Part shown: positions 1 to 39,867 of the stretch, piece after piece
Layout: the number at the start of each line of letters is the position of its first letter
Numbering within the stretch: position 1 is the stretch's first letter
Assembly: GCA_017561825.1 (NCBI GenBank)
Contig: JAFZBK010000038.1
Location: 1 to 39,867 of the forward strand
Length of the DNA: 39,867 nt
From: Prevotella sp.
GTDB lineage: Bacteria > Bacteroidota > Bacteroidia > Bacteroidales > Bacteroidaceae
Direction: 5' to 3'
Position numbers and translations under genes: made by a program
The notes under the pieces: model-generated
The model's database searches: none
What the model was told of the DNA's origin: nothing
Seen by the model: only the letters and a program-made list of their open reading frames with translations

Positions 1-75
1 AGGTTTAGGACTGTGTCCCTAGCCTATTCAGCAGATAATACTTGCTGTCTGCGCCTTTATCAAGACACCTTTCCC

Positions 76-140
76 AATCCGTGCGGGAATCTAACCCGCC
101 CCTCCTGCGGACAGGCGCTCTGCACTGGAGCTAACGGACC
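76..140 (-). pseudogene. tRNA-like relic lacking an anticodon loop
   Basis: On the minus strand these 65 nt fold as a cloverleaf: 7-bp acceptor stem (GGTCCGT with ACGGATT, two G-T pairs), spacer TA, 4-bp D stem (GCTC/GAGC) with a 7-nt loop, one hinge base, a 4-bp stem (CCTG/CAGG) closed by only TCCG where a 7-nt anticodon loop belongs, a 4-nt variable region, and a 5-bp T stem (GCGGG/CCCGC) with loop TTAGATT. The D loop lacks its GG pair and the T loop has A at the C56 position, so both partners of the D-loop/T-loop contact are lost. No CCA is encoded. A decayed tRNA gene is the best reading; amino-acid identity cannot be assigned. Confidence 0.6.
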
Positions 141-203
141 AACCTAAGGGGGATTGCTGAATATATCAATTTAAAAGCACTGAATTATAGGGGGTACTAA
201 ATG

Positions 204-230
204 TAGCGTGTAGCGTGTAGCGTGTAACGT
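204..230. repeat. Period-7 tandem array (TAGCGTG)
   Basis: Three exact copies of TAGCGTG followed by a degenerate fourth (TAACGT). The array ends exactly where recognisable DUF1016 coding sequence begins, so it sits at the breakpoint of that gene fragment. Confidence 0.85.
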
Positions 231-536
231 TCTATAAATGAAGAAATGTTGCGTATGTATTGGGATATTGGCGAAATGCTTACAGGTAGTCAAATGGCAG
301 ACGGATGGGGCCAGAAAACCCTCGAGCGACTGTCTGTTGACATGAAGAACGAGTTTCCTAAAATAAAAGGATTCTCAGTGCGTAATATGCAATTCATGAT
401 GCAGTTCTACAATGAGTACAACTCCGAGTTGACCATGGTGAAAACTATTGGGACTCCAATTACGAAATCGCCGATTTCGCAATTGAATAAAAACACAAAA
501 GTGGATAAATATCCATATAAGAAGTTGAAGAGGTAG
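231..536 (+). pseudogene. DUF1016 (YhcG-type) nuclease remnant, N-terminal domain only
   Basis: The frame is open from about 231 (ATG at 246) for 96 codons. It carries the DUF1016 N-terminal signature: MYWDIGEML, then GWGQKTLERLS, then FSVRNMQFMMQFY. Family members are roughly 330-380 residues and continue into a PD-(D/E)XK nuclease domain; here everything after the linker is missing. The last codons (YKKLKR) and the following 65 bases match the 3' end and terminator of the second DUF1016 locus at 14115-14208, so the gene appears to have lost its middle while keeping both ends. The start of the family N-terminus is also missing upstream. Unlikely to encode an active nuclease. Confidence 0.7.
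457..485. repeat. 29-bp palindrome in the DUF1016 linker
   Basis: CAATT-A-CGAAATCG-C-CGATTTCG-C-AATTG: perfect two-fold symmetry around base 471 except one mismatched pair. It lies just after the N-terminal domain, the same relative place as the hairpins in the intact DUF1016 gene (14946-15008). Confidence 0.85.
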
Positions 537-570
537 CGCTCAATATTGAGTAGAAACGAGAAGGGGATTA

Positions 571-597
571 CCGCACTGACACTATACGTCGGTGCGG
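571..597 (+). terminator. Terminator-like hairpin after the DUF1016 remnant
   Basis: Stem CCGCACTGAC with GTCGGTGCGG (one T-G pair), 7-nt loop, followed by a T-rich stretch. The same hairpin with a variant loop follows the intact DUF1016 gene. The whole block 516-600 is a diverged inverted copy of 14115-14208. Confidence 0.65.
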
Positions 598-734
598 ATT
601 TCTACGTTTTCTCATTGCAGTTTCGTTAAACAGTATTTCTAATTAGTATTTCACCAGAGACGTCATGAAAGAAAGACACATTCACGCCATATATGATACA
701 CTTCTGTATAATAAATAAAAATATGTGGCAAAAA

Positions 735-767
735 TTTGGTAATTTGAATTGTTTTTGCTAAATTTGC
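735..767 (+). promoter_or_regulatory. Bacteroidota-type promoter of the XRE operon
   Basis: TTTG at 735-738 and TAAATTTGC at 759-767, separated by 20 nt, the usual -33/-7 arrangement of Bacteroidota housekeeping promoters. The predicted start lies about 30 nt before the ATG at 801. Confidence 0.7.
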
Positions 768-800
768 CACGGATTTACTAACGGATGAAGAGAAGGGACT

Positions 801-1139
801 ATGAGTAACGTGATTGGAAGAAACCTGAAAGTACTGCGCGAGGCCAATGACCTGACGCAAGAGCAGATGTCAAGTTATCTTGGCATCGGGCGTAGTGCGT
901 ATGCCAACTATGAGGCTGGCGAGCGCGAAACTCCGCTAGAGGTGCTGGAGCGTTCAGCATCATTGTTGGGTTGTGAGTTGGAACTCCTGTTCGAGCCAGA
1001 CGTAGAAACGGTGAAAGACCATATGATGGTTTGCGCCTTCCGCTCAGACGGGCTGACAGAGACCGATATGAAGCAGGTGGCACGCTTTAAGCAAGTGGTG
1101 CTGGAGTATATGAAAATGCAGAAAATGCTTGGAGAATGA
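801..1139 (+). CDS. XRE-family HTH transcriptional regulator
   Basis: 112 residues. Residues 4-62 form a lambda-repressor-like helix-turn-helix: LKVLREANDLTQEQMSSYLG, then GRSAYANYEAGERE and a hydrophobic tail, the classic XRE pattern in which the second and third helices read DNA. The C-terminal 45 residues are helical and may dimerise. It is the first gene of a three-gene operon; its stop overlaps the next start by 4 nt (ATGA), implying translational coupling. XRE proteins beside ImmA/IrrE proteases are typically repressors cut or inactivated by the protease, so self-repression of the promoter at 735 is the expected regulation. That is inference; no operator was identified. Confidence 0.85.
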   Translation: MSNVIGRNLKVLREANDLTQEQMSSYLGIGRSAYANYEAGERETPLEVLERSASLLGCELELLFEPDVETVKDHMMVCAFRSDGLTETDMKQVARFKQVVLEYMKMQKMLGE

Positions 1140-1846
1140 AAAAGTTAACCAAAGAAGCAATCGAGCAGCTGGCGCTGAAGATGCGTTTACAGGCTGGGCT
1201 GAATCCATCTGCGCCTATCCATGCGAAGACATTGCTCAGAAAGCTGGGGATTATGGTAATCTATCGTCCCCTCTCAGAAAAGGCATGTGGTCTTTCGATG
1301 CGCTCAGCTGACGGACGCGGAAAGTTCATGCTCATCAACTCGAACAACTCGCGAGGTCGCCAACATTTCACCATTTGCCACGAGCTGTTCCATCTCTACT
1401 ACGACGATGAACCGAAACCGCACATCTGTGGTGCGCCCGGCTTGGAGAAAGACCCTGCCGAAATAAATGCCAACGCATTTGCCTCGGCACTACTTTTGCC
1501 ACAGGCTGGCGTGCTGGAGTCTATACCTTCGGAAGAGATAGTGAACCGCCACATCAAAACTGCCACAATGCTACGCTTGGAGCAGCTGTTTGGTGTCAGT
1601 CACCAGTCGCTGTGCTATTGTCTGCGTCACCTGCGCCTACTTACCGAAGAGGAGTTGCAGGATCATCTGTCCGAGAGCATGGAGATTCAGCAGATTGCCA
1701 CAGAATACGGTTACGACCTCTCGCTCTACCAGCCAGGCAACGAAGGTGTGGTGATAGGCGACTTTGGCGAGAAAGCGCGTTTGTTGTTCGAGCAGGAACG
1801 CATTTCTGAGGGCCACTATGTTGAACTGTTAAACCTGCTGAAATAG
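1136..1846 (+). CDS. ImmA/IrrE-family metallo-endopeptidase
   Basis: 236 residues. The zinc-protease signature HELFH lies at residues 82-86, with a downstream E109 in the family pattern E-x-N-A-N-x-F-A-x-x-L-L-L-P as probable third ligand. This is the hallmark of the ImmA/IrrE group, which cleaves XRE repressors (ImmA in ICEBs1, IrrE in Deinococcus). The substrate here is most simply the XRE protein encoded just upstream, with which it overlaps by 4 nt. The C-terminal about 70 residues (EIQQIATEYGYDLSLY onward) are not obviously part of the protease fold. The next gene starts 1 nt after its stop. Confidence 0.85.
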   Translation: MKKLTKEAIEQLALKMRLQAGLNPSAPIHAKTLLRKLGIMVIYRPLSEKACGLSMRSADGRGKFMLINSNNSRGRQHFTICHELFHLYYDDEPKPHICGAPGLEKDPAEINANAFASALLLPQAGVLESIPSEEIVNRHIKTATMLRLEQLFGVSHQSLCYCLRHLRLLTEEELQDHLSESMEIQQIATEYGYDLSLYQPGNEGVVIGDFGEKARLLFEQERISEGHYVELLNLLK

Positions 1847-1847
1847 G

Positions 1848-2372
1848 ATGGCTAAAGGAGTGAAAACACAGATTGTCTTGGATGCAGATGTGGTAATACA
1901 CTTCGCCAAAGGAGGACTGCTCAGCCAGTTGCCCAGCATATTCCCCGACTATGAATACGTACTGTTGGAAACTGTATACCAGGAATTGAAATCGCTCAAG
2001 TCGCAAGTCGACAACCAGATAATGTTACTGAAGAATATCACGCTCCTTCCCTTTGCGCCTCGAGGCGAGATGCTCCGCGAATATGCCATGCTAAGAAGCA
2101 GATTCAACTTCGGTAAGGGCGAGAGTGCCTGCATGGCCTATTGTCTGTTTACGCACAACGTGATAGGCAGCAGCAATCTTCGCGATATCCGTGCATATTG
2201 CGAAGAGAATAAAATCACGTATCTCACTACGATTGACTTCCTTTGGCATGCATGGCGCAAGCATCTACTGACCACTGAGGAGGTAAAGACATTCATCAGT
2301 GAAGTAAAATCAAAAGGCAGCATTCTGCCTGATGTGGATATAGAGAAATATGTATGTGAAACTATTTTGTAA
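1848..2372 (+). CDS. PIN-domain protein (probable nuclease)
   Basis: 174 residues with a PIN-like arrangement of acidic residues: D12/D14 in IVLDADVVIHF, E46 in ETVYQEL, E92 in GKGESACMAY and D113 in SSNLRDIRAY. These would form the metal site of a ribonuclease or nuclease of the toxin type. It is the third gene of the XRE-ImmA-PIN operon, separated by 1 nt from the protease gene. PIN toxins normally pair with a DNA-binding antitoxin; here the XRE and protease genes may take the control role. The order repressor-protease-nuclease suggests a switch that releases the PIN protein when the repressor is cleaved, but this is inference. Confidence 0.75.
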   Translation: MAKGVKTQIVLDADVVIHFAKGGLLSQLPSIFPDYEYVLLETVYQELKSLKSQVDNQIMLLKNITLLPFAPRGEMLREYAMLRSRFNFGKGESACMAYCLFTHNVIGSSNLRDIRAYCEENKITYLTTIDFLWHAWRKHLLTTEEVKTFISEVKSKGSILPDVDIEKYVCETIL

Positions 2373-2420
2373 CAGCAATTAAACAGATTTAGATACCCCC
2401 AACGAAAGATAGAAATATTT

Positions 2421-2498
2421 ATGGCAAAGAAAAATCAAAAAAAGGAAGCGTTATCTATTAATAGACTTATCACAGAAGTTTGTACCCAAGAACTATAA
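2421..2498 (+). pseudogene. Possible DUF1016 5'-end fragment (25 codons)
   Basis: An ATG-started 25-codon frame reading MAKKNQKKEALSINRLITEV. The Lys-rich start followed by a LxINRLITEV-type helix resembles the first residues of some Bacteroidota DUF1016 proteins, exactly the part missing from the fragment at 231-536. It ends abruptly 10 nt before the sod start. It could equally be a random short ORF; the match is from memory. Confidence 0.25.
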
Positions 2499-2508
2499 CG
2501 GATAAGGT

Positions 2509-3096
2509 ATGAAGAAATTCGAATTGATGGCACTGCCGTATTCGGAGAATGCGCTGGAGCCGGTAATCAGTAAGGAGACGATAGGCTTCCATCACGGGAA
2601 GCACCTGTTGACGTATGTGAACAACCTGAACGGACTGCTGGAGGGGAGTCCGTTGGCAGACCTTTCTTTGGAAGAGATCGTACTGAAATCTGAGGGTGGT
2701 ATGCTGAACAATGCTGGTCAGATTCTGAACCATGAGATGTATTTCGCCCAGTTTGCGGCACCCCAAGAGAACAATGCTCCTGTCGGAAAAGTGGCTGAGG
2801 CTATTGTGCGTGACTTCGGCTCGTTCGAGGCATTCAAGGATGAGTTCCAGAAGAAAGGCGCTACACTCTTCGGTTCTGGCTGGGTATGGCTCTCTGCCGA
2901 TAAGGATGGGAAGCTTGTGATTACCCAAGAAACAAATGCAGCCAATCCCATTCAGCGTGGATTAAAGCCCCTGCTGACATTCGATGTATGGGAGCACGCT
3001 TATTATCTTGACTACCAAAACCGTCGTCCTGACCATCTTGCCGCCCTTTGGCAGATTGTTAACTGGGAAGTAATCGAAAAACGTTATAGTCTGTAG
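2509..3096 (+). CDS. sodB: Superoxide dismutase (Fe/Mn family)
   Basis: 195 residues, normal length for a bacterial Fe/Mn superoxide dismutase, which converts superoxide to oxygen and hydrogen peroxide in the cytoplasm. Metal ligands are all visible: H28 (in FHHGKH), H75 (in NHEMYF), D159 and H163 (in FDVWEHAYY). Gly/Gln positions that tune metal choice are ambiguous by eye; enzymes of Bacteroides and Porphyromonas relatives are Fe-type or cambialistic. No signal peptide. A TfoX-N protein and an alkyltransferase follow in the same direction, so the run may act in stress response, but the 27-nt gap before the next gene leaves co-transcription unproven. Confidence 0.95.
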   Translation: MKKFELMALPYSENALEPVISKETIGFHHGKHLLTYVNNLNGLLEGSPLADLSLEEIVLKSEGGMLNNAGQILNHEMYFAQFAAPQENNAPVGKVAEAIVRDFGSFEAFKDEFQKKGATLFGSGWVWLSADKDGKLVITQETNAANPIQRGLKPLLTFDVWEHAYYLDYQNRRPDHLAALWQIVNWEVIEKRYSL

Positions 3097-3123
3097 TTTA
3101 GTGACTATTATAATAATAAGGAA

Positions 3124-3444
3124 ATGGCAAGTAACGCAGACTTTGTACAATATATCGCTGACCAGTGCGAAGGTGCTGGTGAGATTGTAACCAAGAAGAT
3201 GTTCGGCGATTATGGTATCTATTGCAACGGAAAGATCTTCGGACTGATCTGTGATGACTGCTTCTATCTGAAGCCCACGGAGGTTGGAAGGAAACTATTA
3301 CGGACAGTCGATATGCGCCCTCCCTATGAAGGAGCGAAGGATTACTTCTATATCGCTGATGTGGATGACCGTGACTATCTCTCCCATCTCGTCAAAGAGA
3401 CCTGTAAGGAACTGCCGGAGCCGAAACCCAAGAAGAGGAAATGA
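3124..3444 (+). CDS. TfoX N-terminal domain protein
   Basis: 106 residues matching the small TfoX_N fold: KKMFGDYGIYCNGKIFGLI, then FYLKPTE and a PYEGAKDYFYI segment. In gamma-proteobacteria TfoX/Sxy is a competence regulator, but stand-alone TfoX_N proteins in Bacteroidota are of unknown function and this one lacks the C-terminal helix-hairpin-helix domain. The tail is Lys/Pro-rich. Its stop overlaps the start of the alkyltransferase gene by 4 nt, so the two are almost certainly co-translated. Confidence 0.8.
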   Translation: MASNADFVQYIADQCEGAGEIVTKKMFGDYGIYCNGKIFGLICDDCFYLKPTEVGRKLLRTVDMRPPYEGAKDYFYIADVDDRDYLSHLVKETCKELPEPKPKKRK

Positions 3445-3782
3445 AAGACTATCCCGACAAGATGACCGCTGAGCAGGCACGGACTTTTCGTGATGATGTG
3501 CTGAATATCGTCAGTCAGATACCTTGTGGAAAGGTGACGACCTACGGTCATATTGCTGCATTGGCAGGATGGCCGAGTCATTCAAGGATGGTGGGACGCA
3601 CCCTGCGCTATACCCCAGGAGCCGAACGCCTGCCTTGTCATCGGGTGGTGAACATCGTTGGTAGAACCGCACCGGGTTGGAGTCGTCAACGGTTACTCTT
3701 GGAGGAAGAAGGTGTCTCCTTCAAATCCAACGGTCATGTAGATATGCAGAAACATCTCTGGGAACCCATATCATTACTCTAA
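3441..3782 (+). CDS. MGMT/alkyltransferase-like DNA-repair protein (C-terminal domain only)
   Basis: 113 residues covering only the DNA-binding/active-site domain of O6-alkylguanine-DNA alkyltransferase: IPCGKVTTYGHIA, the arginine-finger region SRMVGRTLR and the PCHRVV motif with C66 retained. True alkyltransferase-like (ATL) proteins of this short length usually have Trp in place of this Cys and only flag damage, whereas this protein keeps the acceptor cysteine but lacks the usual N-terminal domain of Ogt/Ada. It could therefore still transfer the alkyl group. Translationally coupled to the TfoX-N gene. Confidence 0.8.
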   Translation: MKDYPDKMTAEQARTFRDDVLNIVSQIPCGKVTTYGHIAALAGWPSHSRMVGRTLRYTPGAERLPCHRVVNIVGRTAPGWSRQRLLLEEEGVSFKSNGHVDMQKHLWEPISLL

Positions 3783-3810
3783 TAAGGTAGAAACAAAAAG
3801 GAAACATACG

Positions 3811-4113
3811 ATGGAACAAATAGAAAGAATCAAGACGATGGAGCAACATCTCGACCGTGCTTCGCAGGCTGTGATGAAGTTATCTGCAGCCCTCGATGAC
3901 TATGTCGAGGCGCAGACATCTATCCGCGAGTTGGAGAACTATTACGGTAGTGACGATTGGAAGCAGGACTTTGCCGACGATGAGCAAGGTCTTCTCCCCA
4001 AGGACCTGAAACGAGGAGTGCTCAGCGAAGACGGTATCTGGAATGTGCTGACCGACAGTCGTGATCTTAATACCCGTATGAAGGAGTTGGTTTCTAAGAA
4101 GAAACGTAAATAA
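3811..4113 (+). CDS. DUF4298 family protein
   Basis: 100 residues, helical and charged, beginning MEQIERIKTMEQHLDRA and containing ELENYYGSDDWKQDFADDE followed by LLPKDLKRGVLSEDGIWN, which is how DUF4298 proteins look. Function unknown; small cytoplasmic protein. 28 nt after the alkyltransferase gene, same strand, so probably the last gene of that run; the strong glnN promoter follows. Confidence 0.75.
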   Translation: MEQIERIKTMEQHLDRASQAVMKLSAALDDYVEAQTSIRELENYYGSDDWKQDFADDEQGLLPKDLKRGVLSEDGIWNVLTDSRDLNTRMKELVSKKKRK

Positions 4114-4251
4114 TAAACGAAGACACACCGCCAATCATTTATGCTTTCAGATTGTAAGCAAACTGAGTTGTATTACTTTCAATTTGATATTTATCGACAA
4201 AATGAAGAAAATTATTGTCGATACTTTTATGCGTTTGCTTGCAAAATGTCG

Positions 4252-4260
4252 TATCTTTGC
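4252..4260 (+). promoter_or_regulatory. glnN promoter, -7 element
   Basis: TATCTTTGC, a consensus Bacteroidota -7 element, 56 nt before the glnN ATG. No TTTG at the preferred 19-21 nt spacing is present (one lies about 15 nt upstream), which may leave room for activator control. Confidence 0.55.
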
Positions 4261-4316
4261 ATCGAATTAAGACAAAATGTAAAGTATCACATAATATCAC
4301 AAACACCAAAAAGATT

Positions 4317-6530
4317 ATGGAAGCATTAAGATTTCAGGTTGTCGGTGAGGCATTCAAGAAGAAGCCGCTCGACGTAAAAGCACCCGCAGAGAGACCTTAT
4401 GAGTATTTCGGTAAGAAGGTCTTCAACCGCGAAAAGATGTATAAGTACCTGCCCAAGGACGTGTATGAGAAGATGGTCGATGTGATTGACAACGGCGCAC
4501 GTCTTGATCGCGACGTGGCTGATGCAGTAGCAGCAGGTATGAAACAGTGGGCCACAGAGAATGGCGTGACACACTATACACACTGGTTCCAGCCGTTGAC
4601 AGAAGGAACCGCTGAAAAGCACGACTCATTTATTGAACATGACGGTAAGGGCGGTATGGTAGAGGAGTTCACAGGTAAGTTGCTCGTACAGCAGGAGCCT
4701 GATGCTTCATCATTCCCTTCTGGTGGTATCCGCTCCACCTTCGAGGCTCGTGGTTACTCAGCCTGGGATCCCACATCCCCTGTCTTCATCATTGAAGATA
4801 CACTCTGTATCCCCACCGTATTTATTTCTTATAGCGGTGAGGCACTCGACTATAAAGCTCCGCTGAAGCGTGCCCTCCATGCTGTGAACGTGGCTGCTAC
4901 GGATGTGTGCCACTACTTTGATCCTGCCGTGAAAAAGGTACAGAGCAATCTGGGTTGGGAACAGGAGTATTTCCTCGTGGATGAAGGTCTTTATGCTGCC
5001 CGTCCTGACCTGTTGTTGACTGGTCGTACCCTGATGGGACACGACTCTGCCAAGAACCAGCAGATGGATGACCACTACTTCGGATCTATTCCTGAGCGTG
5101 TGGCAGCCTTTATGCGCGACTTGGAGATTCAGGCACTGGAATTAGGTGTGCCCTGCAAAACACGTCATAATGAGGTGGCACCGAACCAGTTTGAGTTGGC
5201 ACCGATCTTCGAGGAGACCAACCTCGCAGTGGATCATAACATGATGCTGATGTCGTTGATGAAGAAGGTGGCCCGCAAGCACGGATTCCGCGTACTGTTG
5301 CATGAGAAGCCCTTTGCAGGCATCAACGGTTCCGGTAAGCATAACAACTGGTCACTCTCTACCGATAACGGTATCCTGCTCCATGCACCTGGTAAGACAC
5401 CAGAGCAGAACCTGCGCTTCGCTACATTCATCGTGGAGACCCTGATGGGTGTCTATAAGCACAACGGACTGCTGAAGGCCAGCATCATGTCGGCCACCAA
5501 TGCTCACCGTCTGGGTGCCAACGAGGCTCCACCAGCCATCGTATCGTCATTCCTCGGCAAGCAGGTAAGTGAGTTGCTCGACCATATTGAGACAGCCGAC
5601 AAGGACTTCCTGTCTATGACTGGTAAGCAGGGACTGAAGATGGATATCCCCGAGATTCCTGAACTGCTCATCGACAATACCGACCGTAACCGTACATCAC
5701 CCTTCGCCTTCACAGGTAACCGCTTCGAGTTCCGTGCTGTAGGTTCTGAGGCTAACTGCGCCAGCGCCATGATCGCCCTGAACAGTGCTGTGGCTGAGGC
5801 ATTGGTTGACTTCAAGAAACGTGTGGATGCAAAGATTCCTGAGTTCGAGAAGAAGCTCGCTGGTACAGAACACAGTGCGAAGTATCATGCCATCATCGAC
5901 GTGCTGCGCGAGGATATCAAGACCTGTAAGCCCATCCGCTTCGACGGTAACGGCTACAGTGACGAATGGGTGATTGAAGCTGAGAAGCGCGGACTTGACG
6001 TTGAGAAGAGTTGTCCGAAGATCTTCGAGCGCTACCTCGACAAGGAGAGCATTGACATGTTCGAGAGTCTGGGTGTGATGACCAAGAAGGAGTTGGAGGC
6101 TCGTAACGAGGTGAAATGGGAGACCTACACGAAGAAGATCCAGATTGAGGCTCGTGTACTGGGTGATCTCTCCATGAACCACATCATCCCTGTGGCCACT
6201 CACTACCAGAGTGCGCTGCTGAAGAATGTGGAGAACATGACCGACATCTTCCCCATCGACAAGGCCGAGAAACTGAACGCACGAAATATCAAGATCATTG
6301 AGGAGATTGCCGAGCGCACCTCTGCCATCGAGAAAGGTGTGGATGAATTGGTTGCTGCCCGTAAGCTCGCCAACAAGATCGAAGGTGAACACGAGAAGGC
6401 CATCGCCTATCACGACAGCGTGGAGCCGAAACTCGATGAGATCCGCTACCAGATTGACAAACTGGAGCTGATCGTGGACGACGCTCTCTGGCCACTGCCG
6501 AAGTATCGCGAGTTACTCTTTATACGATAA
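4317..6530 (+). CDS. glnN: Glutamine synthetase type III
   Basis: 737 residues from the ATG at 4317 (the frame is open further upstream, but that part overlaps the promoter). GSIII makes glutamine from glutamate, ammonia and ATP in the cytoplasm and is the main GS of many Bacteroidales. Family signatures seen: the N-terminal FGKKVFNREKMYKYLP, the substrate region GIRSTFEARGYSAWDP, KTRHNEVAPNQFELAPIFEE, HEKPFAGINGSGKHNNWSLS and DNTDRNRTSPFAFTGNRFEFR with catalytic residues. Its length, much above GSI (about 470), is typical of GSIII dodecamers. Single-gene unit with its own promoter and terminators. Confidence 0.95.
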   Translation: MEALRFQVVGEAFKKKPLDVKAPAERPYEYFGKKVFNREKMYKYLPKDVYEKMVDVIDNGARLDRDVADAVAAGMKQWATENGVTHYTHWFQPLTEGTAEKHDSFIEHDGKGGMVEEFTGKLLVQQEPDASSFPSGGIRSTFEARGYSAWDPTSPVFIIEDTLCIPTVFISYSGEALDYKAPLKRALHAVNVAATDVCHYFDPAVKKVQSNLGWEQEYFLVDEGLYAARPDLLLTGRTLMGHDSAKNQQMDDHYFGSIPERVAAFMRDLEIQALELGVPCKTRHNEVAPNQFELAPIFEETNLAVDHNMMLMSLMKKVARKHGFRVLLHEKPFAGINGSGKHNNWSLSTDNGILLHAPGKTPEQNLRFATFIVETLMGVYKHNGLLKASIMSATNAHRLGANEAPPAIVSSFLGKQVSELLDHIETADKDFLSMTGKQGLKMDIPEIPELLIDNTDRNRTSPFAFTGNRFEFRAVGSEANCASAMIALNSAVAEALVDFKKRVDAKIPEFEKKLAGTEHSAKYHAIIDVLREDIKTCKPIRFDGNGYSDEWVIEAEKRGLDVEKSCPKIFERYLDKESIDMFESLGVMTKKELEARNEVKWETYTKKIQIEARVLGDLSMNHIIPVATHYQSALLKNVENMTDIFPIDKAEKLNARNIKIIEEIAERTSAIEKGVDELVAARKLANKIEGEHEKAIAYHDSVEPKLDEIRYQIDKLELIVDDALWPLPKYRELLFIR

Positions 6531-6535
6531 ACACA

Positions 6536-6571
6536 CGCCTATCCCCCTACTCTCAGGGGGGGGATATGGCG
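6536..6571 (+). terminator. G/C-rich hairpin directly after glnN
   Basis: CGCC-T-ATCCCCC pairs with GGGGGAT-AT-GGCG, starting 6 nt after the stop. There is no long T-run, so it may protect the mRNA end rather than terminate alone. Confidence 0.55.
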
Positions 6572-6590
6572 GTTTACATCAAACAATTCT

Positions 6591-6622
6591 TCGACGAGCT
6601 ATGTTTCTTCGTCGATTTCTTT
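6591..6622 (+). terminator. Intrinsic terminator (first)
   Basis: Stem TCGACGA/TCGTCGA with an 11-nt loop followed by TTTCTTTTTT. Confidence 0.7.
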
Positions 6623-6642
6623 TTTGGTTGTTTGAGTTTGCA

Positions 6643-6680
6643 GGGACCTGATGCTGAGACAGTATCAGGTCTCCTTTTTC
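6643..6680 (+). terminator. Intrinsic terminator (second)
   Basis: Stem GACCTGAT/ATCAGGTC (6645-6652 with 6664-6671) followed by TCCTTTTTC. With the two preceding hairpins this makes a three-hairpin end to the glnN unit. Confidence 0.75.
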
Positions 6681-6744
6681 CTCTCGCTTATTGCATAATC
6701 AGTATATATCATCTTAAATAAGGTTGCAGCTGTCTCAGACAAGC

Positions 6745-6780
6745 CTTTAGATAACTCTTTAGATAACCTTATAGATAACC
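6745..6780. repeat. Period-12 tandem array
   Basis: Three copies of a 12-mer related to CTTTAGATAACC. The rest of 6681-6906 shows no gene; a T-rich stretch precedes the DUF1810 stop. Confidence 0.75.
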
Positions 6781-6906
6781 CTTCAGCAATGTCTCTTTTA
6801 TTGTTTTCTCATCCATATCGTTTGCAAAGTAACGAATTAACGAGCACAATACAAAAAGAAAGCATTGACATTTAATTCTTATGTCATATTCGCTGGTCTT
6901 TAACTG

Positions 6907-7386
6907 TTACCATCTATATTTATTCTTGATTTGCTTGAAAACGGGGATGTCCGAAACGGAGGCAAAGAGCAGGACACATGCTCTTACTTTGATGGCATCA
7001 CTGCCAAAAATCTCATAAACGGATTTCTCATGATGAAGTACGGCCTCACAGATCTCCACGAGTCGCTCCCTTAATATCGGATGCTCGATGTATGCTTTTG
7101 CCTCTTCGCGTCCGTTAATACCATAGTACACTGATATCTCTGAATGGCCTAGACCCTTCATCTGAGGAAAGACATACCATATCCAATGGTTTTCCTTCTT
7201 TCCATTTTTTATTTCTTGTAAAGCTATATCATACCATTTAGATTGCGCTTCAATAAATCTATTTAATCCTTTATAAAAAGAATAGAAATAGGGCTTATAA
7301 CAATCCATTGGTAATCCATCATTTCCTAATATTAATGGACCTGACATTTGTACCGCATATTTAGCGAATTTCGTTTTTGGTATCAT
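6907..7386 (-). CDS. DUF1810 family protein
   Basis: 159 residues from the first ATG. From about residue 40 it follows the DUF1810 pattern: LNRFIEAQSKWYDIALQEIKNGKKENHWIWYVFPQ in outline, then GLGHSEISVYYGI, EEAKAYIEHPILRERL and DIPVFKQI near the end. Function not established. The first 13 residues overlap what looks like the ancestral end of the upstream gene, so the start could instead be the ATG at 7347 (MSGPLIL). It is the last gene of the leftward cassette that includes HIRAN, PRTase and DprA-like genes, although a 192-bp element now lies between it and the cassette. Confidence 0.75.
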   Translation of the reverse strand: MIPKTKFAKYAVQMSGPLILGNDGLPMDCYKPYFYSFYKGLNRFIEAQSKWYDIALQEIKNGKKENHWIWYVFPQMKGLGHSEISVYYGINGREEAKAYIEHPILRERLVEICEAVLHHEKSVYEIFGSDAIKVRACVLLFASVSDIPVFKQIKNKYRW

Positions 7387-7465
7387 AATATTTTAATGTT
7401 GTTGCTAGCCCTATTGGAGCTAAAAATTGTAAAAACGGTTTATATTTATTTTCTCCTTCCACTAG

Positions 7466-7657
7466 TGTCCGGTTAAAATCGCCAGAATTCTTTGTAAGTA
7501 ATTGACATTTAAAACCTTATGTTGCAATTTGAATTAAACCGATTTGAATTTAAAGTATCTCCAAGAGACAATGTTTCTGAAAATGCGATTGCTGATTATC
7601 AGCATGTTACGGAATCGAATCATGTCATTGAAGGGGATATGAATATTTAACCGGACA
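7466..7657. mobile_element. 192-bp MITE-like element with 12-bp terminal inverted repeats
   Basis: The ends are perfect 12-bp inverted repeats, TGTCCGGTTAAA at 7466-7477 and TTTAACCGGACA at 7646-7657. Inside is a 43-codon frame (ATG at 7519, starting MLQFELNRF, ending NVIEGDMNI-like) reaching the right end, possibly the fused ends of a deleted transposase gene. No clear target-site duplication is seen (CTAG on the left, GCAG on the right). It interrupts the 3' end of the gene at 7625-8293. The IS family was not identified. Confidence 0.75.
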
Positions 7658-8293
7658 GCAGTGTTGAAATATCTGTATTATTTGGGGGAAAGCCTGTATC
7701 ATGGATTCATCTTCATCTTGTTTCAGGTAATTATCCAAAAAATGATGGCTGCTTAACATATCAACTAGTTTGTTGTTTATATATTTATAAAGATAGGTAT
7801 AATTGGGGAAGAAGGGTATGGTCGATGTGCTAAATATTTCCATTACCCCATCTTCATAATCTTCTATATAGGCAATTGTCACCGTATTACAAATATTGGC
7901 CTTGTTAATGGCCCGTTTCATTTTGTTTACTATGTCAGGGTTCTTGAGACTCACCTTCTTCCAACTATTGTCAATAAACACAATGTTATCGAAACAATCA
8001 TCAGTTTTGAGATAGAACTCAGCGCCTTGGTAAATAAACGTCAGTTCATTCTCTTCATTGACTCTGCATTCACAGCCCAAATCCTCTAATATGTTTAAGA
8101 TAGCCTCGATCATGGCTTTATCATCGGGAACACAATACGGGTATTGCTTTATCTTAAACTTTGCATCCCATGCCACATCCAAGAAGCTACGGTAGTAGCC
8201 AACTGGATGTTCTAGGATGAATTGCAGCTCTTCTTCTGTCATCAGATTTAGAGCTTTTTCCCATTCCTCTTTGCGTTTATTTTTCTTTATCAT
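7625..8293 (-). CDS. Unknown cassette protein, C-terminus replaced by the MITE-like element
   Basis: 222 residues; the last 11 (CPVKYSYPLQ region) are encoded by the inserted element. If bases 7466-7657 are removed, the frame continues for a further 30-odd codons (reading KPFLQFLAPIGLATTLKYY and ending at a TAA near 7353), which reads like genuine coding sequence, so the ancestral protein was about 245 residues. The body has a YbjN-like look: LEDLGCECRVNEENELTFIYQGAEFYL-type strands and a helix with DIVNKMKRAINKANI, but this assignment is weak. It starts 7 nt after the DprA-like gene, so it belongs to the same operon. Activity after truncation is uncertain. Confidence 0.6.
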   Translation of the reverse strand: MIKKNKRKEEWEKALNLMTEEELQFILEHPVGYYRSFLDVAWDAKFKIKQYPYCVPDDKAMIEAILNILEDLGCECRVNEENELTFIYQGAEFYLKTDDCFDNIVFIDNSWKKVSLKNPDIVNKMKRAINKANICNTVTIAYIEDYEDGVMEIFSTSTIPFFPNYTYLYKYINNKLVDMLSSHHFLDNYLKQDEDESMIQAFPQIIQIFQHCCPVKYSYPLQ

Positions 8294-8300
8294 TGTTGAA

Positions 8301-9275
8301 TTAACCGAAAAGGTCCGTCTTAATAGGTTTGTAGTTCTTGATAAAAACGCTGATTGTATCTACATCATCACCACCAGATACGTACTTGGCTCCTTGTCTA
8401 ACAAGCAAAGCATTTCCAAGACATTTCTCATGGTTATTAATAGCTGGATCTTTATAGTACATGACAAATAAAGGTTTATTGGCCTTTAATGTGGTTGTTG
8501 CTGCATGCATAGTACCGCCATTCACTCCTGTCTGGACAACAAGTGTTGCCGACGAAAGACCGACCTGCAATCTATCTCTTGCAACCAGATTATAACGGTT
8601 AACAATACTCCCAATCCGGTATTCAGACATGAGGAGGCCGCCATTCTCTACTATTTCTTCAGCTAAATCTTGGTTTTCAGGAGGATAAATTGAATCATGA
8701 TCTAATCCGTTTGCAAGAATGGCTGTCGTGCTTCCTATAACTTTTAAAGCACCCTTATGCCCACAGGTGTCACATCCAACTGATAGTCCTGACACAATAT
8801 TGAAGCCTCTTTTTGCAAACTGACCTGATAAAAACTCACCACCTGCCACTCCTTCTGGGGTTGCCTCACGAGTTCCAATAACGGCTATCCCTGGAAGCTC
8901 AGTAATTGAAAAGTTGCCTCTGTACCAAAGTATCAATGGGGGATCAAGTTTTCCGTCTTCGTTGATTGTTTGACGAAGGATGGACGGAAAATCATCATCA
9001 TAAAACCCTACATAACCGATTCCACATGCTTCACTGACTTCGATTATTTTATGAGCAAACTGATTAGCATTGCATAAATCTGAGAAGGTGACATTATGGA
9101 TAACTTTCTCTTTCATGCTTCTCATTACAGCTGCAAGATCGTCAAATGATTTGACATCGAGATTCTTATCCTTGATAGTTCTAGCTATCGAGAATATCTT
9201 TTGAGGCCCAACTCCCTTTACTCCAACTTCTTTTAAATATGTAAGGGTTAGAATCTGTTCTTTGTTTAGTGACAT
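8301..9275 (-). CDS. DprA/Smf-like DNA-processing protein
   Basis: 324 residues from the ATG at 9275; a TTG two codons upstream is also in frame. An N-terminal helical part (residues 1-75, with VKGVGPQKI, a helix-hairpin-helix-like turn) precedes a Rossmann-type Smf domain: IAVIGTREATPEG, NIVSGLSVGCDTCGHKGAL, ILANGLDHDSIYPPENQ, GLLMSEYR and VGLSSATLVVQTGVNGGTMHA. DprA proteins bind single-stranded DNA and load RecA during transformation. This copy differs from housekeeping DprA in lacking the C-terminal winged helix and in sitting beside PRTase and HIRAN genes, so a specialised role in the cassette is likely. It has its own -7 element at 9295. Confidence 0.8.
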   Translation of the reverse strand: MSLNKEQILTLTYLKEVGVKGVGPQKIFSIARTIKDKNLDVKSFDDLAAVMRSMKEKVIHNVTFSDLCNANQFAHKIIEVSEACGIGYVGFYDDDFPSILRQTINEDGKLDPPLILWYRGNFSITELPGIAVIGTREATPEGVAGGEFLSGQFAKRGFNIVSGLSVGCDTCGHKGALKVIGSTTAILANGLDHDSIYPPENQDLAEEIVENGGLLMSEYRIGSIVNRYNLVARDRLQVGLSSATLVVQTGVNGGTMHAATTTLKANKPLFVMYYKDPAINNHEKCLGNALLVRQGAKYVSGGDDVDTISVFIKNYKPIKTDLFG

Positions 9276-9294
9276 TATCAATAGGTTTTATATT

Positions 9295-9303
9295 GCAAAG
9301 ATA
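9295..9303 (-). promoter_or_regulatory. Promoter -7 element of the dprA-like gene
   Basis: TATCTTTGC on the minus strand, 19 nt before the ATG at 9275, giving a leader of only about a dozen nt. It implies that the DprA-like gene can be expressed separately from the HIRAN-PRTase pair upstream. Confidence 0.55.
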
Positions 9304-9409
9304 ATGAATATCTTTCAAAATAATGATAATTGATGATATAAATGTATGATAGAGGCCAACGAAGGATAAACGTGTAGTTGAAGTATTGAAAAACCGTTTT
9401 GATTTGCAA

Positions 9410-11545
9410 TCAGTACCCCCAATAGGGCCTCTTATATAAAGAAATAGGATCCTCCGAAACATGCTCATGAATTGTTTTCCCTATTGTCAAAGCACCTATG
9501 GGCGTTGCTCCCATCTTAATCATTTGCTGTCTAATTCTCTCGATACTTCTCCCTGTAGTCATGATGTCGTCAAAGATCAGGATATAACGATTCTTAAAGA
9601 AAGAATTGTCAAAACTAAGAACAGGATTTCCTGTTCCTCCGTCACGTTCTGGTATGGCGTCTTGTGTGATTTCTATTTTAGGAAATGCATTTGTCATACC
9701 CGTTTTCTCGCATAGCTCCTCAGAGAAAGCCTTAAATCTTCTTTCGTTAATATCCTTGTTCGAAGACGGTACACAAACCAATGTAATCTTACTTAGATCA
9801 CTACCCAAGTCTTTTTCTAGTATTAGGACAGCATTTTTTACTATTATTTTCAATGCTTCCGAATAAGTATAACGTTTGACAGGTCTTGAGGGATTGTTCT
9901 TAAATGCCCATATTAGATACCTAGTATCCCATTCTACCTCATGAGCATATATGACACTATCAGTTGGGAGGTATGCGTACATCCACATGTGTTTTAAGCC
10001 ATAATCGTTGGTGTACCAACGGGAAAGTTTAGATAAAAGACGATTCTTTTCTCTTTCTCTTTGCAGTCTTAGACGTTCCTCGCGCTTTCTTTCTTCTTGT
10101 TGTCTCTTTCTTCTCTCATCATCCTCAATCTTCTGGTTTTCCTGTATAATGAGTCTTTCTTTATTGACGACCTCCATGCATTGTTCAATGGACCAGTTTC
10201 TCCCCCAATTCAAAGATGATGGGCAGATAACCTTGAAACCCTTGGGATAGTGATTGGCAACATTTGATGCTTTGCTTCTTATTTCTTTTTCTTTTTCATA
10301 CAGTTCTATATATTTACCTAATTCTTTGTCTGTAAAATAATCGATAATAGAAGAGTAGGAAAGTGATTCTGATCTGCCTTTTCTTCTGTAATAGCTAAGT
10401 ATGGCATCTTTCTTTCCGTTTAACAGTGAAAAAACCTGACTAAGGGCATAGGTGTTCTTGTTGGCAATCCGAGTGATATCACAAAGGTCTGAAAGATTCT
10501 CTTTATCTCTTTGAAAAGTATGTGGACTTGCGGAATCCTTAATGTAGTCGAAGAAAACATTAATATCATTCTCCATTGAGAATATAGGTTTGTTGTGGCT
10601 GTCTGTTTCCATAGAAATATACTCGAGGAAAGACTTCTTTGCCTTGAGGTTATCAATAGAAACAGAAGTCAAATCCTCTTCAGACAGATCAAATATAAAA
10701 AGTTTGCTTAAGAGTCTTTTAGATACTATTATATAGAACGCTTCGGATGTCTGGAATAACTCCTTATGGTCTATGATAAATGAAAGACTCTGGACATCTA
10801 GGGCATGTTCAGCTAAATAAAATCTTACGGCATTGGGACATAGTGATTTTATGCTTTTATACTCTCTTATTGTTGAATTGATCAAATCTATCTTCCCTTC
10901 ATTGCAGACAACCTCTTCTTTGGTTGAATAGGCGACTTGTTCGATTTCTTTTTTGTTGAGGAATAGCCTGACAGCTTCTTTCCTACTTGATAAAAGCCTG
11001 TTATATTGTTTAATAACATTATCATAATTCTTTATTCTCCTTTCATGTGAGTTTATATATCTCATAAACCCAATGGTTTTATCCACGTCTTGGGAGATAT
11101 GCAAGCTGACAAATCGGTCATATCCTTCTTTATGGTTACTCTCGATCTGATTAAATGTCCTTATGATTGATGTATATTCCTTAATCGTTTGAGCACTTTT
11201 TGCTATATGTTCTTTAAAAGAAAACAGATCTTTTTCTTTGCCCTTGTAATCTGGCTTACGTATTTTCTTTTCATTGATATAGTAATTGAGACCTTCCTTA
11301 CAGTTGTTTATAATCTCATCATATGAGTTTAGGACATCATCTAAATATTTAATGTCATCGAAATGATCACTAATGAAATCCTTATAGTCAAAATCGTTAG
11401 GAAAGTCGTCCATGTCTTTGAATGAGTTGAACAATGCAAAGCCGCGGTAATACTTTTCCTTTGCTGTATTATAGAGCGTTACTACTTGCAGATAACGCTC
11501 ATTGTCGAAAAGCCTTAGAAAGGTGTCTCTAATACCCATAATCAT
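9410..11545 (-). CDS. Long helical protein with C-terminal phosphoribosyltransferase domain
   Basis: 711 residues. Residues 1-460 are mostly charged helices; 469-505 is an extreme Glu/Arg/Lys helix (DDERRKRQQEERKREERL), probably a coiled coil. The C-terminal domain (about 545-705) is a type I phosphoribosyltransferase of ComFC-like appearance, with ITLVCVPSSNKDINERRF and the PRPP-binding loop YILIFDDIMTTGRSI at 654-668 (acidic pair D659/D660, T663-T664-G665). Such domains use PRPP to make or break nucleotide glycosidic bonds, or only bind nucleotides. The gene overlaps the HIRAN gene by 4 nt and precedes the DprA-like gene by 134 nt. ATGs at codons 1 and 3 are both possible starts. Confidence 0.8.
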   Translation of the reverse strand: MIMGIRDTFLRLFDNERYLQVVTLYNTAKEKYYRGFALFNSFKDMDDFPNDFDYKDFISDHFDDIKYLDDVLNSYDEIINNCKEGLNYYINEKKIRKPDYKGKEKDLFSFKEHIAKSAQTIKEYTSIIRTFNQIESNHKEGYDRFVSLHISQDVDKTIGFMRYINSHERRIKNYDNVIKQYNRLLSSRKEAVRLFLNKKEIEQVAYSTKEEVVCNEGKIDLINSTIREYKSIKSLCPNAVRFYLAEHALDVQSLSFIIDHKELFQTSEAFYIIVSKRLLSKLFIFDLSEEDLTSVSIDNLKAKKSFLEYISMETDSHNKPIFSMENDINVFFDYIKDSASPHTFQRDKENLSDLCDITRIANKNTYALSQVFSLLNGKKDAILSYYRRKGRSESLSYSSIIDYFTDKELGKYIELYEKEKEIRSKASNVANHYPKGFKVICPSSLNWGRNWSIEQCMEVVNKERLIIQENQKIEDDERRKRQQEERKREERLRLQREREKNRLLSKLSRWYTNDYGLKHMWMYAYLPTDSVIYAHEVEWDTRYLIWAFKNNPSRPVKRYTYSEALKIIVKNAVLILEKDLGSDLSKITLVCVPSSNKDINERRFKAFSEELCEKTGMTNAFPKIEITQDAIPERDGGTGNPVLSFDNSFFKNRYILIFDDIMTTGRSIERIRQQMIKMGATPIGALTIGKTIHEHVSEDPISLYKRPYWGY

Positions 11546-12639
11546 TTAACATATTTGAATAGAACATAAGGTGGGCAGTAATCCCTAAGCTTGCCATTTA
11601 TTGTGAATTCCTTTGCATTCCCGATAATCTTTACCATATTGTTTTCAATAAAGCCAAAGAGAAACCTATTCCCAGATCTGCACATTTCATTATGGAGCTC
11701 AATGTTAGAGTTTCTTGCAATGTACCCTAGCTCGTATAAGGATTGTGATATTGGATTGTTATCGTATTTTTTGCAAGGGAACCACCTTAGCACTTTGACT
11801 GCGTTGGGATCATGAGGATTGTCCAACTGTGCATATAAAACGCAGTAAATATCGCTCTTCTTGCTATAAGGGGCATAATAAGCTGTACCATTCAGAGGGA
11901 ACGATTCCTTTAATAAGTCCTCCGAGAAGGAGTTTCTCAAAAGGTGTGGAGAGTTTGAAAAACCAGTAAAACATTTACCTATATCATCATAGAAATCTAT
12001 GTTCTGAAGGGAGAAACGACAATATGTGTACTGTTTATCCTCCTTTGAGGTTTTTGTTTCTTCGATGCGAAATACTATCCTTCCCTCATCGCTATTACCA
12101 GAAAGCATTTCTAAAAGTTTGTCGATGCCAAAAGGCTTTCCTTCTTTATCATCCTGATATATCAGTCCCCAATATTCTTCTCTCTTAATTGTGAAAGCAT
12201 TTCGTCCCGTCGCTGTTCTGTCTATGATGAATGGTATCAGGATAGCAGGATTAATGTCGAAATAGATTTCTCTTATAATTACATACCCGTCTTTCGTTCG
12301 AATAGCACAACATACTCTCATCAGGTTTGTGCTTTCGTCAAATATAGCCCCATATCGATTGTCTAGTTTTTCCGCAACGAAGATAATCTTCTTATATATA
12401 TCGTCCATATTGGATTCGGTTGCCATTTCCTCAGCAGACCGTATGTCTATTGGGCACCATAATTCTCCGTATTTATTTAACAAATGAGAAAAAACCGTAT
12501 TTAAACGATTATAGAATTCACTGTGCAATTGGGCCAGTACTGTCAGAATTCTATACATTCTCACGGGTCTAAAAGACTTCACATAATGAAGATGCTCATT
12601 ATAGTACTCTTCTTTCGACTTCAAAATGATTAATGGCAT
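11542..12639 (-). CDS. HIRAN-domain protein with unknown N-terminal region
   Basis: 365 residues. Residues about 262-342 carry a HIRAN pattern: VLYAQLDNPHDPNAVKVL, then LYELGYIARNSNIEL and FLFGFIENNMVKI. The L-x-N-P-x-D-P-N-A-V core and LGY-I motif are the family signature; HIRAN domains (HLTF, Rad5) bind the 3' end of single-stranded DNA at forks or breaks. The first 260 residues are not recognised; they include RMYRILTVLAQLHSEF and an AIRTKDGYVIIREIYFDI strand pair. First large gene of the cassette; stop and next start overlap (ATGA), so it is translationally coupled to the PRTase protein. No signal peptide. Confidence 0.75.
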   Translation of the reverse strand: MPLIILKSKEEYYNEHLHYVKSFRPVRMYRILTVLAQLHSEFYNRLNTVFSHLLNKYGELWCPIDIRSAEEMATESNMDDIYKKIIFVAEKLDNRYGAIFDESTNLMRVCCAIRTKDGYVIIREIYFDINPAILIPFIIDRTATGRNAFTIKREEYWGLIYQDDKEGKPFGIDKLLEMLSGNSDEGRIVFRIEETKTSKEDKQYTYCRFSLQNIDFYDDIGKCFTGFSNSPHLLRNSFSEDLLKESFPLNGTAYYAPYSKKSDIYCVLYAQLDNPHDPNAVKVLRWFPCKKYDNNPISQSLYELGYIARNSNIELHNEMCRSGNRFLFGFIENNMVKIIGNAKEFTINGKLRDYCPPYVLFKYVK

Positions 12640-12770
12640 AATCTTGGTTTTTGTTGCTTGTACGGTCTATGATAATCGGGGTGTTTTACCCGCAAATCAA
12701 ATCTTTCACCCCAATTATAAACTTTGATGGCAGTCCAGTACCTTGGCACTCTTCTATTAACACTGTCCAT
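12630..12770 (-). CDS. Small ORF upstream of and overlapping the HIRAN gene
   Basis: 46 codons starting MDSVNRRVPRYWTAIK, rich in Arg, Trp and Tyr, ending 10 nt inside the HIRAN gene. It begins 7 nt after the TAA that closes the extended frame of the preceding gene. The tight packing on both sides favours a real small gene or a coupling ORF. No family recognised. Confidence 0.4.
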   Translation of the reverse strand: MDSVNRRVPRYWTAIKVYNWGERFDLRVKHPDYHRPYKQQKPRLCH

Positions 12771-12777
12771 AGGCACC

Positions 12778-12915
12778 TTATTTAGTAAACGCCTGCAATT
12801 CCTTTGGGTACTTCTGCGACTCTATTTGTTTGTATAGGGGCATGATGGATTTTAAGTAAATGCTTCGAGCTATTTCATGATTCTCCCGAGAAGACTCACT
12901 TGTTCCCTTGCTAGC
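12778..12915 (-). pseudogene. In-frame continuation beyond the amber stop of the DUF4468-like gene
   Basis: Directly after the TAG at 12916-12918 the same frame stays open for 45 codons to a TAA at 12778. It reads as ordinary protein (NHEIARSIYLKSIMPLYKQI, then KYPKELQAFTK), so the TAG probably cuts off the ancestral C-terminus. Suppression of the stop cannot be excluded. Confidence 0.45.
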
Positions 12916-14007
12916 CTATTCTTTCTCGACGTCTCCTTTTGGTGTTGATATAAGCAGGTATGCCTTGTCTCTTCCTTCGAGATTAAGAACATATCTGATT
13001 ACAAAATGAGCCAGATTAATATCATCCACTACATTCCAAAAGCCATCAATCATCGTTTGTTTTACTAATTCTTGAACTCCAGCCTGTTCATATGATGCCT
13101 CTCCACTTGTAATAAAGACATTATTGCCTTTTTCTAAAAGGAAACCTGTATAATTTGAGTAATTTGATTTTGAAATACTCTGTTGGTTTTGATTTGTATA
13201 GCTGCCCGCATGTGTAAAAAAGCCTTCTCCAAAAAGGGAAATAGAGAAGCCTCTTCCTTGCGATGCTTTGTTCAGAGTCAACTCCGTATTCGGGGTTTTC
13301 TGAGTAGTATCTAGAAAATCGTCCTCAAAATTCAAGTTTTTCAATCCTTCCTCAAACCTTTTAGTCGCCTCAAATTCGGCTTGATACAGGCAGGCTTCAT
13401 AAGCAATCTGGGAATTAAAGTCGAAAACAACTTCTTTCACACTTCGTTTTGACGTGTCGTTTTTTGAAACGTAATCATTCCTTTCTTTCGTCAACGAATT
13501 CACTCTTTGCCAGTGAATTGTATTAGGTTGTCCGTCATTTTTAGCTTCTCCACGAATAGTATTCCTATTTGTTTCAAAGTCAACAAGAGAATACTTGTAC
13601 TTACCAGTCCTCGCTTCCACAATACACTTGAACTTGACGTGACTTGCATCACGGTTAAATACAAATAGAGGAGTTCCCCAATACTCCACACCCCATGACT
13701 GTTTACCAATGTTTAGTTGTATGCTGTATGTGCTAGTCCTTGTAGAGTTCGATAAACGTTTTACAACGCATTTATCAGAAACATTCTGGCTCATGATATA
13801 ATCATCTGCAATCATCATAATCGTATCTGCAGAATATGGAACATCAATAAGAGAGCTAAAAAACACATTGCCAGATGAATCTTCAGGAAACAAACACTCT
13901 CCTTTGTCTCCATTCGAACTGTATGTATAACTTAGAAGGTTTTGGACCTGGATTTGCGTTGTTTGTAACAACCCTAAAGATATTAGTAGTAATGACAAAT
14001 TCTTCAT
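12916..14007 (-). CDS. Secreted DUF4468-like protein (C-terminus cut by amber stop)
   Basis: 363 residues from the ATG at 14007, chosen because MKNLSLLLISLGLLQTTQIQ is a good signal peptide and the promoter at 14049 lies within any longer frame. Residues 25-150 resemble DUF4468 (TBP-like fold): GNVFFSSLIDVPYSADTIMM, then HVKFKCIVEARTGKYKYSLVDF. A second half (FNSQIAYEACLYQAEFEATKRFEEG onward) is unrecognised; near the end NVVDDINLAHFVIRYVL and AYLLIST form strand-like segments. Probably periplasmic or surface-exposed. Function unknown. It precedes the HIRAN cassette on the same strand but, being exported, may be unrelated to it. Confidence 0.6.
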   Translation of the reverse strand: MKNLSLLLISLGLLQTTQIQVQNLLSYTYSSNGDKGECLFPEDSSGNVFFSSLIDVPYSADTIMMIADDYIMSQNVSDKCVVKRLSNSTRTSTYSIQLNIGKQSWGVEYWGTPLFVFNRDASHVKFKCIVEARTGKYKYSLVDFETNRNTIRGEAKNDGQPNTIHWQRVNSLTKERNDYVSKNDTSKRSVKEVVFDFNSQIAYEACLYQAEFEATKRFEEGLKNLNFEDDFLDTTQKTPNTELTLNKASQGRGFSISLFGEGFFTHAGSYTNQNQQSISKSNYSNYTGFLLEKGNNVFITSGEASYEQAGVQELVKQTMIDGFWNVVDDINLAHFVIRYVLNLEGRDKAYLLISTPKGDVEKE

Positions 14008-14048
14008 AAGAAAGAATGCTTGGTTATTAGTTAAACTTATTTCCTGCT

Positions 14049-14057
14049 GCAAATATA
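14049..14057 (-). promoter_or_regulatory. Promoter -7 element of the DUF4468-like gene
   Basis: TATATTTGC on the minus strand, 42 nt before the ATG at 14007. It may also drive the HIRAN-PRTase genes, as no other -7 element is evident between them. Confidence 0.55.
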
Positions 14058-14082
14058 CAAATAAAAACAATATGGAGAAATA

Positions 14083-14115
14083 ATCAGGGGGAGAATTTTG
14101 TGTTGAGGCCAAGAA
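14083..14115. repeat. 33-bp direct repeat, left copy (flanks the DUF1016 gene)
   Basis: ATC-A-GGGGGAGAATTTTG followed by TGTTGAGGCCAAGAA. It matches 15358-15390 at 30 of 33 positions. The two copies bracket the DUF1016 gene with its promoter and terminator. Confidence 0.8.
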
Positions 14116-14119
14116 AAAT

Positions 14120-14146
14120 CCGCACCGACTAATAGAGTCAGTGCGG
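14120..14146 (-). terminator. Terminator hairpin of the DUF1016 gene
   Basis: CCGCACTGAC/GTCGGTGCGG read on the minus strand, 7-nt loop, followed by ATTTTTC. Homologous to the hairpin at 571-597. Confidence 0.7.
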
Positions 14147-14221
14147 CAATCTCCTTCTCGTTTCGTTTCCTACTCAATAATGAGCGCTACTTCTACAACT
14201 TCTTATACTTCCAGCCTTCTT

Positions 14222-15313
14222 TCACACCACGTTCTCCTTGTTCTTAAATTCTGCAATCCATTCACGCAGTTTCTGCTGTAGCAGAGCTTTTCCTGGCAGA
14301 CAAAGAGCATATTGCTGAGCATAGATGTTGGCATCCTTGGGCAATGTGAGTTCGACAAGAGCATCGTTTTTGCGCTCACAAAGAAGGATTCCAATAGTTG
14401 GCTTTTCAAAGTCTTCCTTTACATACCGGTCGTAGTAGTTGACGTACATCTGCATCTGCCCCAAGTCCTGATGGGTGAGGTCATCCATTTTGAGGTCAAC
14501 GAGGACATACGCCTGTAGCAACCTGTTGTATAGTACAAGGTCAATAAAAAAATGGCGTTCTTCAAAAGTGAATCGCTTTTGTCGTGCTTCAAATAGAAAT
14601 CCTTTTCCCATCTCCAGCAGAAAGTCTTGCAAACGAGTGATAATTGCGCTTTCAAGGTCTGTTTCGCTATAAGATGCTTCAGGCTTCAAGCCACAGAACT
14701 CTAAAACTAAAGGATCTTTAATGATGTCTGATGGCTTTTCTACTACTTGGCCTTCTGTAGCCAGTCGCATCACTTCGTCCTTGTTTCTGCTCAGTGCCAG
14801 ACGTTCATATAGTCCACTGCCTATCTGACGTTGCAGATATCGGGTGCTCCATTGTTGTTTGAATGCCTCTATTTCATAGAAACCACGAGCCTCGGGATTA
14901 TCAACATGTGAAAGTATCTGATAATGATTCCACGACAAAACGAATTTCCGCTGCACTGTAGCGGAATTCTCGCCTTTTGACAAAATCCGCTTCGGTGTAG
15001 CGGATTTTGAGAATGTCAGGAAAAAACGCCGTGTCTTTTCCAATGTGTCAACCGACCATCCCTTGCCTAGACTTGCCGTAAGACGTGCAGACACTCCTTT
15101 CAAGATTCCTTTTCCATATTCTGCCCGAGTTTTCCCACCTTGTTCGTCCTCAACAATATATCTGCCCACTTCGAAATAGGTATAAACCATGGCAATATTA
15201 ACTGTTGACGCTATTTTCTTTCGTGCTTCAACAACTAATGCCTCAATGCGCTGAGCCAGTTGTTCGACTCTCGCTTCAATGATTTGATTATTATTATTCA
15301 TTTCGTTTTTCAT
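14222..15313 (-). CDS. DUF1016 / YhcG-type PD-(D/E)XK nuclease
   Basis: 363 residues. N-terminal DUF1016 domain (about 15-100) with VYTYFEVGRYIVEDEQ and YGKGILKGVSARL, a short linker (101-127), then a PD-(D/E)XK nuclease domain: E221, D258 in HFFIDLVLYN and D273-x-K275 in YVLVDLKM, followed by LGQMQMYVNYY. Such proteins are widespread orphan nucleases often linked to restriction and defence loci; the target is not established. The normal C-terminus GWKYKKL is present 6 nt downstream but out of frame, so the last residues appear to have been altered by a small frameshift. Own promoter at 15323 and terminator; the unit is bracketed by 33-bp direct repeats. Starts at codon 1 or codon 5 are both possible. 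Confidence 0.85.
   Translation of the reverse strand: MKNEMNNNNQIIEARVEQLAQRIEALVVEARKKIASTVNIAMVYTYFEVGRYIVEDEQGGKTRAEYGKGILKGVSARLTASLGKGWSVDTLEKTRRFFLTFSKSATPKRILSKGENSATVQRKFVLSWNHYQILSHVDNPEARGFYEIEAFKQQWSTRYLQRQIGSGLYERLALSRNKDEVMRLATEGQVVEKPSDIIKDPLVLEFCGLKPEASYSETDLESAIITRLQDFLLEMGKGFLFEARQKRFTFEERHFFIDLVLYNRLLQAYVLVDLKMDDLTHQDLGQMQMYVNYYDRYVKEDFEKPTIGILLCERKNDALVELTLPKDANIYAQQYALCLPGKALLQQKLREWIAEFKNKENVV
14946..15008. repeat. Two related hairpins inside the DUF1016 linker
   Basis: TTCCGCT-(7)-AGCGGAA at 14946-14966 and AAAATCCGCT-(7)-AGCGGATTTT at 14982-15008. The stems share the core TCCGCT/AGCGGA and the starts are 36 nt apart, a multiple of three, consistent with duplication of a coding unit. 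They encode residues 102-123, between the two domains. Confidence 0.8.
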
Positions 15314-15322
15314 ATTTCATCT

Positions 15323-15331
15323 GCAAAATTA
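15323..15331 (-). promoter_or_regulatory. Promoter -7 element of the DUF1016 gene
   Basis: TAATTTTGC on the minus strand, 9 nt before the ATG at 15313 (or 21 nt before the one at 15301), giving a very short leader and favouring the second start. Confidence 0.5.
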
Positions 15332-15357
15332 CGAAAAAAAAACTATATATTGTAAAA

Positions 15358-15390
15358 ATCGGGGGAAGAATTTTGTGTTGAGGCAAAGAA
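15358..15390. repeat. 33-bp direct repeat, right copy
   Basis: ATC-G-GGGGAAGAATTTTG followed by TGTTGAGGCAAAGAA; partner of 14083-14115. Confidence 0.8.
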
Positions 15391-15472
15391 TAACCGCAAT
15401 ACAAGCCACCCCAGCCCCTCCAAAGAGGAAAAGAAGGAGCCACCCCCATCCAAAGGGAGGGTGAATAGATTA
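15391..15472. repeat. C-rich intergenic repeat with small hairpin
   Basis: Two AGCCACCCC-type motifs; the second (GAGCCACCCCCATCC then AAAGGGAGGGTG) can fold as CACCC/GGGTG. The same style, GAGCCCCCC through GAAGGGAGGG, is seen inside tcdA at 29237-29267, and AGCCACCCC recurs at 38651. Confidence 0.5.
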
Positions 15473-15632
15473 CTCCGCTAAGTCCTTTAACTATCTACAT
15501 ATCAGAAATATGATGGCGGAGGAATTCTTTCATTCAGAGATGAATAAAGCCTCCTAGCGTGTCGAATGTAACCACTCCAATTCCTCCACCATCATCTATT
15601 TAGTTTACAGATAATTAGAGAGTTTAGCGGAG
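15473..15632. repeat. 160-bp element with 54-bp imperfect inverted arms
   Basis: Arm 15473-15526 and the reverse complement of 15579-15632 align without gaps over 54 positions with 40 identities, including perfect ends CTCCGCTAA and GGAGGAATT. The 52-nt centre is unpaired. It contains no ORF of note. It could be a MITE-like element or a structured RNA; no promoter was identified inside. Confidence 0.7.
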
Positions 15633-15664
15633 AAATACTCGAGGAAGAAAAGAGGGAGATTAAG

Positions 15665-15745
15665 CATAGTAACTAGGCTACTTTTTCATAGTAACTAGGC
15701 TGATTACCACATCAAACTTGGCCACTTTCTTATAGTAAGTAGGCT
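15665..15745. repeat. Three 15-bp direct repeats
   Basis: CATAGTAACTAGGCT at 15665-15679 and 15687-15701 (identical) and TATAGTAAGTAGGCT at 15731-15745. Spacing 22 and 44 nt, i.e. two and four helical turns. A perfect palindrome, AAATTCTC-GT-GAGAATTT, follows at 15756-15773. Confidence 0.75.
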
Positions 15746-15973
15746 TCTTACTCATAAATTCTCGTGAGAATTTTCGAGTTTGAACGTCACAAACTATCAG
15801 AAAAGTGCCAACTTACTCTTGGTTGTTTTCACAACAACTCGTCGGTGTGTTTGTTGCGTGTATGTTGGTGCTGGAATAGTGTATGTTGGTGTACCCTCAC
15901 AGTGAAGATGCGTTCACTCGACCAATTAAAAGAAAAATGCAGTTTTTCTTTGATTTTGTGCTCTCTTAATCGA

Positions 15974-16039
15974 ACTTTGGCTTCGCCGAAAGTTCTTTCG
16001 TTTTTCGCTCACTTATCGTACTTTGGCTTCGCCGAAAGT
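15974..16039. repeat. Duplicated hairpin motif upstream of the PH-domain gene
   Basis: ACTTTGGC-TTC-GCCGAAAGT occurs at 15974-15993 and again at 16020-16039. A relative (AACTTTGACTTCGTCGAAGTT on the minus strand) lies at 29768-29794, also upstream of a promoter. The wider stretch 15774-15970 shows no convincing gene. Confidence 0.65.
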
Positions 16040-16078
16040 AGGCTGCACCTCGGAAAAACAAACAAAAGATTGTTTTTG

Positions 16079-16111
16079 TTTGGTTTTTCGCTCGGTTTGC
16101 ACTACCTTTGC
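16079..16111 (+). promoter_or_regulatory. Promoter of the PH-domain/dacB/mscS operon
   Basis: TTTG 16079-16082, 20-nt spacer, TACCTTTGC 16103-16111. The predicted transcription start falls at or next to the ATG at 16116, so the mRNA may be leaderless. Confidence 0.7.
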
Positions 16112-16115
16112 AAAT

Positions 16116-16523
16116 ATGTTAACAAACCGTACTTTTCAGCATCGGGTAACCATAGCCGGCATCATTGTCCCTATCATCATGGCAGTCATGGCTATGTACT
16201 TCCTCTGGCACCGAACCACCATTCATTTGATCATTGGCTTCGGTCTGATCATCCTTGTGGTCTTGATGCTGGAACGACTCCTGCACACTTGCTATATCAT
16301 CACGGCCGACCAGCTGATTATTGACAGAGGACGACTTGACCAGAAACAGACGATACCCCTCGAAGAGATCACACGGATCACAAAGATCAAACGCAAATGG
16401 CTGGCTTCGTACATCCTGATAGAATATGGCGGAAGAAATGAGACATCTGTGCAGCCGCTGAACGAAGACAGTTTCATCCAAGAGATACAAAAAAGACAAG
16501 ATAACAATGAAGATATTCAATAA
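16116..16523 (+). CDS. PH-domain (bPH-like) membrane protein
   Basis: 135 residues from the ATG at 16116; a longer open frame upstream runs through the promoter and is rejected. Two transmembrane helices (VTIAGIIVPIIMAVMAMYFLW, cut short here, and IHLIIGFGLIILVVLMLE) are followed by a bacterial PH-like domain: YIITADQLIIDRGRLDQ, IPLEEITRITKIKRKW, YILIEYGG. Proteins of this shape are inner-membrane components of unknown function. Its 3' end overlaps the dacB start by 17 nt, so the two are coupled. Confidence 0.75.
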   Translation: MLTNRTFQHRVTIAGIIVPIIMAVMAMYFLWHRTTIHLIIGFGLIILVVLMLERLLHTCYIITADQLIIDRGRLDQKQTIPLEEITRITKIKRKWLASYILIEYGGRNETSVQPLNEDSFIQEIQKRQDNNEDIQ

Positions 16524-17784
16524 ACACTGGCTATTGTGGATCCTCTTGTCGTTCATGCCCCTGACTGGTTGGGCGCAGATCACCACAGAAGAGGAATCCG
16601 ACGACGAGTCCATCGAAACCCTGGAGGTGATGAACGACACCATCCTGACAGACACGCTGGCCATCGACTCCTCACTGGTATGGCCTAACAATGTGTGTGC
16701 CCGTTTGGATAACCTGCTCAAGAGCAGTATGTTCAAGACCTCCACGGTAGGACTGCAGATTTATGACCTTACCGCTGACTCCATCCTGTACCAGTATAAC
16801 GAGAAGCAGTGTATGCGACCAGCCTCAACGATGAAGATGATCAATGCCGTGACCTCACTCGACAAGTTAGGCGGCTCGCACATATTCAAGACGGAACTGC
16901 GCTATACGGGAAAGATCGACAGCTGTACGCTCCGTGGGAATATCTATTGCAAAGGTGGTATGGATCCCCTGTTCAACATTGATGACATGCACGCCTTTGT
17001 GGATGCCCTGCTGTCGAAAGGTATCGATACCATCCGCGGAAGAGTCTATGCTGACGTGTCGATGAAAGACCGTGACCTGCTGGGCGAGGGCTGGTGCTGG
17101 GATGATGATAACCCAGTGCTCAGTCCGCTACTCGTTGGAAAGAAGAACAACTTCTTGAAACGACTGTGTCAGGTGATGAAGGAAGAAGGGATTATCCTCG
17201 TTGGTGATACCCTCTATGGCATGACACCCACCAATGCCAACCACCTCTGTACCCGTATCCATACCATGGATCAAGTGCTGATGCGGATGATGAAGAACAG
17301 TGACAACCTCTTTGCAGAGTGTATGTTCTACCAGTTGGCAGCCAGTACGGGCACCAAGGGCGTTTCCGCCAAGGCGGGCAGGAATCTGGTGAACCGCCTA
17401 ATCACCAAACTGGGATTCCGCCCCAGCGACTACTACATTGCTGACGGCAGCGGACTCTCCTTATATAACTATGTGTCGCCGGAACTGGAAGTGGCGTTCC
17501 TCCGCTATGCCTATGCCAACGAGAACATCTATCCGCACCTGATAGCTGTCATGCCGATTGCAGGTGTTGACGGCACCTTGGAGAAACGTATGCGTAGCGG
17601 ATATGCCCACACCAATGTGAAGGCCAAGACAGGTACGGTAACGGGAGTGAGCGCACTGACAGGCTATTGTACAGCGGCCAACGGTCATCAGCTGTGTTTC
17701 TCGATCATCAACATGGGTATTCGCAAGGCCGCCATCGGAAGGAACTTCCAGGATCATGTCTGCGAAGCCCTTTGTAAACCATAA
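16507..17784 (+). CDS. dacB: D-alanyl-D-alanine carboxypeptidase/endopeptidase (PBP4 family, S13)
   Basis: 425 residues with a signal peptide (MKIFNKHWLLWILLSFM, cleavage near GWAQ). Peptidase S13 motifs are complete: SxxK at S107-K110 in PASTMKM, SxN as S264-D265-N266 in KNSDNLFAE, and KTG at 373-375 in VKAKTGTVTG. The enzyme trims pentapeptides or cuts cross-links in periplasmic peptidoglycan. An acidic stretch (residues 28-40) follows the signal. It lies between a PH-domain membrane protein (17-nt overlap) and an MscS channel (9-nt gap), an envelope-maintenance operon. The usual inserted domain between SxxK and SxN is present but compact. Confidence 0.92.
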   Translation: MKIFNKHWLLWILLSFMPLTGWAQITTEEESDDESIETLEVMNDTILTDTLAIDSSLVWPNNVCARLDNLLKSSMFKTSTVGLQIYDLTADSILYQYNEKQCMRPASTMKMINAVTSLDKLGGSHIFKTELRYTGKIDSCTLRGNIYCKGGMDPLFNIDDMHAFVDALLSKGIDTIRGRVYADVSMKDRDLLGEGWCWDDDNPVLSPLLVGKKNNFLKRLCQVMKEEGIILVGDTLYGMTPTNANHLCTRIHTMDQVLMRMMKNSDNLFAECMFYQLAASTGTKGVSAKAGRNLVNRLITKLGFRPSDYYIADGSGLSLYNYVSPELEVAFLRYAYANENIYPHLIAVMPIAGVDGTLEKRMRSGYAHTNVKAKTGTVTGVSALTGYCTAANGHQLCFSIINMGIRKAAIGRNFQDHVCEALCKP

Positions 17785-17793
17785 AACAGTCGT

Positions 17794-18966
17794 ATGGAAA
17801 ATATCAAGATCTGGGTGGAGAACCTTATCAGCATGATGGGTGTCAAGGGTGACATGATTCCCATCACCCGTCATATACTGCTGGTACTGGTGGCTATCTT
17901 GCTGGCTGCCTTTGCCGGATTGCTTTGTAGGAAGATCCTCGTGCCCATCATCATGCGGATCACGGCCAAGACGGAAGCAAAATGGGATGATGTGCTCTTC
18001 AACAAGAAGGTGCTGGTATCCGCCAGTCATATTGTGCCAGCCATCGTCATCTGGTGGCTGTTGCCATTGGTGTTCTTCCAGTTCCCTATTGTCAAAGAAC
18101 TGCTTACCCGCATCACCGCCATCTATATCGTTGTGATGTCGGTCAAGACCGTCCTCGTATTCATCTCAGCCATCAAGGACTTGGAAGGCGAGAAACGCAG
18201 TAACAAACAGCAGTACCTCTATTCGTTCATTGGTGTTCTACGACTGCTGATGATCTTCGTGGCTGCGATTATCGTGGTATCCATCATCATCGACAAGGAC
18301 CCGATGAAGCTGTTTGCAGGACTGGGTGCTACATCGGCTATCCTGATGCTGGTGTTCCAGGATACCATCAAAGGACTCGTTGCTGGCATTCGTCTCACCA
18401 GTAATGACATGTTACACAAAGGTGACTGGATTACCGTTCCCAAGGCAGGGGCTGATGGCATCGTGGAAGAGATGACGCTCACCACCGTGAAGATCCGCAA
18501 TTTCGACAATACCATCATCACTGTTACACCCCAGACCTTAGTAGATGACTCCTTCCAGAACTGGACAGGGATGAAGGAAGGTGGCGGACGAAGGGTGAAA
18601 CGGGTGGTCTATTTCGATTTCAGGAGTATTCATGTGGTGGATGAACCACTCCGTCAGCAGCTCATCGACAAACAATTGGTAAAGGAAGAGGATATCAAGG
18701 CAGACTCCGTGAACCTCACCCTCTTCAGATACTATATAGAAGCGTACCTGAAGAAACGTCAGGATGTCAACGCCAAGATGACGCTGATGGTGCGACAACT
18801 GGAGACGAACCAGTACGGAAACGGACTCCCTGTTGAGTTCTATTTCTTCCTGAGAAACAAGGAGTGGGTTCCCTACGAGCACCTGCTGGCCGACATCATG
18901 GAGTATATCTATGCCACGGCACCGCTGTTCGGTCTAAGCATCTACCAGCGGCCCGCAGCTCCATAG
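17794..18966 (+). CDS. MscS-family mechanosensitive channel
   Basis: 390 residues. Several N-terminal transmembrane helices (about 25-50, 75-95, 105-125, 145-170) lead to the pore helix and beta domain typical of MscS: FAGLGATSAILMLVFQDT, then GLVAGIRL, HKGDWITVPKAGADGIVEEM and TTVKIRNFDNTIITVTPQ. Length and layout resemble the YbdG-type subgroup rather than the 286-residue MscS. It should open on hypo-osmotic shock in the inner membrane. Last gene of the operon; it ends only 11 nt from the convergent pafA gene, leaving no room for a separate terminator. Confidence 0.9.
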   Translation: MENIKIWVENLISMMGVKGDMIPITRHILLVLVAILLAAFAGLLCRKILVPIIMRITAKTEAKWDDVLFNKKVLVSASHIVPAIVIWWLLPLVFFQFPIVKELLTRITAIYIVVMSVKTVLVFISAIKDLEGEKRSNKQQYLYSFIGVLRLLMIFVAAIIVVSIIIDKDPMKLFAGLGATSAILMLVFQDTIKGLVAGIRLTSNDMLHKGDWITVPKAGADGIVEEMTLTTVKIRNFDNTIITVTPQTLVDDSFQNWTGMKEGGGRRVKRVVYFDFRSIHVVDEPLRQQLIDKQLVKEEDIKADSVNLTLFRYYIEAYLKKRQDVNAKMTLMVRQLETNQYGNGLPVEFYFFLRNKEWVPYEHLLADIMEYIYATAPLFGLSIYQRPAAP

Positions 18967-18977
18967 AAATCTTTTTG

Positions 18978-20486
18978 TTATTTCGTGACCTGTGTCACAG
19001 CCTTTCCGATACAACCGTTCGGCATCTGCACATGAATCAATGCGCATACCGTGGCGGCAATATCGGTGATATGACATTCCGCCTGCGTACTGCCATGCTC
19101 TACACCCCATCCCATCAGCAGGAAGGGGATATGACAGTCGTACGGGTTCCAGCAACCATGCGTGGTTCCTTCGCCGATACCATCCCATACAGCGTAATAG
19201 GCAGGCTTCAGGATAATCTGGATATCCCCACCCCGTTGCTGGTTATAACCGTTGACAGCCTTCTCGCGGATGATGGCAGGCACACTGGCATCATTGATCT
19301 TCTCCAGATCGAAGCAGTAGGCAACCTCCTTCTTAGGCTTGAAATAGTTGATCACGGCCGTCTTTATCTTGCTGATGTCCAGATGGGCATTGGCAATCTT
19401 CTCGTGGTTGAGCACCACTTTGTAGTCCATGATACGACTCACCAGATCTGTCATCCCAGACATTTCTTCCAACATCGCATTCAGGTTCTTCACCTCCTGA
19501 CCCTCGTGGAAAGAACCAGCCGGTATGTTATGTCGTTGGTTCTGCACAACACTGTTGGCTGCCCCATGATCAGCTGCTAAGAATACCAGGTAGTTCCCCT
19601 TCCCGACCTGTGTGTCGAGGAAGTTGAAGAAATCAGCCAGTTGCTTGTCAAGTTCCACATACTGTGCATGCGTCTTTTCATGGTGGGTACCAAAGCTATG
19701 ACCTGTGATGTCGGGGCATGAGAAGCTCAGTGTGAGCATATCGGTCTTCTTTCCCAATCCCAGACGTTCGTTCTTCACGGCAGCCTTGGCCATTCCCACG
19801 GTAATCTCGTTGCCATAGGGTTCAAACTGGATAAGGTCGATCAGCTCAGCATCCTTGTTTTTCCGCTCCAGTTGCTTGATCTCCCTGCCGATGCGTTCGT
19901 TGTAACTCTTCACCCACTTGGGCAGTTCCTGCATGTAATAGGTACTGGAGATAAAGCAGAACGCTTTCTTGTCGAACCAGTAGGCCGCATCAGCACTATG
20001 ACCTGCGGGCAGGATAGCGGCACGGTCCTTGAAACTGACACCAATCACCTTCGACTCCCAGTTCGTGGCTGTCTTCAGTTCATCACCAATGGTAGTAGCC
20101 AGCATATTCCTCGGCGACATCAGTCCTGCTTTGGTGTTACTACCAACTGTCTGTACGGTGGAATCCGCACAACAGTAAGTCCACTTACCATTGAGATAGT
20201 AGTTATTACCAGCAATACCATGGATACTGGGCACACTACCCGTGAAGACACTCGTATGACCGATAGCAGTCACTGAAGGGATGTAGTTGATCTGACAGTT
20301 CTCGCAGTTGAATCCCTCGTTCATCAACCGCTTGAACCCACCTTCACCATACTCATCATAGAAACGATAGAGATAGTCCCACCGCATCTGGTCAACGACA
20401 ATGCCCACCACCAGTTTAGGACGATCTTGTGAAAACGCTGCCACACTTACCAGCAGCATCATCAAGGTTAATAGTTGCTTCTTCAT
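18978..20486 (-). CDS. pafA: PafA-type alkaline phosphatase (type I phosphodiesterase/nucleotide pyrophosphatase superfamily)
   Basis: 502 residues with signal peptide MKKQLLTLMMLLVSVAAFSQ. Catalytic features match PafA: nucleophile T73 in PSVTAIGHTS, N94/N95 in AGNNYYLNG, K153 and R155 in SFKDRAAILPAGHSADAAYW, and metal ligands in CPDITGHSFGTHH and ADHGAA plus a late THGCWNPYD. PafA is a periplasmic, phosphate-insensitive phosphomonoesterase of Bacteroidota that releases phosphate from organic esters. The gene starts 12 nt after sprA and is probably co-transcribed with it. Confidence 0.9.
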   Translation of the reverse strand: MKKQLLTLMMLLVSVAAFSQDRPKLVVGIVVDQMRWDYLYRFYDEYGEGGFKRLMNEGFNCENCQINYIPSVTAIGHTSVFTGSVPSIHGIAGNNYYLNGKWTYCCADSTVQTVGSNTKAGLMSPRNMLATTIGDELKTATNWESKVIGVSFKDRAAILPAGHSADAAYWFDKKAFCFISSTYYMQELPKWVKSYNERIGREIKQLERKNKDAELIDLIQFEPYGNEITVGMAKAAVKNERLGLGKKTDMLTLSFSCPDITGHSFGTHHEKTHAQYVELDKQLADFFNFLDTQVGKGNYLVFLAADHGAANSVVQNQRHNIPAGSFHEGQEVKNLNAMLEEMSGMTDLVSRIMDYKVVLNHEKIANAHLDISKIKTAVINYFKPKKEVAYCFDLEKINDASVPAIIREKAVNGYNQQRGGDIQIILKPAYYAVWDGIGEGTTHGCWNPYDCHIPFLLMGWGVEHGSTQAECHITDIAATVCALIHVQMPNGCIGKAVTQVTK

Positions 20487-20498
20487 AAAAGTTCAAAG

Positions 20499-23400
20499 TT
20501 ATCTAGTAAGAGAGAATTTCATGCTCAGACCGAAATCCTGCGTGGTTGTCGGATACGAGTTACTCGACAATAGCGGGGTGTTCACCTGACGGTCGTAGTA
20601 GAAGCTCATGGTGAGCAGGCGCGATAAGGTGTAGTCGGCATTGAACGCCAACTTGAAGGCCTTGTTTCCGCTGCTGGCAGAACTGGTCATCGAAGCAATG
20701 TCGCGCACGATGGCCGCCTGACTGCGGTAGCTCACGTCAAGACGGATGTTCAGGTCGTGGTTGATACCCTTCTTCTTGGATGACGACTGTGTTGACTGCG
20801 TCCGCTGGGAGTCGGAAGAATCATTCCCCCTACCCTTGTTCGTCTTTACCTTGCGTGCGCCGCCCAGACCGAAGAAGTTGAAATCGTTGATCTTGTAGCC
20901 CATGCCCACTACCCAGTCACGACTGATGGCCTCATTGATCTGCACACTGGTCATCGACAGTGTCATATTCCTCGTTGTACGATATTCCACCTTGGCGGTC
21001 ATATTGTTCAGGAACGTCATATCCACACCCAGCAACGGTGAGAACGACTCGTTGATGCTGACCGTAGATACATTGTACATCGAACTGGGAACAGGGTTGC
21101 CTGTGGTAGCGTCAACCACGAAGCCTGTACCGTTCATATATTCCATGAACGTGCTGTAAGAGCTATATCCACCCACACTGTATATACTCTTATACGAGTG
21201 GTTGATGTTCACGCTCTTGAAATGATCCTGGAACCAAGGCAGCTGACCCAGTCCGCTATATCGGATGGTCCAGTTCGGCAGGAGTTGCGTCAACGCAGGG
21301 AAGATCTTCAGTCCGTTGCCACCCATCGAGGTATAGGTATTGAGGAACGCGGGTACCATCACATCTGCGCTGTAGGGGTTCACGCTACCGTACTCAGGGT
21401 TGAAGGGTTGACCTGCCAAGGTGGAACCCCTTGGATAGACGGCATCCTTGTACTGAGCCTCCACCCGCTGACGGAAGCCTTCCAGGGAATGACAGAAGTC
21501 CTCGAACGACTTCGACTTATAGCCGTTGTTCGCATTACCCATTCCCTCGAGGGCGCTGCGCAGACTGATCGTTGTCATTGTCAGCGAGCCTCCGAGGTTC
21601 GTAGGCATTCCCACGTACATATAATGAATGCTCTTCGTCTTCGATTCCGTTCTGCTGGCATTCAAGTCGATCTTGAAGTTCCTCACGGGCTCCAGTGTCA
21701 TTCTGATCTGCACATCCTCCGACAGATTCGTAGCAGCAGGAGTAGATACGCTGTCAGCCATGAGCAGCCAGTTGTTTGCTGCCGCCCTGTCGATATAGTT
21801 ATCACCAATGAAGCCGAACGCGAAATCCAGTCCTGGTGCCATCAGTCCATCGCGCCGCTGTCCCAGCATATTTCCTATGGTAGGCAGGAATCCCGGCAAG
21901 GCCATGCTATATGTGTTACGGTAGGAGAAGCTCACATTGCGCACCATCATCAGTCCGCGGGCCACCACCTGTGCGGTCTTGTACCATGTCTCATCATCGT
22001 GCGGCTCCTTAGGCGTCACCGTCAGCTTGAGCGTAGTGGAAGTATCCACCTTTGTAGTGATACGGATCTTGTTCGCATCCTCCACCTTATATTTAATCGG
22101 GAACGTTCTACCCTTCTCGGTCTTCGCAGTAACAACCAGTTTCTTACTGTTCTTGCCATGGTTCACAGTAATCACCGTATCAGGAAGCAGGGTGATCTCC
22201 TTCTCGAATCCCTTCTTGTTCTTAGGCAGGGCCGCCTGTTCCTTATCATTCTGCTTGTTCTGATCCTTCGCATCCTTCGAGTTCTTGTTCGTACTCGACG
22301 TATTCTTCTTCGGCGCCTTGTTGAACCGTTCGTTGGTCTTCTTCAGGAACGGACTATGCGCATAGAGTCTTTCCATGTTAAACGTACCGTTCAGACTGAA
22401 CTGACGGTTATTGGAGATGTTGTTACCCAACGAGGTACCATCCTCCAAATCCGTTCCGCGCTGCCAGTTGTAGGTAGCACTGTAGCTAGCATCCGTATTG
22501 ATCCAGTCGAAGATCGGGATCAGGTTCAGCGGCACCTGGTAGGAAGCGCTGAAGTTCTGACTGTAATCCAGCGGTGCTCCCAGATGCTTGATACTTGTCC
22601 ACACTGAGTCTTTCCATGCCTCATACTCTGTAGGATAGAGATTCTTGTTGATCGGTGTATAAGGCTCCTCCACCTGCGCATGGGTGGCAGAGCTGAAGTT
22701 CATGTGGAGGTTACGGGTAAGATCCCAACGGAGGGAGAAGTTACGGTTCCAAAGGAACTGCTCGTTGAAGGTCAGCGGCAGTTGCGAGTTCTCCAGACTC
22801 TCCATGTCGCGCTCCTGCAGCTCGTAGTAGTTACGAACGATATCCGAGTTGAAGGTAACGCTCTGCGGCAGGTAGTTCAGTCCGAAGCGCTTGAAGATAT
22901 CCAGCCATTTGCTCTTACTCTTGGCGAACACCTTCTTGAACGGCTCGAAGGTCTTATATACCGGAGAATACGAATAGTTCATCGAGCCACGCCAGTTATC
23001 CTCATTCTCATAGACGGTGGTCTCGCCGCTGGAATGACGGTGGGAATGACTGTACGAGAACGAGAAGTTACCTGGGTCATAAGGCATGGGGTGCCGTTTG
23101 GTCTTGATGCCCACGCGCACGTTCGATAACGAGAAGTTGGTATTGGTGGTCTTGGTCACGGCAATGCTCTCGATGGAGTCACGCTCGTGCCTACTACCTG
23201 TGGCCTCCAAGGCATCCTTCAGTTCCATATCAGTGTCGAGGGGATTGTACTTAGGACTGGATTTTTCTTTGGTGATCGAATAGTACAGCGGTGCCGACAC
23301 CTTGGCCTTGTCGGGGAAGAACTTACCCAATTCCACGCTGGCCGTAGCACTGTAGGCACCGAAGTTATCCGTGCTCCGCTCGTTCACACCCTGCTCCAGT

Positions 23401-26400
23401 CCGCCGAATCCTTCTGAAGTGTAACGACCCGTCATGTTCACATTACCCACATCCGACAGTTGCATGTTCAGTGCGCCCTGCGCAGCCCATCCACCTTCGT
23501 TGTTGTATTCCTTCAGACGAAGCTCGTTCACCCATACCTCGCCCGACTTCAGATCGCCAGCCAGGTTGCGCACACCGATAATCATGGTCTTCACGTCACC
23601 TAATGTCGGATTACCCACGATACTGATCTTGTTATTGGGCTTATCATCGGTATAAGTGCTATATACGCGGTTATACGAAGCCCGTCCTTCGGCCTTCGCC
23701 TTGTTACGTTCCTTCTTCAGGTTGGTGAACACCGTTAGCGGCACATCCAGCATGTTCTCCTCAGGCCATACAGCACGCTGGTCAGACACAGAATAGCGGT
23801 TATAGGCAGGATCACGATGCGGGGTGAGCTTCAGCGGAATCTCATACTCATAGTAGTTACTCTTATAGTCGGAACCCAAGCGTACGAACACGGCCAACTG
23901 ATGATCCTGCAGGTTCGTAGTATTCTCCTGCATGGCGTTGGCATGCACAAACATCTGGATGCGCTTATACTGACGCAGGTCCACGCTGGTGTTCTTATAC
24001 ACCGCCTTCGACTCACCCGTAGAGAGGTTAGTCACCTCGATGTCGAGGGCCTGCTCGTTGCTCTCCACCAGCTGTGGCTGTGTAGGATCCTGCTCACGAC
24101 GGATGCCCGGAGGCAGCACGTAGTTCACGGGCTCCTTATCGATATTCTCCTCGATGTTCACCGCGCTCACCGCCATCTTTCCGCTCTCGGCGGAACCGGG
24201 GTTCAACGACTGCTCATAGACGCGCCATTCACCACGTACCAGGTCCAGACTACCGAAGCGCATCACGATGGGACGTTTGAAGTTCGTGCAGAACATACGC
24301 ATGAAACGCACAGAGGTGAAGTCGTTGATCGATCCGAACTTCTCTTCATAGTCATCCAGCGGAATACGGAACTGATACCAAGCCACGGTCTCCCTTGCTC
24401 CGTTGCGCAGTGCCACCTCCCCTTCACGCTTGTCAACGATGAAGTTCGTACCGATCTTCATGTCTTCAGGACGGATGCTTACATGGTACTGGAAATATTT
24501 CTCGTACTCGTTCAGGGTATAATCTTGGTTGATATCCTCCACGTCGGGGGTTGACTTATACGCCGTGCTGTAACTTTCAGGACTGTTCTCATTATCAGGA
24601 GAGTTACCTTGCGGGTTATTGATGCGCTTGTAGCGACGCAGCACAGGAGCCTCGATACGGTCGAAGTCAGATCCGCGGAAGTAGTGGTAGTCATCATTGG
24701 CGGGGTCAGCCTGGATGGAGTCATATACCTCAGGACTCACCCTGCCATTGATAGCAGCGAGGTAATCACGATATACACCGAAGTTACGCTCCTCATCATC
24801 GTTCAATCCGTTGTAGCCCACATCCTGCAGGTTTCTTGATCCTGATGTGGTGGCAAAGGCATACGTCACCGTGGATTGCGTAGGAATCTTTCCCCACTGC
24901 GTAGTGGTGAAACTCTGTGAGCCATCCACCGGCATACCGCTCTCGTAGAATTTCTTTCCGTCGCGCAGCACATCCTCGCTCATCTCACCCAGGTTGATGT
25001 AGAAGTCACCACCGTACTGCGAAGCATCCTCCTGCTCGCGTGAATAGATGAACGGATCCATCAGCCAGAACTCGATATACTCCACGTTGGCTGTCTCGAA
25101 ATCGTTCGTGTCGAGCTTTCGCATCATACCGCCCCAACGCTTCTCGGGAATCGGCAGCGTACCGTCGGTATTCAGTTCGGTATCGAGGTTATACGGACCG
25201 CGTTCATTGGGATAGAAGGCAAGGTTCAGGATGGGCAGTGTGGCCGTAGCACCGTTATAACTACTCTGGTCGCGTGCCGGATAGAGCTCCTTGACATAGA
25301 TCTCGCGTACATAATGATTAGACAGCTGGTTCAGGTCGCTCTTGATATGACTCGGTGTGAGGGATGAACTGCGACGCGTGAACAGCGGGTCGATATGGTA
25401 CCACGACAAGAGTGCGCGGTTATAACCACTGCTCACACCCGTCTTGTCAGCACTCTCGGGGAACATCGAAGGTACACTGGAGAGCACCCATGAGGTAGGT
25501 GTTGACACATCGATGGTGTTCTTCGTATTCTCGAAGTCATCCAGATACGAGGCATTGTCCTGAATGCCGTGCGAATTACCTGCAATCAACTGCGCGAACT
25601 CACCCGTGAACGAGATCTGCGACGGAGCCGTACAATGCAGTCCTGGCAACAGGTCGAGCATATTGGTGAGCCACTGACTCTCCTTCTTCCAGTTGATGTT
25701 CACACCCCAGATGGTGTTGTTCAGCGGTTCGCTACCCATGCTCACCTTCGTGGTGAGGGCCTGCTCCGACAGGTGCTGGAACGTACCGCTCAACTGGAAG
25801 TTCTTACTGAAGTCATACTCCCAGTTCACGCCATACATCGTCTTGCGCTGCTGTCCGTAGTCGGTATTGCTCTCTGAACTCACATGCACCGGTGTTCCTG
25901 CATCGATGATGCTCTGGTTGAGGATGGTCACCTCACCCGCATTGTAGTCAACACTATAGTCAGAGCCCTCCATCAGCGTCACACCACCAGCCGTCACCAC
26001 CACACTACCCTGCGGCACATAGCTGGCACCTAAGGAGATCACGTTGGCAGAAGTACCGCGGTACTGTCCTACCAGCTGATACTTATCCTTCTCGGCAATC
26101 TGCTTGGCGATGGTCTTGGTGGAGTCGTACAGCTCATGGAAGCAGTATTTCTCGGCAATCTCAGGAGCCACGCCCTTGTCTGTGAGCGCCTTGTAGAGAT
26201 AGTCACCAAAGGGTTCTGCCTCAGGAAGGAATACACGACCGTTGCTCACGGTGTAGCCCTGCACATAGTCGAAATAGCCGTTGGAGTGCGCCTTGTTGTT
26301 ATTGTCCAGACGGTCGGCACCCAACAGTTTGATCAAGGTCTGGTCCTTTACCTGCTGTTCGGGGATATAAGAAAGGTACACGCCTGCAGTGTCACTCTGG

Positions 26401-28145
26401 AACTTCACGTCCAGACGGAACTTATCCTTTTCCACCGACGAAGCCAGGTAATACACGTTCTTCATCATCAGGTCCCAGTTACCCTGCTGGGGGTTGTTAC
26501 TGGTGTTCTTCAACGACTTGACGAAGAGTGCCTGACTCACATCGGTGATGTCGCTGGCGAACTCACCCACCTGATAGGTCGTACCGCCGTAGGTATATTC
26601 ATAGGCCACAGCCAGCACCTGATCGGTCTGCAGCGAGGTGTTCAACGACACATAGCCCAACGCGTTGTTCAGCGTGTATTCCGAAGGATTGAGCAGTCGT
26701 GCGCTCTCCAACTTCTCGTAGTCGGTACCACCTACGAAACCAGGAATGGCATCCAACTCCGTAGATGTCTGGTCGATATCTCTTGCAGCAGCATGCTGTT
26801 GTACCAGCGTGGCATACTCCGTATTGGCAGCATTGCAAGGCACGGGCTGACCCGTGATGGTCCAGTTGGGATTCGACACCTTGGTGTTCTCACCCAGATC
26901 CGTCAGTGCCACGATATTACGGGTATTCGTTGTCGTACCCGTCTTGTTCGTCATCCAAATCTCAACACGGTTGATGGTAACACCCGTCGTGAGGTTCGGC
27001 AGCGTCTTCATGGCACCATCGTAACGGTCGCGGAAATACAGTGAGAGGAAGAAGTGTCTGTTCTCCTCGTAGTTGGCGGCATTCAGCTCGAAGGCCGTTG
27101 TCTGCACGCCACCCTTGCTGGATACACTCCGTGAGTTGGATTTCTTCTGCGACACCACCGTCTGCAGCTTCAACCTACCGAACTGCCAGTCGCTGCGGAT
27201 ACCGAAGAGGGATGAGGCGCCGCGCACCAGTGATGAGTTACCCGGGAACGACACGTTTCCTGCCTCCACGAGCTTGATGGTCTCATCCTCCTTACCGTCG
27301 TATTTCAGTTTCAGGTTCTGCGAGTCGAAGTCGAACGTGGCATCCGTGTTGTAGTTCAGGTTCATGTTCACCTTATCGCCCACCTTACCGTTCACGCTCA
27401 GGTTGATCTTCTCATCGAAGTTCATGTTAGTGGTCTTACGGTTGCGGATGGGCAGCGATGGGTTGTCGATGTTCTTCATGGTGGCACCGAACTTCAGTTC
27501 CGCCGTACCTTGTGTCTTGATGCGCACGCCGCCAGGACCGAAGATCTTCTCTGCCGGACCTAAGTCGAAGTGCATGTCACTGAACGAGAACTTCTCCTTG
27601 CCGTTCGATTCGAACACCTCTTCGTTCTTCGAGCGGAAGAAGCTGTTACGCATCTGTCGTTCGCTCCATTTGCCGTATTCATCAGCGGTCATCATGATAG
27701 GTGTGCCCAGATAGGTGGTACCCATCATCGAACCGATGACATAGCGTTCCAGCGTGTCATTATACACCACCTTCTGCTCGATATTCTCAGGCATGGACAG
27801 GTCGGTGGTCTTCCTTTGCAGATCCTCCTCCGTGATGGGCTGGGTGCGCTGAATCCGCCAGCGGGGATGCAGCAGCGAGTCGGGAATCTCCTCCTCTTCC
27901 ATCAGGATAGGCTGCGCCGTTATCTTGGCAGTATCCTTGCGCGACCTGTTTTGCTGGTTACCTTGTCGGTTGTTCTGTTGATTATTCTGTCCTCGATTGT
28001 TCTGTGCGTTTTGTCGTCGTACCGGATTCTGAGGTTCCTGAGGCGAGAAGCGGGCAAATTCCTGCTGAAGCACTGGCACGCCGCTCCAGGCGAGCACGCT
28101 AATGCCCACCAGCAACATCCATATCATCTGCTTCAGTCTCTTCAT
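20499..28145 (-). CDS. sprA: SprA/Sov, outer-membrane translocon of the type IX secretion system
   Basis: 2,548 residues, in the usual range of SprA (about 2,400) and Sov (about 2,500). A signal sequence (MKRLKQMIWMLLVGISVLAW) is followed by an Asn/Gln/Arg-rich tract (38-72), the SprA N-terminal region (FDLGPAEKIFGPGGVRIKTQ, then GDKVNMNLNYNTDATFDFDS and GASSLFGIRSDWQFG), a long run of beta strands with aromatic ends, and a C-terminal strand ending in Arg (FGLSMKFSLTR). SprA forms the 36-strand barrel through which T9SS cargo exits. A Lys/Asn-rich low-complexity insert (KDAKDQNKQNDKEQ region) lies near residue 1960. It follows ruvA and precedes pafA on the same strand. No T9SS cargo signal was noticed in neighbours. 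Confidence 0.95.
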   Translation of the reverse strand: MKRLKQMIWMLLVGISVLAWSGVPVLQQEFARFSPQEPQNPVRRQNAQNNRGQNNQQNNRQGNQQNRSRKDTAKITAQPILMEEEEIPDSLLHPRWRIQRTQPITEEDLQRKTTDLSMPENIEQKVVYNDTLERYVIGSMMGTTYLGTPIMMTADEYGKWSERQMRNSFFRSKNEEVFESNGKEKFSFSDMHFDLGPAEKIFGPGGVRIKTQGTAELKFGATMKNIDNPSLPIRNRKTTNMNFDEKINLSVNGKVGDKVNMNLNYNTDATFDFDSQNLKLKYDGKEDETIKLVEAGNVSFPGNSSLVRGASSLFGIRSDWQFGRLKLQTVVSQKKSNSRSVSSKGGVQTTAFELNAANYEENRHFFLSLYFRDRYDGAMKTLPNLTTGVTINRVEIWMTNKTGTTTNTRNIVALTDLGENTKVSNPNWTITGQPVPCNAANTEYATLVQQHAAARDIDQTSTELDAIPGFVGGTDYEKLESARLLNPSEYTLNNALGYVSLNTSLQTDQVLAVAYEYTYGGTTYQVGEFASDITDVSQALFVKSLKNTSNNPQQGNWDLMMKNVYYLASSVEKDKFRLDVKFQSDTAGVYLSYIPEQQVKDQTLIKLLGADRLDNNNKAHSNGYFDYVQGYTVSNGRVFLPEAEPFGDYLYKALTDKGVAPEIAEKYCFHELYDSTKTIAKQIAEKDKYQLVGQYRGTSANVISLGASYVPQGSVVVTAGGVTLMEGSDYSVDYNAGEVTILNQSIIDAGTPVHVSSESNTDYGQQRKTMYGVNWEYDFSKNFQLSGTFQHLSEQALTTKVSMGSEPLNNTIWGVNINWKKESQWLTNMLDLLPGLHCTAPSQISFTGEFAQLIAGNSHGIQDNASYLDDFENTKNTIDVSTPTSWVLSSVPSMFPESADKTGVSSGYNRALLSWYHIDPLFTRRSSSLTPSHIKSDLNQLSNHYVREIYVKELYPARDQSSYNGATATLPILNLAFYPNERGPYNLDTELNTDGTLPIPEKRWGGMMRKLDTNDFETANVEYIEFWLMDPFIYSREQEDASQYGGDFYINLGEMSEDVLRDGKKFYESGMPVDGSQSFTTTQWGKIPTQSTVTYAFATTSGSRNLQDVGYNGLNDDEERNFGVYRDYLAAINGRVSPEVYDSIQADPANDDYHYFRGSDFDRIEAPVLRRYKRINNPQGNSPDNENSPESYSTAYKSTPDVEDINQDYTLNEYEKYFQYHVSIRPEDMKIGTNFIVDKREGEVALRNGARETVAWYQFRIPLDDYEEKFGSINDFTSVRFMRMFCTNFKRPIVMRFGSLDLVRGEWRVYEQSLNPGSAESGKMAVSAVNIEENIDKEPVNYVLPPGIRREQDPTQPQLVESNEQALDIEVTNLSTGESKAVYKNTSVDLRQYKRIQMFVHANAMQENTTNLQDHQLAVFVRLGSDYKSNYYEYEIPLKLTPHRDPAYNRYSVSDQRAVWPEENMLDVPLTVFTNLKKERNKAKAEGRASYNRVYSTYTDDKPNNKISIVGNPTLGDVKTMIIGVRNLAGDLKSGEVWVNELRLKEYNNEGGWAAQGALNMQLSDVGNVNMTGRYTSEGFGGLEQGVNERSTDNFGAYSATASVELGKFFPDKAKVSAPLYYSITKEKSSPKYNPLDTDMELKDALEATGSRHERDSIESIAVTKTTNTNFSLSNVRVGIKTKRHPMPYDPGNFSFSYSHSHRHSSGETTVYENEDNWRGSMNYSYSPVYKTFEPFKKVFAKSKSKWLDIFKRFGLNYLPQSVTFNSDIVRNYYELQERDMESLENSQLPLTFNEQFLWNRNFSLRWDLTRNLHMNFSSATHAQVEEPYTPINKNLYPTEYEAWKDSVWTSIKHLGAPLDYSQNFSASYQVPLNLIPIFDWINTDASYSATYNWQRGTDLEDGTSLGNNISNNRQFSLNGTFNMERLYAHSPFLKKTNERFNKAPKKNTSSTNKNSKDAKDQNKQNDKEQAALPKNKKGFEKEITLLPDTVITVNHGKNSKKLVVTAKTEKGRTFPIKYKVEDANKIRITTKVDTSTTLKLTVTPKEPHDDETWYKTAQVVARGLMMVRNVSFSYRNTYSMALPGFLPTIGNMLGQRRDGLMAPGLDFAFGFIGDNYIDRAAANNWLLMADSVSTPAATNLSEDVQIRMTLEPVRNFKIDLNASRTESKTKSIHYMYVGMPTNLGGSLTMTTISLRSALEGMGNANNGYKSKSFEDFCHSLEGFRQRVEAQYKDAVYPRGSTLAGQPFNPEYGSVNPYSADVMVPAFLNTYTSMGGNGLKIFPALTQLLPNWTIRYSGLGQLPWFQDHFKSVNINHSYKSIYSVGGYSSYSTFMEYMNGTGFVVDATTGNPVPSSMYNVSTVSINESFSPLLGVDMTFLNNMTAKVEYRTTRNMTLSMTSVQINEAISRDWVVGMGYKINDFNFFGLGGARKVKTNKGRGNDSSDSQRTQSTQSSSKKKGINHDLNIRLDVSYRSQAAIVRDIASMTSSASSGNKAFKLAFNADYTLSRLLTMSFYYDRQVNTPLLSSNSYPTTTQDFGLSMKFSLTR

Positions 28146-28153
28146 CCCCTCTA

Positions 28154-28188
28154 CCTTTAACCTTTGACCTTTGTCCTTTGACCTTAAA
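28154..28188. repeat. Period-7 tandem array (CCTTTGA type) between ruvA and sprA
   Basis: Five consecutive heptamers: CCTTTAA, CCTTTGA, CCTTTGT, CCTTTGA, CCTTAAA. It fills the ruvA-sprA gap and would be transcribed as an AAAGGTC-rich leader of sprA. Confidence 0.85.
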
Positions 28189-28196
28189 TGATTAAT

Positions 28197-28802
28197 CTAC
28201 TTAATTTGCTTCAACGCCATCTTCACCACCTGTTCCACAGGCAGGTCAGGCTGCTCCTTCAGAATGGCAATCACCACCTTGGCCGATGGTGCAGGCGAGA
28301 AGCCGAGCATGGTCAGCGCACCCACAGCCTCATCCTTCACGCTGCTGTTCACCAATACCGCCTCGCTACCTGCATTCGACGGCAGTTCCTGGGCAATGCC
28401 GCTGCTGATGATCTTGTCCTTCAGATCCACGATGATGCGCTGCGCGGTACGCAATCCGATACCCTTCACGCTCTTCAGCACCCGTTCGTTCCCTGTGGAA
28501 ATCACGTTACAGATCTCTGCCACGGTCATCTCAGAAAGGATCATCCGTGCCGTATTCGCACCTACACCGCTCACCGTGATGAGCAGCAGGAACATGTCGC
28601 GCTCCTGTTTCGTGGCAAAGCCGAACAGCACATACGCATCCTCACGAATAGCCTCATATACCCACAGTCGCGCCTCTTTCTTGCCCTGAATGGCAGAAAA
28701 AGTGTTCAGCGAGATATTCATTCCGTAACCCACTCCATGGGTCTCGACCACAGCATAAGCAGGGGTAACTTCCATGAGTTCACCCTTTACGTATTCAATC
28801 AT
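28197..28802 (-). CDS. ruvA: Holliday junction branch migration protein RuvA
   Basis: 201 residues, normal RuvA length. Domain I starts [20 protein letters not shown] with GVGYGMNIS; domain II has both helix-hairpin-helix motifs ([17 protein letters not shown] and [16 protein letters not shown]); a flexible linker with [17 protein letters not shown] leads to domain III ([20 protein letters not shown]), which contacts RuvB. RuvA tetramers hold Holliday junctions open for RuvB-driven branch migration. It lies 50 nt upstream of sprA and 108 nt downstream of tcdA; no -7 element was seen in front of it, so it may be read from the tcdA promoter. Confidence 0.95.
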
Positions 28803-28910
28803 AAGTCGTTTATTTGTATATATACATCCAATAAAACGCAGACTCCCGCTTTTTATTGTATTTTCCCTATTTTTGTTGGCTTTTCATAGTACGGTTGTAC
28901 CTCATTTCGG

Positions 28911-29687
28911 CTACATCTCGGTCTGATGACAAATATCTTGGATTACCAATCCTGCGAGCATAAACCCGAAAATCGCAGTGATATGGGCCAAGGTGCCGTT
29001 GGTCTGTGGTTTGTTGAAAACAGAAGGTACCTCTCCCTCATCAGGAGGGGTACCTTTATTCTCTAACAACTCATCGGAATAGACGCACTGGAACTTTCGC
29101 TTGGGGAACACCTTGTCGCGCTTGAAGCGATTACGGAGGGCGCGTGCAAGTGGATCGCCTTGTACCTTCCAGAATTCAGCGGTCTTGATACGCGTAGGAT
29201 CGAGTTTCAGGGCAGCGCCCATCGACGAGAAGAACTGAGCCCCCCTCTTATCCCCCCGAAGGGAGGGAAGACTAGTAGCCATGAGGATCAGCAAGGCCTT
29301 GTCTTTCAATGAGTCGATGGCATCAATGATGTAGTCGTAGGTGCCCAATTCGAAACTCTCGGCGGTCTCTGCGGTAAAGATCTGCTGCAGGGCTGTGATC
29401 TCTGCAGAGGGATTGATGCTGAGCAGACGTTCCTTCAAAGCCTCCACCTTTACCTGTCCTACGGTTTTCGAAGTAGCCATCAGCTGACGGTTGATATTGG
29501 TGATGCACACGCGGTCGGAATCAACGATGGTGAGATGCTTGATACCTGAACGCACCAAACTCTCGGCACACCATGAGCCAACACCTCCCACACCGAAGAT
29601 GATGACGCGCTTCTCAGCGATGCGACTCATCGCCTCATCACCCAACAGCAGTTCCGACCTGCGAAATATTGCTTGTTCTAATGCCAT
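28911..29687 (-). CDS. tcdA: tRNA threonylcarbamoyladenosine dehydratase TcdA
   Basis: 258 residues of the E1-like ThiF/MoeB fold. ATP-binding FGVGGVGSWCAESL at 31-44, then IVDSDRVCITNINRQ at 54-68, DAIDSLKDK and C201 in FQCVYSDE. TcdA converts t6A to cyclic t6A at position 37 of ANN-decoding tRNAs. Two places look inserted: residues 139-149 (SLPSLRGDKRG) before the conserved FFSSMGAALKLDPT, and 211-224 (KGTPPDEGEVPSVF) before KPQTNGTLAHITAIFGF. Both are encoded by palindromic C/G-rich DNA resembling intergenic repeats. They fall at loop positions, so the enzyme is probably active. Promoter at 29704-29735. Confidence 0.9.
   Translation of the reverse strand: MALEQAIFRRSELLLGDEAMSRIAEKRVIIFGVGGVGSWCAESLVRSGIKHLTIVDSDRVCITNINRQLMATSKTVGQVKVEALKERLLSINPSAEITALQQIFTAETAESFELGTYDYIIDAIDSLKDKALLILMATSLPSLRGDKRGAQFFSSMGAALKLDPTRIKTAEFWKVQGDPLARALRNRFKRDKVFPKRKFQCVYSDELLENKGTPPDEGEVPSVFNKPQTNGTLAHITAIFGFMLAGLVIQDICHQTEM
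29026..29054. repeat. Palindromic insert 2 within tcdA
   Basis: GGTACCTCTCC-(7)-GGAGGGGTACC: 11-bp arms with one mismatch, in frame, coding for the loop between C201 and the KPQTNG motif. Confidence 0.75.
29241..29273. repeat. Palindromic insert 1 within tcdA
   Basis: 33 bp (11 codons) containing TCTTATCCCCCC-GAA-GGGAGGGAAGA, an imperfect hairpin related to the C-rich intergenic repeat at 15391-15472. Confidence 0.65.
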
Positions 29688-29703
29688 CGTTCAACTTTTG
29701 GGT

Positions 29704-29735
29704 GCAAAGTTACAAATAAGCGAGAACAATACAAA
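29704..29735 (-). promoter_or_regulatory. tcdA promoter
   Basis: Minus strand TTTG (29732-29735), 19-nt spacer, TAACTTTGC (29704-29712); the ATG is 17 nt downstream. Confidence 0.7.
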
Positions 29736-29767
29736 ACAAAAGCTTTTTGTTTTTATTGTCGAGCGAA

Positions 29768-29801
29768 AGTAACTTCGACGAAGTCAAAGTTACTGCTTTT
29801 T
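29768..29801 (+). terminator. Hairpin between the ATPase and tcdA genes
   Basis: AGTAACTT (29768-29775) pairs with AAGTTACT (29787-29794); on the plus strand a run of six T follows. On the minus strand, the direction of both neighbours, no T-run follows, so it may rather be a member of the promoter-upstream hairpin family seen at 15974-16039. Confidence 0.45.
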
Positions 29802-29874
29802 TCTGAAATAGTCGGCAGTAAATCTGGATTTATTGGAAGACATAATGAATGGAGTGAAACGGAGTTAGAAGGAG

Positions 29875-31260
29875 TCAAAGACAGGGAACCATATACAGAG
29901 GGATGTAGAGATAGGCTCCGTCTTGTTCTACATCACCAGTATGAACGATATAGGACTGTGCCAAATGTGTGGCGTATTTCTTAAGACATTTCTCTAGGGA
30001 GACCGTTGTGAATCCAGTGGAGGATTTCACTTCTATAGGAGATATGTTATGACGGCTGGTAATCTTGCTTTTCGCTATGAGGAAGTCAATCTCCATACGG
30101 TCCTCCTTATTTTCACGCGAAGGGTTGGAATAGAAAAACAGTTTGCAGCCATTTGCCACCAACATCTGTGCTACGATATTCTCCATCAGCATCCCTGCAT
30201 TGATTTCCAGTTTGTCTTTGAGTATCTTCTGGTAAAGTTGTTCGGAAACGATTCCCCGCTCGTCAAAGGCGTGACTGATCATCAGGCCAGTGTCGTTCAT
30301 GTAGCATTTCAGAGAATTGTCTCTCTGTTTGAGACCTAAGCCAATGCTAGGTTCTGTAGTGTTGAAGGCAAGGTTTATCATCTTCGCATCACGCAGCCAA
30401 TAGAAAGAACTGTCGTAGTCACGGAAGCGGGCATCCTTGTTCAAGTCTGAAAGTTGGAATTTGTGCTCGTGAAGTTGGAGTTGCCCTGGAATGGCTTCGT
30501 AGATGGCTTTTACCTTGGGAGAGTGTACACCCGCATATTGGTCGATGCAGTTGTTATAGAGGTTGAGAATCTGGCGTTTTACACGATCCACATCTTCGAA
30601 CGACCTGGAATCCAAGTATTCCAAGATAGCCTGAGGCATACCACCCACTATCATATAAAGACGGAAATAATCCATGATTTTGCGGTGCATGGATTGACCC
30701 ACGGGCTCTTTGGCGGTATATTTCATGCGGATAAAGTCCATCAGCGACTCTTCGCCCATCGCCCATAGGAACTCTTCGAAGTCCATAGGATGCATCACGA
30801 TGCTCTCCTCTTCCGAAGGCACCAGATAATCCACTTTCTCCTCATGTATTATCCGCTTCTTCTTCGTACTCATCTTCATGCCCAGTAGGGAACCTGTTTC
30901 CAGATAGTCGTAACGTCCGTCTTCTACCAGATATTTCACGGCAGCTCGTGCTGCAGGACAGAATTCTATTTCGTCAAAAACGATGATAGATTCGCGGGGA
31001 TACAACTTGGTGGAAAAATATGTGCTCAAATAGGTGAAAAGCATATCGAGATTGTCCTTGTAATTCTTGAAAAGGTCTTTGACATCATCGCCAACCTTAA
31101 AGAAATCTATAAGGATATAACTCTTGTATTCCCTTTGGGCGAACTCTTTCACGATGTAACTCTTACCTACACGTCGGGCACCTTCTATCATCATGGCCGA
31201 CTTACCTTTACGCTTCTCTTTCCACAGAAGCAATTGGTCGTAAATTTTTCTTTTCATCAC
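29875..31260 (-). CDS. AAA-type ATPase with C-terminal DUF4143-like domain
   Basis: 461 residues. Walker A G27-ARRV-GKS34 in MIEGARRVGKSYIV, Walker B IIVFDEIEF with D96/E97, then sensor-like YLETGSLLG. The C-terminal half contains YNDTG-like CYMNDTGLMISHAF, NIVAQMLVANGCKLFFY, EIDFLI and ISPIEVKSS, the restriction-endonuclease-like DUF4143 tail (E/D...EVK) usual in these ATPases. They are common, poorly understood proteins of Bacteroidota and archaea with a suspected mobile or defence background. Monocistronic, with its own promoter and a repeated motif over the start site. Confidence 0.85.
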   Translation of the reverse strand: MMKRKIYDQLLLWKEKRKGKSAMMIEGARRVGKSYIVKEFAQREYKSYILIDFFKVGDDVKDLFKNYKDNLDMLFTYLSTYFSTKLYPRESIIVFDEIEFCPAARAAVKYLVEDGRYDYLETGSLLGMKMSTKKKRIIHEEKVDYLVPSEEESIVMHPMDFEEFLWAMGEESLMDFIRMKYTAKEPVGQSMHRKIMDYFRLYMIVGGMPQAILEYLDSRSFEDVDRVKRQILNLYNNCIDQYAGVHSPKVKAIYEAIPGQLQLHEHKFQLSDLNKDARFRDYDSSFYWLRDAKMINLAFNTTEPSIGLGLKQRDNSLKCYMNDTGLMISHAFDERGIVSEQLYQKILKDKLEINAGMLMENIVAQMLVANGCKLFFYSNPSRENKEDRMEIDFLIAKSKITSRHNISPIEVKSSTGFTTVSLEKCLKKYATHLAQSYIVHTGDVEQDGAYLYIPLYMVPCL

Positions 31261-31289
31261 GGAATCAAAGTTTGACTATGTCGAATAAT

Positions 31290-31347
31290 TACACGAAATC
31301 AAGGATGCTCAACCCCTTCATTCTACACGAAATCAAGGACAAAGGTA
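31290..31347 (-). promoter_or_regulatory. ATPase promoter with paired 16-bp operator-like repeats
   Basis: Minus-strand -7 element TACCTTTG at 31340-31347. Two exact 16-bp direct repeats, TACACGAAATCAAGGA on the plus strand, at 31290-31305 and 31324-31339, 34 nt apart, cover the predicted start and leader. Placement suggests a repressor site. Confidence 0.6.
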
Positions 31348-31446
31348 CGAATTAACGAACAAAAAAACAAATTATATATGAGTTTTTTCTGTTTTTTACA
31401 TACATATTAGAAAACGAAATGGTAAATTAGCAGTCGAAGAAAGAAT

Positions 31447-31872
31447 ATGGCAAAGAGAAATATGATAACAGTGAAGGATGTGAACATCCGAATGATACAG
31501 AAAGATGGGTTGTGGGAGCGGTTACATAACCCTTTGTTTAAAAGGGTCGAATTCGATCCCTTTTTTGCTAAGGCTGGCAGCAACTCATTCACAATGAGTC
31601 CCACACGATGGGTTGAAATAACTGGTCTAAATGTGGCGTTGTTTGGCTTTACTGCCAAGCAATGGCGTGAAGCAAATCCTGACCTCAAGGGTAATATTCG
31701 AGATTGCGCCACCATCAATGAACTGATTTGCCTCGTCAACATGGAAAGCCTTAATTCTGTTCTCATCAATGATGGAGTGCCCCAAGGTGAGCGCCTTGTC
31801 AAACTGAATCAGATAGCCATTCATCAGATGCAGGTGTTGGAAGAGAGTGAAAGCAGGAAACTGCTGAAATAG
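31447..31872 (+). CDS. KilA-N domain protein, internally shortened
   Basis: 141 residues. The pieces fit a Bacteroidota KilA-N protein: MITVKDVNIRMIQKDG (start of the KilA-N strand region), then LWERLHNPLFKRVEFDPF and a SPTRWVEITG segment, then LNVALFGFTAKQWREANPD and NIRDCATINELICLVNMESL. Full proteins as I remember them run to about 270 residues; the ISLTD-type DNA-binding helix region after residue 21 and a block after residue 60 are absent, yet the frame is intact. KilA-N proteins bind DNA and come from phages or mobile elements. This one is probably non-functional for DNA binding or has a reduced role. Followed by a terminator-like hairpin. Confidence 0.65.
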   Translation: MAKRNMITVKDVNIRMIQKDGLWERLHNPLFKRVEFDPFFAKAGSNSFTMSPTRWVEITGLNVALFGFTAKQWREANPDLKGNIRDCATINELICLVNMESLNSVLINDGVPQGERLVKLNQIAIHQMQVLEESESRKLLK

Positions 31873-31915
31873 CCAATTCCCCAAATACTTCTTAATAAAG
31901 AATCATACATCTTTT

Positions 31916-31960
31916 AACAGGCGAGGATGCAAAAAAACGTGTATTCCCGCCTGTTTTTCG
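31916..31960 (+). terminator. Intrinsic terminator between convergent genes
   Basis: AACAGGCG (31916-31923) pairs with CGCCTGTT (31948-31955), then TTTTC. The loop is long (24 nt). It lies between the KilA-N gene and the end of the sigma-like gene. Confidence 0.6.
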
Positions 31961-31963
31961 TAC

Positions 31964-32863
31964 TTAAACAATAAGCAAACAGTTCAACTTGTTCCAGAAT
32001 GCATTTATGGTGGTTCGAACAGGGTAATCGGAATCTGGTTCGTGGGCCATGACACCTGTAGCCTCATAGTGCTGCTGACGGAGCAGCTTGATGGCATCGG
32101 CACATTTCAAGGTGTCAATAGTCTGGGCATAGTACATCAAGAGTGTCGGGTAAAGGTGGACGAAACCATCATAGATGTGCTGGGCCATCTCCTGATGCTC
32201 ATCGTCCAAATGAAGTTGCTCGCCCTGTATCAGACGATTGCGAAATTGAGCAAGGTTATACTTCATACGATGAACCGTGACACGATAGGAGATGTCTGTC
32301 ATTCCAAGCGCTACAGCAACATCCCCATTGGGCAACGCTTTCTGTTTGTTTAGCATAGTGAGTAGTGAACGCAAGAAGATAAAACGACTACGCGGATAAA
32401 AGATCTGGAGTGCGTAGGCTATCAAGTGGGCTACTACATGGAGTTTCTGCTCATCTGTCAGAGGTGACATTGGTGACGGGTCGTCAGACAGATAGTCTAT
32501 GGCGATGTCTGCAAAAGCAAACTTTTCCTCCTCTTTTGTGCGATTACTGAGATAATTGCGGAAGGTTTTCAATAGCCACACCTCGAAAGATTCCTTGTTC
32601 TTGATGCTCTGCAATGACTGATATGGGAAGTGTGTTAGCCCTTTCCCACCTTCTCGTAGATAGAGAAAGAAATCCGCTACGATATCCTCGAAATCATCAA
32701 GTAGGTGGTAGTGATATGACGAGTAGATTTCGTGCAATTGTCTGTCCAAACGATGGTGCAGCAAATAGTAAACGGCTTCATCGCCTTGCTTGGCATCATG
32801 CAGGATGAGGTCAACAAACTTGGGAGTGGGGATAGCTGCAATCTTATCGGGGTGGTCCTTCAT
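31964..32863 (-). CDS. Sigma-70-like (ECF-type) RNA polymerase sigma factor
   Basis: 299 residues from the ATG at 32863; earlier ATGs in frame overlap the promoter. A region-2-like part (about 50-130: YYLLHHRLDRQLHEIY, LDDFEDIVADFFLYLRE, FEVWLLKTFRNYLSNRTKEE) matches the core-binding and -10-reading segment, and about 170-225 (PRSRFIFLRSLLTMLNKQ, NGDVAVALGMTDISYRVTVHRMKYNL) reads as region 4 with a helix-turn-helix. A C-terminal 70-residue tail is unusual for ECF factors and may sense a signal. Its own promoter is of housekeeping type. Two nearby operons share a non-housekeeping promoter that it may recognise (32947, 36152). Confidence 0.65.
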   Translation of the reverse strand: MKDHPDKIAAIPTPKFVDLILHDAKQGDEAVYYLLHHRLDRQLHEIYSSYHYHLLDDFEDIVADFFLYLREGGKGLTHFPYQSLQSIKNKESFEVWLLKTFRNYLSNRTKEEEKFAFADIAIDYLSDDPSPMSPLTDEQKLHVVAHLIAYALQIFYPRSRFIFLRSLLTMLNKQKALPNGDVAVALGMTDISYRVTVHRMKYNLAQFRNRLIQGEQLHLDDEHQEMAQHIYDGFVHLYPTLLMYYAQTIDTLKCADAIKLLRQQHYEATGVMAHEPDSDYPVRTTINAFWNKLNCLLIV

Positions 32864-32885
32864 TTTATTATTCTGCTCTAATGTT

Positions 32886-32894
32886 GCAAAGGTA
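32886..32894 (-). promoter_or_regulatory. Promoter -7 element of the sigma-like gene
   Basis: TACCTTTGC on the minus strand, 22 nt before the ATG at 32863. Confidence 0.6.
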
Positions 32895-32946
32895 GTCATT
32901 TTTCTGCAAAATACATAAAAAAATGACAAAATATCTTCTCCCAAAG

Positions 32947-32984
32947 TGTAACATTTTTGGATTTCTCATACTATAAAGACAGAA
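32947..32984 (+). promoter_or_regulatory. Non-canonical promoter, copy 1 (534-residue gene)
   Basis: TGTAACATTT (32947-32956), 10 nt, CATACTATAA (32967-32976), 4 nt, AGAA. TGTAAC resembles an ECF-sigma -35 element and ACTATA a -10 element, 17 nt apart. The ATG at 33010 is 33 nt past the second block. No TAnnTTTG element is present. Confidence 0.7.
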
Positions 32985-33009
32985 AGGATTAATTAAATAG
33001 AATTATAGT

Positions 33010-34614
33010 ATGGAGAAACATAAAAGAAACAAGATGTATCAACCTTTGATGAGGAGGTTACTGGGGCTTGGACATAACAACCGCTATTCAGTGAGCGACC
33101 AAGAAAGTCAAGCCCTTCTCGTGAGCATTAAGCATCTTTTGGATGTCTTTGCACCAATTGGTGATGATTACCTTCATGGACTATGGATTGAAGTACCTCG
33201 TGGGAAACTATCGGATTGGGTGGCTTTCAAGGAAATGAAAGAGTTGGGAGAGTTGAACACATGGAAGGAGTATCAAGAACTATGGGAGTCGGAATTCCCT
33301 CGCAAAAGATATTGGTATTTCCTCTCGGTGAGTCAATACCGGGGCCATACTTACCTCCATATTACTGATCATGACCATCGGTGGGGTATTATTCACGATG
33401 ACCCAAATTGGGATCATCATAGCATTGGGCCTTTGGATTGGTATCTGGAGCCGCTGTTTACGTTCTTGATAGAGAAAGTCTCTGATATTGTCAAAGATAC
33501 TGTTGCCTATAATCAGTATGTAGAAGATAATCTGCCCAAGCGACAGCGAACAGGCAGGATTTCGCGTAAGGATATGAACCGCATCGTTCCTTGGCAGAGG
33601 CGTGTGCCTAAGCAATTGGAGAAAGGTTTGCAGATACTACGGGAATGTATCGATAACGAGGATATCTACAGAAAGATGAAGGATGGGGATGTCCTAAACG
33701 AGTTGCCGTCTTCTTATCGTGAGCCATTGGACACGATGAGCATTCGTATCTACAGCAAGTATTTCCGTGTAGCTCATGAGGCCTTTGAATCGCAACACGA
33801 TTACCTCTGGGATGAAAAGGATAAGGAAAGGCATCTGGAAATGCGCAAAGAAGATGCTATGTTGGATGATATTGCCTACTATCGTCGGCATCAGCATGGT
33901 CGGCATGGAGAAATAACTGATGAGACAGATTTTGACAGTGTTAAAGCCTTTAATGATATGGCCTATGATCATTATGGAGAACTGGGACTTTCGCGGATGA
34001 ACGTACATGCTACGGATTATTATACTCCAGGCAAGTGGCTCATCACCTTCGGTTTTAGTTATTCAGCATATTTGGATGATGCGGTGGACATCGCAGTAAC
34101 ACTTTATGAGTCAGGCTGTCCACTAATTGTACACGATGCCCAAAAGATGCTGGATGTACTGGAGGAGAAGGATTATGTGAGGCTCACGCCACACACTTTC
34201 CATGATTATTTCTGCCATCATGACGAGGGAAGCGTTTTTGACTTGCCGTATGAGTGCTATCTGGGGACTGACAATGAGATTACCAGAGAGCAGTATGATG
34301 AGATCATTTCGCTGGCAAAATGGAAGCCTGAGGTGCAGGTAGCGCTGGATGAAACGGTGCCACTTGAGGATTCTGTGTATGACCCTATTCGTGATGAAGT
34401 ACCCGAACCGCTAACGGTTTGTGGGATACTTGCACGGCTATATGAGAAGTATGGAATAGGCGTGGGAATCGGCAAGTATCGTGACCATCAGCACATCTAT
34501 CTTTATGGTTGGAAGAAAGGCGATGAAAAGATTCAGATGAAGGATAAGAAGTTTATGTCGGCAAACAAGGCAATGTTGGCGATATTGAGAATGTTTGCGA
34601 GAGAAGTAAAATGA
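33010..34614 (+). CDS. Large unknown protein of the putative sigma regulon
   Basis: 534 residues, no signal peptide or membrane segment, rich in Asp, His, Tyr and Trp. Visible blocks: YQPLMRRLLGLGHNN at the start; RYWYFLSVSQYRGHTYLHI with a GPLDWYLEPLFTFLIEKV segment (residues 95-165); a helical middle (IYSKYFRVAHEAFESQHDY); WLITFGFSYSAYLDDAVDIA around 345; and a C-terminal RLYEKYGIGVGIGKYRDHQHIY. I do not recognise a family. It is divergent from the sigma-like gene, 146 nt apart, and has the shared non-canonical promoter. Confidence 0.75.
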   Translation: MEKHKRNKMYQPLMRRLLGLGHNNRYSVSDQESQALLVSIKHLLDVFAPIGDDYLHGLWIEVPRGKLSDWVAFKEMKELGELNTWKEYQELWESEFPRKRYWYFLSVSQYRGHTYLHITDHDHRWGIIHDDPNWDHHSIGPLDWYLEPLFTFLIEKVSDIVKDTVAYNQYVEDNLPKRQRTGRISRKDMNRIVPWQRRVPKQLEKGLQILRECIDNEDIYRKMKDGDVLNELPSSYREPLDTMSIRIYSKYFRVAHEAFESQHDYLWDEKDKERHLEMRKEDAMLDDIAYYRRHQHGRHGEITDETDFDSVKAFNDMAYDHYGELGLSRMNVHATDYYTPGKWLITFGFSYSAYLDDAVDIAVTLYESGCPLIVHDAQKMLDVLEEKDYVRLTPHTFHDYFCHHDEGSVFDLPYECYLGTDNEITREQYDEIISLAKWKPEVQVALDETVPLEDSVYDPIRDEVPEPLTVCGILARLYEKYGIGVGIGKYRDHQHIYLYGWKKGDEKIQMKDKKFMSANKAMLAILRMFAREVK

Positions 34615-34676
34615 AAAACAATTAAACTACTCTGGCCAACCTTGGAAGTCAAAGCAAACGATATCTTCTTTTCTGT

Positions 34677-35444
34677 TCATATCTCAATTACTTTGTTGGG
34701 TTCAAAACCATTTGTCAAGTGTTCGTTGTAGTAGATGTATCCGAGTTGGTTGCACACGATTCTTGTGTTACCGATGGTGGCATCGATGTTCGTATGGGAA
34801 TGACCATAGATCCAGACATCGATGCGGGTGTCAGCAATGTAATTACCTAGTTCCGTTGCGAAAGCACCGTTAAGAACGGAACCCATGTGTTGTGCAGCAA
34901 CTACAGATAGGGTTGGCAGATGATGGGTGACAACCACGATGTGTTTGGCCGTACTCTTGTTGACGGCCTGCTTCAGAAACGCGAAACACTTCACGTGCTC
35001 CAGGTTAAAATCATCTGGGGTAAAGCGGTGGCCATTGTACATAATTTGACGGAAGTCGTTCATGCCCCGATGCACATGGAACATGTCCACTTCGGGTATC
35101 CGCGACCAAAGCGTTGTGAGGATGAAATCTGTATCGTCAATATGAACCACTTTATTATAATAATAGCCCACGTTTTCTCTAAACATCCATTGCCAACTTT
35201 CGCCATGAGAGGTCACATCGCTGTTGTTATAGAACTCGTGGTTTCCAGGAACCAGTAGTACCTGCCGGAAACTTTTCGATGCCCAATCCCAGAACCGTTT
35301 CTGTGGGGCGATGATGTCGCGTAGGTAGATTGTATCACCCGCAAGGACTAAGATGTCACCTATTGCCTCAAAGGGAGTAGATTTGATATACCTCGAATTG
35401 TCCCATAACTCCATATGGAGGTCGCTCATGTATTGGATTCTCAT
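34677..35444 (-). CDS. Calcineurin-like metallophosphoesterase
   Basis: 255 residues with the five metallophosphoesterase motifs in order: SDLHMELWD (7-15), LAGDTIYL, PGNHEFYNN, VTHHLPT and GHSHTN near the end. Cytoplasmic, no signal. The substrate is unknown; relatives hydrolyse phosphodiesters, nucleotides or phosphoproteins. Third gene of an operon whose promoter is shared in sequence with the 534-residue gene; start overlaps the upstream stop by 4 nt. Confidence 0.88.
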   Translation of the reverse strand: MRIQYMSDLHMELWDNSRYIKSTPFEAIGDILVLAGDTIYLRDIIAPQKRFWDWASKSFRQVLLVPGNHEFYNNSDVTSHGESWQWMFRENVGYYYNKVVHIDDTDFILTTLWSRIPEVDMFHVHRGMNDFRQIMYNGHRFTPDDFNLEHVKCFAFLKQAVNKSTAKHIVVVTHHLPTLSVVAAQHMGSVLNGAFATELGNYIADTRIDVWIYGHSHTNIDATIGNTRIVCNQLGYIYYNEHLTNGFEPNKVIEI

Positions 35445-35767
35445 TGTTCTGTTTGTTTTAATTTGTTTATTCTGTATATTATTCGTCGTTTGGCATTTTT
35501 GTAAACCTCGGCGTTCTTAAGAATTGTAACACATTCGCGGAATAATTCTCGAGGCATCGGTTTGAAGTCCGCAAATTCACCTATCTTGATGGTAGCCATA
35601 GGGAACACGGATGTAGATACCTTGTCTTTGCCGAGAATGTGCCATCGAACTTTGCAGATTTCGTGACCGCAGACGATTTCTTCTACTTTCAGTACTTCTA
35701 GAAGTATGGGGCTAAGCCTCTCCTTGCGACGATCTTGGTAATATGTGTTGCCTTTCTTGACTCCCAT
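35441..35767 (-). CDS. Unknown small protein, middle gene of the phosphoesterase operon
   Basis: 108 residues, basic (many Lys and Arg), with a strand-rich middle (ILLEVLKVEEIVCGHEICKV in outline, VSTSVFPMATIKIGEF) and a helical Lys-rich tail (KNAKRRIIYRINKLKQ). It looks like a small nucleic-acid-binding or beta-barrel protein but no family is recognised. Gap of 2 nt to the previous gene and 4-nt overlap with the next, so it is firmly in the operon. Confidence 0.7.
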   Translation of the reverse strand: MGVKKGNTYYQDRRKERLSPILLEVLKVEEIVCGHEICKVRWHILGKDKVSTSVFPMATIKIGEFADFKPMPRELFRECVTILKNAEVYKNAKRRIIYRINKLKQTEQ

Positions 35768-35769
35768 AA

Positions 35770-36129
35770 TTATTCTTCTGATTTTTGGTTTGATTCATTT
35801 GCCTTTTCCGCTAGATAATCGTAGAAAACATCTATGTCGCTGATGTTGTATTCTTCCTCATCAATATAATATTTGGCCTCTCCTTTGGGGGCTTCTTCTA
35901 ACCACCATTCCAAATCGTCATCGATTCCTAGTTTATTGAATTCCAAGTTGAACAAGAGACAGAAAGCATATCTTACTGCGATCCACCAGGGCGAGATATA
36001 GAAGGGGGGATACTGTCCTTGTTCATCATCCCAGATAACTTTTAAAGCATCATTTACTTTATCCTCTTTCTCCTGGGCATTCTTTATGAATGTCATTAAT
36101 TCTTTGAATTGTTCACGAGTTGGTGTCAT
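35770..36129 (-). CDS. Unknown acidic protein, first gene of the phosphoesterase operon
   Basis: 119 residues, acidic. N-terminal helix TREQFKELMTFIKNAQEKED, central aromatic stretch YPPFYISPWWIAVRYAFCLL with LFNLEFNKLGIDDDLEWW, and an acidic C-terminal helix (DIDVFYDYLAEKAN). Not a signal peptide; the hydrophobic stretch contains Trp/Arg and is likely buried rather than membrane-spanning. No family recognised. It is transcribed from the non-canonical promoter at 36152-36189 with a leader of about 25 nt. Confidence 0.7.
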   Translation of the reverse strand: MTPTREQFKELMTFIKNAQEKEDKVNDALKVIWDDEQGQYPPFYISPWWIAVRYAFCLLFNLEFNKLGIDDDLEWWLEEAPKGEAKYYIDEEEYNISDIDVFYDYLAEKANESNQKSEE

Positions 36130-36151
36130 AATTGTTCTGCTTTTATCTTAC

Positions 36152-36189
36152 TTCTACCCTTATAGTATGGAAAAAGTGGAAATGTTACA
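36152..36189 (-). promoter_or_regulatory. Non-canonical promoter, copy 2 (phosphoesterase operon)
   Basis: On the minus strand TGTAACATTT (36180-36189), 10 nt, CATACTATAA (36160-36169), 4 nt, AGAA (36152-36155). Same blocks and spacing as 32947-32984; 24 of 38 positions lie in the exactly conserved blocks. The ATG at 36129 is 30 nt past the second block. Confidence 0.7.
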
Positions 36190-36241
36190 TGTAAAAAGAA
36201 GAAAAATGCAGTTTTTCTGATAAAGATTGAGTATTTATTGT

Positions 36242-36250
36242 TATTTTTGC
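36242..36250 (+). promoter_or_regulatory. Promoter -7 element of the 187-residue gene
   Basis: TATTTTTGC, about 50 nt before the ATG at 36303. Confidence 0.5.
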
Positions 36251-36273
36251 AGCATAATAATAAAATTGATACA

Positions 36274-36306
36274 ATGGCTTGTATCTTATTTCTATCATGC
36301 TTATGA
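36274..36306 (+). promoter_or_regulatory. Ten-codon upstream ORF coupled to the next gene
   Basis: ATG at 36274 encodes MACILFLSCL and stops at TGA 36304-36306, overlapping the ATG at 36303 as ATGA. Position just after the promoter suggests a leader peptide or coupling device; alternatively, coincidence. Confidence 0.35.
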
Positions 36307-36866
36307 AGTATTCCAAACTAATAATATCGGGCATTCCAAAGTCATTCGACGTGACCTACGCAGGGGATTATATCCAACCATTGGGGGATGATATCCAACC
36401 CGAGGATATTCTCTACGATTTTTATTTCGCAGAAGCCGATGAAGACAAGGGAGAGGAAGCTGTGTATTTGTTCAAATACGATGAATCGGCCACTGGGATT
36501 TATCTGGTGCATACCCCGCATCTGCAGACGCTGGTCATTGAACTGTCGACTTGGGCGTCTGAGGCGGATGTACTGCTGTATGCGGATTTCATCAACTCGG
36601 TGCTGGCAAAACATAAGCGGGCACATCTTTATGACAAGTATGCCCCGTTGAAGGGTCTGACTGATGATGATGTGCTGCGGATGATTAAAGATCGCAAAGC
36701 GTATCTGAAGCGCCAACTGACTACAAGGGAGCACTTTACGATGGAAGGACTAAATGCCGATTTTACGCTTCAAGTAGCACATCTTCGGCCAGCCATTTCT
36801 CCAGATGTGCAGATTCTGGAGTTGCAGCGGCAGTTTGTAGAGATGCAGTGGGAGAAAGGGGAATAA
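36303..36866 (+). CDS. Unknown protein
   Basis: 187 residues from the ATG at 36303 (an ATG at 36297 adds two). It opens with KYSKLIISGIPKSFDVTYAG, is acidic in the middle, has LVHTPHLQTLVIELSTWASEADVLLYADFI-type strand and helix segments in outline, and ends with a helical, Gln/Glu-rich tail. Cytoplasmic. No family recognised. Divergent from the phosphoesterase operon but with a housekeeping-type promoter, so not obviously in the same regulon. Confidence 0.7.
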   Translation: MKYSKLIISGIPKSFDVTYAGDYIQPLGDDIQPEDILYDFYFAEADEDKGEEAVYLFKYDESATGIYLVHTPHLQTLVIELSTWASEADVLLYADFINSVLAKHKRAHLYDKYAPLKGLTDDDVLRMIKDRKAYLKRQLTTREHFTMEGLNADFTLQVAHLRPAISPDVQILELQRQFVEMQWEKGE

Positions 36867-36954
36867 TGGTTGAATTCATTATTTTATATTCCAGAAACTT
36901 GTTTTCTTGTCGAAGTCCGCTGATTAAAGTTTGAGATCTGTTGGAAGACATAAA

Positions 36955-36990
36955 GAACAGTTTAATCGCATAATCGCGACTAAACTGTTC
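36955..36990. terminator. Strong hairpin between convergent genes
   Basis: GAACAGTTTA/TAAACTGTTC with an inner TCGC/GCGA helix. It lies between the ends of the 187-residue gene and the alpha/beta hydrolase gene and could serve both. Confidence 0.65.
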
Positions 36991-37001
36991 TCCTTATTAA
37001 A

Positions 37002-37036
37002 TTTTCAATTTTCAATTCTCAATTCTCAATTTCCAA
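37002..37036. repeat. Period-7 tandem array (TTTTCAA type)
   Basis: Exactly five heptamers: TTTTCAA twice, TTCTCAA twice, TTTCCAA. It ends at the stop codon of the hydrolase gene (37037). Read in that gene's direction the unit is TTGAAAA, the same family as the array at 39841. Confidence 0.9.
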
Positions 37037-37975
37037 TTAAGGCTTCGCCTTCCCGTTCTTCTCCAACGTCCAGTCAGGACGATCCAGGATAGCGGGCTTG
37101 TCACCCACGAACATCTTGGAGGCCTCCTTGTCACCCTTCAGCTGCCAGTCGAGCCAAGCACGGGCAACAATAGCAAACTCACCACCATGAGGCTGGTTAT
37201 AGGTACCGCCATGACCTACAGGCAGGTTCACTGCGATGGCCGGCACATGCTCAATGCGCTTGAAGTCGTCCATACCATTGGCATACGCGATATCGCTCTC
37301 ACCACCAAGGATGTAGATAATCGGACAGTGGATCTCCGCCAGCTTCTTCTTGGGAACGCTGGGCATACCAGGCATACGACGGGCATTGGCGCCACCTTCG
37401 TCGCCCTCGGGCTGCTCAAACAATCCGCTGTTGCAGATCATGATCGAGGTAACGCGCTCGTCGAAGCAGTTGAAGAGTGCCTGCAGACCGCCGCACGACA
37501 TACCCGAGATACAGATGTTCTTGGTGTCGATCTTCTGGTAGAACGGACTGTTCTTGTCGGCATTCTGCTGGAAGGCCCAGTCCATCGACTCCACCTGCTG
37601 CTCAGAGCGTGACTGACTGCCCATGCCCATTCCCATGCCCATGGGGCGCGGAGCATCTTGCTTGGGCATCACACCTGTAGCGAGCACGAGGTAGCCATAG
37701 GAAGCAATCTCGTTCAGGAACTTCTCATGACCGCGGGGTGAGTTGGCACAACCGCCGTTACCCCATACCAGTACCGGCAACGGCTTCTTGCTGCTGAATG
37801 CCGACAGGTCCTTGGGTGCGAAGATGGTGTGCTCCGCAAAACCCTCTGCTTCGTAAACCACTGCTTTGTACGGTCCTGTTCCACCCTCTTCGAGTACGGT
37901 CTCCGCATTCTGCGCATACGTGCTTGCGCTCATGGCGAAAGCAAACATCAAAGTCATCAAAATCTTTTTTCTCAT
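37037..37975 (-). CDS. Exported alpha/beta hydrolase (dienelactone hydrolase/PETase-like superfamily)
   Basis: 312 residues with signal peptide MRKKILMTLMFAFAMSASTYAQ. Serine-hydrolase features: PLPVLVWGNGGCANSP (oxyanion region), nucleophile in GMSCGG (G-x-S-x-G), a probable acid in LGGESDIAYANG and histidine in LPVGHGGTY. A methionine/glycine tract (PMGMGMGMGSQS) sits between the oxyanion and nucleophile segments and is encoded by short CCCAT-type DNA repeats. Likely a periplasmic esterase; the substrate is unknown. The macrodomain gene ends 48 nt upstream on the same strand. Confidence 0.8.
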   Translation of the reverse strand: MRKKILMTLMFAFAMSASTYAQNAETVLEEGGTGPYKAVVYEAEGFAEHTIFAPKDLSAFSSKKPLPVLVWGNGGCANSPRGHEKFLNEIASYGYLVLATGVMPKQDAPRPMGMGMGMGSQSRSEQQVESMDWAFQQNADKNSPFYQKIDTKNICISGMSCGGLQALFNCFDERVTSIMICNSGLFEQPEGDEGGANARRMPGMPSVPKKKLAEIHCPIIYILGGESDIAYANGMDDFKRIEHVPAIAVNLPVGHGGTYNQPHGGEFAIVARAWLDWQLKGDKEASKMFVGDKPAILDRPDWTLEKNGKAKP

Positions 37976-38023
37976 AAGGATAATAATTTGATTAATATGA
38001 ATAAATGATAATACAAATACTTG

Positions 38024-38512
38024 TTACAGATAATACACGGTATCAGCCTCTGTAAAACAGCATACTATCACCTCCCCCTGATACCCTTTTTGCAGGTGCT
38101 CCGTCAGTACCCGCTTGGCTATACGGGCAGCCTCATCTTTGGGGAAACCATACACACCTGTACTGATGCACGAGAACGCGATGCTCTTCAGGTTATTCTC
38201 TTCCGCCAGTTTCATGGCCGTATCATAACAGGAAGCCAGCAGTTCCCGCTCATGATGATTACCCCCGTACCATATAGGACCAACGGTATGGATCACCTTC
38301 TTGCAGGGCAGGTTGTAGCCATCCGTCATCTTGCTCTGTCCTGTTTCACAGCCTCCGAGTGTTCTACACTCCTCCAACAGTCCTCGACCAGCCGCCCGAT
38401 GGATTGCCCCATCCACGCCACCGCCTCCTAACAAAGAGCGGTTTGCCGCGTTCACGATCACATCCACCTCCAGTTTCGTGATGTCGCCCACCACAATCTT
38501 AATGTCGTTCAT
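38024..38512 (-). CDS. Macrodomain ADP-ribose hydrolase (MacroD type)
   Basis: 162 residues. Typical MacroD-type motifs: [36 protein letters not shown] in outline (adenine-binding Asp and Asn-Ala-Ala-Asn with Gly-rich loop), HTVGPIW and the second phosphate loop [14 protein letters not shown]. These enzymes remove ADP-ribose from acidic residues or deacetylate O-acetyl-ADP-ribose. Cytoplasmic. Its promoter -7 element is at 38538-38546. Confidence 0.9.
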
Positions 38513-38537
38513 TTTGCCATTGGTTTCATTCCACCTT

Positions 38538-38546
38538 GCAAAGATA
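38538..38546 (-). promoter_or_regulatory. Promoter -7 element of the macrodomain gene
   Basis: TATCTTTGC on the minus strand, 25 nt before the ATG at 38512. Confidence 0.6.
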
Positions 38547-38877
38547 ATCAGTATTCTTGAATTTCACAAGTATTAGCAGAAAAAGATTGGGGAAGAGCTA
38601 TTACAAGACAAATTGAACAGTGTTGGCGGATGTGCCTAAATGAGAGGAGGAGCCACCCCTTTACTAGCTCGTGAGAGTCGGTGCGGTTTTGTCAAAAAGT
38701 AGGGAACAGATGCTCGAATAGGCGCAATCGGGTATAATCATAACAATATTTCCAAATTTTATACCCGTTTGGGTATATTCTATTGCTAAGCGACTGGTTG
38801 TCGGCGGTGCTAAGGTTAGTATTATTCGGTGAAAAGTAAAAAAACTGGGACATTTTGTTCGTTATTACAAAGATAAT
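38547..38877. other. Intergenic region with a repeated GGGTATA hairpin
   Basis: No gene is seen. At 38760-38777 TATACCC-GTTT-GGGTATA is a perfect 7-bp hairpin, and a third copy, GGGTATAA, lies at 38730-38737, able to pair with TTATACCC instead, so two exclusive foldings are possible upstream of ddh. Near 38651-38690 there are AGCCACCCC and AGTCGGTGCGGTTTTG, fragments of repeats found elsewhere in the window. Confidence 0.5.
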
Positions 38878-38880
38878 ATG

Positions 38881-38889
38881 TACTTTTGC
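38881..38889 (+). promoter_or_regulatory. ddh promoter -7 element
   Basis: TACTTTTGC, 39 nt before the ATG at 38929; a TTTG lies 23 nt upstream, slightly wide. Confidence 0.55.
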
Positions 38890-38928
38890 AACCGCAAACA
38901 ATACAAACAGATTAAAAGTGTAAGTAAA

Positions 38929-39828
38929 ATGAAGAAAATCAGAGCAGCCGTAGTGGGTTACGGCAACATCGGAAAATTTACCATCGAGGCACTGGAGGCT
39001 TCGGCAGACTTTGAGATTGCAGGTGTGGTGCGCCGCAATGGTGCAGAGAACAAGCCGGCTGAGCTGGCCGCCTACGACGTAGTGAAGGACATCAAGGAGC
39101 TGAAGGATGTGGACGTGGCTATCCTGGCCACCCCTACCCGCTCATGCGAGGAGTTTGCCAAGCAGATTCTGCCATTGGGTATCAATACCGTTGACAGCTT
39201 TGATATTCATACCAATATCCGCGGTTACCGCGAGCGTCTGATGGAGATCAACAAGCAGACGGGTACGGTGAGCGTGATTGCTGCAGGTTGGGATCCGGGT
39301 TCGGACAGCATCGTGAGAACACTCATGGAGAGTCTGGCACCCAAAGGTCTTTCCTATACCAACTTCGGACCGGGTATGTCAATGGGTCACAGCGTATGCG
39401 TACGCTCTAAGGAGGGCGTGAAGAACGCACTGTCCATGACTATTCCTCTGGGCGAAGGTATTCACCGCAGAATGGTGTATGTGGAACTGGAAGACGATGC
39501 TAAGCTGGAGGATGTGACGGCTGCCATCAAGGCCGACCCGTATTTCGCTCACGACGAGACTCATGTGTTTGCTGTGGAGTCGGTGGATGCAGTAAAGGAT
39601 ATGGGACACGGCGTACACCTCGTAAGAAAGGGTGTGAGCGGTAAGACACAGAATCAGCGTCTGGAGTTCAATATGAGTATCAACAACCCCGCCCTGACGG
39701 CACAGGTACTGGTGAACGTTGCCCGCGCTTCTATGCGTCAGCAGCCTGGTTGCTATACCATGATTGAACTGCCGGTGATCGATATGCTGCCAGGGGAAAG
39801 GGCAGACCTTGTAGAAAAGCTTGTTTAA
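38929..39828 (+). CDS. ddh: meso-Diaminopimelate D-dehydrogenase
   Basis: 299 residues from the ATG at 38929; the open frame extends 17 codons upstream, but that ATG overlaps the -7 element. Rossmann NADP-binding start IRAAVVGYGNIGKFTIEAL, then EIAGVVRRNG, LATPTRSCEEFAKQILPLGI, DSFDIH, AAGWDPGSDSIVR and FGPGMSMGHS match Ddh. The enzyme makes meso-diaminopimelate directly from tetrahydrodipicolinate, ammonia and NADPH, a one-step lysine/peptidoglycan branch found in Bacteroides and relatives. Single gene ended by a hairpin that overlaps its stop codon. Confidence 0.93.
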   Translation: MKKIRAAVVGYGNIGKFTIEALEASADFEIAGVVRRNGAENKPAELAAYDVVKDIKELKDVDVAILATPTRSCEEFAKQILPLGINTVDSFDIHTNIRGYRERLMEINKQTGTVSVIAAGWDPGSDSIVRTLMESLAPKGLSYTNFGPGMSMGHSVCVRSKEGVKNALSMTIPLGEGIHRRMVYVELEDDAKLEDVTAAIKADPYFAHDETHVFAVESVDAVKDMGHGVHLVRKGVSGKTQNQRLEFNMSINNPALTAQVLVNVARASMRQQPGCYTMIELPVIDMLPGERADLVEKLV

Positions 39829-39838
39829 CAGCTTTTCT
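39813..39838 (+). terminator. Terminator-like hairpin overlapping the ddh stop
   Basis: AGAAAAGCT (39813-39821) pairs perfectly with AGCTTTTCT (39830-39838); the TAA stop lies in the loop. Confidence 0.6.
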
Positions 39839-39840
39839 AA

Positions 39841-39867
39841 ATTGAAAATTGAAAATTGAAAATTGAA
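39841..39867. repeat. Period-7 tandem array (ATTGAAA), runs off the window
   Basis: Three full ATTGAAA units and a partial one at the window end; same family and same orientation relative to the upstream gene as the array at 37002-37036. Confidence 0.9.

Follow-up and report, generated by a model that had tools for sequence, protein, structure and literature searches.

The question raised by this Prevotella sp. locus is whether a sigma-factor-like protein, P0001, drives the two gene units that adjoin it. The window, that is, the whole stretch of DNA that was analysed, comprises 39,867 nt (GCA_017561825.1, contig JAFZBK010000038.1, positions 1 to 39,867, forward strand). An initial annotation, made from the letters of the DNA, had proposed that the factor acts on both units through a common bipartite promoter and controls a private two-operon regulon. 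The features concerned are:

31964..32863, minus strand: P0001, gene for a 299-aa ECF-like sigma factor (sigma2-like at residues ~11-116; low-confidence linker 117-133; sigma4-like residues ~136-213; conserved, mostly helical C-terminal extension, residues 214-299)
32887..32894, minus strand: TACCTTTG, in front of the sigma gene and similar to a housekeeping -7 element, distinct from the motif
32947..32984, plus strand: putative promoter copy 1, with TGTAAC(ATTT) as -35 and CATACTAT(AA) as -10, extending to AGAA
33010..34614, plus strand: P0002, 534 aa, no family above cut-off
34677..35444, minus strand: P0005, 255 aa calcineurin-like metallophosphoesterase (PF00149, 54.4 bits, cut-off 21.5)
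35441..35767, minus strand: P0004, 108 aa, no family
35770..36129, minus strand: P0003, 119 aa, no family above cut-off
36152..36189, minus strand: putative promoter copy 2, same motif as copy 1

Identity and expression of P0001

Based on profile and structure comparison, P0001 is a divergent ECF-type sigma factor with putative sigma activity. The profile comparison identifies it as a distant ECF-type protein (95%, E 2.5e-8), and both the sigma2 fold and the sigma4 helix-turn-helix domain are supported, in agreement with the region 2 and region 4-like segments recognised in the initial annotation; by both approaches the resemblance is to ECF sigma factors and not to the non-sigma family that would have spoken against the proposal. 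Since the score of P0001 against TIGR02937 (15.6 bits) lies below the curated cut-off (42.9), it is termed ECF-like, as a protein that would work like an ECF sigma factor. This model is matched at E <= 0.01 by 19 of 23 family members, and no Pfam sigma match was obtained for P0001 itself. Among 46 Foldseek matches none reached E <= 0.001, with sigma factors leading the list, and a search of PDB sequences with the family profile gave a single weak and unrelated match. The C-terminal extension is conserved among relatives and comprises ~85 residues rather than the 70 originally estimated. No anti-sigma family was found among the four scanned window neighbours (P0002-P0005), as had been noted before. 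A mobile origin of P0001 was considered and is not supported, no relative having been found in viral contigs or plasmids.

On its own strand the sigma gene is preceded by TACCTTTG instead of a copy of the motif. The consensus behind the housekeeping -7-like label is TAnnTTTG, which occurs within 300 nt upstream of the sigma or fusion ORF at 4 of 13 sigma loci. Autoregulation was rejected, as a motif-like site was found in the same 300 nt in 0/13 loci. The sigma gene is probably transcribed from a housekeeping promoter, and P0001 is probably restrained after translation.

The motif in the window and the host genome

The motif TGTAACATTT-N10-CATACTATAA-N4-AGAA occurs with 0 mismatches at the two positions listed above and, as originally claimed, nowhere else in the window, even with up to three mismatches; 100 shuffled windows gave 0 matches (expected 0). 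Copy 1 lies in the 146-nt gap (32864-33009) between the sigma gene and the divergent P0002. The ATG codons are located 33 and 30 nt past CATACTATAA, and 35 and 32 nt past CATACTAT, for copies 1 and 2, respectively, and TAnnTTTG is absent within 60 nt of either copy, so that the spacing and the lack of this element reported at the outset are both confirmed.

The genome-wide scan that had been recommended was carried out on the host assembly, which comprises 2,976,949 bases in 69 contigs and is 88% complete. With up to two mismatches, it contains 17 matches to the core, TGTAAC-N14-CATACTAT: two exact, which are the window copies, one with a single mismatch and 14 with two. The reversed motif gives 25 matches at this threshold, and hence the two-mismatch sites are chance-like. 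The one-mismatch site (C57:7695) precedes a Fic gene and is a weaker site of a different class. The idea of a private two-operon regulon needs correcting in that the regulon may exceed two operons; the motif is not frequent in front of unrelated genes in this genome. A general role for TGTAAC as the ECF -35 element of the host is not supported: it lies within 260 nt upstream of 2/17 sigma genes with ~1 expected, in a check covering 17 of 26 sigma-type places (the three with the highest scores and six that lacked a locus were excluded). On the strength of the window, own-genome, genus-wide and class A co-occurrence scans, a chance origin of the motif was rejected.

Linkage of the motif to sigma genes in relatives

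In 15 loci the sigma factor forms the C-terminal half of a fusion with an AlkD-type DNA glycosylase, while that of the window stands alone without AlkD. Across 13 sigma loci (210,765 bp), 13 sites with at most one mismatch were found in eight, compared with 67 sites in 398 whole genomes of the genus, and the reversed control gave 0. L046 and L048 have further sites with three mismatches or a longer spacer, and the flanks fetched for L040, L041 and L045 contained no copy. Outside the genus, an order-level search yielded two full-length homologues, G598 and G690, both with perfect copies nearby; in G690, from another bacterial family, the copy is ~1 kb from the remote sigma homologue. The partial homologues in G418 and G608 have no copy nearby. 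The association of a sigma-like gene with a promoter common to both units is supported by this linkage.

The geometry of the sites is that of a promoter in most cases, with the ATG of an ORF of at least 40 aa at +23 to +41 in 26/28 sites of sigma-bearing loci. The 28-nt element and part of the leader are more conserved than is usual for a promoter, which would suit an operator bound by P0001 or another regulator as an ordinary DNA-binding factor, with no -35/-10 promoter being involved; the failure of P0001 to reach the sigma models points the same way. We consider this reading improbable in view of the two-block arrangement (16 nt separating TGTAAC from TACTAT), the position of the ATG 23-41 nt downstream with no TAnnTTTG between at most sites, and the sigma2-like domain of P0001.

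A further reading is that another, more widespread ECF sigma factor of the genus reads these promoters, P0001 having no part in this or acting on other targets. The core motif occurs in 47 of 398 genomes, including 37 of the 378 genomes without a P0001-type sigma factor, so that the core is not exclusive to this factor and, across the genus, the objection that it is frequent before unrelated genes is partly true. One canonical ECF gene (L075, PF04542 and PF08281) has a class C variant in front of it, 25 sigma-type places of the host genome exceed the TIGR02937 cut-off, and of 12 additional sigma loci six (L087, L088, L090, L093, L095, L098) have no site under strict or looser patterns. Against this reading stand the linkage described above and the co-occurrence of the class A pattern with the sigma gene: with up to three mismatches it is present in 7/20 sigma-positive versus 9/378 sigma-negative genomes (p 2.3e-6), and with up to two in 5/20 versus 5/378 (p 4e-5). 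The sigma-free genome G269 is 99% complete and yet has the class A pattern. It and another sigma-free genome, G074, look decayed: the gene behind the G269 promoter begins phosphoesterase-like and continues into RadC-like sequence, and in G074 the end of AlkD looks like what is left of the fusion junction.

The -10 element also tends to follow the sigma lineage. TACTAT is found at 19/22 sites of the window's sigma group versus 0/10 of other lineages, which are not necessarily one clade (p 4e-6, uncorrected). Neither sites that share a genome nor the loci L042 and L044 count as independent. One clear counter-example is the class A copy of G081, which has TACTAT despite a sigma factor of another lineage and is followed by no ORF of 40 aa; other-class sites with TACTAT occur in G025 and G222. 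TAnnTTTG lies within 60 nt of 2/22 window-group and 2/10 other-lineage sites versus 11/24 other-class sites, so that sigma-adjoining sites mostly lack it. The copy in G081 and the absence of a site from six sigma loci weaken the case for P0001 and strengthen that for another sigma factor, which we nonetheless regard as unlikely, if less so than an operator.

Genes behind the promoter and their probable role

Homologues of P0002 lie behind the promoter in L049 and L050, behind another promoter-linked gene in L094 and L096, and in a run with phosphoesterases in L097 and L174; no P0002 relatives were found in viral contigs. In L042 and L099/L044 this promoter is followed after 27-33 nt by the start of a P0003 homologue, and homologues of P0004 start 29-38 nt behind it in L047, L048 (where the spacer is 2 nt longer), L049 and L051, assigned by clustering, and in L131, assigned by its sequence. 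Homologues of both window units share a single gene run or operon in L097, as do those of P0005 and P0002 in L174, in keeping with the assignment of both units to one regulon.

The promoter-linked genes of relatives also include phosphoesterases, RlaP nucleotidyltransferase and, less certainly, RNA ligases. An RlaP gene lies 24 nt behind a motif copy in L044/L099, and RlaP and an RNA ligase are close together in L099. The Rnl2 match is above its cut-off in a gene ~500 nt from its promoter, and a DRB0094-like ligase fragment in L163 scores below its cut-off. The only repair-type gene of the window itself is the phosphoesterase P0005; P0002, P0003 and P0004 have no known function, so that RNA repair in the window is a putative role resting on this one phosphoesterase and on relatives. 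Near some motif copies or sigma genes there are genes of TOTE-type primase-helicase, HTH, IrrE-type, integrase-like and RloB/AbiEii-like proteins.

We propose, at a probability of roughly two in three, that P0001 drives both adjoining units via the motif as a small regulon whose likeliest role is a nucleic-acid-damage response including RNA end repair. Homology, motif linkage and gene content are computed, and from them we infer that P0001 is the cognate factor of the motif. Active P0001 would bring RNA polymerase to TGTAACATTT-N10-CATACTATAAG promoters and switch on P0002 and the P0003-P0004-phosphoesterase unit, and in relatives the same sigma factor, often fused to AlkD, adjoins promoters of phosphoesterase, RlaP and RNA-ligase-type genes. 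The inducing signal is conjectural, as is what the C-terminal extension and AlkD contribute.

Instead of repair under general stress, the regulon might serve defence against phages or the needs of mobile elements, which is compatible with control by P0001 and possible, if doubtful. The defence- and integrase-type neighbours named above, a weak match of P0005 to PADLOC PDC-S10 (E 5.5e-9) and passages of PMC7824862, according to which phages use RNA repair against immune attack that targets translation, favour this use. PADLOC gave no match for P0002-P0004, RlaP or Rnl2, and chemical damage is suggested by the fusion to AlkD and by the repair genes in the neighbourhood.

Several known systems resemble parts of this proposal, as far as the cited passages describe them. 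A system reviewed in PMC8999054 shares the two-domain sigma2-sigma4 build, the lack of a recognised anti-sigma factor and an extra, possibly regulatory domain; unlike it, P0001 falls below the ECF models searched, matches in the comparison hardly reach into its extension, and its relatives bear an N-terminal AlkD glycosylase. Dedicated control of RNA-repair genes is known from the RtcR-sigma54-controlled rtcBA operon, for which tRNA fragments and DNA damage are the reported triggers (PMC7790460); here the candidate regulator is an ECF-like sigma factor, and Rnl2- or DRB0094-like ligases are involved. The RlaP and RNA ligase neighbours of L099 recall RlaP-RNA ligase repair systems (PMC7824862), but here the genes lie by sigma-type promoters common to phosphoesterases and uncharacterised proteins. 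The Pseudomonas syringae ECF sigma factor PSPTO_1043 likewise has a repair gene, phrB, among the listed loci of its oxidative-stress regulon, and the passages of PMC5507510 contain no link to AlkD or RNA ligase. No report of an AlkD-ECF sigma link or of an ECF-run RNA-repair regulon was found in the searches made of open-licence PMC papers. The analysis brings into view a sigma family missed by the family models searched, connects sigma factors with DNA-glycosylase fusions and RNA-repair genes, offers a promoter distinct enough for target prediction across Bacteroidales, and gives P0002, P0003 and P0004 a testable context.

Ada is a repair protein that doubles as a transcription activator. The fused relatives similarly join a repair domain and a transcription factor in one polypeptide; unlike Ada, AlkD is joined to a sigma factor, its sensing is putative, and the window copy lacks it. 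Tentatively, and with low odds, the fusion could be a one-protein sensor and switch in which AlkD reads alkylated nucleic acid and the joined sigma factor starts an RNA-repair regulon, the stand-alone sigma factor of the window being derived by splitting or trimming and retaining the regulon. That the AlkD fusion was gained or lost only once was rejected, as the tree, weakly supported, requires five changes. Other repair genes are found near the fused forms.

The two-block element in the window and its genome

A two-block promoter-like element (−35 of the TGTAAC type, −10 of the TACTAT type) with only two copies in the window had been proposed in the initial annotation, and the scan bore this out: both copies match without mismatch, no third appears at ≤3 mismatches, and 100 shuffles of the window gave no match. 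The motif-to-ATG distances and the 146-nt divergent gap were also correct. The features concerned are:

31964..32863 (−), P0001, ECF-like sigma factor of 299 residues with a C-terminal extension (residues 214-299)
32947-32984 (+), first motif copy
(+), P0002, protein of 534 residues
36152-36189 (−), second motif copy
(−), P0003, P0004 and P0005 (calcineurin-like phosphoesterase), three-gene unit

The genome as scanned (2,976,949 bases, 69 contigs, 88% complete) contains 17 matches to the core at ≤2 mismatches, comprising the two exact window copies, one one-mismatch site and 14 two-mismatch sites; the reversed control gave 25. The one-mismatch site (C57:7695; L003 1501-2719) lies ∼75 nt upstream of a Fic-domain gene. 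This third copy is of a different class, TGTAGCATTT..., and the Fic-domain gene has a winged-helix match.

Association of the promoter with the sigma gene

The promoter tends to be found near the sigma gene. Thirteen sites at ≤1 mismatch are spread over 8 of 13 sigma loci from named assemblies (210,765 bp; L042 and L044, both counted, are near-identical), with none in the reversed control over the same loci. L046 and L048 hold a three-mismatch and a longer-spacer site, and no copy was found for L040, L041 and L045. Among 12 further sigma loci (L086-L088, L090-L098), a strict or looser site is present in L086, L091, L092, L094, L096 and L097, and neither pattern matches in the remaining six. 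In two other families, perfect copies lie near the sigma homologues of G598 (two copies) and G690 (one); none turned up around the partial homologues that G418 and G608 carry.

In 398 whole genomes of the genus, the ≤1-mismatch pattern matches at 67 sites, spread over 47 genomes, against a single match for the reversed control. P0001 relatives occur in 20 of these genomes, including its own, being weak in G042, G130 and G373 and broken in G213. Class A, the longer pattern to which the window copies belong, is found at ≤3 mismatches in 16/398 genomes (control, 0), distributed as 7/20 sigma-positive versus 9/378 sigma-negative genomes (p=2.3e-6), and at ≤2 mismatches as 5 of 20 versus 5 of 378 (p=4e-5), some matches at two and three mismatches resembling another class.

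In a set of 38 sites, 26 of the 28 within sigma-bearing loci are followed, 23-41 nt after CATACTAT, by the ATG start codon of an ORF of 40 residues or more (exceptions, L043 and L046). Only four of the other ten are (L083, L084 4860, L159, L164), consistent with decay in the absence of the sigma; L089, from sigma-bearing G081, is a contrary case.

The −10 block tends to vary with sigma lineage. TACTAT is present at 19/22 sites of the window's sigma group and 0/10 of more distant lineages (p=4e-6, uncorrected), a count that excludes L039 7054 and L048 (longer spacer, TACTAT), outgroup L128 (TACTAT) and L152 (two-mismatch), and in which the distant sites were collected with looser patterns, their lineages are not established as a single clade, and the G119 and G334 sigmas were assigned by identity only. 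These lineages keep TAACATTT or a close form, mostly preceded by TG or CG, with TACTTA, TACATA or TACTAC as the −10. Three genomes run counter to this: G081, whose sigma is of the other lineages, has TACTAT in its class A copy, and in G025 and G222 other-class sites carry TACTAT. We regard the trend as support, not proof. We consider it likely (probability about 0.8) that P0001 acts as an ECF-like sigma factor and recognises the motif.

The motif is not exclusive to genomes with a P0001-type sigma. Its core is present in 37 genomes lacking a P0001 relative, as called with a profile that does recover the gene of the window's own genome. Of 29 sites inspected, 24 belong to other classes. By our reading, the genes behind other-class sites resemble RhuM, Bro-N, AlbA, AbiE or ECF genes. 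Among them, Pfam confirms Bro-N in L056 and a canonical ECF in L075, and ORF6N in L063 falls just below cut-off. The housekeeping TAnnTTTG element lies within 60 nt of 11/24 other-class versus 2/22 window-group sites. In two sigma-free genomes, an AlkD gene seemingly ends in the remnant of a junction with sigma (G074), and the gene behind the motif copy begins phosphoesterase-like and continues as RadC-like sequence (G269). These features suggest sigma loss, although G269, where the promoter is intact, has a completeness of 99%.

A promoter-like element that recurs across the genus, in many cases as TGTAACATTTTCG...TTTGCATACTAT (L058-L080, L113-L117), stands upstream of genes that we read as RhuM-, Bro-N-, ORF6N-, AlbA- and AbiE-like (Pfam backing Bro-N and, weakly, ORF6N). 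Many copies have a housekeeping −7 element downstream, and the element may be a switch that defence-like genes share.

Genes behind the promoter in relatives

In relatives the promoter precedes homologues of P0002, P0003 and P0004, and also calcineurin-like phosphoesterases in L086, L164 and, following a 44-residue ORF, L099; L046 and L159 show, by our reading, only the start of a P0005-like frame. A conserved ORF of ∼44 residues (MTYIIQNRI...) comes first in several units (L039, L042, L091, L097, L099 and, with differences, L084). RlaP lies 24 nt behind the promoter (L044/L099), and a partial gene 38 nt behind it (L163/L128) matches the DRB0094 ligase weakly and the PHA02142 OB fold well. The Rnl2 of L099 scores above its cut-off but is about 500 nt from the promoter, and L039 has an AAA protein behind its copy. 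We give roughly even odds that the regulon's predicted output is RNA-end repair or phosphoester chemistry; RtcR-driven RNA repair (PMC7790460) is a known parallel.

Homologues from the two window units also occur together. Beside the AlkD-sigma gene of L097, a variant promoter is followed by an uninterrupted run of P0002, P0005 and P0003 homologues. An unverified human-gut scaffold carries a P0005 homologue (60%), a second phosphoesterase (our reading) and then a P0002 homologue (36%), with no motif near this run, which links the two units independently of the motif.

A TOTE-type primase-helicase (in pieces in L099), an HTH_17 gene and an unknown 438-residue gene adjoin the sigma regulon (L042 12395-16907; L099 9578-12057).

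Sigma relatives and the AlkD fusion

P0001 relatives are also present at 13 loci in named assemblies, whose titles are mostly ruminant or other gut metagenomes, and in 5/344 genomes, including its own, by an order-level profile search. At 15 distinct loci (L098 cut by the contig end), an ORF of 550-600 residues places AlkD-like sequence, of the DNA glycosylase type, in front of sigma. Pfam DNA_alkylation (PF08713; E about 1e-47) identifies it in L039 and L042, the two scanned, and the assignment elsewhere is by frame length and clustering, plus inspection of the sequence for seven of L039-L046 and for L098. Sigma stands alone at 13 loci, including the window, and the window's own genome has AlkD-type genes elsewhere. 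The tree requires five changes between the two states and places the window's sigma in a 14-row group containing both (support 82/100). Genes near fused forms include AlkZ-related, MGMT-type, superoxide-dismutase and peroxiredoxin genes (a single gene of each kind scanned, the others assigned by family) and one weakly similar, below cut-offs, to uracil or hypoxanthine glycosylases.

The fusion suggests nucleic-acid alkylation as a candidate signal, and the switch of stand-alone forms may lie in the C-terminal extension. A known parallel is provided by ECF sigmas that carry regulatory extensions (PMC8999054).

In G348, the sigma (L086 4984-6000) apparently starts with the first AlkD residues and an AlkD end lies in the opposite direction at the contig end (L086 8970-9218), so that either the fusion has been rearranged or the contig is misassembled. 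Two distant partial sigma relatives from other families (L126 1474-3271; L127 1303-3247) each adjoin a gene that we read as von-Willebrand-A-like; the L126 neighbour has no Pfam match and a weak cobaltochelatase NCBIfam match.
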